Source of the DNA: Pseudomonas lalucatii
GTDB lineage: Bacteria; Pseudomonadota; Gammaproteobacteria; Pseudomonadales; Pseudomonadaceae
Direction: 5' to 3'
Assembly: GCF_018398425.1 (NCBI RefSeq)
Contig: NZ_JADPMV010000001.1
Coordinates: forward strand, 1,674,001 to 1,738,000
DNA: 64,000 bases
Part shown: in pieces, positions 1 to 64,000 of the stretch
Layout: every line of letters starts with the position of its first letter
Position numbering within the stretch: the first letter of the stretch is position 1
Notes under the pieces: generated by a model
Database searches by the model: none
What the model was told of the DNA's origin: nothing
Seen by the model: only the letters and a program-made list of their open reading frames with translations
Program-made: the position numbers and the translations under genes

Positions 1-210
1 TGCCCCGGCGATGCCTCGGCCCAGTCGCGGCGACCGCCGGCTGTCGGCTTTCAGTCTGCCGCAAGGGCCATCCCACGGCGACGACGCCGTGGATAGCGGG
101 CCGGGACCGACGGCAAGCCGCCGAAAATCGGACCTCGGCACCCTTGTCAAGCAGAACGCCTTGGTGCAGCATAGTGAAAAACAAAACAATTATTTCACGA
201 GGGTGTAAAA
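1..210. other. Upstream region of the aminotransferase gene
   Basis: No convincing gene is visible in this stretch. The short open frame at 11-208 has no ribosome-binding site and a composition unlike a protein gene. The last 40 bases turn AT-rich and carry an inverted repeat at 174-198, then a Shine-Dalgarno-like GAGGGTG at 199-205. I could not identify a clear sigma-70 promoter, and a weak sigma-54-like match near 44-60 lacks most of the consensus. Confidence 0.5.
174..198. promoter_or_regulatory. Inverted repeat GTGAAA-N13-TTTCAC (candidate operator)
   Basis: A perfect 6-bp inverted repeat ends 12 bases before the aminotransferase start codon. A 25-bp block at 12997-13021, upstream of the DMGDH operon, matches it at 19 of 25 positions in the same layout. 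Seeing the element in front of both cluster-1 units suggests a shared regulator. The regulator is not in the window and its family is unknown. Confidence 0.5.
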
Positions 211-1371
211 ATGAAAAATGCGATCTCCGCCGTGGACCCCGATGGCCTCCTCGAATACTCGGTGGTCTACACCGACCGCTCCCTCAACCATATGTCGCAG
301 TCGTTCCAGCGGGTGATGAACGACATCTCCAGTACCTTGAAAGAGGTCTACAACGCCCAGGCCGTGGCGGTCGTACCGGGTAGCGGCACCTTCGGCATGG
401 AGGCGGTGGCCCGCCAGCTGGCCACCGATCAGGAATGCCTGGTCATCCGCAACGGCTGGTTCAGCTATCGCTGGTCGCAGATCTTCGAGATGGGTGGCAT
501 ACCTGCGGCGACCACCGTGCTGAAAGCCCGTCCGCTGGCGGCGCAGCGCCAGGCCGCCTTCGCCCCGCCGCCGCTCGAGGAGGTGCTGGCCACCATCCGG
601 GCGCAGAAGCCCCAGGTGGTCTTCGCCCCCCATGTCGAAACCTCGTCGGGCATGATTCTGCCCGATGCCTACCTGCGCGCCGTGGCCGATGCCGTGCATG
701 GCGTCGGCGGCCTGTTCGTGCTGGACTGCATCGCGTCGGGCACCTTGTGGATCGACATGCAGGCCTGTGGCATCGATGTGCTGATCAGCGCGCCGCAGAA
801 AGGCTGGAGCGGCTCGCCCTGCTGCGCGCTGGTGATGCTCAGCCAGCGGGGACTCGAGCGCGTCAACGCCACCCAGAGCAGCAGCTTTGCCTGCGACCTG
901 AAGAAGTGGCTGCAGATCATGCAGGCCTATGAACAGGGCGGCCACGCCTACCACGCCACCATGCCCAGTGACGCCCTGGCCCGCTTCCGTGACGTGATGA
1001 AGGAAACCCAGGCCTATGGCTTCGAGGCCGTGCGCGCCGAGCAACAGGAACTGGGTGACCGGGTGCGTGCGTTGTTGAGTCGCAGAGGCTTCAAGAGTGT
1101 CGCCGCGCCGGGCTTCGAGGCGCCCGGCGTGGTGGTCTGTTACACCGACGATGGCGATATCAAGAACGGCAAGAAGTTCGCCGCCCAGGGCCTGCAGATC
1201 GCCGCCGGCGTGCCGCTGCAATGCGACGAGCCGAGCGACTTCCAGACCTTCCGCATCGGCCTGTTCGGTCTCGACAAGCTGAACCACGTCGAACGCACCC
1301 TGGCAACCCTCGAGCAGGCCCTCGACGGCGTCCTCGACGCCCGAGCGGCGCTCGCCAGCCCGAATCACTGA
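211..1371 (+). CDS. Class-V PLP aminotransferase, alanine/serine-glyoxylate type
   Basis: A 386-residue fold-type I PLP enzyme of the alanine/serine-glyoxylate aminotransferase group. Visible marks are the N-terminal VPGSGTFGMEA phosphate-binding segment (about residues 55-65), the VFAPHVETSSG stretch (about 137-147), and SAPQKGW with the predicted Schiff-base lysine at K197. The start follows a GAGGGTG site by 5 bases. It heads a plus-strand run with a GlcG-like gene, glyA and sdaA, so transamination between serine or alanine and glyoxylate to give glycine fits well. The exact substrate pair is inferred. Phosphonate or aspartate-glyoxylate relatives cannot be excluded from sequence alone. 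Confidence 0.85.
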   Translation: MKNAISAVDPDGLLEYSVVYTDRSLNHMSQSFQRVMNDISSTLKEVYNAQAVAVVPGSGTFGMEAVARQLATDQECLVIRNGWFSYRWSQIFEMGGIPAATTVLKARPLAAQRQAAFAPPPLEEVLATIRAQKPQVVFAPHVETSSGMILPDAYLRAVADAVHGVGGLFVLDCIASGTLWIDMQACGIDVLISAPQKGWSGSPCCALVMLSQRGLERVNATQSSSFACDLKKWLQIMQAYEQGGHAYHATMPSDALARFRDVMKETQAYGFEAVRAEQQELGDRVRALLSRRGFKSVAAPGFEAPGVVVCYTDDGDIKNGKKFAAQGLQIAAGVPLQCDEPSDFQTFRIGLFGLDKLNHVERTLATLEQALDGVLDARAALASPNH

Positions 1372-1391
1372 CAAGACTGAGGTCGATAACA

Positions 1392-1820
1392 ATGAAAATG
1401 GTACCCAGACTTACCCTGGCCGACGCCCAGGTCATCATGCAGGCCTGCGTGCGCAAGGCCAGGGAAATCGCCGTCGACATGGACATCGCCATCACCGACG
1501 ACGCCGGCCACCTGCTGCTGTTCCAGCGCATGGACAACGCCCGCATCACCAGCATCGACATCGCCATGGGCAAGTCCTTCACCGCCTCCGCCGCCCGTAA
1601 ATCGACCCGCGCCTATGGCGAGGTGAGCGTACCGGGCAAACCGGCCTTCGGCATCAACACCAGCAACCAGGGCCGCTTCTCCATAGTCGCCGGCGGGCTG
1701 CCGCTGTTTCTCCACGAACAGATCATCGGCGGCATCGGCTGCAGCTCGGGCACCCCCGACCAGGACGAGATCGTCGCCCAGGCCGGTGTCGAGGCCTTCC
1801 AGGCCTATGTCATCAACTGA
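1392..1820 (+). CDS. GlcG/HbpS-family (heme-binding-like) protein
   Basis: A 142-residue protein of the GlcG/HbpS/PduO-C-terminal family. It shows the typical opening LTLADAQVIMQACVRKA, the central DDAGHLLLFQRMDNA, and the ending GGIGCSSGTPDQDEIVAQAG. The ATG at 1392 lies 20 bases after the aminotransferase stop and is preferred over upstream in-frame starts that would overlap that gene. Some family members bind haem and others sit in glycolate or diol loci with no settled function. Here it is in a glyoxylate/glycine operon, which recalls GlcG in the glycolate oxidase operon. Its role is unknown. Confidence 0.85.
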   Translation: MKMVPRLTLADAQVIMQACVRKAREIAVDMDIAITDDAGHLLLFQRMDNARITSIDIAMGKSFTASAARKSTRAYGEVSVPGKPAFGINTSNQGRFSIVAGGLPLFLHEQIIGGIGCSSGTPDQDEIVAQAGVEAFQAYVIN

Positions 1821-1918
1821 CCGTTAGCAGGCCCCCAGGCGCTGAGCCGTCCACAGCGAGCGGACAGCGCCCCTTCCAGGCGGGCCATGGCCCGCCTTGC
1901 TGCAGGAGATAGCACGCA

Positions 1919-3172
1919 ATGTTCGGCAAACAAGATCAAATCCAAGGCTACGACGACGAACTGCTGGCGGCGATGAACGCCGAAGAAGCGCGTCAGGAGC
2001 ACCACATCGAGCTGATCGCCTCGGAAAACTACACCAGCAAGCGCGTCATGCAGGCCCAGGGCAGCGGGCTGACCAACAAGTACGCCGAAGGCTACCCGGG
2101 CAAGCGCTACTACGGCGGCTGCGAGCACGTCGACGTGGTCGAGCAGCTGGCCATCGACCGCGCCAAGCAGCTGTTCGGCGCCGATTTCGCCAACGTCCAG
2201 CCGCACTCCGGCTCCTCGGCCAACAGCGCCGTGTACCTGGCCCTGCTCAATGCGGGCGACACCATCCTGGGCATGAGCCTGGCCCACGGCGGCCACCTGA
2301 CCCATGGTTCCAAGGTCAGCTCCTCCGGCAAGCTGTACAACGCCGTGCAGTACGGCATCGACACCGCCACCGGGCTGATCGACTACGACGAAGTCGAGCG
2401 CCTGGCCGTGGAGCACCAGCCGAAGATGATCGTCGCCGGCTTCAGCGCCTACTCCAAGACCCTGGACTTTGCGCGCTTCCGCGAGATCGCCGACAAGGTC
2501 GGCGCGCTGCTGTTCGTCGACATGGCCCACGTCGCCGGCCTGGTCGCCGCCGGCCTGTACCCGAACCCGCTGCCCTACGCCGACGTGGTCACCACCACCA
2601 CCCACAAGACCCTGCGCGGCCCCCGTGGCGGCCTGATCCTGGCCAAGAGCAATCCCGAGATCGAGAAGAAGCTCAACGCCGCGGTGTTCCCCGGTGCCCA
2701 GGGCGGCCCGCTGATGCACGTGATCGCCGCCAAGGCGGTGTGCTTCAAGGAGGCCCTGGAGCCCGAGTTCAAGGAGTACCAGGCCCAGGTGATCAAGAAC
2801 GCCCAGGCCATGGCCAAGGTGTTCATCGAGCGCGGCTTCGACGTGGTCTCCGGCGGCACCGACAACCACCTGTTCCTCCTCAGCCTGATCAAGCAGGGCC
2901 TGACCGGCAAGGACGCCGACGCCGCCCTGGGCCGCGTCGGCATCACGGTGAACAAGAACTCGGTGCCGAACGACCCGCAGTCGCCGTTCGTCACCTCGGG
3001 CCTGCGCATCGGCACCCCGGCGGTGACCACCCGCGGCTTCAAGGAGGCCCAGTGCGTCGCCCTGGCCGGCTGGATCTGCGACGTCCTCGACCACCTCGGC
3101 GATGGCGAGGTGGAAGCCCGAGTCGCCACCCTGGCGGCAGAGCTGTGCGCGGACTACCCGGTCTACGCCTAG
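1919..3172 (+). CDS. glyA: Serine hydroxymethyltransferase (copy 1)
   Basis: A full-length 417-residue PLP enzyme that interconverts glycine plus 5,10-methylene-THF with serine plus THF. It contains the [12 protein letters not shown] substrate motif, the [12 protein letters not shown]-phosphate segment, and the signature [14 protein letters not shown] with the Schiff-base lysine at K230. A GGAGAT site lies about 10 bases before the ATG. It is followed by sdaA, so glycine and C1 units from the opposing operon can become serine and then pyruvate. The middle of the gene is nearly identical in DNA to the second glyA at 40466, while both ends are clearly different. Confidence 0.97.
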
Positions 3173-3258
3173 AAGGTCCGCGAACGTCGCGATCCGCATG
3201 GAGGCCGGGCAAGGACATCCGCTCGCCCTCCCCCAATGCCCCTACCGGAGGCCGGCAC

Positions 3259-4641
<1,383 letters not shown>

Positions 4642-4867
4642 TCGGCCCAGACCCCGGCTCGGGGTGGCACGGAGGCCGCCCATTCCCCCCTGCCCCCCGC
4701 CGCGCCGCTTCCGGGCGGCGCTCGACAAAGCCGCCAGCGCAATGCAGCCTGCCCCGACCCCACCCGACCAGCCGAGCACCTCGGCCCTGCGCGCGTAGCG
4801 CCGTGCGCCAGGACTCCCCCGTGCCATGACCTGCCGCCAGGGCCGGCGCGGCGGTCCACGCACATGC
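4642..4867. other. Convergent intergenic stretch after sdaA
   Basis: This separates sdaA (plus) from the end of the ETF-QO operon (minus). No gene is visible. A 7-bp GC stem, GCGCCGC (4702-4708) with GCGGCGC (4715-4721), lies about 60 bases past the sdaA stop and may mark its 3' end, though it has no U-tract. Confidence 0.4.
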
Positions 4868-4897
4868 AAAAAAAAAAAGCACGAGCCGGGTTCGTGC
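4868..4897 (-). terminator. Rho-independent terminator of the DMGDH-ETF operon
   Basis: On the minus strand the arms GCACGA and TCGTGC (7-base loop) are followed by a run of eleven T. It lies about 80 bases beyond the stop of the ETF-QO gene, the last gene of that operon. Confidence 0.85.
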
Positions 4898-4976
4898 CTT
4901 CAGGAAAGTGCCGCCTGCAAAGCTGCCAGCCCCCCAGCGCACCCGCGGGCGCATGAGCCGGCAGCACGGAGAATCC

Positions 4977-6635
4977 TCACATGTTCGGGTAGCTGGGACC
5001 GCCGCCGCCCTCCGGGGCCACCCAGCGAATGTTCTGGGCCGGGTCCTTGATGTCGCAGGTCTTGCAGTGCAGGCAGTTCTGCGCGTTGATCTGCAAGCGC
5101 TTGCCGGCCTCCTCCTCGATCACCTCGTAGACCCCCGCCGGGCAGTAACGCTGGGCCGGTTCGTTGAATCGCGGCAGGTTGTGCTGCAGCGGCACTTCCG
5201 GGTCCAGCAGCTGCAAATGGCAGGGCTGGTCCTCGACGTGGTTGGTGTTGGAAAGGAACACCGAGGACAGCTTGTCGAAACTCAGCACGCCATCCGGCTT
5301 CGGGTAGACGATCCGCGGACACAGCGCCGCCTGCTTCATCTGGGCATGGTCTGGCACATTGTCACGCAGGCGAATCGGCAGTTTGCCGCCGAACAGGTTC
5401 TGGTCGATGAAGTTGAAGGCGCCCCCGAGCAGCGGGCCGAACTTGTGCAGCGCCGGACCGAAGTTGCGGCTGCGGTACAACTCCTCATGCAGCCAGGAGG
5501 CCTCGAAGCGTTCGCCGTAGGCCGACAGCTCGTTGCCACCGCCGTCGCCCCGGCACAGCGCCTCGAACACCACTTCGGCGGCCAGCATTCCCGACTTCAT
5601 CGCCGTATGGGTGCCCTTGATCTTGGCGAAGTTCAGGGTACCGGCGTTGCAGCCGATCAGCAGCCCGCCCGGGAAGGTCATCTTCGGCAGGGCATTGAAA
5701 CCGCCCTTGGCGATGGCCCGCGCGCCATAGGCCACGCGCTTGCCGCCCGCCAGGTACTGGGCCAGCGCCGGGTGGTGCTTGAGCCGCTGGAACTCATCGA
5801 AGGGGCTGACGTGCGGGTTCGAGTAATTGAGGTCGACGATCAGGCCGACCACCACCTGATGGTTGTCGCCATGGTAGAGAAAGAAACCGCCCGAGGTGCC
5901 GTCGCTGAGCGGCCAGCCGGTGCCATGCAGGACCAGGCCGGGGCGGTGCTGGCCCGGCTCGATGTCCCACAGCTCCTTGATCCCCAGCCCGTAGTGCTGG
6001 CTGTCGGCGTCGGCATCCAGGGCGAAGCGCTGGTACAGCGTCTTGCCCAGGTGCCCGCGGCAGCCCTCGGCGAACAGGGTGTACTTGGCATGCAGTTCCA
6101 TGCCCGGCATGAAGCCGTCGCTGGCCTCACCGTCGCGGCCGACGCCCATGTCGCCGGTGGCGATGCCCTTGACCGAGCCATCCTCGCGATAGAGCACTTC
6201 GCTCGCCGCGAAGCCGGGGAAAATCTCCACGCCCAGGGCTTCGGCCTGCTCGGCCAGCCAGCGACAGAGGTTGCCCAGGCTGATGATGTAGTTGCCGGCG
6301 TTGTGCAGGCTTTTCGGCACCATCCAGTCGGGCAGCTGCAGGGCGCGCCGCTGGTCGCGCAGCAGCAGGATCCTGTCCTGCACCACCGGGGTGTGCAGGG
6401 GCGCGCCGCGCTCGGCCCAGTCGGGGAACAGCTCATCCAGCGCACGGGTTTCCAGGATCGCCCCGGAGAGGATATGGGCGCCGACCTCCGAGCCCTTCTC
6501 GACCACACAGACACTCAGCTCCTGCCCCGCCGCCTGGGCCTGCTGCATCAGCCTGCAGGCGGCGGCCAGACCCGATGGGCCGGCACCGACGATGACAACA
6601 TCGAACTCCATGGATTCACGCGCAGTCTGGCTCAC
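4977..6635 (-). CDS. Electron-transfer flavoprotein:ubiquinone oxidoreductase
   Basis: A 552-residue inner-membrane-associated flavoprotein that takes electrons from reduced ETF to ubiquinone. It has an N-terminal FAD Rossmann motif VVIVGAGPSGLAAA (about 13-26), the ETF-QO stretch GAHILSGAI, and a C-terminal ferredoxin-like 4Fe-4S segment NCLHCKTCDIKDPAQN. Length matches the bacterial and mitochondrial family. It is the last gene of the minus-strand operon, 154 bases after folD, and that gap contains a 30-bp perfect palindrome. With etfB and etfA in the same operon it completes the route from the DMGDH-type dehydrogenase to the quinone pool. Confidence 0.96.
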   Translation of the reverse strand: MSQTARESMEFDVVIVGAGPSGLAAACRLMQQAQAAGQELSVCVVEKGSEVGAHILSGAILETRALDELFPDWAERGAPLHTPVVQDRILLLRDQRRALQLPDWMVPKSLHNAGNYIISLGNLCRWLAEQAEALGVEIFPGFAASEVLYREDGSVKGIATGDMGVGRDGEASDGFMPGMELHAKYTLFAEGCRGHLGKTLYQRFALDADADSQHYGLGIKELWDIEPGQHRPGLVLHGTGWPLSDGTSGGFFLYHGDNHQVVVGLIVDLNYSNPHVSPFDEFQRLKHHPALAQYLAGGKRVAYGARAIAKGGFNALPKMTFPGGLLIGCNAGTLNFAKIKGTHTAMKSGMLAAEVVFEALCRGDGGGNELSAYGERFEASWLHEELYRSRNFGPALHKFGPLLGGAFNFIDQNLFGGKLPIRLRDNVPDHAQMKQAALCPRIVYPKPDGVLSFDKLSSVFLSNTNHVEDQPCHLQLLDPEVPLQHNLPRFNEPAQRYCPAGVYEVIEEEAGKRLQINAQNCLHCKTCDIKDPAQNIRWVAPEGGGGPSYPNM

Positions 6636-6724
6636 GAAAGGTTTCCTTATTGTTGTAGGTAGCCGGGACCGGTCCGGCTAGCGGATTGACTCGGGCTCGA
6701 GAAAAACCGGGCGCAGGGGCAGGC

Positions 6725-6754
6725 CGCCGCTGCGCGTCATGACGCGCAGCGGCG
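6725..6754. repeat. 30-bp perfect palindrome between folD and ETF-QO
   Basis: The half-site CGCCGCTGCGCGTCA is followed directly by its exact reverse complement. As RNA it would form a stem of about 13 bp with a 4-base loop, 36 bases past the folD stop. No U-tract follows. It could block 3'-exonucleases, attenuate transcription, or bind a dimeric protein as DNA. Confidence 0.7.
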
Positions 6755-6789
6755 TGGCTGTTACAGCCTCGGACGCCGAAGGCGAATCG

Positions 6790-7692
6790 TTAGCGGGTGC
6801 GCTGCCGGGCGGCGGTCAGCGTGTTGCGCAACAGGCAAGCCACCGTCATCGGCCCGATGCCGCCGGGCACCGGCGTCAGGGCGCCGGCCACCCGTGAGGC
6901 CGCGGCAAAGTCGACATCGCCGACCAGGCGCGACTGCCCCTGCTCGTCCTCGACGCGGTTGATGCCCACATCCAGCACCGTGGCGCCCGGCTTGATGTGC
7001 TCGACCCCGACCAGTCCCGGACGACCGACGGCCACCACCAGGATGTCGGCCTGACGGCACTCCTCGGCCATGTTGCGGCTGCGCGAGTGCACCGTGGTGA
7101 CCGTGCAGTTGGCGTTGAGCAGCAATTGCGCCATCGGCTTGCCGACGATATTGGAGCGCCCGACCACCACCGCCTTGAGACCGGAGAGGTCGCCCAGGCG
7201 ATCCTGCAACAGCAGCAGGCAGCCCAGGGGCGTGCAAGGCACCATTACCGGCTGCCCGGCACTCAGGCGTCCGACGTTGTAGGGATGGAAACCGTCGACA
7301 TCCTTGGCCGGCGCTATCGCCTCGATCACCGCGGCCTCGCTGATTCCGGCCGGCAGCGGCAGCTGCACCAGGATCCCATCGACACTGTCATCGTGGTTGA
7401 GCGAGTCGATCAGGGCCAGCAACTCGGCCTCGCCGGTGTTGGCGTCCAGCAGATGGGGAAAGGAGGCGATACCCACCTCCGCGGCCTGGCGCATCTTGGT
7501 GCGCACATAGACCTGACTGGCCGGGTCGTTGCCGACCAGGACCACCGCCAGACCCGGCTGGCGCCCGGTGTCGCGGCTAAAGCCGGCCGCACCCTCGGCC
7601 ACTTCGCCACGCAGCTGCGCCGCGAAGGCCTTGCCGTCGATTAGCTCTGCCGCGGGTACAGCCTGGTGGATTTCGGTTGCCAGATCGCTCAT
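6790..7692 (-). CDS. folD: Bifunctional methylene-THF dehydrogenase / methenyl-THF cyclohydrolase
   Basis: A 300-residue FolD that converts 5,10-methylene-THF to 10-formyl-THF using NADP. Visible are the [14 protein letters not shown] segment with catalytic lysine K66, the VPCTPLG motif, the dinucleotide-binding [16 protein letters not shown], and the terminal [16 protein letters not shown]. It has roughly a dozen more N-terminal residues than E. coli FolD. It lies 18 bases after purU in the demethylation operon, which points to C1 oxidation during methyl-group catabolism rather than to biosynthesis. A housekeeping folD probably exists elsewhere. Confidence 0.96.
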
Positions 7693-7710
7693 CGGTGCAA
7701 GTCCTCGGTC

Positions 7711-8571
7711 TCAGAAAACGACGGTGCGCAGCCCGTTCAGGAACACGCGGTGGGATACGTGATACTTCACCGCCCGGGCCAGCGCCTGGGCTTCCATATC
7801 CCGCCCAATCTGGGTCAGATGCAACGCATCATGCGAGTGATTCACTCGATCGACCATCTGCTCGATGATCGGCCCCTCGTCGAGGTCGCCGGTGACGTAG
7901 TGCGCCGTCGCCCCGATCAGCTTCACGCCGCGGTCGTAGGCCTGGTAATAGGGCTTGGCGCCCTTGAAGCCCGGCAGGAAGGAGTGGTGAATATTAATGC
8001 AGCGGCCGGCCAGCTTCTGGCTCAGTTCGTCGGACAACACCTGCATGTAGCGCGCCAGCACCACCAGCTCGGTGCCGGTGCTGTCGATGATCTCCAGCAG
8101 GCGGGCTTCCTGCTCCGGCTTGGTTTCCTTGGTCACCGGCAGGTGGATGTACTCGATGCCTTCGTGCTCGGCCATCGCCCGCAGGTCTTGGTGATTGGAC
8201 ACGATGGCGGTGATGTCGATCGGCAGCTCGCCGGTCGCCCGGCGGTAGAGCAGGTCGCGCAGGCAGTGATCGTACTTCGACACCATGATCAGCACCTTGG
8301 CGCGCTCGGAGGCGTCGTGAATCTCCCAGTCCATCTCGAAACGCAGCGCCGTGACCTCGAAGGCCGCCTTCAGCTGTTCGACGCTGAAGGTGCGCTCGCC
8401 CTCGAAGACGAACTGGATGGTGGAGAAGAAGCGACCGGAATCCAGGTCGTCGTACTGGTGCAGTTCCTTGATGAAACAGCCCCGGTCGGCCATGAAGTTG
8501 CCGATGGCGGCGACGATGCCGACACGCCCCGGGCAGGAAACCTTGAGGATATATGAGGGTTTGTTCTTCAT
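7711..8571 (-). CDS. purU: Formyltetrahydrofolate deformylase
   Basis: A 286-residue enzyme that hydrolyses 10-formyl-THF to formate and THF. It has an N-terminal ACT-type domain (about 1-80) and a formyltransferase-fold domain with HHSFLPGFKGAKPY and HYVTGDLDEGPIIEQ, which hold the catalytic His/Asp region. The start MKNKPS at 8571 is preferred because the longer frame would run back into etfA. It lies 31 bases after the etfA stop. Together with FolD it regenerates free THF so that demethylation can continue. A second copy near mvaT, as I recall in P. aeruginosa, is not present in this window. Confidence 0.95.
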   Translation of the reverse strand: MKNKPSYILKVSCPGRVGIVAAIGNFMADRGCFIKELHQYDDLDSGRFFSTIQFVFEGERTFSVEQLKAAFEVTALRFEMDWEIHDASERAKVLIMVSKYDHCLRDLLYRRATGELPIDITAIVSNHQDLRAMAEHEGIEYIHLPVTKETKPEQEARLLEIIDSTGTELVVLARYMQVLSDELSQKLAGRCINIHHSFLPGFKGAKPYYQAYDRGVKLIGATAHYVTGDLDEGPIIEQMVDRVNHSHDALHLTQIGRDMEAQALARAVKYHVSHRVFLNGLRTVVF

Positions 8572-8602
8572 TTCGATTCTCTTCTGACTCGCACGGGTTG
8601 AA

Positions 8603-9532
8603 TTAGAGCGCCGCTTCGAGCTGCGGCAGGACCTCGAACAGATCGCCGACGATACCGTAATCGGCCACCTGGAAGATCGGCGCGTCGGCATCCTTGTTGA
8701 TCGCCACGATCAGCTTGGAGTCTTTCATGCCCGCCAGGTGCTGGATCGCCCCGGAAATGCCCACGGCGATATACAGCTCGGGGGCCACCACTTTACCGGT
8801 CTGGCCGACCTGCAGGTCGTTCGCGGCGAAACCGGCGTCCACTGCGGCGCGCGAAGCACCGACCGCGGCGCCGATCTTGTCGGCGACCGCCTCGAGCAGG
8901 GCGAAACTTGCACCACTGCCCATGCCACGTCCACCGGAAATCACCACGCGCGCCGTCGCCAGTTCGGGCCCCTCGGACTTGGCCTCGGTGCGGCTGAGCA
9001 CCACGGCACCCTGCCGGGGTGCCGGTGCCGGTCGGCTCAGCTGTTCGGCGGCGCCACCGGTGGCGGCCACCGGCTCGAACTTGGTGCTGCGTACGGTGAT
9101 CACCTTGATCGCCTCGCGACTGCGGTAGGTGGCCAGGACGTTGCCGGCGTAGATCGGCCGCTCGAACGTCTCGGCATCGATCACCGCGCTGATATCGGAG
9201 AGCTGCGCCACGTCCAGCAGAGCGGCGACCCGCGGCATCAGGTTCTTGCCGAAGCTGTTGGCCGGGGCCAGCAGGTGGCTGTAGCCCTCGGCATATTCGC
9301 GCACCAGCGGCGCCATGTCTTCGGCCACCGGCTGCTTGAGGTACTCGGCCTCGACGCTGATCACCCGGCGCACCCCGGCGATGGCCGCGGCCGCCTGACT
9401 GACGCCAGCGCAGCCGTGCCCCATCACCAGCAGGTCGATGTCACCACCGATCTGCTGCGCAGCGCCGAGGGTGTTGAAGGTTGCAGCCGCGATGGCGGCG
9501 TTGTCATGTTCGACAATTACCAGACTGGACAT
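8603..9532 (-). CDS. etfA: Electron-transfer flavoprotein alpha subunit
   Basis: A 309-residue FAD-binding ETF alpha chain. The C-terminal FAD domain shows SGGRGMGSGASFALLEAVAD, GASRAAVDAGF and the signature NKDADAPIFQVADYGIVGDL. Its start lies 11 bases after the etfB stop with a good GAGGAG site. It heterodimerises with EtfB, takes electrons from the DMGDH-type dehydrogenase encoded upstream and passes them to ETF-QO encoded at the operon end. Confidence 0.96.
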   Translation of the reverse strand: MSSLVIVEHDNAAIAAATFNTLGAAQQIGGDIDLLVMGHGCAGVSQAAAAIAGVRRVISVEAEYLKQPVAEDMAPLVREYAEGYSHLLAPANSFGKNLMPRVAALLDVAQLSDISAVIDAETFERPIYAGNVLATYRSREAIKVITVRSTKFEPVAATGGAAEQLSRPAPAPRQGAVVLSRTEAKSEGPELATARVVISGGRGMGSGASFALLEAVADKIGAAVGASRAAVDAGFAANDLQVGQTGKVVAPELYIAVGISGAIQHLAGMKDSKLIVAINKDADAPIFQVADYGIVGDLFEVLPQLEAAL

Positions 9533-9543
9533 TCTTCGACTCC

Positions 9544-10296
9544 TCAGAGCACTGCCGCTTCGGTTTTCAGTTTGGCCACCAGCTCGGCGGCAGTCGCTAC
9601 CAATACCCCACCCGCCTGCCGCACCGGCGGCTCGGTCGCCGAGAGCAGCTCCAGGCGCGGCGTCAGGTCGACACCCAGCTCCTGCGCAGTGACCTGCTCC
9701 AGGGGCTTCTTCTTGGCTTTCATGATCGCCGGCAACGAGGCGAAGCGCGGCTCGTTCAGGCGCAGATCGACGCTGACCACCGCCGGCAGATCGAGGGCCA
9801 GGGTCTCCAGGCCGCCGTCGACCTCACGCATCACTTCGATCTTGCCGTCGGCCAGCTTCAGGCCCGAGGCGAAGGTGCCTTGCGGCCAGTCCAGCAGTGC
9901 CGCCAGCATCTGCCCGGCCTGGTTGCAGTCGTCGTCGATCGCCTGCTTGCCGAGCATCACCAGTTGCGCCGACTCCCTGGCCACCAGCGCCTGCAGGGTC
10001 TTGGCCACCGACAGCGGTTCGGTGATGCCGTCGTAGGGGATGAGAATCGCCCGATCGACGCCCATCGCCAGGGTCTGGCGCAAGGTTTCCTGAGCCTTCT
10101 CCGGGCCGATGGACACCGCCACCACCTCGCTGGCGACCCCGGCTTCCTTGAGCCGGATCGCCGCCTCCACGGCGATTTCGTCGAACGGGTTGATCGCCAT
10201 CTTGGCGTTGTCCAAGTCCACGCCCGAGCCGTCCGGTTTGACTCGCACCTTTACGTTGTGGTCGATAACCCGCTTCACGCCTACCAAGATCTTCAT
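9544..10296 (-). CDS. etfB: Electron-transfer flavoprotein beta subunit
   Basis: A 250-residue ETF beta chain beginning [20 protein letters not shown] and continuing with the conserved [14 protein letters not shown] motif. A GGAGAA site precedes the ATG. It lies 31 bases downstream of the DMGDH-type gene. The adjacent dehydrogenase suggests a dedicated ETF rather than the general fatty-acid-oxidation ETF. Confidence 0.96.
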
Positions 10297-10327
10297 GCGC
10301 TGTTCTCCTGCTTGAATGCCTAATCAA

Positions 10328-12778
10328 TCAACACTTGATGCGTTCGTTAGTCGGATCGTAGAAGGGCCGCAGCGACGGCTGCACCTTGTAGCGCACGCAC
10401 TCCACCTCGATCTCGAACTGGGTGTTCTCCAGCCACTCCTTGCTCACGCCCGGAGCATGCTCGACATAGCCCATGGCGATGGTGGTGCCCAGGGTGTGGC
10501 CGAACATCCCCGCCGTGGTGCGGCCGACGATCTCGCCATCGGCGTAGATCGGCTCCTCGTGGTAGCAGAGCGGCTCGGGGTCCTCGAACAGGAAGGCCAC
10601 GAAGCGCTTGCTCGGAGTGCCCTTGGCCTTCTGCGCCAGCAGCGCCTCCTTGCCGATAAAGCCGCCGGCCTTGTTGAAGTCCACGGCAAAGCCCAGCCCG
10701 GCCTCGAGCGGCGTGTCTTCGTCGGTGATGTCGTGGCCCCAGTGGCGGTAGCCCTTCTCCATGCGCAACGAGTTCATGGTGTGGTAGCCGTAGGGGCGAA
10801 TGCCGAACTCCTGGCCCGCGGCCAGCACCGCCTCATAGACGCTCGGGGCGTATTCGGTGGGGATATACAGTTCCCAGCCCAACTCGCCGACGTAGGTGAT
10901 GCGCGAGGCGCGCACCACCGCATAGTTCAGGTCGATCTCCCGCGATGTGGCGAACGGGAAGCCCTCGTGGGACAGGTCGGCTTCGGTCAGCTTGCTCAGC
11001 GTCTCGCGGGAACTCGGGCCCATCACCGTGACCACCGCATAGGCCGAGGTCATGTCGGTGATCACCACCCGGGCGTCCTCGGGCTTGTTGCGCTTGAGCC
11101 AGTCGAGGTCGCGGTTCTGGCAGGCCACGCCGGAGACCACCAGGAAGCGCTCGGCGGCCAGGCGGGTCACGGTGACATCGGCCTCGATGCCGCCGCGCTC
11201 GTTCAGCCACTGGGTGTAGACCATCCGCCCCACCGCGACCGCGACGTTGTTGGCGCAGATACGGTTGAGGAAGGCCTCGGCGTCGGCCCCCTCGACCTGG
11301 TACTTGGAGAAGGAGCTCTGGTCGATCACGCCGACCGCGTTGCGCACGCAGGCGTGCTCCAGGGCATTGTTGGCAAACCAGTTCTGCCGCCCGAAGGAGT
11401 ATTCATACTCCGCCTTCTGCCCCTCGCCGGCGAACCAGTTCGCCCGCTCCCAGCCGTTCTCGACGCCGAAGCAGGCGCCCTGGGCCTTGAGCTGTTCATG
11501 CAGCACGGAGCGGCGCACGCCGCGGGCGGTCTTGAACTGCTTGAACGGGTAATGGGTCTCGTACAGCAACCCCAGGGACTCGGTGGTGCGCTCGTACAGG
11601 TAACGCTGGGTGCCCTGGAACGGCATGTTCCGGCGGATGTCCACGCCCCACAGATCGCGCGGCGCATGGCCCTTGTGAATCCACTCGGCGAGCATCTTGC
11701 CGGCACCGCCGGCGGACTGGATGCCCACCGAGTTGAAGCCGGCCGCGACGAAGTAGTTCTTCAGCTCAGGCGCCTCGCCGATGTGGTAGCGGTCATCCGG
11801 GGTGAAGGATTCGGGACCATTGAAGAACACCTGCAGGCCGGTGCGCTCGAGTACCGGCAGGCGGTGCATCGCCGACTCCAGGTAGGGTTCCAGGTGCTCG
11901 AAATCGGTCGGCAGTTCGTCGAAGCAGAAGCTCTCCGGGATGCCCTCCATCCCCCAGGGCTTGGCGTTGGGCTCGAAGGTGCCGATCAGCAGCTTGCCGG
12001 CATCCGGCTTGTAGTAGTTGAAGCCGTCCATGTCGCGCAGCGTGGCCAGGCCGGCCTGCAGCTCGGGGATGCTTTCGGTCACCACATAGTAGTGTTCCGC
12101 CGCGTGCAGCGGCACGTTGACCCCGGCCTTGCGGCCGAACTCGCGGGCCCACATGCCGGCGCAGTTGACCACGTACTCGGCGTCGATATCGCCCTGCTCG
12201 GTGACCACCCCGACGGCGCGGCCATCGCGGGTCTTGAGGTCCAGCACGCGGGTATTCTCGAAGATCCTCGCGCCGCCCATCCGTGCGCCCCTGGCCAGCG
12301 CCTGGGTGGTGTCGACCGGGCTGGTCATGCCATCCATCGGCAGGTGGATGGCGCCGATCACGTCGTCGATGTTCAGCAGCGGCCAGAGCTCCAGCGCCTG
12401 CTGCGGGCCGATCAGGTTGCAGGGAAAACCCGCCACCTTGGCCATCGAGGCACCGCGCTTGATCTCCGCCAGACGCTCCTTGTTGGTGGCGATGGTCAGG
12501 GAACCGTTGCGCACGAAACCGGTGGCCTGGCCGGTCTCGGCCTCCAGCTGCTCGTAGAGGCTGGCGCTGTAGTTGGCCAGCATGGACATGGTGTAGTTGG
12601 CGCGCAGGGTCGGGACCAGGCCGGCGGCGTGCCAGGTGGTTCCGCTGGTCAGGGTCTTGCGCTCGAGCAGCACGACATCGCGCATGCCCAGTTTGGTCAG
12701 GTGGTAGGCCAGACTGCAGCCGATCACGCCGCCACCCACGATCACCACTTGCGCCTGATTCGGCATTGAGCTGCTCAT
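10328..12778 (-). CDS. Dimethylglycine/sarcosine dehydrogenase-type FAD- and THF-dependent flavoprotein
   Basis: An 816-residue, two-part enzyme. The N-terminal half is a DAO-type FAD domain with VVIVGGGVIGCSLAYHL (about 11-27) and TSGTTWHAAGL, whose H50 matches the histidine that covalently binds FAD in mitochondrial DMGDH/SARDH. The C-terminal half (about 430-816) is a GcvT-like folate-binding domain (SSFSKYQVEGADAEAFL, GELGWELYIPTEYA, GHTLGTTIAMGYVEHAPG). It should oxidise N-methyl groups of dimethylglycine or sarcosine to 5,10-methylene-THF. It is followed by etfB, etfA, purU, folD and ETF-QO, which fit each step. Whether it prefers dimethylglycine, sarcosine or both is not decidable here. 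Neither the heterotetrameric SoxBDAG nor DgcAB is present in the window. Confidence 0.9.
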   Translation of the reverse strand: MSSSMPNQAQVVIVGGGVIGCSLAYHLTKLGMRDVVLLERKTLTSGTTWHAAGLVPTLRANYTMSMLANYSASLYEQLEAETGQATGFVRNGSLTIATNKERLAEIKRGASMAKVAGFPCNLIGPQQALELWPLLNIDDVIGAIHLPMDGMTSPVDTTQALARGARMGGARIFENTRVLDLKTRDGRAVGVVTEQGDIDAEYVVNCAGMWAREFGRKAGVNVPLHAAEHYYVVTESIPELQAGLATLRDMDGFNYYKPDAGKLLIGTFEPNAKPWGMEGIPESFCFDELPTDFEHLEPYLESAMHRLPVLERTGLQVFFNGPESFTPDDRYHIGEAPELKNYFVAAGFNSVGIQSAGGAGKMLAEWIHKGHAPRDLWGVDIRRNMPFQGTQRYLYERTTESLGLLYETHYPFKQFKTARGVRRSVLHEQLKAQGACFGVENGWERANWFAGEGQKAEYEYSFGRQNWFANNALEHACVRNAVGVIDQSSFSKYQVEGADAEAFLNRICANNVAVAVGRMVYTQWLNERGGIEADVTVTRLAAERFLVVSGVACQNRDLDWLKRNKPEDARVVITDMTSAYAVVTVMGPSSRETLSKLTEADLSHEGFPFATSREIDLNYAVVRASRITYVGELGWELYIPTEYAPSVYEAVLAAGQEFGIRPYGYHTMNSLRMEKGYRHWGHDITDEDTPLEAGLGFAVDFNKAGGFIGKEALLAQKAKGTPSKRFVAFLFEDPEPLCYHEEPIYADGEIVGRTTAGMFGHTLGTTIAMGYVEHAPGVSKEWLENTQFEIEVECVRYKVQPSLRPFYDPTNERIKC

Positions 12779-12913
12779 AAACCCTCTCTTTTATTCTTGA
12801 TGGCCGGTTCGCAATGCGCAGGCGGATGTACATCGACCCCGGCGCGCGAAGCCGCCCCGGCGAATCCGCACCCGCCTAGATCGATCTGCCTGGACAACCC
12901 GCGCACCACCCCA

Positions 12914-12930
12914 AGCAGAGCTCTTGCCAG
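12914..12930 (-). promoter_or_regulatory. Candidate sigma-54 promoter of the DMGDH operon
   Basis: On the minus strand the sequence reads CTGGCAAGAGCTCTGCT. It has GG at 12928/12927 and GC at 12916/12915 with exactly 10 bases between, and it departs from the YTGGCACG-N4-TTGCW consensus at two positions. The predicted transcription start is near 12903, giving a leader of about 125 bases. A sigma-54 enhancer protein would be needed and none is encoded nearby. Confidence 0.55.
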
Positions 12931-12996
12931 AGCAGTGAACATTACGAGATCAGCTCCGGGTAAAAATGATGCTATACACAATAAAAAAATAGATCA

Positions 12997-13021
12997 ATGA
13001 AAAACTATATTATTTTTTCAC
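12997..13021. promoter_or_regulatory. Inverted repeat TGAAAAA-N9-TTTTTCA (candidate activator site)
   Basis: The arms are at 12998-13004 and 13014-13020. The centre lies about 105 bases upstream of the predicted sigma-54 start, a normal enhancer distance. The 25-bp block matches the one at 174-198 at 19 of 25 positions. An AT-rich MvaT target is an alternative reading. Confidence 0.5.
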
Positions 13022-13149
13022 TAAACTGAAATAAGCAGATGGCATTCGCTTCTATGGCCGTCAAGGCGCCGAGAGCTTCAGCCCGTGAGGGCCCCGCGCA
13101 GGCCGGGAGACGGCAGGCAGACCGCGGGACCGAGGCGAATTTCAGGCAT

Positions 13150-13172
13150 AAAAAAACGGGCCGTTCGGCCCG
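13150..13172 (-). terminator. Rho-independent terminator of thiC
   Basis: On the minus strand, arms CGGGCC and GGCCCG with a 4-base loop are followed by seven T. It lies about 35 bases beyond the thiC stop. Confidence 0.85.
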
Positions 13173-13205
13173 CTCTCTCCCTACCCGTTCATCGCCGCAG
13201 CCCCG

Positions 13206-15514
<2,309 letters not shown>

Positions 15515-15904
15515 ATGACCGAATTCGCCACCCTCAAGGAAATGGGCATCAGCTCCTTCGAACTCATCTCCCGCTTCAGCCTGCGCCGCGAGCACGACCG
15601 CGACGTGCTCAAGATCTACTACCTGCGCCCCACCACCTCGCTGCGTCCGCACAGCCAGAAGTTCACCTTCGCCCGCCCGCGCCAGGCCATTCCCGGGCAG
15701 AGCCGTCACAGCCAGGCCTGGCAGCAGCTAAGCGATTGCAGCCCGATGCTGCAGAAGGCCCTGGACGAGCTCAAGCAGCTGACCGGCAGCAGCGAGCATG
15801 CCCTGTCACCCAAGCAGGAGCTGCTGCAGGACCTGCAGCACCTGGAGAAGGTGGTCGAGGCCAAGCTCGCCGAGATCCGCGAGAAGATCGAGCGCCTGCA
15901 CTGA
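15515..15904 (+). CDS. DUF3461 family protein
   Basis: A 129-residue soluble protein whose opening MTEFATLKEMGISSFELISRF and C-terminal heptad-like LLQDLQHLEKVVEAKLAEIREKI match my memory of DUF3461, a small family found mainly in pseudomonads. The C-terminal third is probably a coiled coil. No function is established. It ends 7 bases from the convergent gene at 15912 and is divergent from thiC. Confidence 0.7.
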   Translation: MTEFATLKEMGISSFELISRFSLRREHDRDVLKIYYLRPTTSLRPHSQKFTFARPRQAIPGQSRHSQAWQQLSDCSPMLQKALDELKQLTGSSEHALSPKQELLQDLQHLEKVVEAKLAEIREKIERLH

Positions 15905-15911
15905 GGCGCCC

Positions 15912-16160
15912 TCAGGCGCCGGCCGGCTCGGCCTGCTGCTGCATCAGGCTGGCCATCTTGCGACCGAACAGCTGGGCCAGGGCCTCGGAGTCGCCGGCAG
16001 CCTCGTCCAGGGCCTCGACCACCGCCTGCAGGGTCGGCCGGGTCTTGGCCAGCAGTTCGCCGACATACAGTTGCGCGGTGATCCGCGTGTGCGCCTCGTA
16101 GCGACGAAACAGCTCCTGCAACTGCGGGTCCAGCTCGATCGTCAGGGTGTGCGTTGCCAT
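15912..16160 (-). CDS. Small hypothetical protein (82 aa)
   Basis: An 82-residue protein starting MATHTLTIELDPQLQELFRR, which looks like a short beta strand followed by helices, as in ribbon-helix-helix proteins. The ATG has a good GGAGG site. No toxin-like partner is adjacent, since the neighbours are the DUF3461 gene (convergent) and cobS-like (divergent). I do not recognise the family, and an RHH DNA-binding role is only a structural guess. Confidence 0.6.
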   Translation of the reverse strand: MATHTLTIELDPQLQELFRRYEAHTRITAQLYVGELLAKTRPTLQAVVEALDEAAGDSEALAQLFGRKMASLMQQQAEPAGA

Positions 16161-16351
16161 CGCGTCGACCTCCGGTGAAATAATCTGGCCCCATCCTTAG
16201 CCGCCAGCGCCCCGGACCATAGAGCCAGTTGTGCCCCGGGCGTAGCGCCAGGGCGGTACTGGCCGCATCGCGTGCCGGCAACTGGTCCCTCTCGCGGCCG
16301 TACCGCCTCCCTAGAATCGATGCTCATCTCCCGGCCCAGAGGCGACATCCC

Positions 16352-17332
16352 ATGACCGACCTGAATATCGAACCCGCCAGCCGCCTGGTGCCCGCCCGCG
16401 AGCTGTTCGGCATCGACTCGAGCCTGCGCGTGCCGGTCTTCCTCAACCGCAGCGAGCAGGTGCCGGAGATCGACCCGGCCTACCGCTTCAACCCGGAAGT
16501 GACCCTGGCCATCCTCGCCGGCTTCACCCGCAATCGCCGGGTGCTGCTCCAGGGCCTGCACGGCAGCGGCAAGTCGACCCATATCGAGCAGGTCGCCGCG
16601 CGGCTCAACTGGCCCTGCGTGCGGGTCAACCTGGACGGTCACATCAGCCGCCTGGACCTGATCGGCAAGGACGGCATCGTCCTGCGCGACGGCCTGCAGG
16701 TCACCGAGTTCCAGGAGGGCATCCTGCCCTGGGCGCTGCGCCGGCCCACGGCGCTGATCTTCGACGAGTACGATGCCGGTCGCCCGGACGTGATGTTCGT
16801 GATCCAGCGCATCCTCGAGCAGGGCGGCAAGCTCAACCTGCTCGACCAGAACCAGCTGATCCATCCGCACCCCTACTTCCGCCTGTTCGCCACCGCCAAC
16901 ACCGTCGGCCTGGGCAACCTCAACGGCCTGTACAACGGCACCCAGGTGCTCAACCAGGCGCAGCTGGACCGCTGGAACATAGTCGCCACCCTCAACTACC
17001 TGCCCCCGGCCGAGGAGGTCGCCATAGTCGCCGGGCGGGTGCCGCACCTGCTCGCCCGCCACGGCCAGGCGCTGCTCGAGTCGATGGTGGCGGTGGCCGG
17101 CCTGACCCGCCAGGGCTTCGCCGCCGGCGACCTGTCGACCCTGATGTCGCCGCGCTGCGTGATCTCCTGGGCGGAAAACCTGGAGATCTTCGGCGACCCG
17201 GCGCAGGCCTTCCGCCTGTCGTTCCTCAACAAGTGCGACGAAGCCGAGCGGCCGCTGGTCGCCGAGTACTACCAGCGCTGTTTCGATCACGAGCTGGGCG
17301 AGTCGGCGCTGCCCCGCCTCGCCCTGGCCTGA
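16352..17332 (+). CDS. CobS-like AAA+ ATPase
   Basis: A 326-residue AAA+ ATPase resembling cobaltochelatase subunit CobS. The N-terminus carries the CobS-type ARELFGIDSSLRVPVF stretch. Walker A is GLHGSGKST (68-76, K74), Walker B is LIFDEYDAG, and a sensor-1-like LFATANTVGLGN follows. The start MTDLNIEPAS follows GGCGAC. A CobT-like gene lies 20 bases downstream, but neither CobN nor other cobalamin genes are in the window. The pair may be a CobST-type chaperone for metal insertion or a MoxR/VWA-like remodelling unit. Confidence 0.85.
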   Translation: MTDLNIEPASRLVPARELFGIDSSLRVPVFLNRSEQVPEIDPAYRFNPEVTLAILAGFTRNRRVLLQGLHGSGKSTHIEQVAARLNWPCVRVNLDGHISRLDLIGKDGIVLRDGLQVTEFQEGILPWALRRPTALIFDEYDAGRPDVMFVIQRILEQGGKLNLLDQNQLIHPHPYFRLFATANTVGLGNLNGLYNGTQVLNQAQLDRWNIVATLNYLPPAEEVAIVAGRVPHLLARHGQALLESMVAVAGLTRQGFAAGDLSTLMSPRCVISWAENLEIFGDPAQAFRLSFLNKCDEAERPLVAEYYQRCFDHELGESALPRLALA

Positions 17333-17352
17333 CCCCGCACAGGAGCCGCCCC

Positions 17353-19080
17353 ATGAGCCAGCCGCCACGCCGCGAGAAGCGCCAGCAACAACTCGAGGAA
17401 CTCTGCGCGGCGACGCTGCGGGCGCTGTCCGGCGAGGCGCGCCTGCGCTACCGCGGCGGACGCCTGGAGGTCCGCGGCCGCCATGTACCGGTGCGCGCCC
17501 CGCACCTGCACCCGGACCCCGAGCGCGATGAGTTCCCGGCCTGGCGCGGGGTCGCCGACAGCCTGGCGCTGCGCCTGCAACACAGCGATCCGGAGCAGCT
17601 GCGCCAGACGCTGCCGGCGCAGCCGGTCGAGCGCCTGGTGTTCGAGCTGCTCGAGCAGCTGCGCGTGGAATCGCTGGTGGCCGACTGCCATCCAGGGGTG
17701 CGGCGCAACCTTCTGCGGCGCTTCGAGCAGTGGAGCCAGCAGTTCCTCGACTCGGGACAGACCGAGGGCCACGTCGGCCTGCTGCTCTTCACCCTGGCGC
17801 AGATGAGCTGGATGCTGCTGTGCGGCGGGCGCGCCAGCGAACAGATGGAAATGCTCATCGAGGCCCCCAGGCTGAGCCTGCTCGGCCACTTCGGCGCGGC
17901 CTTCGGCCTGCTGCGCCGCTGTCGCCATGACCAGGCGGCATTCGCCGAGCAGGCGCTGAGCATTGCCGCCAAGGTGCAGGAACTGCTCGAGCAGCTGGAT
18001 GCCGAACTGCTCGGCAACGACGAGCGCAAGGTCTCGGAGGTCGCCGAGAAGACCCACCTGGCCTTCGCCCTGCTGCTGGACGTCGAGCACGACGGCGAGG
18101 GCGACGGCAGCAGCGGCGGGGTCGGCGCGGGCAATCCGCGCGACGGCGCCGAGAGCTTCGCCTACCGGGTGTTCAGCCGCGACTACGATCGCGAACGCAG
18201 CGCCGCCAGCCTGGTGCGCCCCGAGCTGCTGCACGAGCTGCGCCTGCGCCTGGACCGTCGCCTGGCCGGCCAGGGCCTCAACCTGCCGCGCCTGGGCAAG
18301 CGCCTGGGCGCCCTGCTGGCCGCGCCGCGCCGCGATGGCTGGGCCTTCGCCCAGACCGACGGACAGATCGACAGCGGCCGCCTCAGCCGCCTGATCGTCA
18401 GCCCCGAGCAACGCGACATCTTCCGCCACGAACGCGAGCGACCGCACAGCGATTGTCTGGTCAGCCTGCTGATCGACAACTCCGGCTCCATGCGCAACCA
18501 CATCGAGCACATCGCCCTGCTCGCCGACGCGCTCGCCCGCGCCCTGGAGCTGGCCGGGGCGCGCAGCGAGATCCTCGGCTTCACCACCGGCCAGTGGAAC
18601 GGCGGGCGCCCCCTCAAGCGCTGGCGCGGCCTGGGCCAGCCGGCCGAGCCGGGGCGCCTGAACGAGCTCAGCCACCTGGTCTACAAGGACGCCGAGACCT
18701 CCTGGCGCCGCGCCCGGCCGCACATCGCCGCGCTGCTCAAGTCCGACCTGTTCCGCGAGGGCATCGACGGCGAGGCGCTGCTCTGGGCGCGCCAGCGCCT
18801 GCTGCAGCGCGAGGCGCGACGACGCCTGCTGATCGTCGTCAGCGACGGCTGTCCGATGGACAGCGCCACCCACCAGGCCAACGCCCAGGACATCCTCGAC
18901 CTGCACCTCAAGCAGGTGACGCAGCAGATCGAGCAGGAGGGCCGCATCGAGCTGTACGCCCTGGGCGTCGGCCTGGACCTGAGCGCCTACTATCGCCACA
19001 GCCTGGAACTGGACCTGTCGCGCAGCCTGGACAACGCGGTGTTCGACGAGGTGCTGCAGCTGCTGGCGCGGCGCCGCTGA
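17353..19080 (+). CDS. CobT-like protein with von Willebrand A domain
   Basis: A 575-residue partner of the preceding AAA+ protein. The N-terminal two thirds are helical and CobT-like, with an acidic, glycine-rich linker around residues 240-265. The C-terminal VWA domain has a MIDAS motif, DNSGSM (D375), and VVSDGCPMDS. The start MSQPPRREK follows AGGAGCC. CobS/CobT normally form the ATPase module of the aerobic cobaltochelatase with CobN. With no cobN nearby, the substrate of this pair is uncertain. Confidence 0.85.
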   Translation: MSQPPRREKRQQQLEELCAATLRALSGEARLRYRGGRLEVRGRHVPVRAPHLHPDPERDEFPAWRGVADSLALRLQHSDPEQLRQTLPAQPVERLVFELLEQLRVESLVADCHPGVRRNLLRRFEQWSQQFLDSGQTEGHVGLLLFTLAQMSWMLLCGGRASEQMEMLIEAPRLSLLGHFGAAFGLLRRCRHDQAAFAEQALSIAAKVQELLEQLDAELLGNDERKVSEVAEKTHLAFALLLDVEHDGEGDGSSGGVGAGNPRDGAESFAYRVFSRDYDRERSAASLVRPELLHELRLRLDRRLAGQGLNLPRLGKRLGALLAAPRRDGWAFAQTDGQIDSGRLSRLIVSPEQRDIFRHERERPHSDCLVSLLIDNSGSMRNHIEHIALLADALARALELAGARSEILGFTTGQWNGGRPLKRWRGLGQPAEPGRLNELSHLVYKDAETSWRRARPHIAALLKSDLFREGIDGEALLWARQRLLQREARRRLLIVVSDGCPMDSATHQANAQDILDLHLKQVTQQIEQEGRIELYALGVGLDLSAYYRHSLELDLSRSLDNAVFDEVLQLLARRR

Positions 19081-19398
19081 TGCGGCGCCGCGGCGACGCT
19101 AACGGGCGTTCCAGAGCGCTTGCATCGGCTTTCGTCCGCCCGCCACACTGGCTCCAGAAACGCCGTGAATGTGGCCCTAAACAGCTCGGTAGCCTGGGGG
19201 GACTATTGGACCTGTCGAAGGGAGGCGACCTGGAGTTTCCAGCGAGACGAGCGTCGCCCAGAGCACAACGCCACCGACCTCACCTTGAGACACTCCCCTG
19301 GAGGGCACTGCCCGAGCCGCTACGGAGCCACCGGCTCGGCGACATGGCCCCATCCTGCACTTTCGTAGCCAACAACAACTACAACGGAGTACGCAGTT
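19081..19398. other. Intergenic region before the TRAP transporter
   Basis: No gene is visible. An open frame on the plus strand here has no ribosome-binding site. It should hold the promoter of the TRAP operon but I could not pick one. A GG-N10-GC pair at 19149-19164 has a poor -12 element. An ACGGAG site lies 13-18 bases before the dctP-like ATG. Confidence 0.4.
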
Positions 19399-20412
19399 AT
19401 GACACCCAGCAAGCACTTCACCCGCACCCTCGGCCTGGCCCTGTGCCTCACGGCCACCGCCCTGAGCAGCACCCTGGCCCAGGCCAAGACCTTCCGCATG
19501 GCCATCGGCGACAATGTCGGCGGCACCCAGTACGAGCTGGGCGTCAAGTTCGCCGAGGAGTTCAAGGCCCGCACCGGCGGCAAGCACGAGGCCAAGCTGT
19601 TCCCCAACAGCCAGCTGGGCAGCGAGGAGGACACCGTCAGCAACGCCGCCATGGGCACCCTGGACTTCTCCATCCTGGCCATCAACAACGTCACCCCCTT
19701 CTCGCCCTCGGTCGGCGTACTGACCCTGCCCTACATGATCCAGAGCCTGGACGATGCGGTGACCCTGACCCAGAGCGAGATCGGCCAGAACCTGACCGAC
19801 AACACCGTGCGCGACGCCGGTGTGCGCATCATCGGCTGGGCCTACTCGGGCTTCCGCGTGCTGACCAACTCCAAGCGCCCGGTGACCACCCTGGCCGACC
19901 TGGAAGGCCTGCAGATCCGCGTGCCGAAGAACGAGATCATGATCGACACCTACCGCGCCTGGGGCATCAACCCGACGCCCATGGCCTGGGCGGAAACCTT
20001 CACCGGCCTGCAGCTCAAGGTGGTCGACGGGCAGGACAACCCCTATATCACCGTGTCGGCGATGAAGTTCGACGAGGTGCAGAAGTACATTACGAACATC
20101 CGCTACCTGTTCTCCATCGAGCCCCTGATCATCAGCGAGTCGGTGTTCCAGGAGCAGCCGGCCGATGTGCAGCAGGCCATTCTCGCCGCCGGCAAGGCCG
20201 CCACCGAGCATAGCGCCCAGTTCCTGGTGGCCGAGGAAGAGAAGATCAAGAAGGAGCTGACCGCCAAGGGCATGGTCATCGCCGACCCGGCCAACGGCGA
20301 GAAGGAGTGGATCGACCGCGCCGTGGCTCAGGTCTGGCCCAAGTACGTCGACCAGCTCGGCAAGGACAACCTGAACAAGGCCTTGCAAGCCATGGGTCGC
20401 GACCCGCTCTAG
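19399..20412 (+). CDS. TRAP transporter periplasmic solute-binding protein (DctP family)
   Basis: A 337-residue periplasmic protein with a signal peptide of about 29 residues ending TLAQA. It carries the DctP-type stretches HEAKLFPNSQLGSEEDTV and LEGLQIRVPKNEI, where R174 is the conserved arginine that clamps the ligand carboxylate. It is the first gene of a three-gene TRAP operon. A GC hairpin with arms CGCCGGG and CCCGGCG (20448-20471) lies between it and the small permease gene and may raise the relative amount of binding protein. The ligand is some organic acid that cannot be named from sequence. Confidence 0.93.
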   Translation: MTPSKHFTRTLGLALCLTATALSSTLAQAKTFRMAIGDNVGGTQYELGVKFAEEFKARTGGKHEAKLFPNSQLGSEEDTVSNAAMGTLDFSILAINNVTPFSPSVGVLTLPYMIQSLDDAVTLTQSEIGQNLTDNTVRDAGVRIIGWAYSGFRVLTNSKRPVTTLADLEGLQIRVPKNEIMIDTYRAWGINPTPMAWAETFTGLQLKVVDGQDNPYITVSAMKFDEVQKYITNIRYLFSIEPLIISESVFQEQPADVQQAILAAGKAATEHSAQFLVAEEEKIKKELTAKGMVIADPANGEKEWIDRAVAQVWPKYVDQLGKDNLNKALQAMGRDPL

Positions 20413-20447
20413 TCCCCAGCGCGAGGGCCCAGGGCCCACTGTACGAG

Positions 20448-20471
20448 CGCCGGGAGGTCGTCCCCCCGGCG
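20448..20471 (+). repeat. Intercistronic GC hairpin after the TRAP binding protein
   Basis: Arms CGCCGGG and CCCGGCG enclose a 10-base loop in the 166-base gap between the binding protein and DctQ genes. Similar hairpins stabilise upstream mRNA of binding-protein genes in other operons. That role here is inferred. Confidence 0.5.
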
Positions 20472-20578
20472 TTGTCCACCCAGCGCCGCCAGCCCGCCAT
20501 CCGGCCACGCCTGGCGCCTCGTTCCACGCGATGAAACGCTGTGTCCCGGCCTGGGCGCAGCGCTTCGGGAGGCCCACC

Positions 20579-21151
20579 ATGAAACCGGCCAGTACCCTGT
20601 TCAAGATCATCGACAACCTGGAAAACTACATCTGCCGCACCCTGCTGGCACTGTTCGTGGTCATCCTGTTTGCCCAGATCCTCAGCCGCAACCTGTTCAA
20701 CCACTCGATCTCCTGGACCGAGGAGCTGGTCACCTACATGTTCGTCTGGTTCGCCTTCTTCGGCGCCAGCTACGCCGCCAAGCTGGCCGCCCACAACCGC
20801 GTCACCTTCCAGTTCAAGTTCATGCCGCGCAAGCTGGCAACCGGCCTGGAGGCCTTCTCCGACCTGATCTGGGTCGCCTTCAACGGCTACTTCGTCTACC
20901 TCAGCATTCTCTTCTTCACCAAGGCCAACCTGTTCTGGAAGTCCCAGACCCTGGGCATCCCGATGAAGTACCTGTATCTGGTCCTGCCCATCGCCTTCAG
21001 CCTGATGGCCCTGCGCGTGCTCCAGGTCAACTACTACAAGCTGGTCAAGGGCATCGACATCCGCGACCCGGAAACCGAGGAGCTGGACAAGATCATCCAC
21101 GACTCCGCGCAGAACGACGGCAAGCAATTCCGGGAGCGAGTCCATGGTTGA
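20579..21151 (+). CDS. TRAP transporter small permease (DctQ family)
   Basis: A 190-residue inner-membrane protein with about four hydrophobic segments. It includes the DctQ landmarks NHSISWTEELVTYMFVWFAFFG and the following AAKLAAHNRV. The start MKPASTLFK at 20579 has a GGGAGG site, and an in-frame ATG at 20531 does not. Its end overlaps the large permease gene by 8 bases, consistent with translational coupling. Confidence 0.92.
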   Translation: MKPASTLFKIIDNLENYICRTLLALFVVILFAQILSRNLFNHSISWTEELVTYMFVWFAFFGASYAAKLAAHNRVTFQFKFMPRKLATGLEAFSDLIWVAFNGYFVYLSILFFTKANLFWKSQTLGIPMKYLYLVLPIAFSLMALRVLQVNYYKLVKGIDIRDPETEELDKIIHDSAQNDGKQFRERVHG

Positions 21152-22487
21152 TACCAATATTGTCTACATCCTCTTCGGCTCCTTCATCCTGCTGCTGCTG
21201 ATCGGCACGCCGATCAGCATCTCCCTGGCGGTCTCGGCGCTGGCCTCGTTCCTCTACCTGGGCGAGAACCCGATCAAGTTCGTGCAGATCGCCTTCACCT
21301 CGGTGGGCTCCTTCCCGCTGATGGCGCTGCCGGCCTTCATTCTCGCCGGCGCGCTGATGGAGGCGGCGGGCATCTCGAAACGCCTGGTGACCCTGGCAGA
21401 AAGCTGCGCCGGGCCGATCACCGGCGGCATCTCCGCCTCCGCGGTGATGGCCTGCCTGTTCTTCGGCGCCATCTCCGGCTCGGGCCCGGCGACCACCGCG
21501 GCGGTGGGCATGCTGATGATCCCGGCCATGGTCAAGCGCGGTTATGCCAAGGGCTACGCCTCGGCGGTCACCGCCTCCTCCGGCGGCCTGGGCATCATCA
21601 TCCCGCCGTCCATCCCCATGGTGATCTTCGGCATCTCGGCCATGGGCCTGCTGCCGTCGCCCGAGGCGGTGGAGAAGTTCGGCGCCTTCGGCTCGGTGTC
21701 CATCCCCAAGCTGTTCATCGCCGGCGTGGTCCCCGGGCTGATGCTGGCCGGCGGCCTGCTGGTGATGAACTACTTCCGCTGCAAGAAACTGGGTTACACC
21801 GGCAGCGGCGAGGGCTGGTCCTGGAGCAAGATCCGCAAGGCCCTGCGCGATGGCATCTGGTCCATCCTCGCACCCTTCGTGATCCTCGGCGGCATCTACA
21901 CCGGCCTGTTCACCCCCACCGAGTCGGCCATAGTGGCGATCTTCTACACCCTGTTCGTCGGCCTGTTCATCCACCGCGAACTGCACCTGCCGGAACTGTT
22001 CAAGTCGCTGGAGACCACCACCTGGATCACCGGGCGGGTGCTGGTGATACTGTTCACCGCCACGGTGTTCGGCCGCCTGCTGGTGGAGAACCAGATTCCG
22101 GCGATAGTCGCCGACGGCATGCTCAGCCTGACCGACAATATCTACCTGATCTGGATCCTGATCATCGGCTTCCTGCTGTTCGTCGGCATGTTCATGGAGA
22201 CCCTGGCGGCCATCATGATCCTCACCCCGGTGATACTGCCGGTCGCCTACAGCCTGGGCATCGACCCGGTGCACTTCGGCATCGTGCTGATCTGCTGCCT
22301 GAGCATCGGCTTCATGACCCCGCCGATGGGCGAGAACCTGTTCATCGCCTCCGGCATCTCCGGCACGGCGATCGAGGACATCTCGCACAAGGCCCTGCCC
22401 TTCGTGGCGATCCTGACCATCGCCACCCTGATCATCGCCTACGTGCCGGCGATCAGCCTGACCCTGCCCGCCCTATTGGGGTACTGA
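21144..22487 (+). CDS. TRAP transporter large permease (DctM family)
   Basis: A 447-residue polytopic membrane protein with about 12 segments and the DctM landmarks GAISGSGPATTAAVG, SGGLGIIIPPSIPMVIFG and MTPPMGENLFIASG. It forms the Na+-driven channel of the DctPQM transporter. The complete PQM set makes the system look functional. A GC hairpin follows the stop by 15 bases. Confidence 0.95.
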   Translation: MVDTNIVYILFGSFILLLLIGTPISISLAVSALASFLYLGENPIKFVQIAFTSVGSFPLMALPAFILAGALMEAAGISKRLVTLAESCAGPITGGISASAVMACLFFGAISGSGPATTAAVGMLMIPAMVKRGYAKGYASAVTASSGGLGIIIPPSIPMVIFGISAMGLLPSPEAVEKFGAFGSVSIPKLFIAGVVPGLMLAGGLLVMNYFRCKKLGYTGSGEGWSWSKIRKALRDGIWSILAPFVILGGIYTGLFTPTESAIVAIFYTLFVGLFIHRELHLPELFKSLETTTWITGRVLVILFTATVFGRLLVENQIPAIVADGMLSLTDNIYLIWILIIGFLLFVGMFMETLAAIMILTPVILPVAYSLGIDPVHFGIVLICCLSIGFMTPPMGENLFIASGISGTAIEDISHKALPFVAILTIATLIIAYVPAISLTLPALLGY

Positions 22488-22913
22488 CGCCCGCGCCGCG
22501 GCCTGCCGGGCGCGCCGAGGCGCCCCGGCAGCCGCCTGTCCCTTCGTCGGCTAGCGCCGGCCAACGCGGCGACGCCCGCCATGCACAGCTTGACCCCTGT
22601 CGTGCAACTGGCTAGCTTTAGGCCTCGTTTCGCCGCATTCCCCTACGGTTCCGCCATGAGCCCGCACGCGTCGCCTTTCCGCCTCGATCGCCACGCCGCC
22701 ACCCGCCGCGTAGCCGTCCGCGCGTGCGCCGTGCCACCACCTGTCTCGCCGCCCAGCGTCCGCCGGGCCGGCACTCCGCCGCCGCCCCCGGCCTTCGCCG
22801 TAGCGGGCTGATACCCGCTCCCTTACCGGCTCCGAACCTGGCCTGACGGCCGGCGAGCGCCTGCGCGCCTCGCCCGTCGGAGCTCGTCGCGACTTATCGA
22901 CAGGTGCTTCACC
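22488..22913. other. Intergenic region between the TRAP operon and a DMT exporter
   Basis: A hairpin with arms CTGCCGGG (22503-22510) and CCCGGCAG (22524-22531) may end the TRAP transcript. A sigma-70-like pair, TTGACC (22590-22595) and TAGCTT (22613-22618) at 17-base spacing, could drive the exporter gene with a leader near 290 bases. A 76-codon proline- and arginine-rich frame at 22581-22811 has no ribosome-binding site and is probably not a gene. Confidence 0.4.
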
Positions 22914-23777
22914 ATGGTTTTCGACAAGACCTCCTGGGCCGCTTGCGGCTCGACCCTGCTGTTCGTCCTGCTCTGGGGCAGCGGGGCGATCTTCGCCCGC
23001 GTGGGCCTGGATCATGCCTCGCCCTTCGCCTTCCTGGTCCTGCGCTTCGCCCTCGCCTGCGCCGCCCTGCTGCTGCTCGCCAGCCTGCACGGGCGCTGGC
23101 TGCCGGCGCCTGGCCAGCGCCGGCGAACGCTGCTGACCGGGCTGCTGATGATCGGCGGCTACACCATCTGCTACCTGCTGGCCCTGGACCGCGGGCTCAC
23201 TCCCGGGGTACTGGCCACCGTGCTAGGCGTGCAACCCATCCTCACCCTGGCCCTGCTGGAACGGCGCTTCGCCGCGCTGCGCCTGGTCGGCCTGGGCCTG
23301 GCCCTGGGCGGTCTAGGCCTGGTGGTGAACGAGGGCCTGCAGCGCAGTCGCCTGTCCGGTGAGGGCATGCTGTTCGCCCTGGCGGCTCTGGCATGCATGA
23401 CCCTCGGGGCAATCCGCCAGAAAGGCCAGGAGCAGGCGCCCTTGGCCGTGCTGCCACTGCAGTACGGCGTCAGCCTGCTGGCCTGTGTGCTGGTGCTGCC
23501 CTTCCAGCCCTGGCAAGTGCAGTTCTCCCTGGACTTCCTGGTGCCGCTGCTGTGGATGGCGCTGGTCATTTCGGTGGCCGCGCAGCTGCTGCTGTATCGC
23601 CTGATTCGCGCCGGCAACCTGGTCAACGTCACCAGCCTGTTCTACCTGGTGCCGGTGGTCACCGCGGCCATGGACTACCTGTTTCTCGGCAATCGCCTGT
23701 CGACCAGCGCTCTGGGCGGCATGCTGGCGATCCTCCTCGGCCTGCTGCTGGTGTTCCGCTTCGCCCCGCGGCAGTAG
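22914..23777 (+). CDS. EamA/DMT-family transporter
   Basis: A 287-residue integral membrane protein with about ten hydrophobic segments in two EamA repeats. It opens LLFVLLWGSGAIFARVGLDH, typical of the drug/metabolite exporter superfamily, and carries a second-repeat landmark VNVTSLFYLVPVVTAAMDYLFLG. Members export amino acids or other metabolites. The substrate here is unknown. It converges with the branched-chain dehydrogenase operon, sharing a 10-bp hairpin in a 35-base gap. Confidence 0.9.
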   Translation: MVFDKTSWAACGSTLLFVLLWGSGAIFARVGLDHASPFAFLVLRFALACAALLLLASLHGRWLPAPGQRRRTLLTGLLMIGGYTICYLLALDRGLTPGVLATVLGVQPILTLALLERRFAALRLVGLGLALGGLGLVVNEGLQRSRLSGEGMLFALAALACMTLGAIRQKGQEQAPLAVLPLQYGVSLLACVLVLPFQPWQVQFSLDFLVPLLWMALVISVAAQLLLYRLIRAGNLVNVTSLFYLVPVVTAAMDYLFLGNRLSTSALGGMLAILLGLLLVFRFAPRQ

Positions 23778-23783
23778 CGGCAT

Positions 23784-23810
23784 GGGCGCGGCGGCCGAGA
23801 CGCCGCGCCC
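23784..23810. terminator. Bidirectional GC hairpin between convergent genes
   Basis: Perfect 10-bp arms GGGCGCGGCG and CGCCGCGCCC enclose a 7-base loop, midway between two convergent stop codons. There is no U-tract, so it may work as a 3'-end stabiliser or with Rho rather than as an intrinsic terminator. Confidence 0.5.
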
Positions 23811-23812
23811 GC

Positions 23813-24922
23813 TCAGCCCTCGGCCTGCTCCAGGGCCTGCACCAGCGCCTTGAGGAAGCGCGCCGCCTCGCCGCCGGTGACCGCGCGGTGGTCGAAGGTC
23901 AGCGACAGCGGCAGGATCGGATGCACCACCACCTTGCCGTTCACCGCCACCGGCTCGTCGCGGATGCCGCCGGCGCCGATGATCGCCACCTGCGGCGGCA
24001 CCACGATGGGGTTGGCGTAGCGGCCGAACAGGGTGCCGAAGTTGGACAGGGTCAGGGTCGCGCCCATCATCTCCTGGGGCGGGATGGAGCGCGCCTTGAC
24101 GTCGGCGCGCAGGCGTTGTGCCCCCGCCTTGAGGTCCTCGGCGCTGCGCGCGCCGACGTTGCGCAGCACCGGCACGAACAGGCCCTCGGGGCTGTCCACG
24201 GCGATGCCCAGGTCGAGCTGCTGGTGCTGCTTGAGCGACAGGTTCTTGCCGTCGAACCAGCTGTTGAGCACCGGCTCGGCCTGGCAGGCCACGGCGATGG
24301 CCTGGGCCAGGCGTACCAGCGGGTCGCGGGCCTGCTTCCAGCGATGCAGGTCGGCGTCGCCGACTATGACCACCGGCACCACCTCGGCGTGGGAGCGGGC
24401 CATGTTGATCGCCATGCTGCGCCGCACGCCGCGCAGCTTCTCGCCGCCGAACCTGTCGCGGGCGCTCTGGGTGGCGGCCTCGACGTCGGCGCGGGTGATC
24501 AGGCCGTCACTGCCGCTGCCGCTCAGGGTGCTCAGGTCGACGCCCAGCTGGCGCGCCAGCTGGCGCACCGCCGGGGTGGCGCGCGGCGCCAGGTGCTCGC
24601 GGGTCGAGGGCGCGGCGCCGACGAAGAAGCTGTCGTCCTGGGCCTCGCCGCCGCCCTCCAGGCGGCCGACCACGGTGCCGGAGTCGGCCTCGCCCTCGTA
24701 GGCCAGCAACGGTTCGCCGACGTGGAGGATGTCGCCCTCGGCGCCGAAGGTCTTGAGCACCACGCCGTCGTAGGGCGCGGGGATGTCGACTATGGCCTTG
24801 GCGGTTTCCACCGAGACCAGCAGCTGGTCGGTCTTCACCGCGTCGCCGGCCTTGACGTGCCACTCGACGATCTCGGCTTCCTGCAGGCCCTCGCCCAGGT
24901 CGGGCAGCTTGAAATACTTCAT
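23813..24922 (-). CDS. 2-oxoacid dehydrogenase E2 (dihydrolipoamide acyltransferase)
   Basis: A 369-residue E2 with one lipoyl domain (about 1-80, lipoyl lysine K42 in ETAKA), a peripheral-subunit-binding domain (about 124-160, ATPAVRQLARQLGVDL) and a C-terminal catalytic domain. The catalytic motif reads DHRAVTGG, so the usual aspartate of HxxxDG is threonine, a variation seen in some bacterial E2s. It lies 11 bases after E1-beta. Gene order after leucine dehydrogenase suggests branched-chain 2-oxoacids as substrate. No E3 gene is in the cluster. Confidence 0.92.
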   Translation of the reverse strand: MKYFKLPDLGEGLQEAEIVEWHVKAGDAVKTDQLLVSVETAKAIVDIPAPYDGVVLKTFGAEGDILHVGEPLLAYEGEADSGTVVGRLEGGGEAQDDSFFVGAAPSTREHLAPRATPAVRQLARQLGVDLSTLSGSGSDGLITRADVEAATQSARDRFGGEKLRGVRRSMAINMARSHAEVVPVVIVGDADLHRWKQARDPLVRLAQAIAVACQAEPVLNSWFDGKNLSLKQHQQLDLGIAVDSPEGLFVPVLRNVGARSAEDLKAGAQRLRADVKARSIPPQEMMGATLTLSNFGTLFGRYANPIVVPPQVAIIGAGGIRDEPVAVNGKVVVHPILPLSLTFDHRAVTGGEAARFLKALVQALEQAEG

Positions 24923-24933
24923 GGCGACGCTCC

Positions 24934-25920
24934 TCAGGCGTAGTTCAGCACGGTGTCGCAGGCCGCGAGGATGTCCTCGACGCCCGGGATGTAGAGCTGT
25001 TCCAGGCGATACAGCGGCGGCGGGATGTCCGGCGCGGTGACCCGCTGGATCGGCGCCTGCAGGTCGAGCAGGGCCCGCTCGTAGAGGCTGGCGGCGATCT
25101 CCGCGCCGACCGCGCAGCTCTTCGGCGCCTCGTGGACGATCACGCAGCGCCCGGTCTTGCGCACCGAGGCCTCCAGGGTGTCGAGGTCCAGCGGCTTGAC
25201 GCAGGCGACGTCGATCACCTCGGCGGCGATGCCCTGCTCGGCCAGGCGGGCGGCCGCCTGCAGGGTCTCGTGGACGCTGGCGCCCCAGCTGACCAGGGTC
25301 AGGTCGCCGCCCTCGCGCAGGGTGAAGCAGCTGTCCAGCGGCAGGCGCTTGCCGTCGTCGACCAGCACCTGAGGATTCATCCGGTACAGCCGGGTCGGCT
25401 CAAGGAAGATCACCGGGTCGGGGTCGTCGATCGCCGCCAGCAGCAGGCCGTAGGCCCGCGCCGGCGACGAGGGCATGACCACGCGCAGGCCGGGAATATG
25501 GGCGAATAGCGCCTCGGTGCTCTCGCTGTGGTGTTCCGGGGCGCGGATGCCGGCGCCCATCGGCGTGCGCAGCACCATGGGGCAGGTCAGGCGGCCGCGG
25601 GTGCGGTTGCGCAGGCGACTGGCGTGGGACACCAGCTGGTCCAGGGCCGGGTAGATGAAGCCCATGAACTGGATCTCCATCACCGGTTTCAGGCCCTGGG
25701 CGGCCATGCCCACGGCCAGGCCGGCGATCATCGTCTCGGCCAGCGGCGTGTCGATCACCCGCTTGAAGCCGAAGGCCTCACGCAGGCCGGCGGTGGCGCG
25801 GAACACCCCGCCGTTGACGCCGATGTCCTCGCCGAGCACCACGACGTCGTCGTCCTCGGCCATGGCCCGGTGCAGGGCCAGGTTGACCGCCTCCAGCAGG
25901 CTCAGCTTGCGTTCACTCAT
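24934..25920 (-). CDS. 2-oxoacid dehydrogenase E1 beta subunit
   Basis: A 328-residue transketolase-like E1-beta. Landmarks are LGEDIGVNGGVFRATAGL, FGFKRVIDTPLAE and RTPMGAGIRAPEHHSES. Its start overlaps the end of E1-alpha by 8 bases. It forms the thiamine-diphosphate E1 heterotetramer of a branched-chain-type 2-oxoacid dehydrogenase complex. A pyruvate or acetoin dehydrogenase is a less likely alternative given the adjacent leucine dehydrogenase. Confidence 0.93.
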   Translation of the reverse strand: MSERKLSLLEAVNLALHRAMAEDDDVVVLGEDIGVNGGVFRATAGLREAFGFKRVIDTPLAETMIAGLAVGMAAQGLKPVMEIQFMGFIYPALDQLVSHASRLRNRTRGRLTCPMVLRTPMGAGIRAPEHHSESTEALFAHIPGLRVVMPSSPARAYGLLLAAIDDPDPVIFLEPTRLYRMNPQVLVDDGKRLPLDSCFTLREGGDLTLVSWGASVHETLQAAARLAEQGIAAEVIDVACVKPLDLDTLEASVRKTGRCVIVHEAPKSCAVGAEIAASLYERALLDLQAPIQRVTAPDIPPPLYRLEQLYIPGVEDILAACDTVLNYA

Positions 25921-27004
25921 GGCGGTTCTCCTCGCGGCGGGCGGCCCGCTCGCGGAACTGCTCGCGCTGCTCGGCCAGGGCCGCCGGCCACTGCGCGTAG
26001 ACATAGTCGAAGACCGTGTCCGGGGCCTGCTCGCCCGCCGCCTCGAAGGCCGCCACGGCCTGCTGCACCCGGCCCTGGCACTCGCCGACCAGTTCCTGCT
26101 CGCGCTGCTCGTCCCACACGCCCTGGGCCGCCAGGTAGCTCTGCAGGCGCTTGATCGGCTCCTCCTGCCAGGCCTGCTTGACCTCCTCGGAGCTGCGGTA
26201 GCGGCTGGCATCGTCCGCCGTGGTGTGGTCGCCGAGGCGGTAGCTGAGGCATTCCAGCAGCACCGGCCCCTTGCCCTGGCGCGTCCGCTCCAGGGCACTG
26301 CGCAGGCGGTCGTAGACGGCGAGGATGTCGTTGCCGTCGACCTGCTCGCCGTGGAAGCCGGCGCCCAGGGCCTTCTGCGCCAGGGTCGGGGCGCCGCACT
26401 GGATGCGCCGCGGCACCGAGATGGCCCACTGGTTGTTGTTGACCACGAACACCACCGGCAGCTGCCAGGCACCGGCGACGTTCAGCGCCTCGAGGAAGTC
26501 GCCCTTGCTGGTGGCGCCGTCGCCGCAGGTGGTGACGGCGACGCGGTGCTCGCCGCGGATCTTCATCGCCGTGGCCACGCCGCAGGCATGCAGGGCCTGG
26601 GTGGCGATCGGCACGCACAGCGGGAAATCCTGGCCCACGGCCGGGTCGACGTAGGCGCTGCCGCGCTCGTCGCCGCCCCAGTAGAGCAGGATCTCCTCCA
26701 TCTTCACCCCGCGCATCACCTGCGCCGCGGTGTCGCGGTAGTAGGGCACCAGCACGTCGTCGGCGCGCATCAGGGCGCCGATGGCCACGCCTATGGCCTC
26801 CTGGCCGACGGTCGGCGCATAGGTGCCGATGCGTCCGGTGCGCTGCAGGGCCACGGCCTTCTGGTCGAACAGGCGGGTCAGCACCATCTGCCGGTACAGG
26901 CGAATCAGCAGGTCGAAGTCGTCGGCCCAGTCCGGCAGGCGGCCGAGCAGGCGGCCATCGGGCTCGAGGTAGCGGGTGTAGGGCAGTTTCAGACTCTCAG
27001 GCAT
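25913..27004 (-). CDS. 2-oxoacid dehydrogenase E1 alpha subunit
   Basis: A 363-residue E1-alpha. The thiamine-diphosphate motif runs from GDGATSKGDFLEALNVAG to NNNQWAISVP, and GRIGTYAPTVGQEA plus YYRDTAAQVMRG are typical of branched-chain E1-alpha. The start MPESLKLPYTRY at 27004 follows AGGAGGTTTC. It lies 86 bases after the leucine dehydrogenase gene. I recall the same four-gene order in P. aeruginosa (PA3415-PA3418). Confidence 0.93.
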   Translation of the reverse strand: MPESLKLPYTRYLEPDGRLLGRLPDWADDFDLLIRLYRQMVLTRLFDQKAVALQRTGRIGTYAPTVGQEAIGVAIGALMRADDVLVPYYRDTAAQVMRGVKMEEILLYWGGDERGSAYVDPAVGQDFPLCVPIATQALHACGVATAMKIRGEHRVAVTTCGDGATSKGDFLEALNVAGAWQLPVVFVVNNNQWAISVPRRIQCGAPTLAQKALGAGFHGEQVDGNDILAVYDRLRSALERTRQGKGPVLLECLSYRLGDHTTADDASRYRSSEEVKQAWQEEPIKRLQSYLAAQGVWDEQREQELVGECQGRVQQAVAAFEAAGEQAPDTVFDYVYAQWPAALAEQREQFRERAARREENRHE

Positions 27005-27090
27005 GCGAAACCTCCTCGGCACCGGGTAGGTGGTTGAACGCGCCCCGCGGCTCGTCGCGGCGGGCTTCGGCAGGGCGCTTGCCGCGCCGC

Positions 27091-28113
27091 TCAGCGGCCG
27101 TACAGCAGGCGCTCGGCCAGGCTGTCGGCGACCCGCGCCGGCGAGCGTTTCTCGGCCTGGGCGTGGGCGTAGATCTCGGTCAGGCGCTCGCTGATCTTGG
27201 TCAGGTGCGCGGTGATGGTGGTCAGGCTCTCGCCCCGGTGCTGCAGCGCCACGTAGATCAGCCCGCCGGAGTTGATCACGTAGTCCGGCGCATAGAGGAT
27301 GCCGCGGTTCTGCAGGCTGTCGGCGACCGCCAGATCGGCCAGCTGGGTGTTGGCCGCCCCGGCCACCACCGCACAGTGCAGCTGCCCCACCGTCTCGGCA
27401 TTGAGGATGCCACCCAGGCCGCAGGGCGCGAGGATGTCGCAGGGCGTGGCGAGCAGGTCTGCGCAGGGCACCGCCTTGGCGCCCAGCTGCTCCACCGCCA
27501 GTTGCACCCGGCCGGCATCCAGGTCGCTGACCAGCAGCTCGGCGCCGACGGCATGCAGCTGCTCGGCCAGGGCGTAGCCGACATGGCCGAGGCCCTGGAT
27601 CGCCACCCGCAGCCCTTCCAGGTCGTTGCTGCCCAGGCGCGCCATGGCGCTGGCGCGAATCCCGGCGAACACGCCCATGGCCGTGTGCGGCGAAGGATCG
27701 CCACCGCGGGAGGTGCTGGTGACATGGCGGGTGTGCTGGGCGATGCAGTCCATGTCGGCGCTGGAGGTGCCGCTGTCCACCGCGGTGATGTAGCGTCCGC
27801 CGAGGGTTTCGATGAAACGGCCGAAGGCCTCGAACAGCGCGCCGCGGTTCGCCACGTGGGCCGGGCGCATGATCACCGCCTTGCCGCCGCCCTGCTCCAG
27901 GCCGGCCAGGGCCGCCTTGTAGCTCATGCTCTGGGCCAGGCGCATGGCGTCGTGGATCGCGCTCTGCTCGTCGGGGTAGGCCAGGTAACGGCAACCGCCG
28001 AGCGCCGGGCCGAGACGGGTGCTGTGGATGGCGATCACCGCCTTGAGCCCGGTCGCCGGGTCCTGGGCGAAGTGCAACGCCTCCTGCCGGGAGGCTTCCA
28101 TCATGGCGAACAT
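27091..28113 (-). CDS. ldh: Leucine/valine dehydrogenase (Glu/Leu/Phe/Val family)
   Basis: A 340-residue NAD-dependent amino-acid dehydrogenase. It has the family lysines K66 (MSYKAALAG) and catalytic K78 (GGGKAVI), and the Rossmann stretch RVAIQGLGHVGYALAEQL. The start MFAMMEAS at 28113 follows a clear AGGAG, and the longer frame to 28143 does not. It deaminates branched-chain amino acids to 2-oxoacids, which feed the E1/E2 enzymes encoded directly downstream. Confidence 0.93.
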   Translation of the reverse strand: MFAMMEASRQEALHFAQDPATGLKAVIAIHSTRLGPALGGCRYLAYPDEQSAIHDAMRLAQSMSYKAALAGLEQGGGKAVIMRPAHVANRGALFEAFGRFIETLGGRYITAVDSGTSSADMDCIAQHTRHVTSTSRGGDPSPHTAMGVFAGIRASAMARLGSNDLEGLRVAIQGLGHVGYALAEQLHAVGAELLVSDLDAGRVQLAVEQLGAKAVPCADLLATPCDILAPCGLGGILNAETVGQLHCAVVAGAANTQLADLAVADSLQNRGILYAPDYVINSGGLIYVALQHRGESLTTITAHLTKISERLTEIYAHAQAEKRSPARVADSLAERLLYGR

Positions 28114-28302
28114 GCTGTGGCTCCTTGGCCTCGGGGCCGGCACGGCACTGACGCGGCGTGCCGGCGCCTGCGAGTCTCTTCGTTAACGCCAGTATAGGCG
28201 CGCTCCCCGCCGCTGCCGGGCCGAGCCGACATAAGTCCACCGTCCCGGGGCTGGACGCCGCGCCGGCGGCCGGCTACAACCCTGTCATCAGCGGAGGTGA
28301 GC

Positions 28303-29106
28303 ATGAGCCCGCGCCAATCCTGCCTAGCCTGCCTCGAGCGCGAACCGCCCGCCCTGTTCGAGGCGGCGTTGTGGATCGCCGCCGAGCACGATTCGACGCT
28401 GCAACCCCGGCAGGTGCTGGGCGAACTGCACGGCCTGCAGCAGCAGGTCGACGCCGGCCTGCCCAGCCTGCCCGCCCGGGAGCTGGCCCAACCACTGCTG
28501 CGGCGCCTGGGCGAGCTGGACTTCCACGAAGACGAGGCCCAGCCGCCAGCGCCGCGGGCCGCCCTGCTGCATCAGGTGCTGCGCCGGCGCCGCGGCCAGC
28601 CGCTGTCGCTGGCGCTGATCGCCCTGGAGCTGGCACGGCGCCTGGCCATTCCCCTGCAGGGGGTGAACTTCCCCGGGCATTTTCTGCTGCGCGTACCGGG
28701 CGCCGATCACCTGCTCGACCCCTGCGGCGGCCGCCGCCTGTACCCCCGCGACTGCCGCGAGCTGCTGCTGCACCAGTTCGGCGCCCGGGCCGAGCTCAAC
28801 GCCGGCCACCTGCAGGGCTGCGATGCCCACGCGATGCTGCAGCGCCTGTCGCGCAACCTGCGCCAGCTGCACCTGCAGGCCCAGGACTACCTGGCCGCGC
28901 TGAAGGACGCCGAGCGGGTGCTGCAGCTGGGCGCGCCGAGCCTCGCCGACCACCTGGCCCGGGCCGACCTGTACCGGCAGCTGGACTGCCCCCAGGGCGA
29001 GCGCTTCGACCTGCAGCGCGCCCTGCTGTTGTGTGACGATGCGGCCCAGCGCCTGCAGCTCGGCGAGCGCCTGCGCCGACTGAGCACCACGCCGGCGCTG
29101 CACTGA
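28303..29106 (+). CDS. SirB1-like protein (transglutaminase-like domain plus TPR)
   Basis: A 267-residue cytoplasmic protein. The N-terminal part resembles the SirB1 transglutaminase-like domain, with GQPLSLALIALELARRL and VNFPGHFLLRV (family Cys/His positions degenerate). The C-terminal part is TPR-like (LAALKDAERVLQL). The ATG at 28303 follows GGAGG, and an in-frame GTG lies two codons earlier. It is divergent from the leucine dehydrogenase operon and ends 18 bases from the convergent LuxR gene. Function is unknown. Confidence 0.75.
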   Translation: MSPRQSCLACLEREPPALFEAALWIAAEHDSTLQPRQVLGELHGLQQQVDAGLPSLPARELAQPLLRRLGELDFHEDEAQPPAPRAALLHQVLRRRRGQPLSLALIALELARRLAIPLQGVNFPGHFLLRVPGADHLLDPCGGRRLYPRDCRELLLHQFGARAELNAGHLQGCDAHAMLQRLSRNLRQLHLQAQDYLAALKDAERVLQLGAPSLADHLARADLYRQLDCPQGERFDLQRALLLCDDAAQRLQLGERLRRLSTTPALH

Positions 29107-29124
29107 GCACGAACCGCCGCAGCC

Positions 29125-31658
29125 TTACAACAGCCCAAGTGCCTTGGCCCGCGCCACCGCCTGGGTGCGCCGGGCCACGCCGAGCTTGCCGTTGATGCGC
29201 CGGGCGTGGGTCTTGACCGTGTGCAGGGAGATATACAGCTGCTCGGCCACCTCCTGATTGGAGCAGCCCTGGGCGATCAGCCGCAGTACCGCCACTTCGC
29301 GACCACTCAGGGGCGCCGGGCCGTCGCCATCGGCGGCGGCACCGGCGCCGCCCTCGTCCGCCTCGAACCACAGGCAGCGGTAGTTCAGGCGTTGGCGCAG
29401 GGCCTGGCCCGCCTGCCGCGCCTGGGCCGCGGCCTGGGCATCGCCGGCCGCCACGCAGGCCTCGGCCAGGCTCAGCCAGAGCTCGCTGGCGAGCGCCTGG
29501 CGGCCCTCGCCCAGGACCTGGTCGAGCAGGACGCGCAGGGGCTGGCGCACGTCCGTGCCCTGCTCCAGTTCCAGGCGCAACAGCAGATAGCGCAGGCGCG
29601 GCAGCAGCTCGGGGAAAGGCGCCGGAGGCAGCAGCGCGGCATGCCGGCGGCCATGCTCGAGGACCCGGCTGAGGGCCTCGCGGGCCCGCTCGTGATGCCC
29701 CTGCCACAGCCACAGGCGGCTGCTGGCCAGCAGCAGCACGCCACGGTAGAGGGTATCGGCGACCCGCTGGCGCTGCATCAGGCGCTCGGCCTCGGCCAGC
29801 CGCGCGAAGGCCCCGGAGAGGTCGCGCTGGCGCGCCGCCAGCTCGGCCAGGCCGAGAAAGCCGTGGAAGGCGCCGGGGTCCTCGTGGCGCAGCGCCTCCT
29901 CGAGCCCGCCCTGCAGGCGGCCGGCGGCCTCCTCCAGCTGGCCCTGGCGCAGGGCCAGACGCCCCAGGCGCAGGAGGACCCGCCCACGCACCGGGTCGGC
30001 CGCGACGGCTGCCCGTCCAGCTGCTCGAGCACCCGCTGCAGCAGGGCCTGGGCGCGGGCGAATTCGCCGCGCGACTCCAGCAGCAGGCCATGGTCCAGCT
30101 CCAGCAGCGCCTCGAACACCGCGCTGCCGTGGCGCCGCGCCTGCTTCAAGGCCGCGTAGCCCAGGCGCTGGGCCTCCTCCAGGCGCCCCTCGCCGATCGC
30201 CATCTGGGTCAGCGCCGAGCGACACAGCAGGCTCTGCGCCCAGGCCCGCTCCGGCAGCAGCGCCAGGGCCTCGAGCAGGTGCAGGCGCGCCTGCCCGGCA
30301 CAGCCGCGGCCGAACGCGGCGATGCCGCTGAGCGCCTGCCACTGGGCGAACAGCTCGACCGTGCGCTCGCCATCGCCCCGGGGCTGGAAGCGCGCCAGCT
30401 GATCGGCGCAGGCCTGGGCCTCGTCCAGGCGCCCGACCAGCAGCAGCACCCAGGCATTCAGCAGGATCAACCGCGGCGTGCTCAGCAACAGGCTCGCCGG
30501 CAGCTCGCCGCGCCAGCGCAGGATCAGCGCCAGGTCCTGGCCCTGCAGCACCTGCTCCTCGGTGAAGCGCTCGAGAAAGCTCGCCGCCACCTCCGGCTGC
30601 CCACCCTTGAGCGCATGCGCCACCGCCGCCCGGGTATCGCCCCGGGCGGCGAACCACTGGCTGGCATGCAGGTGCAGGCTGGTACAGGGCGCGCCCCTGG
30701 CCAGCTGCTGCAGCAGCATGGCCAACGGCGGGAACACCTCGTACCAGTCGGCCTGGTCCTCCAGCTCGTCGATGAACAGGCCGCGGGCGCGCAACGCCTG
30801 CAGCCAGTCGGCGCCCTCGCCCACGCCCAGCAGGTGCTCGCACAGCTCGGCATTGAAGCGGGGGATCTGCGCCAGCTGGCCGAGGCTGTGCTGCAGTTCG
30901 GCCGGCAACCCGTGCAGCACCTCGTGCTCGACGTATTCGCGCACCAGGCCGTCGTGCTCCTCGCCCGGCGCCTGCGCCACCCGCTCGCCCTGGGCGGCCA
31001 GCAGGCGCAGGCGCAGCGCCGCCGGCCAGCCGCGGCTCTGCCCGTGGAGGCTGTCGGCCCAGGCCAGCCGGGCGGCATCGACCTGGCGCAGCCAGGCGCC
31101 GACCTCCTCGGCGCTGAAGCGCAGATCCGCCGCGCCCAGCTCGAACAGCTCGCCTTCGAGCAGCAGCCGCGGCAGGTTGCAGGCCGGCCGCCGCCGGCTG
31201 GCCAGCCACCAGCCGATGCCGGCGGCGGCCGCGCCGAGCAGGCGGTCGAGGCAGGCGTCCAGGGCGGCGTCCGGCTCACGCGGGTAGTCGTCGAGAAACA
31301 GCCACAGGCGCCGCGCTTCCTGCTCCAGGCGCGCCAGCAGCTGCGCCTCGCCCCCGGGCCGATAGCCCAGGGCCAGGGCCAGCTGCTCGCAGAGCGTGGC
31401 CGGCGACCAGGGCTGGCCGGCGCAGTTGAGCCACAGCGCGCGGCAGTCCGGCGGGCAGGCGCGGGCACAGTCGGCGAGCAGCACCGACTTGCCGAAGCCG
31501 GCCGGCGCGATGAGCAGGCGCAGGCGGCAGTCCTGCTGCAGCAGGCGCTGCTGCAACGGTTCGCGGCGGATATGCCCGGGGGGCTGGCGCGGCGGCGTAG
31601 CGCGGGCGCAGGGCGACGGGGCGAAGGGCGTGACGGACGCTTGGGCAGGAACGGTCAT
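29125..31658 (-). pseudogene. MalT-type LuxR-family regulator with a frameshift
   Basis: The coding region is split between two frames. Residues 1 to about 548 (from the start at 31658) hold a MalT-like ATPase with Walker A APAGFGKS (K57), LFLDDYP and helical repeats. The other frame continues the repeats and ends in a LuxR helix-turn-helix (LSGREVAVLRLIAQG, NQEVAEQLYISLHTVKTHAR). The switch falls at a three-base C run at 30012-30014 (GGG on the coding strand), and adding one G would restore an 844-residue protein. Both halves keep normal codon use, so this is either a very recent mutation or a sequencing error. It may regulate the adjacent DUF1329/DUF1302 operon. Confidence 0.85.
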
Positions 31659-31759
31659 GGCGGTCGTTGATTGTTCTTATCGGACAAACCGGTTGCTCCG
31701 AGGCTAGCCGCCGACCCGCCGCGGCGACAGCTGTATCAGCCGCCCTGATGGTCGCCAAT

Positions 31760-31783
31760 AAAAAAGGCGGCCCGCAGGCCGCC
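31760..31783 (-). terminator. Rho-independent terminator of the DUF1302-DUF1329 operon
   Basis: On the minus strand, perfect arms GGCGGCC and GGCCGCC with a 4-base loop are followed by six T. It lies about 32 bases beyond the DUF1329 stop. Confidence 0.88.
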
Positions 31784-31814
31784 GAATCTTCGCGTCGTCT
31801 GAGCGCGCCGGGCC

Positions 31815-33185
31815 TCAACGCACCCCGGAGGTACGCAGGGCGGCGGGGGTGTAGTCGGCGGCGCTGGCATCGAAGCCGAAGTCGTAGGCGGACTTCTCCT
31901 CGTTCTTCATGCCCAGGGCCAGGTAGCGTCCGGCGACCACGTCGTACAGCGCCTCCAGGGTGTAGCTCGGCACCTTGTGGTTGAAGTACTGCTGGGCGTG
32001 GCCCTCGGCCACCCGCCACAGCTGGCCGCGGCCGTCGTAGTGATCGACCAGGGCCAGCTGCCAGCTGTCCTCGTCGAAGTACAGGTGGCGCTTGGCATAG
32101 ATGTGCCGCTCGCCGCCCTTCAGGGTGGCCTCCACCTCCCAGACCCGGTGCAGCTCGTAGCGGGTCAGGTCCTGGTTGATGTGCCCGGCCTTGATCACCT
32201 CGTCGTAGCTCAGCGCCGGCGAGTCGAGCCTGTAGCTGTTGTAGGGGATGTACATCTCCTTCTTGCCGATCAGCTTCCAGTCGTAGCGGTCCGGGGCGCC
32301 GGAGAACAGGTCGAAGTTGTCCGCCGTGCGCATGCCGTCGGAGGCGGTACCGGGGCCGTCGTAGGCGACCTGCGGGGCGCGGCGCACGCGGCGCTGGCCG
32401 GCGTTGTAGATCCACGCCAGGCGCGGCTCCTTGACCTGGTCGATGGTCTCGTGGACCAGCAGCACGTTGCCGGCCAGGCGCGCGGGGGCGGTCACCCGCT
32501 GCTTGAAGTAGAGCAGGATGTTGCCGGCCTTGGCCGGGTCGAGATCGGGCATGTCGGCGGGAAAGGCCACCTCGTCCTCGAACTTGACCAGGCTGTAGGA
32601 GCCGTTGGTCTGCGGCGTCGCCTGGGTGATCAGGCGGCGCACGTTGCCGCCGCGGTAGCGGGTGATGTGGTTCCACACCACCTCGACCCCGCTCTTGGGA
32701 ATGGGAAAGGCGTAGTAGCGGCTGTCGGCGAAGTTCTGCAGGCCGTTGCCGCCGTCCACCGGCACGGTGTTGAGGGCGCTGCGCTTGGCCGCGGCATAGA
32801 TCGCCTCGGGCACCGCGGCCGTGCGATGGGTCCGGTAGACCGGGAGCCTGTAGCTGTCCGGGTAGCGCTTGAGCATCGCCAGCTGGCCGGCGGACAGCTT
32901 GTCGCGGTACTGCTCGGCGTTGCTTGCATCGATGGTGAACAGCGGCTGCTCGTCGGCGAAGGGGTCGGCGAGGAAGCCCTTGGCATCGACCTTGGCCGCG
33001 TCGGCCGGCAGGCCGCCAGTCCAGGCCGGGATGCTGCCGTCGGCATTGCCGGCCATCTGCGCGCCCAGCGGGGTCAGGCTGACGCCCAGTTGCGCCGCCT
33101 CCTGCTCGGAGACCGCGGCCATCACGCTGCCGGCCAGCAGGCTCAGGGCCAATGCGCCGGTGTGCAGGATTCTTGTGCTTTTCAT
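31815..33185 (-). CDS. DUF1329 family exported protein
   Basis: A 456-residue secreted protein with a signal peptide of about 23 residues (LALSLLAGSVMA). The mature part matches my memory of DUF1329 (ADGSIPAWTGG, YNAGQRRVRRAPQVAYD, WEVEATLKGGERHIYAKR), beta-rich and thought to be periplasmic or outer-membrane associated. It starts 28 bases after the DUF1302 gene. The pair commonly travels together in pseudomonads with a MalT-type LuxR gene, as here. Its function is not established. Confidence 0.88.
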   Translation of the reverse strand: MKSTRILHTGALALSLLAGSVMAAVSEQEAAQLGVSLTPLGAQMAGNADGSIPAWTGGLPADAAKVDAKGFLADPFADEQPLFTIDASNAEQYRDKLSAGQLAMLKRYPDSYRLPVYRTHRTAAVPEAIYAAAKRSALNTVPVDGGNGLQNFADSRYYAFPIPKSGVEVVWNHITRYRGGNVRRLITQATPQTNGSYSLVKFEDEVAFPADMPDLDPAKAGNILLYFKQRVTAPARLAGNVLLVHETIDQVKEPRLAWIYNAGQRRVRRAPQVAYDGPGTASDGMRTADNFDLFSGAPDRYDWKLIGKKEMYIPYNSYRLDSPALSYDEVIKAGHINQDLTRYELHRVWEVEATLKGGERHIYAKRHLYFDEDSWQLALVDHYDGRGQLWRVAEGHAQQYFNHKVPSYTLEALYDVVAGRYLALGMKNEEKSAYDFGFDASAADYTPAALRTSGVR

Positions 33186-33213
33186 CGGGTGGGGATCCTT
33201 TGCGCGGGGTTGA

Positions 33214-34983
33214 TCAGAAGTTCACGCCGAAACTCAGCGCGACGAAGTCGCGGTCGGTGATGGTGTTGTATTCGCCGCCGAAGAAGTCGGTGTAGCTGAG
33301 GCTGGCGTTGTAGGTGTTCTGGTAGTCGGCGCTGAGACCGAGGCTGACGGCCTTGCTGCCTTCGTTGAAGTTCGGCCCGTAGCCGTCGACGTCATGGGAC
33401 CAGGCGATGCTCGGGGTCAGGTTGATGCCGGCGATCAGGTTGGCGTACTCGGCGCTGGCGCGCAGGCGATAGCCCCAGGAGTTGCTGGTGAAGAAGCCGT
33501 CGCCCTGGCACTCGTCCGGGTTGGCCGAGTTGAACAGGGCGCAGACGCCCGGGGCGGCGAACTCGCCGGCGCCGAAGATGGGATCGCGGCCGAAACGCAG
33601 CTCGCCGACGTCCTCGTCGATGCCGTTGATGTGGTTGTAGCCGACCTCGCCGAGCAGGGTCAGGCGGCTGGCACCGAGCACCCGGTCGATGAACTGCACC
33701 GCGGTGATCTGCGCCTGGGTCACGGCGCGGCGCTCGTAGCCGTGGATATCGGCGCCGGCGACATTCTGCGCATGGCCGCTGGTGAACACCGGCGCGACCG
33801 GCAGGCCGAGGGCGGCGAAGGACAGGTCGGTGGAGTTGATCTGCAGCGGCATGTTCGGCCGGTAGCTGACCTCGCCGGATAGCGCGGTGCCGCCGACGTT
33901 GGTCTGGAAGCTGACGCCGTACAGGCGGATGTCCTCCGGGTACTCGATGAAGTAGCGGGCGTTCGGCGCGCCCGGGATGAAGGCCGGCGACGGCGTGGTG
34001 GTGCGGATGGTGCTGAACACCGGGTTGCGGCTGTGGTAGTTCATGGCGTAGAGGCCGAACTCGGTGTCGTGCAGCGCCTCGGCGAACCAGCGCAGGGCCA
34101 CCCCGTACTGGCCGCTGTCGCGGGCGTCGCGGTCGCCGGCGCGGGGGATGTAGAGGTTCTCCCCGGGGGCGAAGCTGTTGTTCGACTCGCCCGGCGGCAG
34201 GTCCGGGCCGAACACCACCAGGCGGTCCTCGCAGCCATCGGCGACCACGTCGGCGGTGGAGAAGAAGGTGCCGCAATTGTCCGCCACCGTCTGGTCCCAC
34301 TCCAGCTGGTAGAAGGCTTCCAGGCTCAGCGAATCGCTCAGGCTCTGCGACAGGTAGAGCATGTTGACCGGGATCAGGCCCTCCTTGATCTCCGCGCCGG
34401 GGCGGCGGAAGGCGGCGGCGTCGATCGGGTTGATCGAGTTGATCGAGTTCTGGATGAAGGTGCTCTCGCCCCAGCTGACCACCTGCTTGCCCACCCGCAC
34501 GCTGCCCGGCAGGCTGCCGAGGCTGTAGTTGTGGTAGAGGAAGGCGTCGAGGATCTCCGCCCCCGAGGACTGCGCCGCCTGTTTGCGGTTGTGGTCGTCG
34601 ATGTCGTAGAACAGCCGGTGCTCGTCCTTGGTCTCAAAGTCGTACCAGTACTTGCCGCGGATGAAGGCGCCGCTGTCGCCGTACTTCAACTCCAGGTCGT
34701 GGATGCCCTTGAAGATCTTCGAGAAGGTCTCGCCCTTCTTGAAGTTCAGCCGGCCGTCGTCCGAGGTGCGCGAGGAGGCGGAGCCGCCGCTGGCGGTGGA
34801 GATGAAGTCCGGGTCGGCGCCGCGCACCGCCCAGCTGGCGCCGACGGACAGCGACGAGTCGAACTGCCCCTCGATCTCGCCGAGACTGAAGTCGAGCGCC
34901 TGCACCGGCGCCACGCCGCCCAGGGCGACGGCGACGGCCAGCGCGCAGGGCTGGAACACGGCATGTCTTGTTCTTGTTGTCAT
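33214..34983 (-). CDS. DUF1302 family outer-membrane protein
   Basis: A 589-residue protein with a signal peptide (about 1-29, GGVAPVQA) and the DUF1302 opening LDFSLGEIEGQFDSSLSVGASW. It has many alternating hydrophobic/polar strands, aromatic girdle residues and a C-terminal ALSFGVNF ending in phenylalanine, as expected for a beta barrel. A CCAGGAG site precedes the start. It is likely an outer-membrane channel that works with the DUF1329 protein. The transported compound is unknown. Confidence 0.88.
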   Translation of the reverse strand: MTTRTRHAVFQPCALAVAVALGGVAPVQALDFSLGEIEGQFDSSLSVGASWAVRGADPDFISTASGGSASSRTSDDGRLNFKKGETFSKIFKGIHDLELKYGDSGAFIRGKYWYDFETKDEHRLFYDIDDHNRKQAAQSSGAEILDAFLYHNYSLGSLPGSVRVGKQVVSWGESTFIQNSINSINPIDAAAFRRPGAEIKEGLIPVNMLYLSQSLSDSLSLEAFYQLEWDQTVADNCGTFFSTADVVADGCEDRLVVFGPDLPPGESNNSFAPGENLYIPRAGDRDARDSGQYGVALRWFAEALHDTEFGLYAMNYHSRNPVFSTIRTTTPSPAFIPGAPNARYFIEYPEDIRLYGVSFQTNVGGTALSGEVSYRPNMPLQINSTDLSFAALGLPVAPVFTSGHAQNVAGADIHGYERRAVTQAQITAVQFIDRVLGASRLTLLGEVGYNHINGIDEDVGELRFGRDPIFGAGEFAAPGVCALFNSANPDECQGDGFFTSNSWGYRLRASAEYANLIAGINLTPSIAWSHDVDGYGPNFNEGSKAVSLGLSADYQNTYNASLSYTDFFGGEYNTITDRDFVALSFGVNF

Positions 34984-35253
34984 GCGGCTCTCCTGGAAAG
35001 CATGGTTGCGTGTCGAGCCCCAACGCTAACCAGTCGCCCCCGGGCGGATAAGCGCCCGAAAGTGGTATTTGCCCCGTCAGCCGAAAGGATGAAGCCCCGC
35101 CCGCCACGGCGCTCTGGCGCCGCCGATGGACCGGCTCGATGCCGCACTATCGAGCGGCTGAATGGCGCGGGCGCCAGGCGCCCCGGGCCGGCGACGGCCC
35201 CTGCCAGCGCTTCCGGCACCAATCGTATCGATTTAGATACAGCGTAATGAATA

Positions 35254-35290
35254 CGACACGAAAGCGACACCGACCTGTCACGACGCGACA
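35254..35290. promoter_or_regulatory. Candidate enhancer sites upstream of gcvH
   Basis: CGACA occurs at 35254, 35265 and 35286 (spacings 11 and 21, about one and two helical turns), with an opposed TGTCA at 35276-35280. They lie roughly 125-165 bases upstream of the -24 element. P. aeruginosa GcsR, a TyrR-like enhancer protein, binds tandem sites in front of its gcv operon. These repeats may be the equivalent, but the consensus match is loose. Confidence 0.35.
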
Positions 35291-35380
35291 TCCACGGGCT
35301 TTTCCCCCGCTTTGCGCCCCCGCGAGGCGCGCTCCGTATCGAATTCGCTACGGCTGTTTTTCCTCAATTCTCGCGCAAAC

Positions 35381-35393
35381 AATCTAAGTATTT
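35381..35393 (+). promoter_or_regulatory. IHF-like site
   Basis: AATCTAAGTATTT departs at two positions from the WATCAANNNNTTR consensus and lies between the candidate enhancers and the sigma-54 promoter, where a DNA bend is usually needed. Confidence 0.3.
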
Positions 35394-35416
35394 GATTTAA
35401 TTGATAAAAATCAACA

Positions 35417-35432
35417 TGGCATCGGCCTTGCT
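35417..35432 (+). promoter_or_regulatory. Sigma-54 promoter of the gcv operon
   Basis: TGGCATCGGCCTTGCT has GG at 35418-35419 and GC at 35430-35431, exactly 10 bases apart, and a perfect TTGCT -12 element. The predicted start is near 35443, giving a leader of about 85 bases before gcvH. This agrees with the sigma-54/GcsR control known for the P. aeruginosa gcvH2 operon. Confidence 0.8.
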
Positions 35433-35527
35433 AACTACTCACGCAAGAGCGCTCGCTGCCCGGCACGAGCACCTTGATCATCGCCCGTACAAGAATCGGG
35501 GCGAGTCTGACTACTTGAGGAGTCCAC

Positions 35528-35911
35528 ATGAGCGAGTTGCGTTTTACTGTCGATCACGAATGGCTGCGTCAGGACGCCGATGGCCTGGTTACCGTTGGCA
35601 TCACCGCTTTCGCCCAGGACGCCCTGGGTGACGTGGTGTTCGTGCAGCTGCCGGACGCGCAGTCCTACGCCGCGGGCGCCGAAGTGGCCGTGCTGGAGTC
35701 GGTGAAGGCCGCCAGCAACATCGCCATGCCGCTGGCAGGCGAAATCGTCGAAGTGAACGCCGAGCTGGAAAGCAGCCCGGAGCTGGTCAACGAAGACCCG
35801 CTGGGCAAGGGCTGGTTCTTCCGCTTCCGTCCGGCCGATGCCGGCGCAGTCGCCGAGCTGCTCGACCAGGCCGGCTACGACCGCCTGCTCAAAGCCAACG
35901 ACGACGCCTGA
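35528..35911 (+). CDS. gcvH: Glycine cleavage system H protein
   Basis: A 127-residue lipoyl carrier that shuttles the methylamine intermediate between the P, T and L proteins. The lipoylation site is K60 within [20 protein letters not shown] site lies 6 bases before the ATG. It is the first gene of the operon, 10 bases ahead of gcvP. A lipA gene at the operon end could supply the lipoyl group. Confidence 0.97.
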
Positions 35912-35921
35912 GGCCCGCGCC

Positions 35922-38774
<2,853 letters not shown>

Positions 38775-38780
38775 GAGTAG

Positions 38781-39010
38781 CGCGGCCGGCCGGATGCCCA
38801 GGCATCCCGGCGGCCGCGCCTGACCGCCCGTTGTGACGGCGGTCAGACCCCTTGCGAGGGGTGCGGCGTAGTGCCCGTGTCGGCAAACCCATGGTGCTCG
38901 CCGCACCTCCCCGCAATGGTTGCCGCCTACCGGCCGCAACCCTGCACACCAGCGATTCCCATTGCGGCACAACCGCACGAAAGCCCCTATCCGACGCGGG
39001 TAAACCCGCG
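38781..39010 (+). promoter_or_regulatory. Highly structured leader between gcvP and the symporter gene
   Basis: Several stems sit in the 262-base gap: CGCGGCCG/CGGCCGCG (38781-38818, with further inner pairing), TGACCGCC/GGCGGTCA (38821-38845), ACCCCT/AGGGGT (38847-38862), GTGCGGCG/CGCCGCAC (38861-38906), GCGG/CCGC (38964-38976) and CGCGGGT/ACCCGCG (38995-39010). The last ends 10 bases before the GAAAGAGG ribosome-binding site. I looked for the glycine-riboswitch core (CCGAAGGGGCAA-like) and did not find it. This may be an attenuator, mRNA-processing region or unknown cis-regulatory RNA. Confidence 0.45.
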
Positions 39011-39036
39011 CTTACAACAAGAAAGAGGTGCTCTAC

Positions 39037-40413
39037 ATGGAATTCATCAACACCCTTACCAATCAAATCAACGGCCTGGTCTGGGGCCCACCGATGCTGG
39101 TGGCGATCCTCGGCACCGGTCTGTTCCTCATGCTGCGCCTGAAGTTCATGCCCCTGAGCAAGATCGGCGCGGGCTTCGCCCTGCTCTGGCAAGGGCGCAA
39201 GAAAGACGACGAGGCCAGCGGCGAGATCAGCCCGTTCCAGGCGCTGATGACCTGCCTGGCCGCCACCGTCGGCACCGGTAACATCGCCGGCGTGGCCACG
39301 GCGATCTTCCTCGGCGGCCCCGGCGCGCTGTTCTGGATGTGGTGCACCGCCCTGGTCGGCATGGCCACCAAGTACTGCGAAGTGGTGCTGGCGGTGCATT
39401 ACCGCGAGACCGACGCGCGCAAGGAACACGTCGGCGGCCCCATGTACGCGATCAAGAACGGCCTGGGCAAGAAATGGCTGTGGCTCGGCAGCGCCTTCGC
39501 CGTGTTCGGCGGCCTGGCCGGCTTCGGCATCGGCAACATGGTCCAGGTCAACAGCATGGCCCACGCCCTGACCGACACCTTCGGCGTGCCGGCCTGGGTC
39601 ACCGGCCTGGTGGCCATGGTCTTCGTCGGCCTGGTGATCCTCGGCGGCATCAAGCGCATCGGCAAGGTCGCCGCGACCCTGGTGCCGGCCATGTGCGTGA
39701 CCTACGTCGCCGCCGCCATCGTGGTGCTGATCGTCAACGTCGACGCCATCCCCGGCGCCTTCTCGCTGATCTTCACCCATGCCTTCACCCCCGTGGCCGC
39801 CACCGGTGGCTTCGCCGGCGCCGCGGTGATGGCGGCGATCCGCTTCGGCGTGGCCCGCGGCATCTTCTCCAACGAGGCGGGCCTGGGCACCGCCGGCATC
39901 GCCCAGGCGGCCGGCACCACCACCAGCGCGGTGCGCTCGGGGATGATCGGCATGCTCGGCACCTTCATCGACACCATCATCATCTGCACCCTGACCGGCC
40001 TGGCGATCATCGCCTCGGGCGTGTGGACCAGCGGCGCCAGCGGTGCAGGGCTCTCGGCGGCGGCCTTCGAGTCGGCCATGCCCGGCTTCGGCGGCGCCAT
40101 CCTCAGCATCGCCCTGGTGGTCTTCGCCTTCACCACCATCCTCGGCTGGAGCTACTTCGGCGAGAAGTGCTGGGAGTACCTGGTCGGCACCCAGTCAATC
40201 CTGCCGTTCCGCATCCTCTGGGTGCTGGCCGTGCCCTTCGGCGCGGTGGCTCAACTGGACTTCGCCTGGCTGGTCGCCGACACCCTCAACGGCCTGATGG
40301 CGCTGCCCAACCTGCTGTCGCTGCTGCTGCTCAGCCCCGTGGTGGTCAAGCTGACCAAGGACCACTTCGCCCGCGAAAGCCGTGTGGCCGGCGGCGCCCC
40401 CGTACAACGCTAA
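39037..40413 (+). CDS. Sodium:alanine/glycine symporter (AGCS family)
   Basis: A 458-residue integral membrane protein of the AGCS family with about 11 segments and the signatures ATVGTGNIAGVATAIFLGGPG, NEAGLGTAGIAQAAG and FTTILGWSYFGEKC. The ATG at 39037 follows AGAGG by 8 bases, and an in-frame GTG at 39028 is an alternative. It is inserted between gcvP and glyA2, so uptake of glycine is coexpressed with its cleavage. Alanine or serine transport is also possible for the family. Confidence 0.95.
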   Translation: MEFINTLTNQINGLVWGPPMLVAILGTGLFLMLRLKFMPLSKIGAGFALLWQGRKKDDEASGEISPFQALMTCLAATVGTGNIAGVATAIFLGGPGALFWMWCTALVGMATKYCEVVLAVHYRETDARKEHVGGPMYAIKNGLGKKWLWLGSAFAVFGGLAGFGIGNMVQVNSMAHALTDTFGVPAWVTGLVAMVFVGLVILGGIKRIGKVAATLVPAMCVTYVAAAIVVLIVNVDAIPGAFSLIFTHAFTPVAATGGFAGAAVMAAIRFGVARGIFSNEAGLGTAGIAQAAGTTTSAVRSGMIGMLGTFIDTIIICTLTGLAIIASGVWTSGASGAGLSAAAFESAMPGFGGAILSIALVVFAFTTILGWSYFGEKCWEYLVGTQSILPFRILWVLAVPFGAVAQLDFAWLVADTLNGLMALPNLLSLLLLSPVVVKLTKDHFARESRVAGGAPVQR

Positions 40414-40420
40414 CCCCCCA

Positions 40421-40445
40421 GGCGCGACCGCGAGGCGGTCGCGCC
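40421..40445 (+). repeat. Intercistronic 11-bp hairpin (symporter / glyA2)
   Basis: Perfect arms GGCGCGACCGC and GCGGTCGCGCC with a 3-base loop, 8 bases after the symporter stop and 20 bases before the glyA2 start. No U-tract follows. Confidence 0.75.
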
Positions 40446-40465
40446 CTTAGTACAGGACTGATCCG

Positions 40466-41722
40466 ATGTTCTATAAAAGCCTGACCCTAGACCACTACGA
40501 TCCGGCCCTGGCCCACGCCATCGCCGCCGAAGAGCGCCGCCAGGAAGATCATATCGAGCTGATCGCCTCGGAAAACTACACCAGCCCCGCGGTGATGCAG
40601 GCGCAGGGCACCGGGCTGACCAACAAGTACGCCGAAGGCTACCCGGGCAAGCGCTACTACGGCGGCTGCGAGCACGTCGACCTGGTCGAGCAGCTGGCCA
40701 TCGACCGCGCCAAGCAGCTGTTCGGCGCCGATTTCGCCAACGTCCAGCCGCACTCCGGCTCCTCGGCCAACGGCGCCGTCTACCTGGCCCTGCTCAACGC
40801 CGGCGACACCCTGCTGGGCATGAGCCTGGCCCATGGCGGCCACCTGACCCATGGTTCCAAGGTCAGCTCCTCCGGCAAGCTGTACAACGCCGTGCAGTAC
40901 GGCCTGGACACCGCCACCGGGCTGATCGACTACGACGAAGTCGAGCGCCTGGCCGTGGAGCACCAGCCGAAGATGATCGTCGCCGGCTTCAGCGCCTACT
41001 CCAAGACCCTGGACTTCCCGCGCTTCCGCGAGATCGCCGACAAGGTCGGCGCGCTGCTGTTCGTCGACATGGCCCACGTCGCCGGCCTGGTCGCCGCCGG
41101 CCTGTACCCGAACCCGCTGCCCTACGCCGACGTGGTCACCACCACCACCCACAAGACCCTGCGCGGCCCCCGTGGCGGCCTGATCCTGGCCAAGAGCAAC
41201 CCGGAGATCGAGAAGAAGCTCAACGCCGCGGTGTTCCCCGGCGCCCAGGGCGGCCCGCTGATGCACGTGATCGCCGCCAAGGCGGTGTGCTTCAAGGAGG
41301 CCCTGGAGCCCGAGTTCAAGGAGTACCAGGCCCAGGTGATCAAGAACGCCCAGGCCATGGCCAAGGTGTTCATCGAGCGCGGCTTCGACGTGGTCTCCGG
41401 CGGCACCGACAACCACCTGTTCCTCCTCAGCCTGATCAAGCAGGGCCTGACCGGCAAGGCCGCCGACGCGGCACTGGGCGCCGCGCACATCACGGTGAAC
41501 AAGAACGCCGTGCCGAACGACCCGCAGTCGCCGTTCGTCACCTCGGGCCTGCGCATCGGCACCCCGGCGGTCACCACCCGCGGTTTCAAGGAAGGCGAGT
41601 GCCGCGAACTGGCCGGCTGGATCTGCGACATCCTGGACGACCTGGACAACCCCGGCGTCATCGAGCGGGTCCGTGGTCAGGTCGCCAGCCTGTGCGCCAG
41701 CTTCCCGGTCTACGCTGAATAG
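40466..41722 (+). CDS. glyA: Serine hydroxymethyltransferase (copy 2)
   Basis: A 418-residue SHMT with all family motifs ([26 protein letters not shown] with K230). In the glycine-cleavage operon it turns glycine plus the methylene-THF released by GcvT into serine for SdaA. Its middle (40907-41459) differs from the first glyA by only five bases in 553 by my count, while the first roughly 115 and last roughly 130 bases differ strongly. Confidence 0.97.
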
Positions 41723-41741
41723 ATAACTAGGTTGCTTAGCC

Positions 41742-41769
41742 CGACGCGCGCCTGACAGGGCGCGCGTCG
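41742..41769 (+). repeat. Intercistronic 11-bp hairpin (glyA2 / sdaA2)
   Basis: Perfect arms CGACGCGCGCC and GGCGCGCGTCG with a 6-base loop, 19 bases after the glyA2 stop. No U-tract follows. Confidence 0.75.
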
Positions 41770-41796
41770 CGGCAGCGCAAGAAGCCGGAGTCCACC

Positions 41797-43173
<1,377 letters not shown>

Positions 43174-43218
43174 TTCGCCGAATGCGCCTCGCGCACCGCG
43201 GCCCTAACCCTGCGCGCG

Positions 43219-43245
43219 GCGCACCAACCCCTTTAAACGGTGCGC
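43219..43245 (+). repeat. Intercistronic hairpin (sdaA2 / gcvT)
   Basis: Arms GCGCACC and GGTGCGC enclose a 13-base loop in the 98-base gap. A smaller TGCGC/GCGCA stem lies at 43183-43195, just after the sdaA2 stop. Confidence 0.5.
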
Positions 43246-43271
43246 ACCGCGCACCCTACCGGAGACATTGC

Positions 43272-44396
43272 ATGACCAGCGAAAACCTGGCGAAAACCCC
43301 GCTTCACGCCCTGCACCTGGAACTCGGCGCGCGCATGGTGCCCTTCGCCGGCTACGACATGCCGGTGCAGTACCCGCTCGGCGTGATGAAGGAACACCTG
43401 CACTGCCGCGAGGCGGCCGGTCTGTTCGACGTCTCGCACATGGGCCAGGTCGTCCTGCGCGGCGCGCACGCCGCCCAGGCCCTGGAGAGCCTGGTGCCGG
43501 TGGACATCATCGACCTGCCGGTGGGCATGCAGCGCTACGCCATGTTCACCGACGCCAACGGCGGCATCCTCGACGACCTGATGGTCGCCAGGCTGGCCGA
43601 CGACTGCCTGTTCCTGGTGGTCAACGCCGCCTGCAAGGACCAGGACCTGGCCCACCTGCGCAGCCAGATCGGCGAGCGCTGCGAGATCGACAGCCTGTTC
43701 GAGTCGCGCGCCCTGCTGGCCCTGCAGGGTCCGAAGGCGGCCGAGGTCCTCGCGCGCCTGGCCCCGGACGTCGCCAAGATGACCTTCATGCAGTTCGCCA
43801 GCGTGCGCCTGCTGGGCGTCGACTGCTTCGTCAGCCGCTCCGGCTACACCGGCGAGGACGGCTACGAGATCTCCGTGCCCAACGAGCAGGCCGAGGCCCT
43901 GGCCCGCGCCCTGCTGGCCGAGGCGGAAGTCGAGGCCATCGGCCTCGGCGCCCGCGACTCGCTGCGCCTGGAAGCCGGCCTGTGCCTGTACGGCCACGAC
44001 ATGAGCACGGCCACCACGCCGATCGAGGCCAGCCTGCTGTGGGCCATGTCCCAGCCGCGCCTCGCCGACGGCGCGCGGGCCGGCGGCTTCCCCTGCGCCG
44101 AGCGGATCTTCGCCCAGCAGCAGAGCGGCGTCGCCAGCAAGCGCGTCGGCCTGCTGCCCCAGGAGCGCGTGCCGGTCCGCGAGGGCGCGGAAATCGTCGA
44201 TGCCGACGGCCAGGTGATCGGCGCGGTCACCAGCGGCGGCTTCGGCCCGACCCTCGGTGCGCCGGTGGCCATGGGCTATGTGCAGAGCAGCCACGTGGCG
44301 CTGGACAGCGAAGTCTGGGCGGTGGTGCGCGGCAAGCGCGTGGCCATGAAGGTCGCCAAGACCCCCTTCGTGCCGCAGCGCTACTACCGCGGCTGA
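43272..44396 (+). CDS. gcvT: Glycine cleavage system T protein (aminomethyltransferase)
   Basis: A 374-residue THF-dependent aminomethyltransferase. Motifs include [38 protein letters not shown] and the C-terminal [16 protein letters not shown]. The start [11 protein letters not shown] at 43272 follows CCGGAGAC. It releases ammonia and passes methylene to THF. It is also homologous to the C-terminal half of the dehydrogenase at 10328-12778. Confidence 0.97.
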
Positions 44397-44402
44397 GCCC
44401 CC

Positions 44403-44460
44403 CGGGGCGGCGCCTGGCCCGCCCCGCCGGCCGAACCCTGCCGGCGCGGCGCGCGCCGGC
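44403..44460 (+). repeat. Two intercistronic GC hairpins (gcvT / lipA)
   Basis: The first has arms CGGGGCGG (44403-44410) and CCGCCCCG (44419-44426), 6 bases after the gcvT stop. The second has arms GCCGGCGCG (44440-44448) and CGCGCCGGC (44452-44460) with a 3-base loop, 18 bases before the lipA start. Confidence 0.6.
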
Positions 44461-44478
44461 CATCAGTGGAATCCGAAC

Positions 44479-45456
44479 ATGAGCACAGTTGTGGACAGCG
44501 CCGGCACGCCGGCCAGGGTCGAGGCGGGCGTCAAGCTGCGCGGCGCCGACAAGGTGGCGCGCATTCCGGTGAAGATCATCCCCACCGAGCAGGTGCCGCG
44601 CAAACCCGACTGGATACGGGTGCCGATCGCCGCGTCGCCCGAGGTGGGACGGATCAAGCAGTTGCTGCGCAAGCACAAGCTGCACAGCGTCTGCGAGGAG
44701 GCCAGCTGCCCGAACCTGGGCGAATGCTTCAGCGGCGGCACCGCCACCTTCATGATCATGGGCGACATCTGCACCCGTCGCTGCCCCTTCTGCGACGTCG
44801 GCCACGGCCGGCCCAAGGCGCTGGACGCGGACGAGCCGAAGAACCTGGCGGTAGCCATCGCCGACCTGCGCCTGAAGTACGTGGTGATCACCTCGGTGGA
44901 CCGCGACGACCTGCGCGACGGCGGCGCCCAGCACTTCGCCGACTGCCTGCGGGAGATCCGCGCGCTGAGCCCGGCCATCCGCCTGGAGACCCTGGTGCCG
45001 GACTACCGCGGGCGCATGGACGTGGCCCTGGCGATCACCGCCAGCGAGCCGCCGGACGTGTTCAACCACAACCTGGAAACCGTGCCGCGGCTGTACAAGG
45101 CGGCGCGCCCGGGTTCGGACTTCGAGTGGTCGCTGGACCTGCTGCAGAAGTTCAAGCAACTGGTGCCGCAGGTGCCGACCAAGTCCGGGCTGATGCTCGG
45201 CCTGGGCGAGACCGACGCGGAAGTCATCGAGGTGATGCAGCGCATGCGCGAGCATGACATCGACATGCTCACCCTCGGCCAGTACCTGCAGCCCTCGCGC
45301 AGCCATCTGCCGGTGCAACGCTTCGTCCACCCGGACACCTTCGCCCGGTTCGCCGAGCAAGGCGCCAGGATGGGCTTCAAGAACGTCGCCGCAGGCCCCC
45401 TGGTGCGCTCCTCCTACCACGCCGACCAGCAGGCCCACGGCGAGAAGATCGCCTGA
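44479..45456 (+). CDS. lipA: Lipoyl synthase
   Basis: A 325-residue radical-SAM enzyme that inserts sulfur into octanoyl-GcvH or octanoyl-E2. The auxiliary cluster motif is C72-x4-C77-x5-C83 ([12 protein letters not shown]), the radical-SAM motif is C98-x3-C102-x2-C105 (CTRRCPFC), and the C-terminal RSSYHAD holds the ligating serine. Being last in the gcv operon it is probably a second lipA, dedicated to GcvH maturation. No lipB is adjacent. A strong terminator follows by 22 bases. Confidence 0.96.
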
Positions 45457-45478
45457 GCGGCGCGGCACTTGCTGAACA

Positions 45479-45502
45479 GGCGACCCGCGGGTCGCCTTTT
45501 TT
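45479..45502 (+). terminator. Rho-independent terminator of the gcv operon
   Basis: Arms GGCGACCC and GGGTCGCC with a 2-base gap (effective loop larger) followed by six T. Convergent with the carboxypeptidase gene. Confidence 0.9.
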
Positions 45503-45517
45503 CTGTCCCGGCGGCGT

Positions 45518-46645
45518 TCAGCGCAGCCGCTCGACCAGCCCCGCCAGCACCCCGAGCACCTCGTTGCCCAGACGCTTGGCGCGCGCGCCATTCCAGCCGG
45601 TACGCGGCTCGGGGCGGTCGTCGTGGTCCTTGAACGGCATCTCCAGGGTGAAGGACAGGCAATCGAATTCCTGGCCCACGGCGTTGCAGGCCAGGGTCAG
45701 GTTGGCCTGGCCCGGCGCATCGATCGGGTAGCCGCGGGCCGTCTGGTACTCGGCGCCGCTGGCCAGCAGGCGGTGCTTGAAATCCGCTTCCAGGGCCGCC
45801 AGGCGTGGACTGTAGCCGGGGTTGCCCTCGCAGCCGACGGTGAACACCTGGGGGATTTCCTCGTCGCCATGGATGTCGAGGAACAGGTCGACGCCGACCG
45901 CGCGCATCTGCCGCTGGACGAAGAACACCTCGGGAGTCTCCGTCTCGTTCGCCGACTGCCAGGCGCGGTTGAGGTCCTTGCCGGCGGCGTTGGTGCGCAG
46001 ATGGCCGCGGAAGGCGCCGTCGGGGTTCATGTTCGGCACCAGGTAGAGATCGGCCTGCTGCAGCAAGGCGTCCAGCTCGGCGTCGCCGCGCTGCAGGCGC
46101 TCGATCAGCCCCTCCATGAACCATTCGGCCATGTGCTCGCCGGGGTGCTGCTGGGCGATGATCCACACCTTGCGCCGGGCCTGCCGGTTGCGGCTGACCC
46201 GCAGCAACTGGATATCCCGGCCCTCGACGCTCTGGCCGCAGGCGAAGAGCTCGACGCCGGCCTGCTCCAGGGCCCGGGCGATCAGCCCGTCGTGCCGCGC
46301 GCGGCTGTAGGGCTCGAAGTAGGCGAACCAGACCTGCGCCTGCCGCGGCTCCAGCTCGAACCGCAGCGCGCCGTCCTCGAAGCGGCTGGGCACGCGGAAC
46401 CAGTCGCGCTGATCGTAGGAGGCGACGGCGTGGTAGCCGCCCCAGGCATGGGGATAGGCCGACTCGCCGGCATTCACCAGGCTGAAGCCGTAACGCTGGC
46501 CCGGCGTCAGGCCGGCGACCTGGAAATGGAACCACTGAAAGTGATGGCTGTTGAGGTCGGGGCGCATGGCCAGCAGGACCTGTTGCGGATTGCCGGCATC
46601 GAGCACCTCGATATTGCCGCTGTCGAAGTCGGAGCTGATGTGCAT
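45518..46645 (-). CDS. M14-family metallocarboxypeptidase
   Basis: A 375-residue cytosolic-type zinc carboxypeptidase. The zinc and catalytic motifs are QQHPGEHMAEW (HxxE) and the later DIHGDEE. The N-terminal 120 residues form a beta-rich domain (SSDFDSGNIEVLDA), as in cytosolic carboxypeptidase-like proteins. No signal peptide is visible. Possible substrates are peptides or amidated or glutamylated proteins. It is a single gene convergent with lipA. Confidence 0.88.
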   Translation of the reverse strand: MHISSDFDSGNIEVLDAGNPQQVLLAMRPDLNSHHFQWFHFQVAGLTPGQRYGFSLVNAGESAYPHAWGGYHAVASYDQRDWFRVPSRFEDGALRFELEPRQAQVWFAYFEPYSRARHDGLIARALEQAGVELFACGQSVEGRDIQLLRVSRNRQARRKVWIIAQQHPGEHMAEWFMEGLIERLQRGDAELDALLQQADLYLVPNMNPDGAFRGHLRTNAAGKDLNRAWQSANETETPEVFFVQRQMRAVGVDLFLDIHGDEEIPQVFTVGCEGNPGYSPRLAALEADFKHRLLASGAEYQTARGYPIDAPGQANLTLACNAVGQEFDCLSFTLEMPFKDHDDRPEPRTGWNGARAKRLGNEVLGVLAGLVERLR

Positions 46646-46903
46646 GCTTGCCTCGGGCGCAGGGGATTAGCAATGGCAGCGAGCATCGCAGTTCCACCGC
46701 CGACCGCCAAGAGCACGGCGACATGGAAGGCATGCCCCCTTACACGACTGTCGGCGGGCAAGCAGAAATGCGCCCGAGGCTCGCAGACACCACGCGCCCG
46801 GGTCGCACTGACCCAGTGGAGCCACCCGTGCGAGGCGCTCACAGGGCCGCAGCCGGCCCCTCTCCGGGCGGCCGATCGTCATCCCGCGGGGGTGCCGGAC
46901 GCC

Positions 46904-47614
46904 CTACTCGCCAACCAAGCGCGGGCGCAGTTGCTCCAGGCTCACATGGCCCATGAAGCCGGCGCTGCCGTCCGCCGCCTCGCCCTGTTCCAACGCCGTG
47001 GCGAAACGCACCGCCGGATCGGCCGCCAGCCGGGCCAGGTAGCGCGCTAGGTGCGGGTAATCCCGGTGCGGGTCGAACAGCTGGTGGTATTCGACCCAGC
47101 GCGCGACGCCGGCCAGGTAGGCATCGGCCAGGCTGCGCCGTTCGCCGAGCAGCCATGGCCGGTCGCTCAACAGCTGGTCCAGGTAGGCGCAGGCATCCGC
47201 CACTTTCTCCTGCCCGAGCGCGCGCAGGACGGAGCGCGCCTCGTCGTTCAACTCGGGCTTCTCGTAGGCGACCCAGAGCGGGACGAAGGCCGAGAAAAAG
47301 TCGGTCACCAAATAGGACAGCATCTGGTTGAGCTGGTCGAACGCAGGCGAGCCCTGGCGCGGCGCCAGCGGTGTGTCCGGTGCCCGGGCCGCCAGGTGCA
47401 GGAGGATGGCCAGGCTCTCGCTCAGCGCCTCGCCGCTTTCCAGTAGCAGCGCCGGAGTCTGGTACAGCGGATTGATTCGGCCGAAGAGGCGATCCCAGGG
47501 CTGCTCGAGCATCTCGATGCGGCACAACTGGTAGGGTTGGCCCAGCCACTCCAGAGCGACGATTGAACCGAACGAACAGCCTTGGGGTACTCCATAGAAC
47601 AATACGGGTTGCAT
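46904..47614 (-). CDS. Glutathione S-transferase family protein
   Basis: A 236-residue protein with an N-terminal thioredoxin-like domain (FYGVPQGCSFGSIVALEWLG, then TPALLLESGEALSESLAIL) and an all-helical C-terminal domain. The ATG follows a strong AAGGAG. It is divergent from a WYL regulator, which may control it. Reaction and substrate are unknown. Confidence 0.88.
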   Translation of the reverse strand: MQPVLFYGVPQGCSFGSIVALEWLGQPYQLCRIEMLEQPWDRLFGRINPLYQTPALLLESGEALSESLAILLHLAARAPDTPLAPRQGSPAFDQLNQMLSYLVTDFFSAFVPLWVAYEKPELNDEARSVLRALGQEKVADACAYLDQLLSDRPWLLGERRSLADAYLAGVARWVEYHQLFDPHRDYPHLARYLARLAADPAVRFATALEQGEAADGSAGFMGHVSLEQLRPRLVGE

Positions 47615-47738
47615 GACTTGGCTCCTTCACGTGCCGTTTGCGGGATGCCGGAGCCTCTGTTGCCCCGGCTGGAGCACAAGCTAAGGGGTAAATAGGCTAT
47701 ATTCCGCCCTAATAAAATCGACACCCGAAAATAATGCC

Positions 47739-48686
47739 ATGGCCAATCCCACCACCCGCGTGCTGGCCCTGTTGGAACTACTGCAGAGCCAGGGGCAGAT
47801 CAGCGGTCGCGAGCTGGCCCAACGCCTTGAGGTTGACGGCCGCACCCTGCGCCGCTACATCAGCACCCTGGAGGAACTGGGCATCCCGCTGACCAGCGAG
47901 CGGGGCCGTCACGGCGGTTACCGCCTGGTCGCCGGCTTCAAGTTGCCGCCGATGATGTTCACCGTCGAGGAGGCCCAGGCCATCGCCCTCGGCCTGCTCG
48001 CCGCGGGCAGCCTGGGGTTGGCCGAGACCACGCCGGCGGTACTCAGCGCCCAGGCCAAGCTGCAGCGGGTGCTACCAGCCAACCTGCAGCAACGGGTTCG
48101 CGCCCTGAGCGAAAGCACCACCCTGGACCTGCCACCTAGCCGGGCGAACGGTGACAACCGCCTGCTGCTCGCCCTGGCCGACGCGGCCCAGGCCAGGCAG
48201 CGGGTGCGCCTGAGCTACCGCTCGGATCGGGGCGAGGTCAGCCAGCGCGAGGTCGATCCCTATGGCCTGGTCTACCGCTGGGGACTGTGGTACATGAGCG
48301 GCCTGTGCCATCTGCGCCAGGGCCTGCGTTCGTTCCGCCTGGACCGGGTCCAGGCGGTACAGCCCCTGGAGCAACGCTTCGCGCGGCCGGCCGAGTTCGA
48401 CGCCGCCGGGCATCTGAACGCCAGCATCGCCAACCTGCCGCGCGCCTTCCCGGTCGAGGTACAGCTGCACACCGACCTGCACAGCGCCACCCTCGAACTG
48501 GGCAGCAGCGTCGGCCTGCTGGTGCCGAACCCGGACGGCGTGCGCCTGAACACCCGCACCGACAGCCTGACCTGGTTCGCCCGCCAGCTGGCACGCCTGC
48601 CCTTCGACTTCGAGGTCCACCAGCCGCCGGAACTGCGCGGAGTCCTGCGCGAACAGGCCCGGCGCCTGCTGCGGCTGGCCCGCTAA
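47739..48686 (+). CDS. WYL-domain transcriptional regulator (YafY type)
   Basis: A 315-residue regulator with an N-terminal HTH_11 winged helix (TTRVLALLELLQSQGQ, RTLRRYISTLEELG) and a central WYL domain (YRSDRGEVSQREVDPYGLVY, LRSFRLDRVQAV). Such proteins sense ligands or single-stranded nucleic acid and often regulate the adjacent gene. Its stop overlaps the convergent SRPBCC gene by 4 bases. It is divergent from the GST, with an AT-rich gap (47690-47735) suited to a promoter. Confidence 0.9.
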   Translation: MANPTTRVLALLELLQSQGQISGRELAQRLEVDGRTLRRYISTLEELGIPLTSERGRHGGYRLVAGFKLPPMMFTVEEAQAIALGLLAAGSLGLAETTPAVLSAQAKLQRVLPANLQQRVRALSESTTLDLPPSRANGDNRLLLALADAAQARQRVRLSYRSDRGEVSQREVDPYGLVYRWGLWYMSGLCHLRQGLRSFRLDRVQAVQPLEQRFARPAEFDAAGHLNASIANLPRAFPVEVQLHTDLHSATLELGSSVGLLVPNPDGVRLNTRTDSLTWFARQLARLPFDFEVHQPPELRGVLREQARRLLRLAR

Positions 48687-49276
48687 CCGGCCGGCGGCAC
48701 GTCCCTCGCGGTGGCGGCCCGTTTCGGCGTGACCGGCGCCTCAGCCACAGCCTTGAGTTGCGCCAGGCCTTGTTCGAAGTCGCCGCCGACCATCTTGTCC
48801 ATATCCATCACCAGGTGCATCGCCTTGGCCATGAAGTTGTTCGAGCCGCTCATGCTCCAAGTCACCCGGGTGCCTTCGCCCTCTGGCACGAACAGGAACT
48901 GTGCCTCGTTGCTGGCCTGGAAAGGCTTGAGGAATTCCAGGCGGATGCGGATCGCCTGGCTCGGCAGGCTCTCGATTATGCTCATGCTGCCTGCGCCGAC
49001 TTCCTTGTTGCCGGCCCAGCGGTAGATCGCGCCGACGCCGGCATGGGGGCCCTCGTAGGACTGCTGCATGGCCGGATCGCGCTTGGCCCAGGGCGACCAG
49101 CGCTGCCAGTTGCGCAGATCGTCGACCTGGGCGAACACCGCCTCCGGCGGTGCCGCCATGCTCAGCGAACGCTCGACACGGAAGCTGTCCGGCTGCCTGG
49201 CCACCAGCACCAGGGTGACGATCAGGGCGAAGGCGATCAGGGCATAGGCGAGCATGCGGTTGGCACTCCTGTTCAT
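48683..49276 (-). CDS. SRPBCC-family (START-like) protein
   Basis: A 197-residue protein with one N-terminal membrane segment (about 9-27) followed by an SRPBCC fold (FRVERSLSMAAPPEAVFAQV, WQRWSPWAKRDP). It probably binds a hydrophobic ligand at the membrane. The start follows GAGGAG. It forms a loose minus-strand group with the SnoaL-like and YciI-like genes, each separated by 72 bases. Confidence 0.85.
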   Translation of the reverse strand: MNRSANRMLAYALIAFALIVTLVLVARQPDSFRVERSLSMAAPPEAVFAQVDDLRNWQRWSPWAKRDPAMQQSYEGPHAGVGAIYRWAGNKEVGAGSMSIIESLPSQAIRIRLEFLKPFQASNEAQFLFVPEGEGTRVTWSMSGSNNFMAKAMHLVMDMDKMVGGDFEQGLAQLKAVAEAPVTPKRAATARDVPPAG

Positions 49277-49348
49277 GGATACTCCTCGACGGTCGCTAAC
49301 CCGCCCCGTGAATAATAGCCCCGTCCTCCCGGGGCTCGGTGGTGCGGC

Positions 49349-49798
49349 TCAAGGTTTTAGATCGAACAGCGCCTTGCCGCTCTGCATGTCGAACGGCGCG
49401 GAGAAGTGCTCGTGGACGATCAGCCAATGGCCGTCGCGGCGCTGATAGCCCTGGGTCACGCGCATCCAGGACGCCTGCTCCTGGCCCTGATCGTCGCTGC
49501 CGCCGCAGCGACACAGGTAGTAGGCCAGGGCCAGCTCGTCGCCTACCAAGAGGGTCGGCTCGTGGACCGCGAAGACGCCCGGTCCCGAGCACATCTCCAT
49601 GCAGGCCTGCCAGTGCGCGCCATAGGCCTCCAGGCCCTTGAACTGCAACTGGAGTATGGCGTCGTAGGCGACAACGTCGGCCGCGTAGTGGCTGAGGATG
49701 CGCGCGACATCCTTGGCCTGCACAGCCTCGGCCCAGCTCTGCAGCAGAGCGCGAACCTCAAGTTGTTGCTGGTCATGACGCAGGGATGCTGTGTTCAT
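49349..49798 (-). CDS. SnoaL-like / nuclear-transport-factor-2 fold protein
   Basis: A 149-residue protein of the SnoaL/ketosteroid-isomerase-like group: VRALLQSWAEAVQAKDVARIL followed by HYAADVVAYDA, and a C-terminal RDGHWLIVHEHFSAPFD. The start follows AGGAGC. Members are small hydrolases, isomerases or ligand-binding proteins. No substrate can be named. Confidence 0.85.
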   Translation of the reverse strand: MNTASLRHDQQQLEVRALLQSWAEAVQAKDVARILSHYAADVVAYDAILQLQFKGLEAYGAHWQACMEMCSGPGVFAVHEPTLLVGDELALAYYLCRCGGSDDQGQEQASWMRVTQGYQRRDGHWLIVHEHFSAPFDMQSGKALFDLKP

Positions 49799-49870
49799 TT
49801 CGCTGCTCCTGTGATGCGGCCCGCCACCTGCAGCGCTCGTGGGCGCCTGCGGAGACCGGCTGGCACCTTC

Positions 49871-50233
49871 TTAGTCAATAGGGAGGGGTTGCACATCCAG
49901 CTGGCGCACCGGCCGCACCTCGACCGAGCCGACCCGGGCGGCGGGAATCTTCCCGGCGATCTGGATGGCCTCGTTGAGGTCGCGGGCCTCCACCAGGTAG
50001 AAGCCGGCGAGCTGCTCCTTGGTCTCGGCGAAGGGGCCGTCGGTGATCGCCAGCTGGCCGCCGCGCAGGCGCACCGTGGTGGCCGTCCGCACCGGCTGCA
50101 GGGCCTCGGCGGCGAGCATGCGGCCGCTCTGCCGCACCGCCTCGGCGTAGGCGAAGCACTCCTCGTCGCGGGGACTGTCGGGGGCGTCGTGCAGGGCTTG
50201 CTCGTCGCTGTAGACCAGGCACAGGTATTTCAT
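49871..50233 (-). CDS. YciI-family protein
   Basis: A 120-residue protein of the YciI/YCII (DGPF) family with MKYLCLVYSDEQ, the family motif TDGPFAETKEQLAGFYLVEA and EAIQIAGKIP. The start MKYLC at 50233 is chosen because it begins the fold, and an upstream in-frame ATG at 50365 would add an unrelated tail. YciI-like proteins frequently accompany SnoaL and SRPBCC genes and ECF sigma factors. No sigma factor is present here. Function is unknown. Confidence 0.87.
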   Translation of the reverse strand: MKYLCLVYSDEQALHDAPDSPRDEECFAYAEAVRQSGRMLAAEALQPVRTATTVRLRGGQLAITDGPFAETKEQLAGFYLVEARDLNEAIQIAGKIPAARVGSVEVRPVRQLDVQPLPID

Positions 50234-50424
50234 GGGGCTCTCCAGTTCTATGGTTATCGCGGTGGCTCTCGCTAGTCGTGCGCCGCCGCAGGAATTCGAC
50301 ATCGGCCGCACGATTATTTCCGTCCCGACTTCATCCGACTTCGAGCGCCGGGCATCCTCAGACATGCGCCCTGTTTGGCAACTCGCAGGCCCCCGCGGCC
50401 CGCTGCGAAAGTTTCCTGCCTATA

Positions 50425-50438
50425 TGACCGAGCGGTCA
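50425..50438. promoter_or_regulatory. Palindrome TGACCG-AG-CGGTCA (TetR-type operator candidate)
   Basis: A perfect 6-bp inverted repeat with a 2-base centre, about 190 bases upstream of the YciI-like gene. The spacing and symmetry resemble TetR-family operators. No TetR gene is in the window, so the assignment is tentative. Confidence 0.3.
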
Positions 50439-50636
50439 CGCCGCACACTTTGCGCAACTCGCGCATGAGCACTCCAGCCCCTGCGCGAACAACCCGGAAG
50501 AAAACCCGTGACAGCGCGCATGCACTGTTCTTCACTATGGCTCAGGCGGCGCTAGACTTTTAACGCGCGCTCGCCATAATTACTGGCGCACGCCCCCGAG
50601 GCGTCGCGGCAATAAACTACAAAAACATCCAAGTCG

Positions 50637-50660
50637 TTGTTTTAATTGAAATTAAAACAA
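50637..50660. repeat. AT-rich 24-bp palindrome TTGTTTTAATT-GA-AATTAAAACAA
   Basis: Arms of 11 bases match perfectly around a GA centre. It stands out in a GC-rich chromosome and lies 93 bases before the small gene at 50753. It could be an operator or a nucleoid-protein site. As RNA it would be a weak hairpin. Confidence 0.6.
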
Positions 50661-50752
50661 ATAAACACAAGAAGAAACATCTCCGACAACAACACGGCGG
50701 CTCACGTCGCACCAAGAATGGTGACCGTAACAGCGAGGCAGGCAGCCTTGCG

Positions 50753-51001
50753 ATGTCACCTTATAAGTTCCAGACCATGGGTAACCACGTGACGAAAGAC
50801 GAACTGCGCGCCGAACTCGAGCGCCAGGCGCAGCGTTACAAGGATGTATACGGCGGGGAAGTCATCACCTACGCCGCTCAACCGGACCCCGAGCGCAAGC
50901 CCTGGCGTAAGAAGGCCAATCTTCTCGACCAAGCCTTCGAGAAAGAGCTGGAAAAGATCGAGAAAGAGTTGCACGACAAAGCCGACAAAAACGCCGACTG
51001 A
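50753..51001 (+). CDS. Small charged hypothetical protein (82 aa)
   Basis: An 82-residue, lysine/glutamate-rich protein. The helical region DELRAELERQAQRYKDVYGG and the C-terminal KELEKIEKELHDKADKNAD suggest a coiled coil. Two starts are possible, 50753 and an internal ATG at 50777 (MGNHVTKDEL). A GAGGCAG stretch about 15 bases before the first is a fair ribosome site. I do not recognise the family. Its long AT-rich upstream region suggests a regulated or strongly expressed gene. Confidence 0.6.
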   Translation: MSPYKFQTMGNHVTKDELRAELERQAQRYKDVYGGEVITYAAQPDPERKPWRKKANLLDQAFEKELEKIEKELHDKADKNAD

Positions 51002-51043
51002 CTGCGCCGGCTTACATGTCCCCAAGAGTGCGCACCCTCCCGG

Positions 51044-52531
51044 CTAGCGCCTCTTGCCGCCCAGCAGCGACCCCATCAGCCCCCGCACCAGTTGCCGGCC
51101 TATCTGGTTGGCCACCTGGCGCACCGCGCTCTTCAGCGCCTGGCTGGCCAGGCTGCCGAGCAGATCCCCCGCCATACCGCCGATGCCGGCGGACGCCGCA
51201 CCGGCCTCCGCCGAGGCGGCCCGTTCGGCTGCACCGGCGGTTGCGGCGCGGGCGGCGAGCAGCTCGTAGGCGGACTCGCGGTCGACGGCCTGGTCATAGC
51301 GGCCGGCCAGGGGCGACTGGCGCACCAGGGCCGCACGCTCGGCCTCGTTCAGCGGCCCGATACGCGATTGCGGCGGCGCGATGGCCACGCGCCGGACCAT
51401 GGCCGGGGTGCCCTTGTCCTCCAGGGTGCCGACCAGGGCCTCGCCGATGCCCAGTTCGGTCAACAGGGCCAGGGTGTCGAACGCCGGATTGGGGCGAAAA
51501 CCGTCGGCCACCGCGCGCAGGGCCTTCCGTTCCCGGGCGGTGAAGGCGCGCAGGCCGTGCTGGATGCGCAGGCCGAGCTGCGCCAGCACGTCGTCGGGCA
51601 GGTCGCCGGGCGACTGGGTGACGAAGTACACCCCGACACCTTTCGAGCGGATCAGCCGCACCACCTGCTCCAGGCGCTCCTGCAAGGCCTTGGGGGTGTC
51701 CGCGAAGAGCAGATGCGCCTCGTCGAAGAACAGCGCCAGCACCGGCTTGTCGGCATCGCCGCGCTCGGGCAGCTGCTCGAACAGCTCGGCCAGCAGCCAC
51801 AACAGGAAGGTCGCATAGACCTTCGGCGCCTCGTGCACCAGGCGACTGGCATCGAGCAGATGGATGCGCCCGCGCCCGTCGCGGTCGGGCTGCAGGATGT
51901 CCTCCAGCTGCAGGGCCGGCTCGCCGAACAGCGCCTCGGCCCCTTGCTGCTCCAGGCTCGCCAGGCGGCGCAGCAGGGCCTGTGCCGAGGCCGCAGTGAA
52001 CAGCGCGGCGTCATCGCCGAGCACCTGCGGATTGGCCCTGAGGTGCGCCAGCAGCGCCTTCAGGTCCTTCAGGTCGAGCAGCAGCAGGCCCTCGCGGTCG
52101 GCCACCTTGAAGGCGGCATAGAGCGCCGCCTGCTGGCTGTCGCTGAGTTCGAGCAGGGCGCCGAGCAACAGCGGCCCCATCTCGCTCAAGGTGGTACGCA
52201 GCGGGTGGCCGCTGCGGCCATGGATGTCCCACAGCGTCAGCGGGTAGGCCGTCGGCCGATGCGCCAGCCAGGGCATGCTGGCGATGCGCTCGGCCACCTT
52301 GCCCTGGGGCGCGCCGGCCGCGCCCAGGCCACAGAGATCGCCCTTCACATCGGCGGCGAACACCGCCACGCCGGCGTCGCTGAAGCCCTCGATCAGGCGC
52401 TGCAGGGTCACGGTCTTGCCGGTGCCGGTGGCGCCTGCCACCAAGCCATGACGATTGGCCAGGCGCAGCGGCTGGCCTACCGGCTGACCGCCCTGGTCGG
52501 CGCCGAACACGAACTGGTCTGATACAGGCAT
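51044..52531 (-). CDS. HerA-like ATPase, DUF853 family
   Basis: A 495-residue P-loop ATPase of the HerA/FtsK superfamily, DUF853 type. Walker A is GATGTGKT (33-40, K39), Walker B is LALFFDEAHLL, and ITDM-like sensor and VTQSPGDLPDDVLAQLG motifs follow. The start MPVSDQFVFG at 52531 follows AGGAGAC. The C-terminal tail is alanine-rich and ends in a basic, glycine-rich segment. The family is widespread in pseudomonads, and a DNA-pumping role is inferred from the fold only. No NurA-type nuclease is adjacent. Confidence 0.88.
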   Translation of the reverse strand: MPVSDQFVFGADQGGQPVGQPLRLANRHGLVAGATGTGKTVTLQRLIEGFSDAGVAVFAADVKGDLCGLGAAGAPQGKVAERIASMPWLAHRPTAYPLTLWDIHGRSGHPLRTTLSEMGPLLLGALLELSDSQQAALYAAFKVADREGLLLLDLKDLKALLAHLRANPQVLGDDAALFTAASAQALLRRLASLEQQGAEALFGEPALQLEDILQPDRDGRGRIHLLDASRLVHEAPKVYATFLLWLLAELFEQLPERGDADKPVLALFFDEAHLLFADTPKALQERLEQVVRLIRSKGVGVYFVTQSPGDLPDDVLAQLGLRIQHGLRAFTARERKALRAVADGFRPNPAFDTLALLTELGIGEALVGTLEDKGTPAMVRRVAIAPPQSRIGPLNEAERAALVRQSPLAGRYDQAVDRESAYELLAARAATAGAAERAASAEAGAASAGIGGMAGDLLGSLASQALKSAVRQVANQIGRQLVRGLMGSLLGGKRR

Positions 52532-52673
52532 CTTGCTGTCTCCTGGACTAAAGATTTGCCCGGGCGCTCCCGGCATAATCGGCGCGCCCAGTGCCCCGGC
52601 ACTCGGCTCCCGCCTCTGCGTGCCCCTCGAGCCAGCCAAGACTGGTAGCCGACCATAACGGACAGCATATGCC

Positions 52674-54551
52674 ATGACCAACCACCTGAAATTCAGCCAC
52701 AAGATTCTCCTCGCCGCCTCCCTGGTGGTGATCGCCGCCTTCTCGCTGTTCACCCTGTACAACGATTACCTGCAACGCCAGGCGATCCGCGCCAACCTGG
52801 AGAACTACCTGCACGAGATGGGCGAGGTGACCGCCGGGACCATCCAGAACTGGCTGTCCGGGCGCATCCTGCTGGTCGAGAACACGGCCCAGACCCTGGC
52901 CCGCGACGCCGCGAGCGGCAATGTCGGCGGCCTGCTGGAGCAGCGCGCGCTGGCCTCGAGCTTCGCCTTCAGCTACCTGGGCGGCGCAGACGGCGCCTTC
53001 ACCATGCGCCCCGACTCGCAGATGCCCGACGGCTACGACCCGCGTACGCGCCCCTGGTACAAGGACGCCGTTGCCGCCGGTGGCACCACCCTCACCGAGC
53101 CCTACGTGGATGCCGCCACCGGCGGGCTGATCATCACCATCGCCACCCCGGCCAGGCCGGCCGGGGTGGTCGGCGGCGACCTGAGCCTGAGCACCCTGGT
53201 CGACATCATCAACTCGCTGGACTTCGACGGCATGGGCCATGCCTTCCTGGTCAACGGCGCCGGCAAGATCCTCGTCCATCCGGACAAGAGCCTGGTGATG
53301 AAGAGCCTCAAGGACGTGTTCCCGCAGAACACCCCGCGCATCGGCAGCGACCTCGGCGAGGTCGAGGTGGATGGCCAGACCCGCCTCCTCACCTTCGCGC
53401 CGATCGCGGGACTGCCCTCGGTCACCTGGTACCTCGGCCTGTCCATCGACAAGGGCAAGGCCTACGCGATGCTCGACGAATTCCGCGCCTCGGCCATAGT
53501 CGCCACGTTGATCGCGGTGGTGCTCATCATCCTGCTGCTGAGCATGCTGATCCGCGTGCTGATGCAGCCGCTGCACCTGATGGGCAAGGCCATGCAGGAC
53601 ATCGCCCAGGGCGAGGGCGACCTGACCAAGCGCCTGGCGATCCAGTCGGACGACGAGTTCGGCGCGCTGGCCAAGGCCTTCAACCGCTTCGTCGAGCGCA
53701 TTCACGCCTCGATCCGCGAGGTGTCCTCCGCCACGCTGCAGGTCAACGAGGTCGCCCAGCTGGTGCTCAACGCCTCCAACTCCTCGCTGCACAACTCCGA
53801 CGAGCAGGCCAGCCGCACCAACAGCGTGGCGGCGGCGATCAACCAGCTGGGCGCGGCCGCCCAGGAGATCGCGCGCAATGCCGCCGATGCCTCGGCCCAG
53901 GCCTCCGACGCCCGCGGCCAGGCCGAGGACGGCCGCCAGGTGGTGGAGCAGACCATCCGGGCGATGAACGACCTGTCGAGCAAGATCAGCGGCTCCTGCA
54001 GCCACATCGAGACGCTCAACGGCAAGACGGTGAACATCGGCCAGATCCTCGAGGTGATCAAGAGCATCTCCCAGCAGACCAACCTGCTGGCGCTCAACGC
54101 CGCCATCGAGGCCGCGCGGGCCGGCGAGGCGGGCCGCGGTTTTGCCGTGGTCGCCGACGAGGTGCGCAACCTGGCGCACCGCACCCAGGAGTCGGCCCAG
54201 GAAATCGAGCAGATGATCGAGGAGCTGCAGATCGGCTCCCGCGAATCGGTCACCACCATGACCGAGAGCCAGCGCTACAGCGAGGAAAGCGTGGAGATCG
54301 CCAACCAGGCCGGCGAGCGCCTGAGCAGCGTGACCCAGCGCATCGGCGAGATCGACGGCATGAACCAGTCGGTGGCCACCGCCACCGAGGAGCAGACCTC
54401 GGTGATCGAGTCGCTGAACATGGACATCATCGAGATCAACACCCTCAACCAGGAAGGCGTGGAGAACCTGCAGGCCACCCTGCGCGCCTGCGGCGACCTG
54501 GAGCAGCAGGCCACGCGTCTCAAGCAGCTGGTGGGCAGCTTCCGCATCTGA
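52674..54551 (+). CDS. Methyl-accepting chemotaxis protein with amino-acid-type dCache domain
   Basis: A 625-residue chemoreceptor with a first membrane segment (about 9-28), a periplasmic dCache domain (about 35-270), a second membrane segment (about 272-295), HAMP, and a cytoplasmic signalling domain with the tip [20 protein letters not shown]. The ligand pocket reads Y121, R126, W128, Y129, D146 and D169, which corresponds to the amino-acid-binding residues reported for PctA-type receptors. Length matches PctA (629). An amino-acid attractant role is inferred from that motif and fits the window's amino-acid theme. Confidence 0.92.
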
Positions 54552-54574
54552 GCCCCCGGACAGGCTCGGCTCAC

Positions 54575-54599
54575 GGGGCGCTCATCGAGCGCCCCGTTT
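54575..54599 (+). terminator. Terminator hairpin after the chemoreceptor gene
   Basis: Arms GGGGCGCTC and GAGCGCCCC with a 3-base loop, followed by GTTTCATTT. The U-tract is short and interrupted. It also abuts the end of the small minus-strand gene. Confidence 0.65.
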
Positions 54600-54781
54600 C
54601 ATTTCGGCTGCGGTTTCTCGCCACGCGCCTGTTCGTCCTGCCAGCGTCGCCACAGCTCGGCGGCGCCCCGGAACTCGCAACCGCTGGTCTCATCCAGCGC
54701 CTCGGGGTCGTAACGCCGCACGCAGCCTTCGCCGAGCGTCGCCGGCGGCCTGGACGTGGCACGCGCCAATGGATCCTTCAT
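54599..54781 (-). CDS. Small hypothetical protein (60 aa)
   Basis: A 60-residue protein beginning MKDPLARATSRPPATLGEGC, with a C-terminal LWRRWQDEQARGEKP. A clear GGAGGG site before the ATG supports a real gene. Two cysteines are present (C20, C35). I do not recognise the family. Confidence 0.55.
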   Translation of the reverse strand: MKDPLARATSRPPATLGEGCVRRYDPEALDETSGCEFRGAAELWRRWQDEQARGEKPQPK

Positions 54782-54876
54782 CCTGTCACCCTCCGCTGTT
54801 GCTCGCCTGCGTCGTCACGCGCAGGCCCGAGCCTGCGGCCGGCCGCTACCCGCGCAGCATAGCCCGAACCCCGGCG

Positions 54877-55299
54877 TCAGCCGGCGGCCTTGCCCTGCTC
54901 GTGCTGGGCGAACTCCTTGACCGCACGCAGCACGTCGCTGCGGCTGATCTGGCCCACCAGACGGCCATCCTCGATCACCGGAATGCGCCCGAGGCGGCCG
55001 CGCAGGAAGCGCTGGGACACCTCGATGATGTCGACTTCCGGCGAGATGGTCTCCACTTCGCGAATCATATAGCCGCTGACGGTGCCGCCAGTCGCCTCGT
55101 AATAGGCACCGGAGAGTATGCCGCGCAGGCAGTCGCCCTCCGACAGCAGGCCGATCAGATGGCCCTGGGAGTCGACCACCGGCGCGCCGGAAATACGGTG
55201 CTCCAGCAGACGATTGATGGCGGTGAACAGATCGGTATCGGACCGAAAGGTCACCAGATGGCGGGTCATGTAATCCCGCACCTTGATTGACTTGAGCAT
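54877..55299 (-). CDS. CBS-domain pair protein
   Basis: A 140-residue stand-alone protein of two CBS domains (VRDYMTRHLVTFRSDTDLF ... GAPVVDSQGHLIGLLSEGDC and VSGYMIREVETISPEVDII ... RIPVIEDGRLVGQISRSDVL). Such pairs bind adenine nucleotides and act as energy or redox sensors. The ATG follows AGGAG. No partner enzyme is adjacent. Confidence 0.92.
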   Translation of the reverse strand: MLKSIKVRDYMTRHLVTFRSDTDLFTAINRLLEHRISGAPVVDSQGHLIGLLSEGDCLRGILSGAYYEATGGTVSGYMIREVETISPEVDIIEVSQRFLRGRLGRIPVIEDGRLVGQISRSDVLRAVKEFAQHEQGKAAG

Positions 55300-55951
55300 A
55301 AGCGAACTCCTGTGTCGTCCACCCTAGCGGCCCACGCCAGCAGGCTCGGCAGAAGCGCACCGTCCTGTTGCCGTACGCCGGCACCCGGTCTTCCAAGTGA
55401 TAGCGTAGTCCACGGGGGCGCACTCTCCTGGCCAGCTGCTTGTCCCCAAAACGCCGCCCCGACGCCAACTGTAAATGAGCTGGCCGAAGCTATTCCCGAC
55501 AAAACATCACCGAGCGCTGGCACTTTTCGTACAGCGCCTAAACCACCCGGCACTCGGAAAATTCCGGTGAAGACTCCCCCGCTCATTCAACCATTACCGC
55601 TGGCCTGGAAGTTACCGCCCTATAGCGCTTTGCCGATGCGCCCGCTCGGGCGAAGGGCGGACGCAAAGTGCCACGGGAAGATTCCCGATTTCCGCAAAGT
55701 CGATCACTCCAGGCACGGCGCTGGAAAACAGCGGGCGCTTTGCCTATGTCCTGGCCAGCGCGATAAACCGAACAACGAATTCTCCCCCGCGGGCGCGCTA
55801 ACTGCCACGCCGAACCTGTGTCATGGCAGTTCTCACCCTCGGTTCGCCACCGCGGCAAGGGGCCGCCAGGTCAGTCAGCGGCCCCACGAGTTAATTCCCC
55901 GCCAAATGTGCAACTAAAGATGTGCCAACGCGGTAATTCCTGACAAAGCGG
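55300..55951. other. Long intergenic region upstream of mvaT
   Basis: About 650 bases without a convincing gene. The frames present lack ribosome-binding sites. It contains an 8-bp inverted repeat AACTGCCA/TGGCAGTT (55800-55831) and a strong stem GGGGCCGC/GCGGCCCC (55859-55885). Neither has a U-tract. The length would allow a small RNA or a long mvaT regulatory region, which sequence alone does not decide. Confidence 0.4.
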
Positions 55952-55980
55952 TTTACTTGTGAAAAGTGCCTGACTATCAT
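55952..55980 (+). promoter_or_regulatory. Sigma-70 promoter of mvaT
   Basis: TTTACT (55952-55957) and TATCAT (55975-55980) with 17-base spacing. The -10 matches five of six consensus bases. The leader to the mvaT start is about 35 bases and ends in CAAGG. Confidence 0.7.
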
Positions 55981-56022
55981 TACCGACACTTAGTCATTCC
56001 CTTACTAATTCAAGGTAAATCC

Positions 56023-56397
56023 ATGTCGCTGATCAACGAATACCGCGCCACCGAAGAAGCCATCAAAGAACTGCAGGAGCGCCTGAAGAATCTGTCGCAA
56101 GACGACAAACTGAAGAAGGAACTGGAGTTCGAAGGCAAGCTGCGCACGCTGATGGGCGAATACCAGAAATCCCTGCGCGACATCATCGCCCTGCTCGACC
56201 CGGAAGCCAAAGTCAGCAAGCCTGCGCGCGCCGCCAAGCCGGCCGGCACCAAGCGCGCGCGCAAGGTGAAGCAGTACAAGAACCCCAACACCGGCGAAGT
56301 GATCGAAACCAAAGGCGGCAACCACAAGACCCTGAAAGAGTGGAAGGCCAAGTGGGGCGCCGATGTGGTTGAAAGCTGGGCCACGCTGCTGGGCTAA
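56023..56397 (+). CDS. mvaT: MvaT-family H-NS-like nucleoid protein
   Basis: A 124-residue xenogeneic silencer. The N-terminal coiled coil for oligomerisation is MSLINEYRATEEAIKELQER onwards. The C-terminal DNA-binding domain contains YKNPNTGEVIETKGGNHKTL followed by KEWKAKWG, including the AT-hook-like GGN loop. The ATG at 56023 follows CAAGG by 8 bases. It should bind AT-rich DNA, such as the AT-rich patches at 12960-13030 and 50600-50720. Its place beside sbcB matches P. aeruginosa. Confidence 0.96.
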   Translation: MSLINEYRATEEAIKELQERLKNLSQDDKLKKELEFEGKLRTLMGEYQKSLRDIIALLDPEAKVSKPARAAKPAGTKRARKVKQYKNPNTGEVIETKGGNHKTLKEWKAKWGADVVESWATLLG

Positions 56398-56430
56398 GTC
56401 GCCCACGCCTACTGCGGTATATCAGCACAT

Positions 56431-56459
56431 AAAAAACGCCAGCCTTGCTGGCGTTTTTT
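56431..56459. terminator. Bidirectional Rho-independent terminator after mvaT
   Basis: Six A, arms CGCCAGC and GCTGGCG with a 3-base loop, then six T. It ends mvaT on the plus strand and could also stop minus-strand transcripts that read past sbcB. Confidence 0.92.
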
Positions 56460-56827
56460 ATGTCGAGCCTCCGGCTCTGCGACTGCGAGCGCTCCCGGGT
56501 ATGACGCACAAACACGGCGCCTGGCCCAACGAACAACGACCGGCTTGCCTGCCCTCTCCCCAATAACCCTGTTTTAGCCCACAAACGCCATGGTTAACCG
56601 ACTGTGTTTCAACTGCGAGCCTTTCGATCCTGCTCGAAAAAGGCCACGGCAAACTCCGCGCCCGGATGCAGAACAGTTGCACAACCGTAAATCCAGGCTG
56701 CAGCCGGGACATAACCGCAGCAAAAGCAACTCATGGGCCCTGCTGACCTGCGCATTACGCAAGCAGCCGGGTAACTAAGCGATTCGCGCCAATACCCAGG
56801 GCAGTGTTAGCGACTCGCCATATCGGG
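56460..56827. other. Intergenic region between mvaT and sbcB
   Basis: No gene is supported. A 62-codon plus-strand frame (56590-56778) has no ribosome-binding site and no recognisable motif. I see no clear promoter or repeat. The region is somewhat less GC-rich than its flanks. Confidence 0.4.
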
Positions 56828-58255
56828 TTAAAGCCCATAACGCCCACGCAATTGCTGCACATGCTCACGCCATTCGTTCAATACAACCTGTTGCTGCGGT
56901 GAAGCCGTGGCGAAGACCTCGGCCAGCGCCGCATCGAAACTAGTCAGGGTATTAGGAGCGCCACACTCGGAACGCTGCAGACGCTGCTGACAAAATTCCC
57001 GCCAGCGCTGTTGTTCGGCACTGTTCAGACTGGAGAAGAAGTTTCGCGCGCGATAACGAAACAGCAGTTCCGGCAGACGCGCATCGTCGAACGGCCAGCT
57101 TTCCTGAGCCAGGGCGTGCGGATCGGCACGACGCACCTGCTCGCACAGACGCCGATCGCGATCGCCGATAAAACCGTCATACAACTGCTGCTCCGGATCC
57201 TCGCTGGCGGCGAACGCCTCCTCGCCATAGATCTGCGCGAGTTTGTCCTGCCACTGCGCCTGGCTGTCGCCGAGGCGCTTCGCCCGAGCCTGGCAGGTCG
57301 CCATGTCCAGTTGCAGACGCTGGATATCCTCGCTGCGCAAGACTTTCAGCGGCGCCACTACCGGGCAGCGATTGATGTGCAGCAGCTTCAGAGGCACCGG
57401 CAGCTCGCCTTCGGCCAGCTGCTCGCGCCGGGTATAGAGGCGCTGGCGCAAGGTTTCCCCGTCTTCGGCGAGCAGGGGCGCGGGGTCGGCCTGCAGGTCG
57501 CAGACGATCAGGGCGTTGCGGTTGCGCGGATGCCAGGCCAGGGGCAGCACCAGCCCCAGGTAATGCCGCGCGCCGGCGAAGCGCCCGGAGACATGCACCA
57601 GTGGCTGCAGCAGGCGAACCTGCTCGAGCACCCGCTGCTTGCTGCGCAGGCCATACAGGAAGTCGTACAGCCTGGGCTGCTTGTCGCGCAGCAGACGCGC
57701 CAGGGCGATGGTCGCGCGCACGTCGGACAGGGCATCGTGGGCCTGGCCGTGGTCGATGCCATTGGCCTGGGTCAGGCGCTCCAGCTTGAGGCTGACGCGG
57801 CCCTCCTCCTCTGGCCAGACGATGCCTTCCGGGCGCAGGGCATAGGCGGTGCGCACCAGGTCGATCAGGTCCCAGCGGCTGTTGCCGCCCTGCCACTCGC
57901 GGGCATAGGGATCGAAGAAGTTGCGGTAGAAGCTGTAGCGGGTGACCTCGTCGTCGAAGCGCAGGCTGTTGTAGCCTGCGCCGCAGGTGCCCGGCTGCGC
58001 CAGTTCGCCGTGCACCCGGGTCATGAACTCGGCCTCGCTCAGCCCCTGCGCCGCCAGGCGGCCGGGGCCGATGCCGGTCACCAGGCAGGCGGCCGGGTGC
58101 GGCAGGATGTCGTCGCTGGGCCGGCAATAGATGTTCAGCGGCTCGCCGATTTCCCTGAGATTCTCGTCGGTGCGAATGCCGGCGACCTGCAGGGGGCGGT
58201 CGCGGCGCGGGTCGATGCCGGTGGTTTCGTAGTCGTACCAGAAGATGGAGGTCAC
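56828..58255 (-). CDS. sbcB: Exodeoxyribonuclease I
   Basis: A 475-residue 3'-5' single-strand exonuclease, the same length as E. coli SbcB. The DEDDh motifs are FWYDYETTG (ExoI), CGAGYNSLRFDDEV (ExoII) and HDALSDVRAT (ExoIII). A SH3-like and C-terminal domain follow (LNSAEQQRWREFCQQRL). The start is GTG at 58255 (VTSIFWYDYETTG), preceded by AGGACAG. Longer in-frame starts would add an unrelated basic tail. It works in mismatch repair and recombination. Confidence 0.95.
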   Translation of the reverse strand: MTSIFWYDYETTGIDPRRDRPLQVAGIRTDENLREIGEPLNIYCRPSDDILPHPAACLVTGIGPGRLAAQGLSEAEFMTRVHGELAQPGTCGAGYNSLRFDDEVTRYSFYRNFFDPYAREWQGGNSRWDLIDLVRTAYALRPEGIVWPEEEGRVSLKLERLTQANGIDHGQAHDALSDVRATIALARLLRDKQPRLYDFLYGLRSKQRVLEQVRLLQPLVHVSGRFAGARHYLGLVLPLAWHPRNRNALIVCDLQADPAPLLAEDGETLRQRLYTRREQLAEGELPVPLKLLHINRCPVVAPLKVLRSEDIQRLQLDMATCQARAKRLGDSQAQWQDKLAQIYGEEAFAASEDPEQQLYDGFIGDRDRRLCEQVRRADPHALAQESWPFDDARLPELLFRYRARNFFSSLNSAEQQRWREFCQQRLQRSECGAPNTLTSFDAALAEVFATASPQQQVVLNEWREHVQQLRGRYGL

Positions 58256-58422
58256 GGAGCTGTCCTGTTGCGGTGGCCGCGGCAGTCTAGCATCCAGTCG
58301 CCCCGGCCTTGGCGGCGCAGAACCTTGCGCCAGTGCACGCCGGGCCGAGCGGTGCCTTGCCGGTAGCGAGCCGACGCGGCTAGAGTGACGGTTCGACCAA
58401 CTCTCGCGCACAAGGATGTCCC

Positions 58423-59184
58423 ATGAGTGACGCCACCAGCCCCAACCCCTACGCCGCACCGACCAGCGACCTGCAGGAGCCCCGCGACGGCGACCAGGTG
58501 CCCAGCATCGAGCAGGCCCTGAGTCGCGGCTACGATTTTCGCATCGGCGAGCTGCTCGGCGAGGCCTGGCAGCGGGTGAAAGGCACCAAGGGCATCATCG
58601 TCGGCGGTTTTCTGGTGTTCTATGTGGTGATGCTGGCCGCCTCCCTGGTCCTGGGCGGCGTATTCGGCATCCTCGGCATGGTCAGCGAGGGCTCGGTCGC
58701 GGCCATCATCGGCGACCTGCTCATCGGCGTGCTGGCGTCCGCCCTGGCCTACCCCTTCATGGCCGGGATCAACATGGTCGGCATCCGCCGCGCCGCCGAC
58801 CAGCCGATCAGTTTCAACGAGATCTTCAGCCACTTCGGCCGTACCCTGCCGCTGATGCTCACCGCGGTGAGCATGACGCTGCTGATCTACGCCGGCATGC
58901 TCCTGCTGATCCTCCCCGGCCTCTACCTGGGCGTGGCCTATATGCTGGCGGTGCCGCTGGTGGTGGAGCGCGGGCTGTCGCCCTGGCAGGCCCTGGAGGC
59001 CTCGCGCAAGGCCATCGGCCAGCACTGGTTCAAGGTCTTCGGCCTGTTCCTGCTGCTCGGCCTGATCACCCTGGTCAGCATGCTGCCGCTGGGTATCGGC
59101 CTGGTCTGGAGCATCCCGCTGTTCGTCATCGCCATGGGCGTGCTGTACCGCACCATCTTCGGTGTATTGCCGCCGGCCCAGTAA
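58423..59184 (+). CDS. Polytopic membrane protein (BPSS1780/DUF975-like)
   Basis: A 253-residue protein with a 45-residue polar N-terminus (NPYAAPTSDLQEP) and about five to six membrane segments. The last half, VAYMLAVPLVVERGLSPWQA followed by LEASRKAIGQHWFKVFG, is characteristic of the BPSS1780/DUF975-like membrane family. Function is unknown. It heads a plus-strand group of membrane genes, 104 bases before the RDD gene. Confidence 0.75.
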   Translation: MSDATSPNPYAAPTSDLQEPRDGDQVPSIEQALSRGYDFRIGELLGEAWQRVKGTKGIIVGGFLVFYVVMLAASLVLGGVFGILGMVSEGSVAAIIGDLLIGVLASALAYPFMAGINMVGIRRAADQPISFNEIFSHFGRTLPLMLTAVSMTLLIYAGMLLLILPGLYLGVAYMLAVPLVVERGLSPWQALEASRKAIGQHWFKVFGLFLLLGLITLVSMLPLGIGLVWSIPLFVIAMGVLYRTIFGVLPPAQ

Positions 59185-59288
59185 GGCGGCGCCCAGCCCA
59201 GCTCCCGATGCACCGGGCCGCCGCCTGGCCCGGTTGCTTCCCCGCCCGCCGCTGGCTAGCATCGGGCTTTCTTCGACGCAGTCTGCCG

Positions 59289-60010
59289 ATGTCGCTCCTC
59301 TCGCCCCCACCGTCCCGCGCACCCAGCCCGCCGCTGGACACCCGTTACCGGGTGGAAACCCCGGAAGGCATCGACCTGATCCTGCGTCCCGCCGGCCTGG
59401 TGCCGCGCGCCCTGGCCTTCGCCATCGACCTGGCGATCCGCGGCCTGTTGCTGGCGGCGCTGTTCGTCCTGCTCGGCCTGCTCGGTCAGTTCGGCATGGG
59501 CCTGGCGACCATCGCGCTGTTTCTGCTGACCTGGTGGTACATGGTGCTGTTCGAGGTGCTCAACCAGGGTCGCTCGCCGGGCAAGCAGCTACTCGGCCTG
59601 CGCGTGGTGCACGACGACGGCACGCCGGTCGGCTGGGCCGCCTCGCTGACCCGCAACCTGCTGCGCTTCGTCGACATCCTGCCGTTCGGCTATACCCTGG
59701 GCGTGCTCAGCTGCCTCAACCATCCGGCCTTCAAGCGCCTCGGCGACCTCGCCGCCGGCACCTTGGTGGTCTACCGCGACACCCCGCCGGCGCCCCCAGC
59801 CTGCCCGAGGTCGAGCCCCTGCCGGCCCCCGTCGCCCTCAGCCTGGGCGAGCAGCGTGCCCTGCTCGGCTTCGCCGAGCGGGCGCAGAACCTGTCCAGCG
59901 CCCGCCGCGGCGAGCTGGCGGCGATCCTCGCCGAGCCCTTGCAGCTCGCGCCGGAGCAGGCCGAGCGAGGGCTCCACGGCATCGCCCGCGGCCTGCTGGG
60001 GCCGACATGA
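59289..60010 (+). pseudogene. RDD-family membrane protein with a frameshift
   Basis: The start at 59289 opens an RDD domain (VPRALAFAIDLAIRGLLLAALF, GRSPGKQLLGLRVV, FKRLGDLAAGTLVVYRD). After residue about 168 the frame changes. The continuation PSLPEVEPLPAPVALSLGEQ to the stop at 60008-60010 lies in another frame. The switch falls in a run of five C at 59793-59797, and one added C would restore about 240 residues. The restored stop overlaps the next start as ATGA, which supports the corrected reading. This is either a recent mutation or a sequencing error. Confidence 0.85.
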
Positions 60011-60987
60011 AGCAGAGCCTGTTCGAGAGCCGCCACCAGGCCGACTGGCAGGCCTTCGCCACCCAGCTCGCGACACTCGAACGGGGCAAGGCCGACGCCG
60101 CCCAGTGCACGGGGTTCGCCGCCGCCTACCGGCGCCTGTGCCAGCAACTGGCCCTGGCCCAGGCGCGCGGCTACAGCAACCACCTGGTCGAGCGGCTGCA
60201 GCAGTTGGCCCTGCGCGGCCACCAGCAGTTCTATCGCCACCGCAGCCCGCTCGGCGCCCAGCTGCTGGGTTTCGTGCTCGGCGGTTTCCCGCGCCTGGTG
60301 CGGGCCGAATGGCGCTGCGTGCTGGCCGCCAGCCTGCTGTTCTTCGGCAGCCTGCTGGGCATGGGGCTGCTGGTGTACCTGTTCCCCGAACTGGTCTACA
60401 GCGTCATGGACGCCGAGCAGGTGAGCGGCATGGAGCAGATGTACGACCCCGACGCCAGCCGCCTCGGCCGCTTCGCCGAGCGCGACTCCGGCGACGACTG
60501 GCTGATGTTCGGCTTCTACATCATGAACAACATCGGCATCGCCTTTCAGACCTTCGCCAGCGGCCTGCTGCTGGGCCTGGGCAGCCTGTTCTTCCTGCTG
60601 TTCAACGGCCTGATGATCGGCGCGGTGGCCGGCCACCTGACCCAGATCGGCTACGGCCAGACCTTCTGGTCCTTCGTCATCGGCCATGGCGCCTTCGAGC
60701 TGACCGCCATCGCCCTGGCCGGCGCCGCCGGCCTCAAGCTCGGCTGGGCGCTGCTGGCGCCGGGCCGCCTGCCGCGGGGCGAGGCCCTGCGCCGGGCCGC
60801 CGCCCGCAGCGTGCGCCTGATCGGCGGGGTGATCCTGCTGCTGTTGCTGGCGGCCTTCGTCGAGGCCTACTGGTCGTCCATGACCCTGGCCAGCGCCAGC
60901 CTCAAGTACGCCGTCGGCGCCGGACTCTGGCTGCTGGTGCTGGCCTACCTGGGGTTGGCCGGACGAGGTGGCCATGCGCCTGACTGA
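60007..60987 (+). CDS. SpoIIM-like membrane protein (stage II sporulation protein M family)
   Basis: A 326-residue protein with a cytoplasmic helical N-terminus of about 95 residues, then about six membrane segments. The family landmark is FYIMNNIGIAFQTFASGLLL followed by FNGLMIGAVAGHL. It overlaps the RDD gene (ATGA) and the next gene by 14 bases, so translation is coupled. In non-sporulating bacteria these genes travel with RDD, DUF4129, DUF4350 and MoxR genes. Function is unknown. Confidence 0.88.
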   Translation: MKQSLFESRHQADWQAFATQLATLERGKADAAQCTGFAAAYRRLCQQLALAQARGYSNHLVERLQQLALRGHQQFYRHRSPLGAQLLGFVLGGFPRLVRAEWRCVLAASLLFFGSLLGMGLLVYLFPELVYSVMDAEQVSGMEQMYDPDASRLGRFAERDSGDDWLMFGFYIMNNIGIAFQTFASGLLLGLGSLFFLLFNGLMIGAVAGHLTQIGYGQTFWSFVIGHGAFELTAIALAGAAGLKLGWALLAPGRLPRGEALRRAAARSVRLIGGVILLLLLAAFVEAYWSSMTLASASLKYAVGAGLWLLVLAYLGLAGRGGHAPD

Positions 60988-62542
60988 TGCCGGCGTGGTG
61001 ATCCGCCCGCGCAGCGCCTGGGAGGCGCTGGACCTCGGCACCCTGCTGGCGCGCCGGCATGCCGGGCTGCTGATGGCCAGCTGGGCGCTGCTCAGCCTGC
61101 CGGTGTTCGCCCTGCTCTGCCTGCTGCTGTGGGACCATCCCGGCTGGGCGATCCTCGCCTTCTGGTGGCTCAAGCCGGCCTTCGAACGCCTGCCGCTGCA
61201 TATCCTCGGCCGCGCCCTGTTCGGCGAAACGCCGACCCTCGGCCAGGCGTTCAAGGCCCTGCCCGGCCTGCTCCGGCCACAACTGCTGGCCAGCCTGACC
61301 TGGCGCCGCCTCAGCCCCACGCGCAGCTTCGACCTGCCGGTATTGCAGCTCGAGGGCCTGTCCGGCCCGGCGCGCAGCGCGCGCCTGGTGGTGCTGGGCC
61401 GGCGCGACAGCGCCGCGGCAACCTGGCTGACCCTGGTCGGCGTGCACCTGGAACTGGCCCTGTGGCTCGGCCTGATCAGCCTGTTCTACCTGCTGCTGCC
61501 GCAGCAGCTCACCCAGGACTGGAGCTGGCAGAGCCTGATCCAGGCCAGCAGCGGCGACTGGCTGTGGCTCGAGCACCTGTCCAACCTGCTCTACGCCCTG
61601 GTGCTGATCCTCTGGGAGCCGGTCTATGTCGCCTGCGGCTTCAGCCTCTACCTGAACCGGCGCACGACCCTGGAAGCCTGGGACCTCGAGCTGGCGTTCC
61701 GCCAACTGCGCCAGCGCCTGGGCAAGCTGGCCTATGCCCTGCTGCTGGGCCTGAGCCTGACCCTGCTGCAGGCGCCGAGCCCGGCGCTGGCGGCCGCCAG
61801 CAGCTGCCCGCTGCCCCCGCAGGACCCGCACGGCCCCGAGGCCGCCCGCCTGCTCGAACAGCCGCTGAACAGCCAGGCGGCGCAGCAGAGCATCGCCGAG
61901 CTGCTCGACGCGCCCCCCTTCGAACACCGGGAAACCGTCACCCGCTGGCGTTTCGCCGCCCCGGAACAGGCCGAGCCGCAGGGCGAACTGGACATCGAGG
62001 CGCTGGTCGAGAAACTCCTCAAGCTGCTGGAATTCTGGAAGCACCTCGATGGCGTCGCGCTGTTCTTCGAGGTGCTGCTCTGGGCCGGCCTGTTCGCCCT
62101 GCTGACCATGCTGCTGTGGCGTTACCGGGACTGGTTCGCCGCCTTCGCCGGACGCGGCCTGCCCCGACGCCGTCCCGCCCAGGCGCCGCCGCAGCAGCTG
62201 TTCGGCCTGGAAGTCGCCCCGCAGAGCCTGCCCGCCGACGTCGCCGGCGAGGCCGAGCGGCTCTGGGCCGAGCAGCCCCGCGCCGCCCTCGGCCTGCTCT
62301 ACCGCGCCCTGCTCAGCCGCCTGCTGCACGATCATCGCCTGCCGCTCAGGGCCGCCCACACCGAGGCCGAGGTGCTGGCCCTGGTGCGGGGGCTGCAACA
62401 AGACGATCTGAACGCCTTCAGCCAGGCAGTGACCCGCCACTGGCAGAACCTCGCCTACGGCCACCGCCTGCCCCCCGAGGCCCTCAAGGCCGAGCTGTGC
62501 GCCGCCTGGCGCGGCCTGTTCGCCGGCGGGGAACGCACATGA
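60974..62542 (+). CDS. DUF4129-domain membrane protein
   Basis: A 522-residue protein with several membrane segments in its N-terminal half. A single segment at about residue 365-385 is followed by a cytoplasmic DUF4129 domain near the end (RAALGLLYRALLSRLLHDHR, AHTEAEVLALV). The ATG at 60974 is chosen over an in-frame GTG two codons earlier because GAGG lies at the right distance. It overlaps both neighbours and is part of the MoxR-linked membrane cluster. Confidence 0.82.
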   Translation: MRLTDAGVVIRPRSAWEALDLGTLLARRHAGLLMASWALLSLPVFALLCLLLWDHPGWAILAFWWLKPAFERLPLHILGRALFGETPTLGQAFKALPGLLRPQLLASLTWRRLSPTRSFDLPVLQLEGLSGPARSARLVVLGRRDSAAATWLTLVGVHLELALWLGLISLFYLLLPQQLTQDWSWQSLIQASSGDWLWLEHLSNLLYALVLILWEPVYVACGFSLYLNRRTTLEAWDLELAFRQLRQRLGKLAYALLLGLSLTLLQAPSPALAAASSCPLPPQDPHGPEAARLLEQPLNSQAAQQSIAELLDAPPFEHRETVTRWRFAAPEQAEPQGELDIEALVEKLLKLLEFWKHLDGVALFFEVLLWAGLFALLTMLLWRYRDWFAAFAGRGLPRRRPAQAPPQQLFGLEVAPQSLPADVAGEAERLWAEQPRAALGLLYRALLSRLLHDHRLPLRAAHTEAEVLALVRGLQQDDLNAFSQAVTRHWQNLAYGHRLPPEALKAELCAAWRGLFAGGERT

Positions 62543-63735
62543 GCCGGCGTCGCCAGTTCCTCCTCGGCGCCGTCCTGACCCTGGCCGTCGGCCTGCTCGG
62601 CCTCTACCTGCTGGCTCGCCTGGAGCCCTACCAGCACACCCTCGAACACGGCCCGGCCCCCGAGGCCAGGGCCAACCCCTACCTGGCCGCCGAACACTTC
62701 CTGCGCCGTCAGGGCCTGCAGGTCCGGCGCGCCGACGGCCTGCAGCAGCTGGCGGAGCTGCCCAGCGCCGGCCAGACCCTGCTGCTGCTCGGCGACCGCC
62801 AGCACATGAGCCCGGCCCAGGCCGAGCGCCTGCTGGACTGGGCGGCCCAGGGCGGCCATCTGCTGTTCGTCGCCGAGCGCCTGTGGGACGAGGACGAGGG
62901 GGCCAGCGGCGACCTGCTGCTCGACCGCCTGGGCATCCAACAGTACCAGAGCGACCAGCTCGACGCCGCCGCCGGAGAAGACGCAGCAGACGAGGCGGAA
63001 CTCGAGGTGCTGGAGGAGCCCAACCGCTACCCGCAGCTGACCCAGCTGTACCTGGAGAACGAGGAGGCGCCGGCCTACATCGACTTCGACACCGCCTTCC
63101 ACCTGTACGACGCACAGAACCGCGCCCATGCCTGGGCCAACAGCGCGGCGGCCACCCACATGCTGCAGCTCTACCAGGGCGACGGCCTGGTCACCGTGCT
63201 GAGCGACGCCTGGATCTGGCGCAACGAGCGGATCGCCGACCACGACAACGCCTGGCTGCTCTGGTACCTGGCCCAGGACAGCGCCGTGACCCTGCTCTAC
63301 CGCACCGAGCGCGACGGCCTGCCGGCCCTGCTGCTGCGTCATTTCCCCCAGGCCCTGGTGGTCCTGGGCCTGTTGCTCGCCCTCGGCCTGTGGCATGTCG
63401 GCCTGCGCCAGGGCCCGCTGCAGCTACCGGCCAGCCCCGGCCGCCGGCAGCTGCGCGAGCACCTGCGCGGCAGCGCCGACTTCCTCCTGCGGCGCAGCGG
63501 CCAGCACAGCCTGCTGCAGGGGCTGCAGCAGGACATCCGGCGCCGCGCGCGCCAGCGTCACCCCGGATTCGAGCGCCTCGGCGTGGCCGAACAGTGGCAG
63601 GTGCTCAGCCGCCTGACCCGCCAGCCGCCCCGGGCCATCAGCCAAGCCATGCGGCCGCTGCCCAAGCAGCGCCTGGCCGCCGCCGATTTCACCCGCCAGG
63701 TCGCCCACCTGCAAGCCCTCAGGAATGCCCTATGA
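62539..63735 (+). CDS. DUF4350-domain protein
   Basis: A 398-residue protein with an N-terminal membrane anchor (about 7-25), an extracytoplasmic DUF4350-type domain (NPYLAAEHFLRRQGLQVRRA, GGHLLFVAERLW), a second membrane segment (about 272-292) and a C-terminal cytoplasmic helical tail. It overlaps the preceding stop and the next start as ATGA. It belongs to the MoxR-linked cluster. Function is unknown. Confidence 0.82.
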   Translation: MSRRRQFLLGAVLTLAVGLLGLYLLARLEPYQHTLEHGPAPEARANPYLAAEHFLRRQGLQVRRADGLQQLAELPSAGQTLLLLGDRQHMSPAQAERLLDWAAQGGHLLFVAERLWDEDEGASGDLLLDRLGIQQYQSDQLDAAAGEDAADEAELEVLEEPNRYPQLTQLYLENEEAPAYIDFDTAFHLYDAQNRAHAWANSAAATHMLQLYQGDGLVTVLSDAWIWRNERIADHDNAWLLWYLAQDSAVTLLYRTERDGLPALLLRHFPQALVVLGLLLALGLWHVGLRQGPLQLPASPGRRQLREHLRGSADFLLRRSGQHSLLQGLQQDIRRRARQRHPGFERLGVAEQWQVLSRLTRQPPRAISQAMRPLPKQRLAAADFTRQVAHLQALRNAL

Positions 63736-64000
63736 GCGAATACAGCCCCGAACAACCGAGCAGCCCGGTCGCCACGGCCACTCCTGCCCCGGCGCCCGCC
63801 TCCACTGCCGCGCCGGCCAACTCGGCGCAACAGCGCCAGCGCGCCAGCCAGCTGGCCCAGGCCCTGCGCCTGGAACTGCAGAAGGCGCTGATCGGCCAGG
63901 GCGAGGTGATCGACGACGTGCTCACCGCGCTGATCGCCGGCGGCCACGTGCTGGTCGAGGGCGTGCCGGGACTGGGCAAGACCCTGCTGGTGCGCGCCCT
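63732..64000 (+). CDS. MoxR-family AAA+ ATPase (partial, runs off the edge)
   Basis: The first 89 residues of a MoxR-type AAA+ ATPase. A low-complexity alanine/proline-rich N-terminus (about 1-32) precedes the MoxR core with LIGQGEVIDDVLTALIAGGH and Walker A EGVPGLGKT. The sequence ends inside the gene. It overlaps the DUF4350 stop. MoxR ATPases usually act as chaperones with VWA proteins, whose genes would be expected just beyond the edge. Confidence 0.88.
   Translation, partial: MSEYSPEQPSSPVATATPAPAPASTAAPANSAQQRQRASQLAQALRLELQKALIGQGEVIDDVLTALIAGGHVLVEGVPGLGKTLLVRA

Follow-up and report, generated by a model that had tools for sequence, protein, structure and literature searches.

An operon for a dimethylglycine dehydrogenase-like enzyme in Pseudomonas lalucatii may be part of a co-regulated module demethylating N-methylated taurines

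The window analysed here, a stretch of 64,000 nucleotides of Pseudomonas lalucatii (contig NZ_JADPMV010000001.1, positions 1,674,001 to 1,738,000), carries an operon for an FAD- and folate-type N-methyl dehydrogenase, which we call DM1, and an opposing unit led by an aminotransferase (AT). The features are:

175..197, no strand: putative operator TGAAAW-N11-WTTTCA, 5' of the AT-glyA-sdaA unit, 0 mismatches
211..1371, plus: AT, class V aminotransferase, serine-pyruvate/alanine-glyoxylate type (Pfam Aminotran_5; PDB 3ke3, E 2.2e-150)
1392..1820, plus: HbpS-like protein (PF03928), 92% identity to a P. taeanensis gene with an HbpS-like Pfam match
1919..3172, plus: glyA, serine hydroxymethyltransferase (Pfam SHMT, 588 bits)
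3265..4641, plus: sdaA, L-serine ammonia-lyase, start approximate (TIGR00720, 691.5 bits, cut-off 345.1)
4875..4901, minus: terminator-like stem 3' of ETF-QO, consensus match only, no better than chance
4977..6635, minus: ETF-quinone oxidoreductase, ETF-QO (Pfam Fer4_ETF_QO, 166 bits; ETFQO_UQ-bd, 134 bits)
6790..7692, minus: folD (NF010785, 443.8 bits, cut-off 396)
7711..8571, minus: purU, formyltetrahydrofolate deformylase (TIGR00655, 317.7 bits, cut-off 285.95)
8603..9532, minus: etfA, electron transfer flavoprotein alpha (Pfam ETF and ETF_alpha)
9544..10296, minus: etfB, electron transfer flavoprotein beta (Pfam ETF, 144 bits)
10328..12778, minus: DM1, DMGDH/SARDH-superfamily FAD/folate N-methyl dehydrogenase, 816 aa (Pfam DAO, FAO_M, GCV_T and GCV_T_C)
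12998..13020, no strand: putative operator TGAAAW-N11-WTTTCA, 5' of the DM1 operon, 0 mismatches, conserved in relatives

All six genes of the operon lie on the minus strand within 4977-12778, with the names and order given in the original prediction, and are separated from DM1 to ETF-QO by 31, 11, 31, 18 and 154 bp. The third gap assumes the preferred purU start at 8571; a longer ORF from 8691 would overlap etfA by 89 bp. The stem 3' of ETF-QO is weak, because the scan yielded 2 terminator-like stems against a mean of 5 in shuffled sequence, and no sigma-70-like promoter was found in the same scan. The opposing unit with glyA, sdaA and an aminotransferase was likewise correctly foreseen and additionally holds the HbpS-like gene, which had gone unmentioned. 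The structure matched by AT, PDB 3ke3, is titled 'putative serine-pyruvate aminotransferase'.

At gene level, the assignment of DM1 as a covalent-FAD, folate-linked dehydrogenase of the DMGDH/SARDH type is well supported. All four Pfam domains score above cut-off, rat DMGDH (4pab) is matched with 525 bits (E 2.3e-156), and TTWHAAGL of DM1 aligns with STWHAAGL of mammalian DMGDH. The histidine of TWHAAGL, present in 8/8 aligned rows listed, is presumably the site of covalent FAD attachment in DM1 as well. The suggested wiring from dehydrogenase through ETF to ETF-QO is equally well founded in gene content, all partners being encoded in the DM1 operon, from which we predict their coupling; one-carbon disposal via FolD and PurU is likewise supported at gene level, both families scoring above their NCBIfam cut-offs.

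In mitochondria, dimethylglycine and sarcosine dehydrogenases, two paralogues, deliver electrons to ETF and ETF-QO. The P. lalucatii genes resemble this system in the covalent-FAD motif, the DAO and GCV_T domains, the presence of two paralogues (DM1 and DM2, see below) and the ETF and ETF-QO genes of the DM1 operon. However, DM1 is far less similar to mammalian DMGDH than DM2 is (525 versus 723 bits), and, unlike in mitochondria, linkage and operator group these genes with a transporter of the sulfonate type and with taurine genes. Meskys and colleagues are said to have described, in 2001, an Arthrobacter gene cluster with a dimethylglycine oxidase that uses O2. That folate-dependent oxidase belongs to the same superfamily as DM1 (PDB 1pj5, 367 bits), whereas DM1 is accompanied by ETF and ETF-QO genes.

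According to PMC3691474, the pseudomonad betaine pathway runs through GbcAB, DgcAB and SoxBDAG, with the gene order glyA-soxBDAG-purU; as described there, it shares with the present operon N-demethylation, transfer of C1 to folate and the partners glyA and purU. The original prediction stated that sox and dgc genes are missing from the window, which holds among the window genes examined. The genome-wide check it proposed for soxBDAG, dgcAB and gbcAB, however, turned up GbcA (C2:1502080), DgcB (C2:1520772) and, at two places, two soxB and two soxA genes, all above cut-off. Because these markers persist elsewhere in the genome, we reject for P. lalucatii the idea that the DM1 operon replaces DgcAB and SoxBDAG. 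GbcA, DgcB and SoxA all exceed their cut-offs in 17 of 30 DM1 genomes (SoxA in 24), and DM1 is therefore usually unneeded for betaine; N-methylglycines are a doubtful substrate of DM1.

The palindrome TGAAAW-N11-WTTTCA occurs twice in the window, where 0.05 sites are expected with up to one mismatch permitted, and its exact copies upstream of both units support, at gene level, the proposed tie between the DM1 operon and the aminotransferase-glyA-sdaA unit. Elsewhere in the genome it precedes a TauABC-DM2 run and, with 1 mismatch, a cupin-HTH gene; 12 other stretches of this genome contain no copy with up to one mismatch. We compared 80 relative loci, the best 80 of 269, comprising 29 near and 51 far ones (far: 58-64% identity). 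The near loci hold 36 exact operators against 0.4 expected, distributed over 26 of the 29, and 32 of these sites head the DM1 operon (EtfB, PurU or DM1), ETF-QO (in L015, L017, L020 and L029), TauA, AT or the cupin gene. An additional site, L031:8438, lies ahead of an unlabelled ORF of 128 aa resembling the beginning of EtfB, and three (L020:14482, L023:5013, L024:5063) precede other genes. Flanks from seven relatives, 15 stretches totalling 250 kb, contain six exact operators, one being the same site as L011:22314; the site L142:9719 has no labelled gene near it and L076:4855 falls within an ORF. In one relative, judged by coordinates, a copy lies between divergent AT and Xsc genes; apart from this spacer, the Tpa, MocR, Ald and Xsc genes themselves yielded no exact match to the operator, the 250 kb of flanks included. 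The operator common to the DM1, AT, TauA and cupin units points to a single regulon, which the cupin-HTH regulator probably controls through this palindrome.

The TauABC-DM2 run lies about 11-17 kb from DM1 and consists of genes for a TauABC-like transporter followed by the second dehydrogenase, DM2, all co-directional with gaps of 99, 3 and 41 bp. TauA, TauB and TauC stay below the NCBIfam taurine equivalog cut-offs (193/304, 286/357 and 266/342 bits); even so, among solved structures the binding protein is closest to TauA 6ssy, with 131 bits versus 53 for a sulfonate-binding protein. Genes for Xsc, Ald and a Tpa-like protein lie 23-28 kb from DM1. Xsc, 27.6 kb away, scores 1019.7 bits against a curated cut-off of 676.4, Ald exceeds its NCBIfam cut-off, and a MocR gene is present as well. 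The Tpa-like gene encodes a class III-type aminotransferase that passes no curated cut-off among the matches listed (best NCBIfam score 465 versus 488 bits); a Tpa model is absent from the 25 of 65 families listed for it, and the PDB chains it matches best belong to other class III aminotransferases. The set of Xsc, Ald, Tpa-like and MocR genes resembles the taurine dissimilation route by Tpa, AlaDH and Xsc outlined in PMC6453916. In three other genomes of the genus with Xsc, MocR and Tpa-like genes, unlike in P. lalucatii, the stretches examined gave no match to DM1, DM2 or TauABC.

Among the near loci, EtfB and EtfA adjoin DM1 in 21 of 29 and ETF-QO lies within the flanks in 5, while TauABC-like genes (at least two subunits) occur in the examined flanks of 14/29 near versus 2/51 far loci. 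Marinobacterium profundum shows the run glyA-sdaA-cupin-TauABC-DM2-DM1-EtfB-EtfA. Marinomonas sargassi (L020) carries on one strand TauE-like, SafD (858 bits, cut-off 700), Tpa-like, MocR, ETF-QO, EtfBA, PurU, DM1 and FolD genes, and a TMAO-demethylase-like gene also lies downstream of an operator there. The transporter near DM1 varies, with a TRAP substrate-binding gene in L024 and an AgcS carrier in L027.

Xsc exceeds its cut-off in 19 of the 29 near DM1 genomes and was not found in the other 10, whereas a sample of 292 other genomes of the order has it in 6. Within the order sample, one of five genomes with DM1 at at least 65% identity has Xsc, namely P. lalucatii itself; of the four without it, three belong to the 29 as well. 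DM1 and Xsc share a contig, 10.7-52 kb apart, in 8 of 20 genomes with both, where a simple estimate predicts about 0.5; linkage is established in these 8 and not in the remaining 12. Of 17 candidate places on Xsc contigs, 4 do not exist, seven contain DM1 (L116, L118, L120, L121, L123, L125, L126) and six do not (L117, L119, L122, L124, L127, L128). Relatedness among many of the 29 genomes, together with the choice of the best 80 loci out of 269, means that the counts are not independent. The DM1-type module is found in many marine Oceanospirillaceae-type bacteria and is rare in Pseudomonas: DM1 occurs in 1 of 398 sampled Pseudomonadaceae genomes (P. lalucatii) and Xsc in 7, and both members of the family seen with DM1, P. 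lalucatii and P. taeanensis (outside the sample), have Xsc.

The far relatives of DM1 and DM2 have an MttB neighbour in 18/51 loci and a Rieske protein in 3/51; the one Rieske protein tested is most like GbcA, below cut-off (280 versus 670 bits). Xsc occurs in 16 of 50 far genomes (L050 left out) and is not associated with MttB there (4/18 versus 12/32), so that a taurine link as a general rule for far relatives is unsupported. The MFS gene L091:10449-11774, considered as a taurine importer, was dropped; it adjoins a GMC oxidoreductase gene and an IclR gene, and the three may form an isethionate set comparable to IseJ, IseR and IseU. IseJ is a flavin-dependent isethionate dehydrogenase according to PMC6453916. 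Near and far DM1 proteins are set apart at 23 positions, including 56 and 57 right after the FAD histidine, which offer a lead on specificity residues.

Gene content, the common operator and the linkage to sulfonate genes are read directly from the DNA. Since the operator is shared with a sulfonate-type transporter and taurine-degradation genes adjoin, methylated taurines appear likelier than methylated glycines. We thus consider it somewhat probable that the DM1 operon belongs to a co-regulated module that strips methyl groups from N-methylated taurines to give taurine, a substrate we infer from sequence. The methylated sulfonate would enter through the TauABC-like transporter. DM2, which resembles mitochondrial DMGDH more closely than DM1 does, would convert dimethyltaurine to methyltaurine by removing one methyl group, and DM1 would remove the other, in this presumed order, leaving taurine for the neighbouring Tpa, alanine dehydrogenase and Xsc. 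Electrons from both dehydrogenases would reach quinone by way of EtfBA and ETF-QO, and the methyl carbon would be taken up by tetrahydrofolate, from which FolD and PurU could release formate by oxidation; alternatively, GlyA could load the C1 unit onto glycine, perhaps supplied via the aminotransferase, and SdaA would release pyruvate. The cupin-HTH regulator would act on the module through its presumed operator. Weinitschke and colleagues reportedly described, in 2006, N-methyltaurine dissimilation in Alcaligenes and Paracoccus in which methylamine is released. That route shares the proposed substrate class and the end at sulfoacetaldehyde and Xsc, whereas the module proposed here would remove the methyl group by oxidation and retain taurine.

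Several observations count against a taurine substrate: the 10 near genomes without Xsc, the presence of Xsc in one alone of the five DM1 genomes of the order sample, the 12 genomes in which DM1 and Xsc were not linked on a contig, the TauABC-like scores below taurine cut-offs, the Tpa-like gene below its curated cut-offs, the confinement of exact operators at the Tpa, MocR, Ald and Xsc genes to the AT-Xsc spacer, the far DM1/DM2 genes beside MttB or GbcA-like genes (where MttB shows no association with Xsc), the TMAO-demethylase-like gene of L020, and the operator-bearing glyA-sdaA, which also fits a glycine-yielding substrate. It is possible, though unlikely, that DM1 and DM2 serve as dehydrogenases for sarcosine and dimethylglycine beside DgcAB and SoxBDAG, for instance at low oxygen, with the taurine genes as mere neighbours. 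The matches to mammalian DMGDH, the operator shared with glyA and sdaA, the MttB and Rieske neighbours of far relatives and the fact that SoxA is above cut-off in many, not all, DM1 genomes fit this explanation, yet the canonical genes of P. lalucatii speak against it, and it leaves unexplained the TauABC-like-DM2 run, the common operator, the proximity of Xsc and the SafD and Tpa-like genes upstream in L020.

That the substrate is a different N-methylated compound, be it an N-methyl amino acid, a TMAO- or methylamine-derived compound or another sulfonate, entering by a TauABC-like carrier or, in relatives, by a TRAP or sodium-alanine-type one, seems rather improbable; it would accommodate the variable transporter, the TMAO-demethylase-like gene and the sub-cut-off TauABC-like proteins, but the dissimilation genes recurring nearby (Xsc, SafD, Tpa-like) are of the C2-sulfonate type. 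A unit for C1 supply or osmolyte recycling with no dedicated catabolic substrate, compatible as it is with FolD, PurU, GlyA and SdaA genes behind one operator, is very improbable given the dedicated transporter and two specific dehydrogenases behind that same operator.

Demethylation of N-methylated taurines hence remains our preferred reading. Among the matches listed from the open PMC literature, none deals with N-demethylation of methyltaurines by bacteria. We judge the chances as evenly balanced that methylated taurines are oxidatively demethylated to taurine by an undescribed pathway linked to folate and ETF, whose genes have an operator and a cupin-HTH regulator of their own. Methylated taurines are solutes of marine algae and animals. 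If true, the module would give bacteria a route from these compounds to taurine, C1 units and respiratory electrons, joining one-carbon metabolism to C2-sulfonate breakdown, and marine genes annotated as dimethylglycine or sarcosine dehydrogenase would have been misread. The palindrome TGAAAW-N11-WTTTCA offers a simple handle for spotting the putative regulon in further genomes.

All six genes that the original prediction had assigned to the operon are present on the minus strand in the order given: DM1 (the dehydrogenase gene at 10328..12778), EtfB, EtfA, PurU, FolD and ETF-QO. DM1 comprises 816 aa with the Pfam domains DAO, FAO_M, GCV_T and GCV_T_C, scores 525 bits against rat DMGDH and carries a TTWHAAGL motif, which we take to be the covalent-FAD site and which lines up with its counterpart in mammalian DMGDH. 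PurU scores above its curated cut-off and likely starts at 8571. The opposing unit contains the expected glyA, sdaA and aminotransferase (AT, class V, 211-1371, plus strand) and, besides these, an HbpS-like gene. At 40466-44285 the window has one more glyA (89% identical) and one more sdaA (63%), along with a GcvT-like gene.

The idea that this operon stands in for DgcAB and SoxBDAG did not survive the genome search that had been proposed along with it for the sox, dgc and gbc genes. In the P. lalucatii genome around the window (two contigs, 4.58 Mb), soxB is found above cut-off at two places, soxA above cut-off at the same two places, and DgcB (PF11982) and GbcA likewise exceed their cut-offs. 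The soxA and soxB pairs (G000:C1:829857-834491 and G000:C2:1483376-1488010, one copy per contig) have equal HMM scores, and beside each lies a glyA 98% identical to that of the window. Among 30 genomes, namely P. lalucatii and 29 others whose DM1 is 69-95% identical, SoxA is above cut-off in 24, DgcB in 18 and GbcA in 20, and the intersection of the three lists leaves 17 genomes with all three. Because these markers are common in DM1 genomes, DM1 in most cases comes on top of the standard betaine route.

Directly upstream of the window (stretch L091 of the same genome) we found a cupin-HTH regulator, TauA-, TauB- and TauC-like genes and DM2, a DM1 paralogue of ~814 aa and 40% identity; TauABC-DM2 is located 11-17 kb from DM1. 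Further on follow an MFS gene, a GMC oxidoreductase, an IclR gene, ThiG and, 20-28 kb from DM1, the genes for a Tpa-like aminotransferase, a MocR regulator, alanine dehydrogenase (Ald) and Xsc. Xsc (1019.7 bits, cut-off 676.4), Ald (512 bits, cut-off 392) and the MocR gene (367 bits, cut-off 320, PdxR model) pass. The TauA-, TauB- and TauC-like genes fall below the model cut-offs, although their best matches are taurine models, and the nearest solved structure of the TauA-like binding protein is TauA. DM2 reaches 723 bits against human DMGDH and is therefore a nearer relative of the mitochondrial enzyme than DM1. The GMC oxidoreductase and IclR genes adjoin the taurine genes here (L091:7711-11774) and the DM1 locus in two relatives (L013:14255-16738, L028:14314-16865); possibly they have an isethionate role.

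As relatives we used the best 80 of 269 loci from one collection scan, comprising 29 near loci (L011-L038 and L058; DM1 69-95% identical) and 51 far loci (58-64%). In a tree of 124 rows, calculated by a quick method and with some long branches flagged, DM1 and DM2 fall into two separate groups; near DM1 and near DM2 each form one group (SH-aLRT 100%), and P. lalucatii, P. taeanensis and Marinobacterium profundum cluster together in both. Among these best 80 of 269 loci, the complete window gene order occurs in P. taeanensis only, and DM1 in near loci is linked to EtfBA (21/29), PurU (25/29), FolD (21/29) and the cupin gene (19/29). In the same best 80 of 269, at least two TauABC-like subunits are encoded in the fetched flanks of 14 of 29 near versus 2 of 51 far loci. 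By our own count, those flanks include DM2 in 10 of the 29 near and 32 of the 51 far loci. An MttB-family methyltransferase in the DM1 locus of 18 of the 51 far loci (e.g. L056:5720-7288; best 80 of 269) suggests a trimethylated precursor there.

A palindrome upstream of DM1 generalises to the putative operator TGAAAW-N11-WTTTCA. With up to one mismatch allowed, the window holds two sites, both at promoters, where 0.05 are expected, and none was found in twelve other stretches of the P. lalucatii genome.

Putative operator sites in and directly upstream of the window
12998, operator before DM1
175, operator before AT
L091, operator before TauA
L091, operator with 1 mismatch before the cupin gene

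Exact sites number 36 in the near loci (within the best 80 of 269) and are spread over 26 of the 29, where Markov-simulated sequence gives an expectation of 0.4 sites; of the three loci lacking one, two are contigs starting within the operon. The DM1 operon (EtfB, PurU or DM1), ETF-QO, TauA, AT or the cupin gene is headed by 32 of the 36. In L026 the operator lies 46 bases within the called EtfB ORF, whose start was probably called too early, and the site at L031:8438 precedes an unlabelled 128-aa ORF resembling the EtfB start. Three near sites front other genes: DAO-family oxidase genes that immediately follow the operator in two marine relatives (L023:5052-6488, L024:5088-6560), and a gene of Marinomonas sargassi (L020:14681-17011) whose TMAO-demethylase-like product, DUF1989 plus GCV_T, stays below the cut-off (1053.6 bits, cut-off 1100). 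Far loci have nine sites in 8 of 51, seven of them at DM1 (best 80 of 269). By coordinates, one site lies between divergent AT and Xsc in L135; an exact copy at L142:9719 has no labelled gene within 400 bases. Because of its linkage and the operator sites before its own gene, we infer that the cupin-HTH protein reads the operator.

Xsc is above cut-off in 19 of the 29 near genomes (best 80 of 269) and in 7 of 293 genomes sampled from the order, P. lalucatii among the seven; none of the four other genomes of that sample with DM1 of at least 65% identity has Xsc, three of these being, by coordinates, near loci already counted (L015, L017, L029). DM1 and Xsc share a contig in at least 8 of 20 genomes having both (P. 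lalucatii and seven others), at distances of 10.7, 27.6, 27.8, 30.6, 32.4, 36.8, 44 and 52 kb, where a simple estimate that ignores relatedness gives ~0.5 in 20 for random placement. In the stretches fetched from the seven relatives, AT, GlyA, SdaA and ETF-QO genes occur in several arrangements, and Tpa-like and MocR genes lie near Xsc in six; in that of L028's genome Xsc alone matched. AT adjoins Xsc in L107 and L108. In M. sargassi, TauE-like, SafD (858.5 bits, cut-off 700), Tpa-like and MocR genes stand on one strand directly upstream of ETF-QO, EtfBA, PurU, DM1 and FolD.

The simplest account of the module is import of methylated taurine, demethylation by DM2 and DM1, and taurine dissimilation. 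Methylated taurine would be imported and oxidised in two steps by DM2 and DM1, together with ETF and ETF-QO; the C1 unit would pass to folate and then to FolD-PurU or GlyA-SdaA, taurine would enter Tpa, Ald and Xsc, and AT could make glycine from glyoxylate. Against this account stand the 10 of 29 near genomes without Xsc (best 80 of 269), the transporter scores under cut-off and the betaine-like contexts in the far group.

Within the Pseudomonadaceae, a DM1-like gene is present in 1 of 398 sampled genomes, that of P. lalucatii, and Xsc in 7 of 398; P. taeanensis, from outside this sample, has both. Reading 20-38 kb around Xsc in each of the six other Xsc genomes revealed neither DM1 nor DM2 and, of TauABC, just two weak TauB matches in one genome (24-28%, G378). 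In the three of these six that belong to the same genus as P. lalucatii, the Xsc, MocR and Tpa-like genes are 87-94% identical. Since neither DM1 nor DM2 turned up in the stretches read around Xsc in these other Pseudomonadaceae, the DM1 module appears to have been added to a sulfonate cluster, with marine relatives as its probable source.
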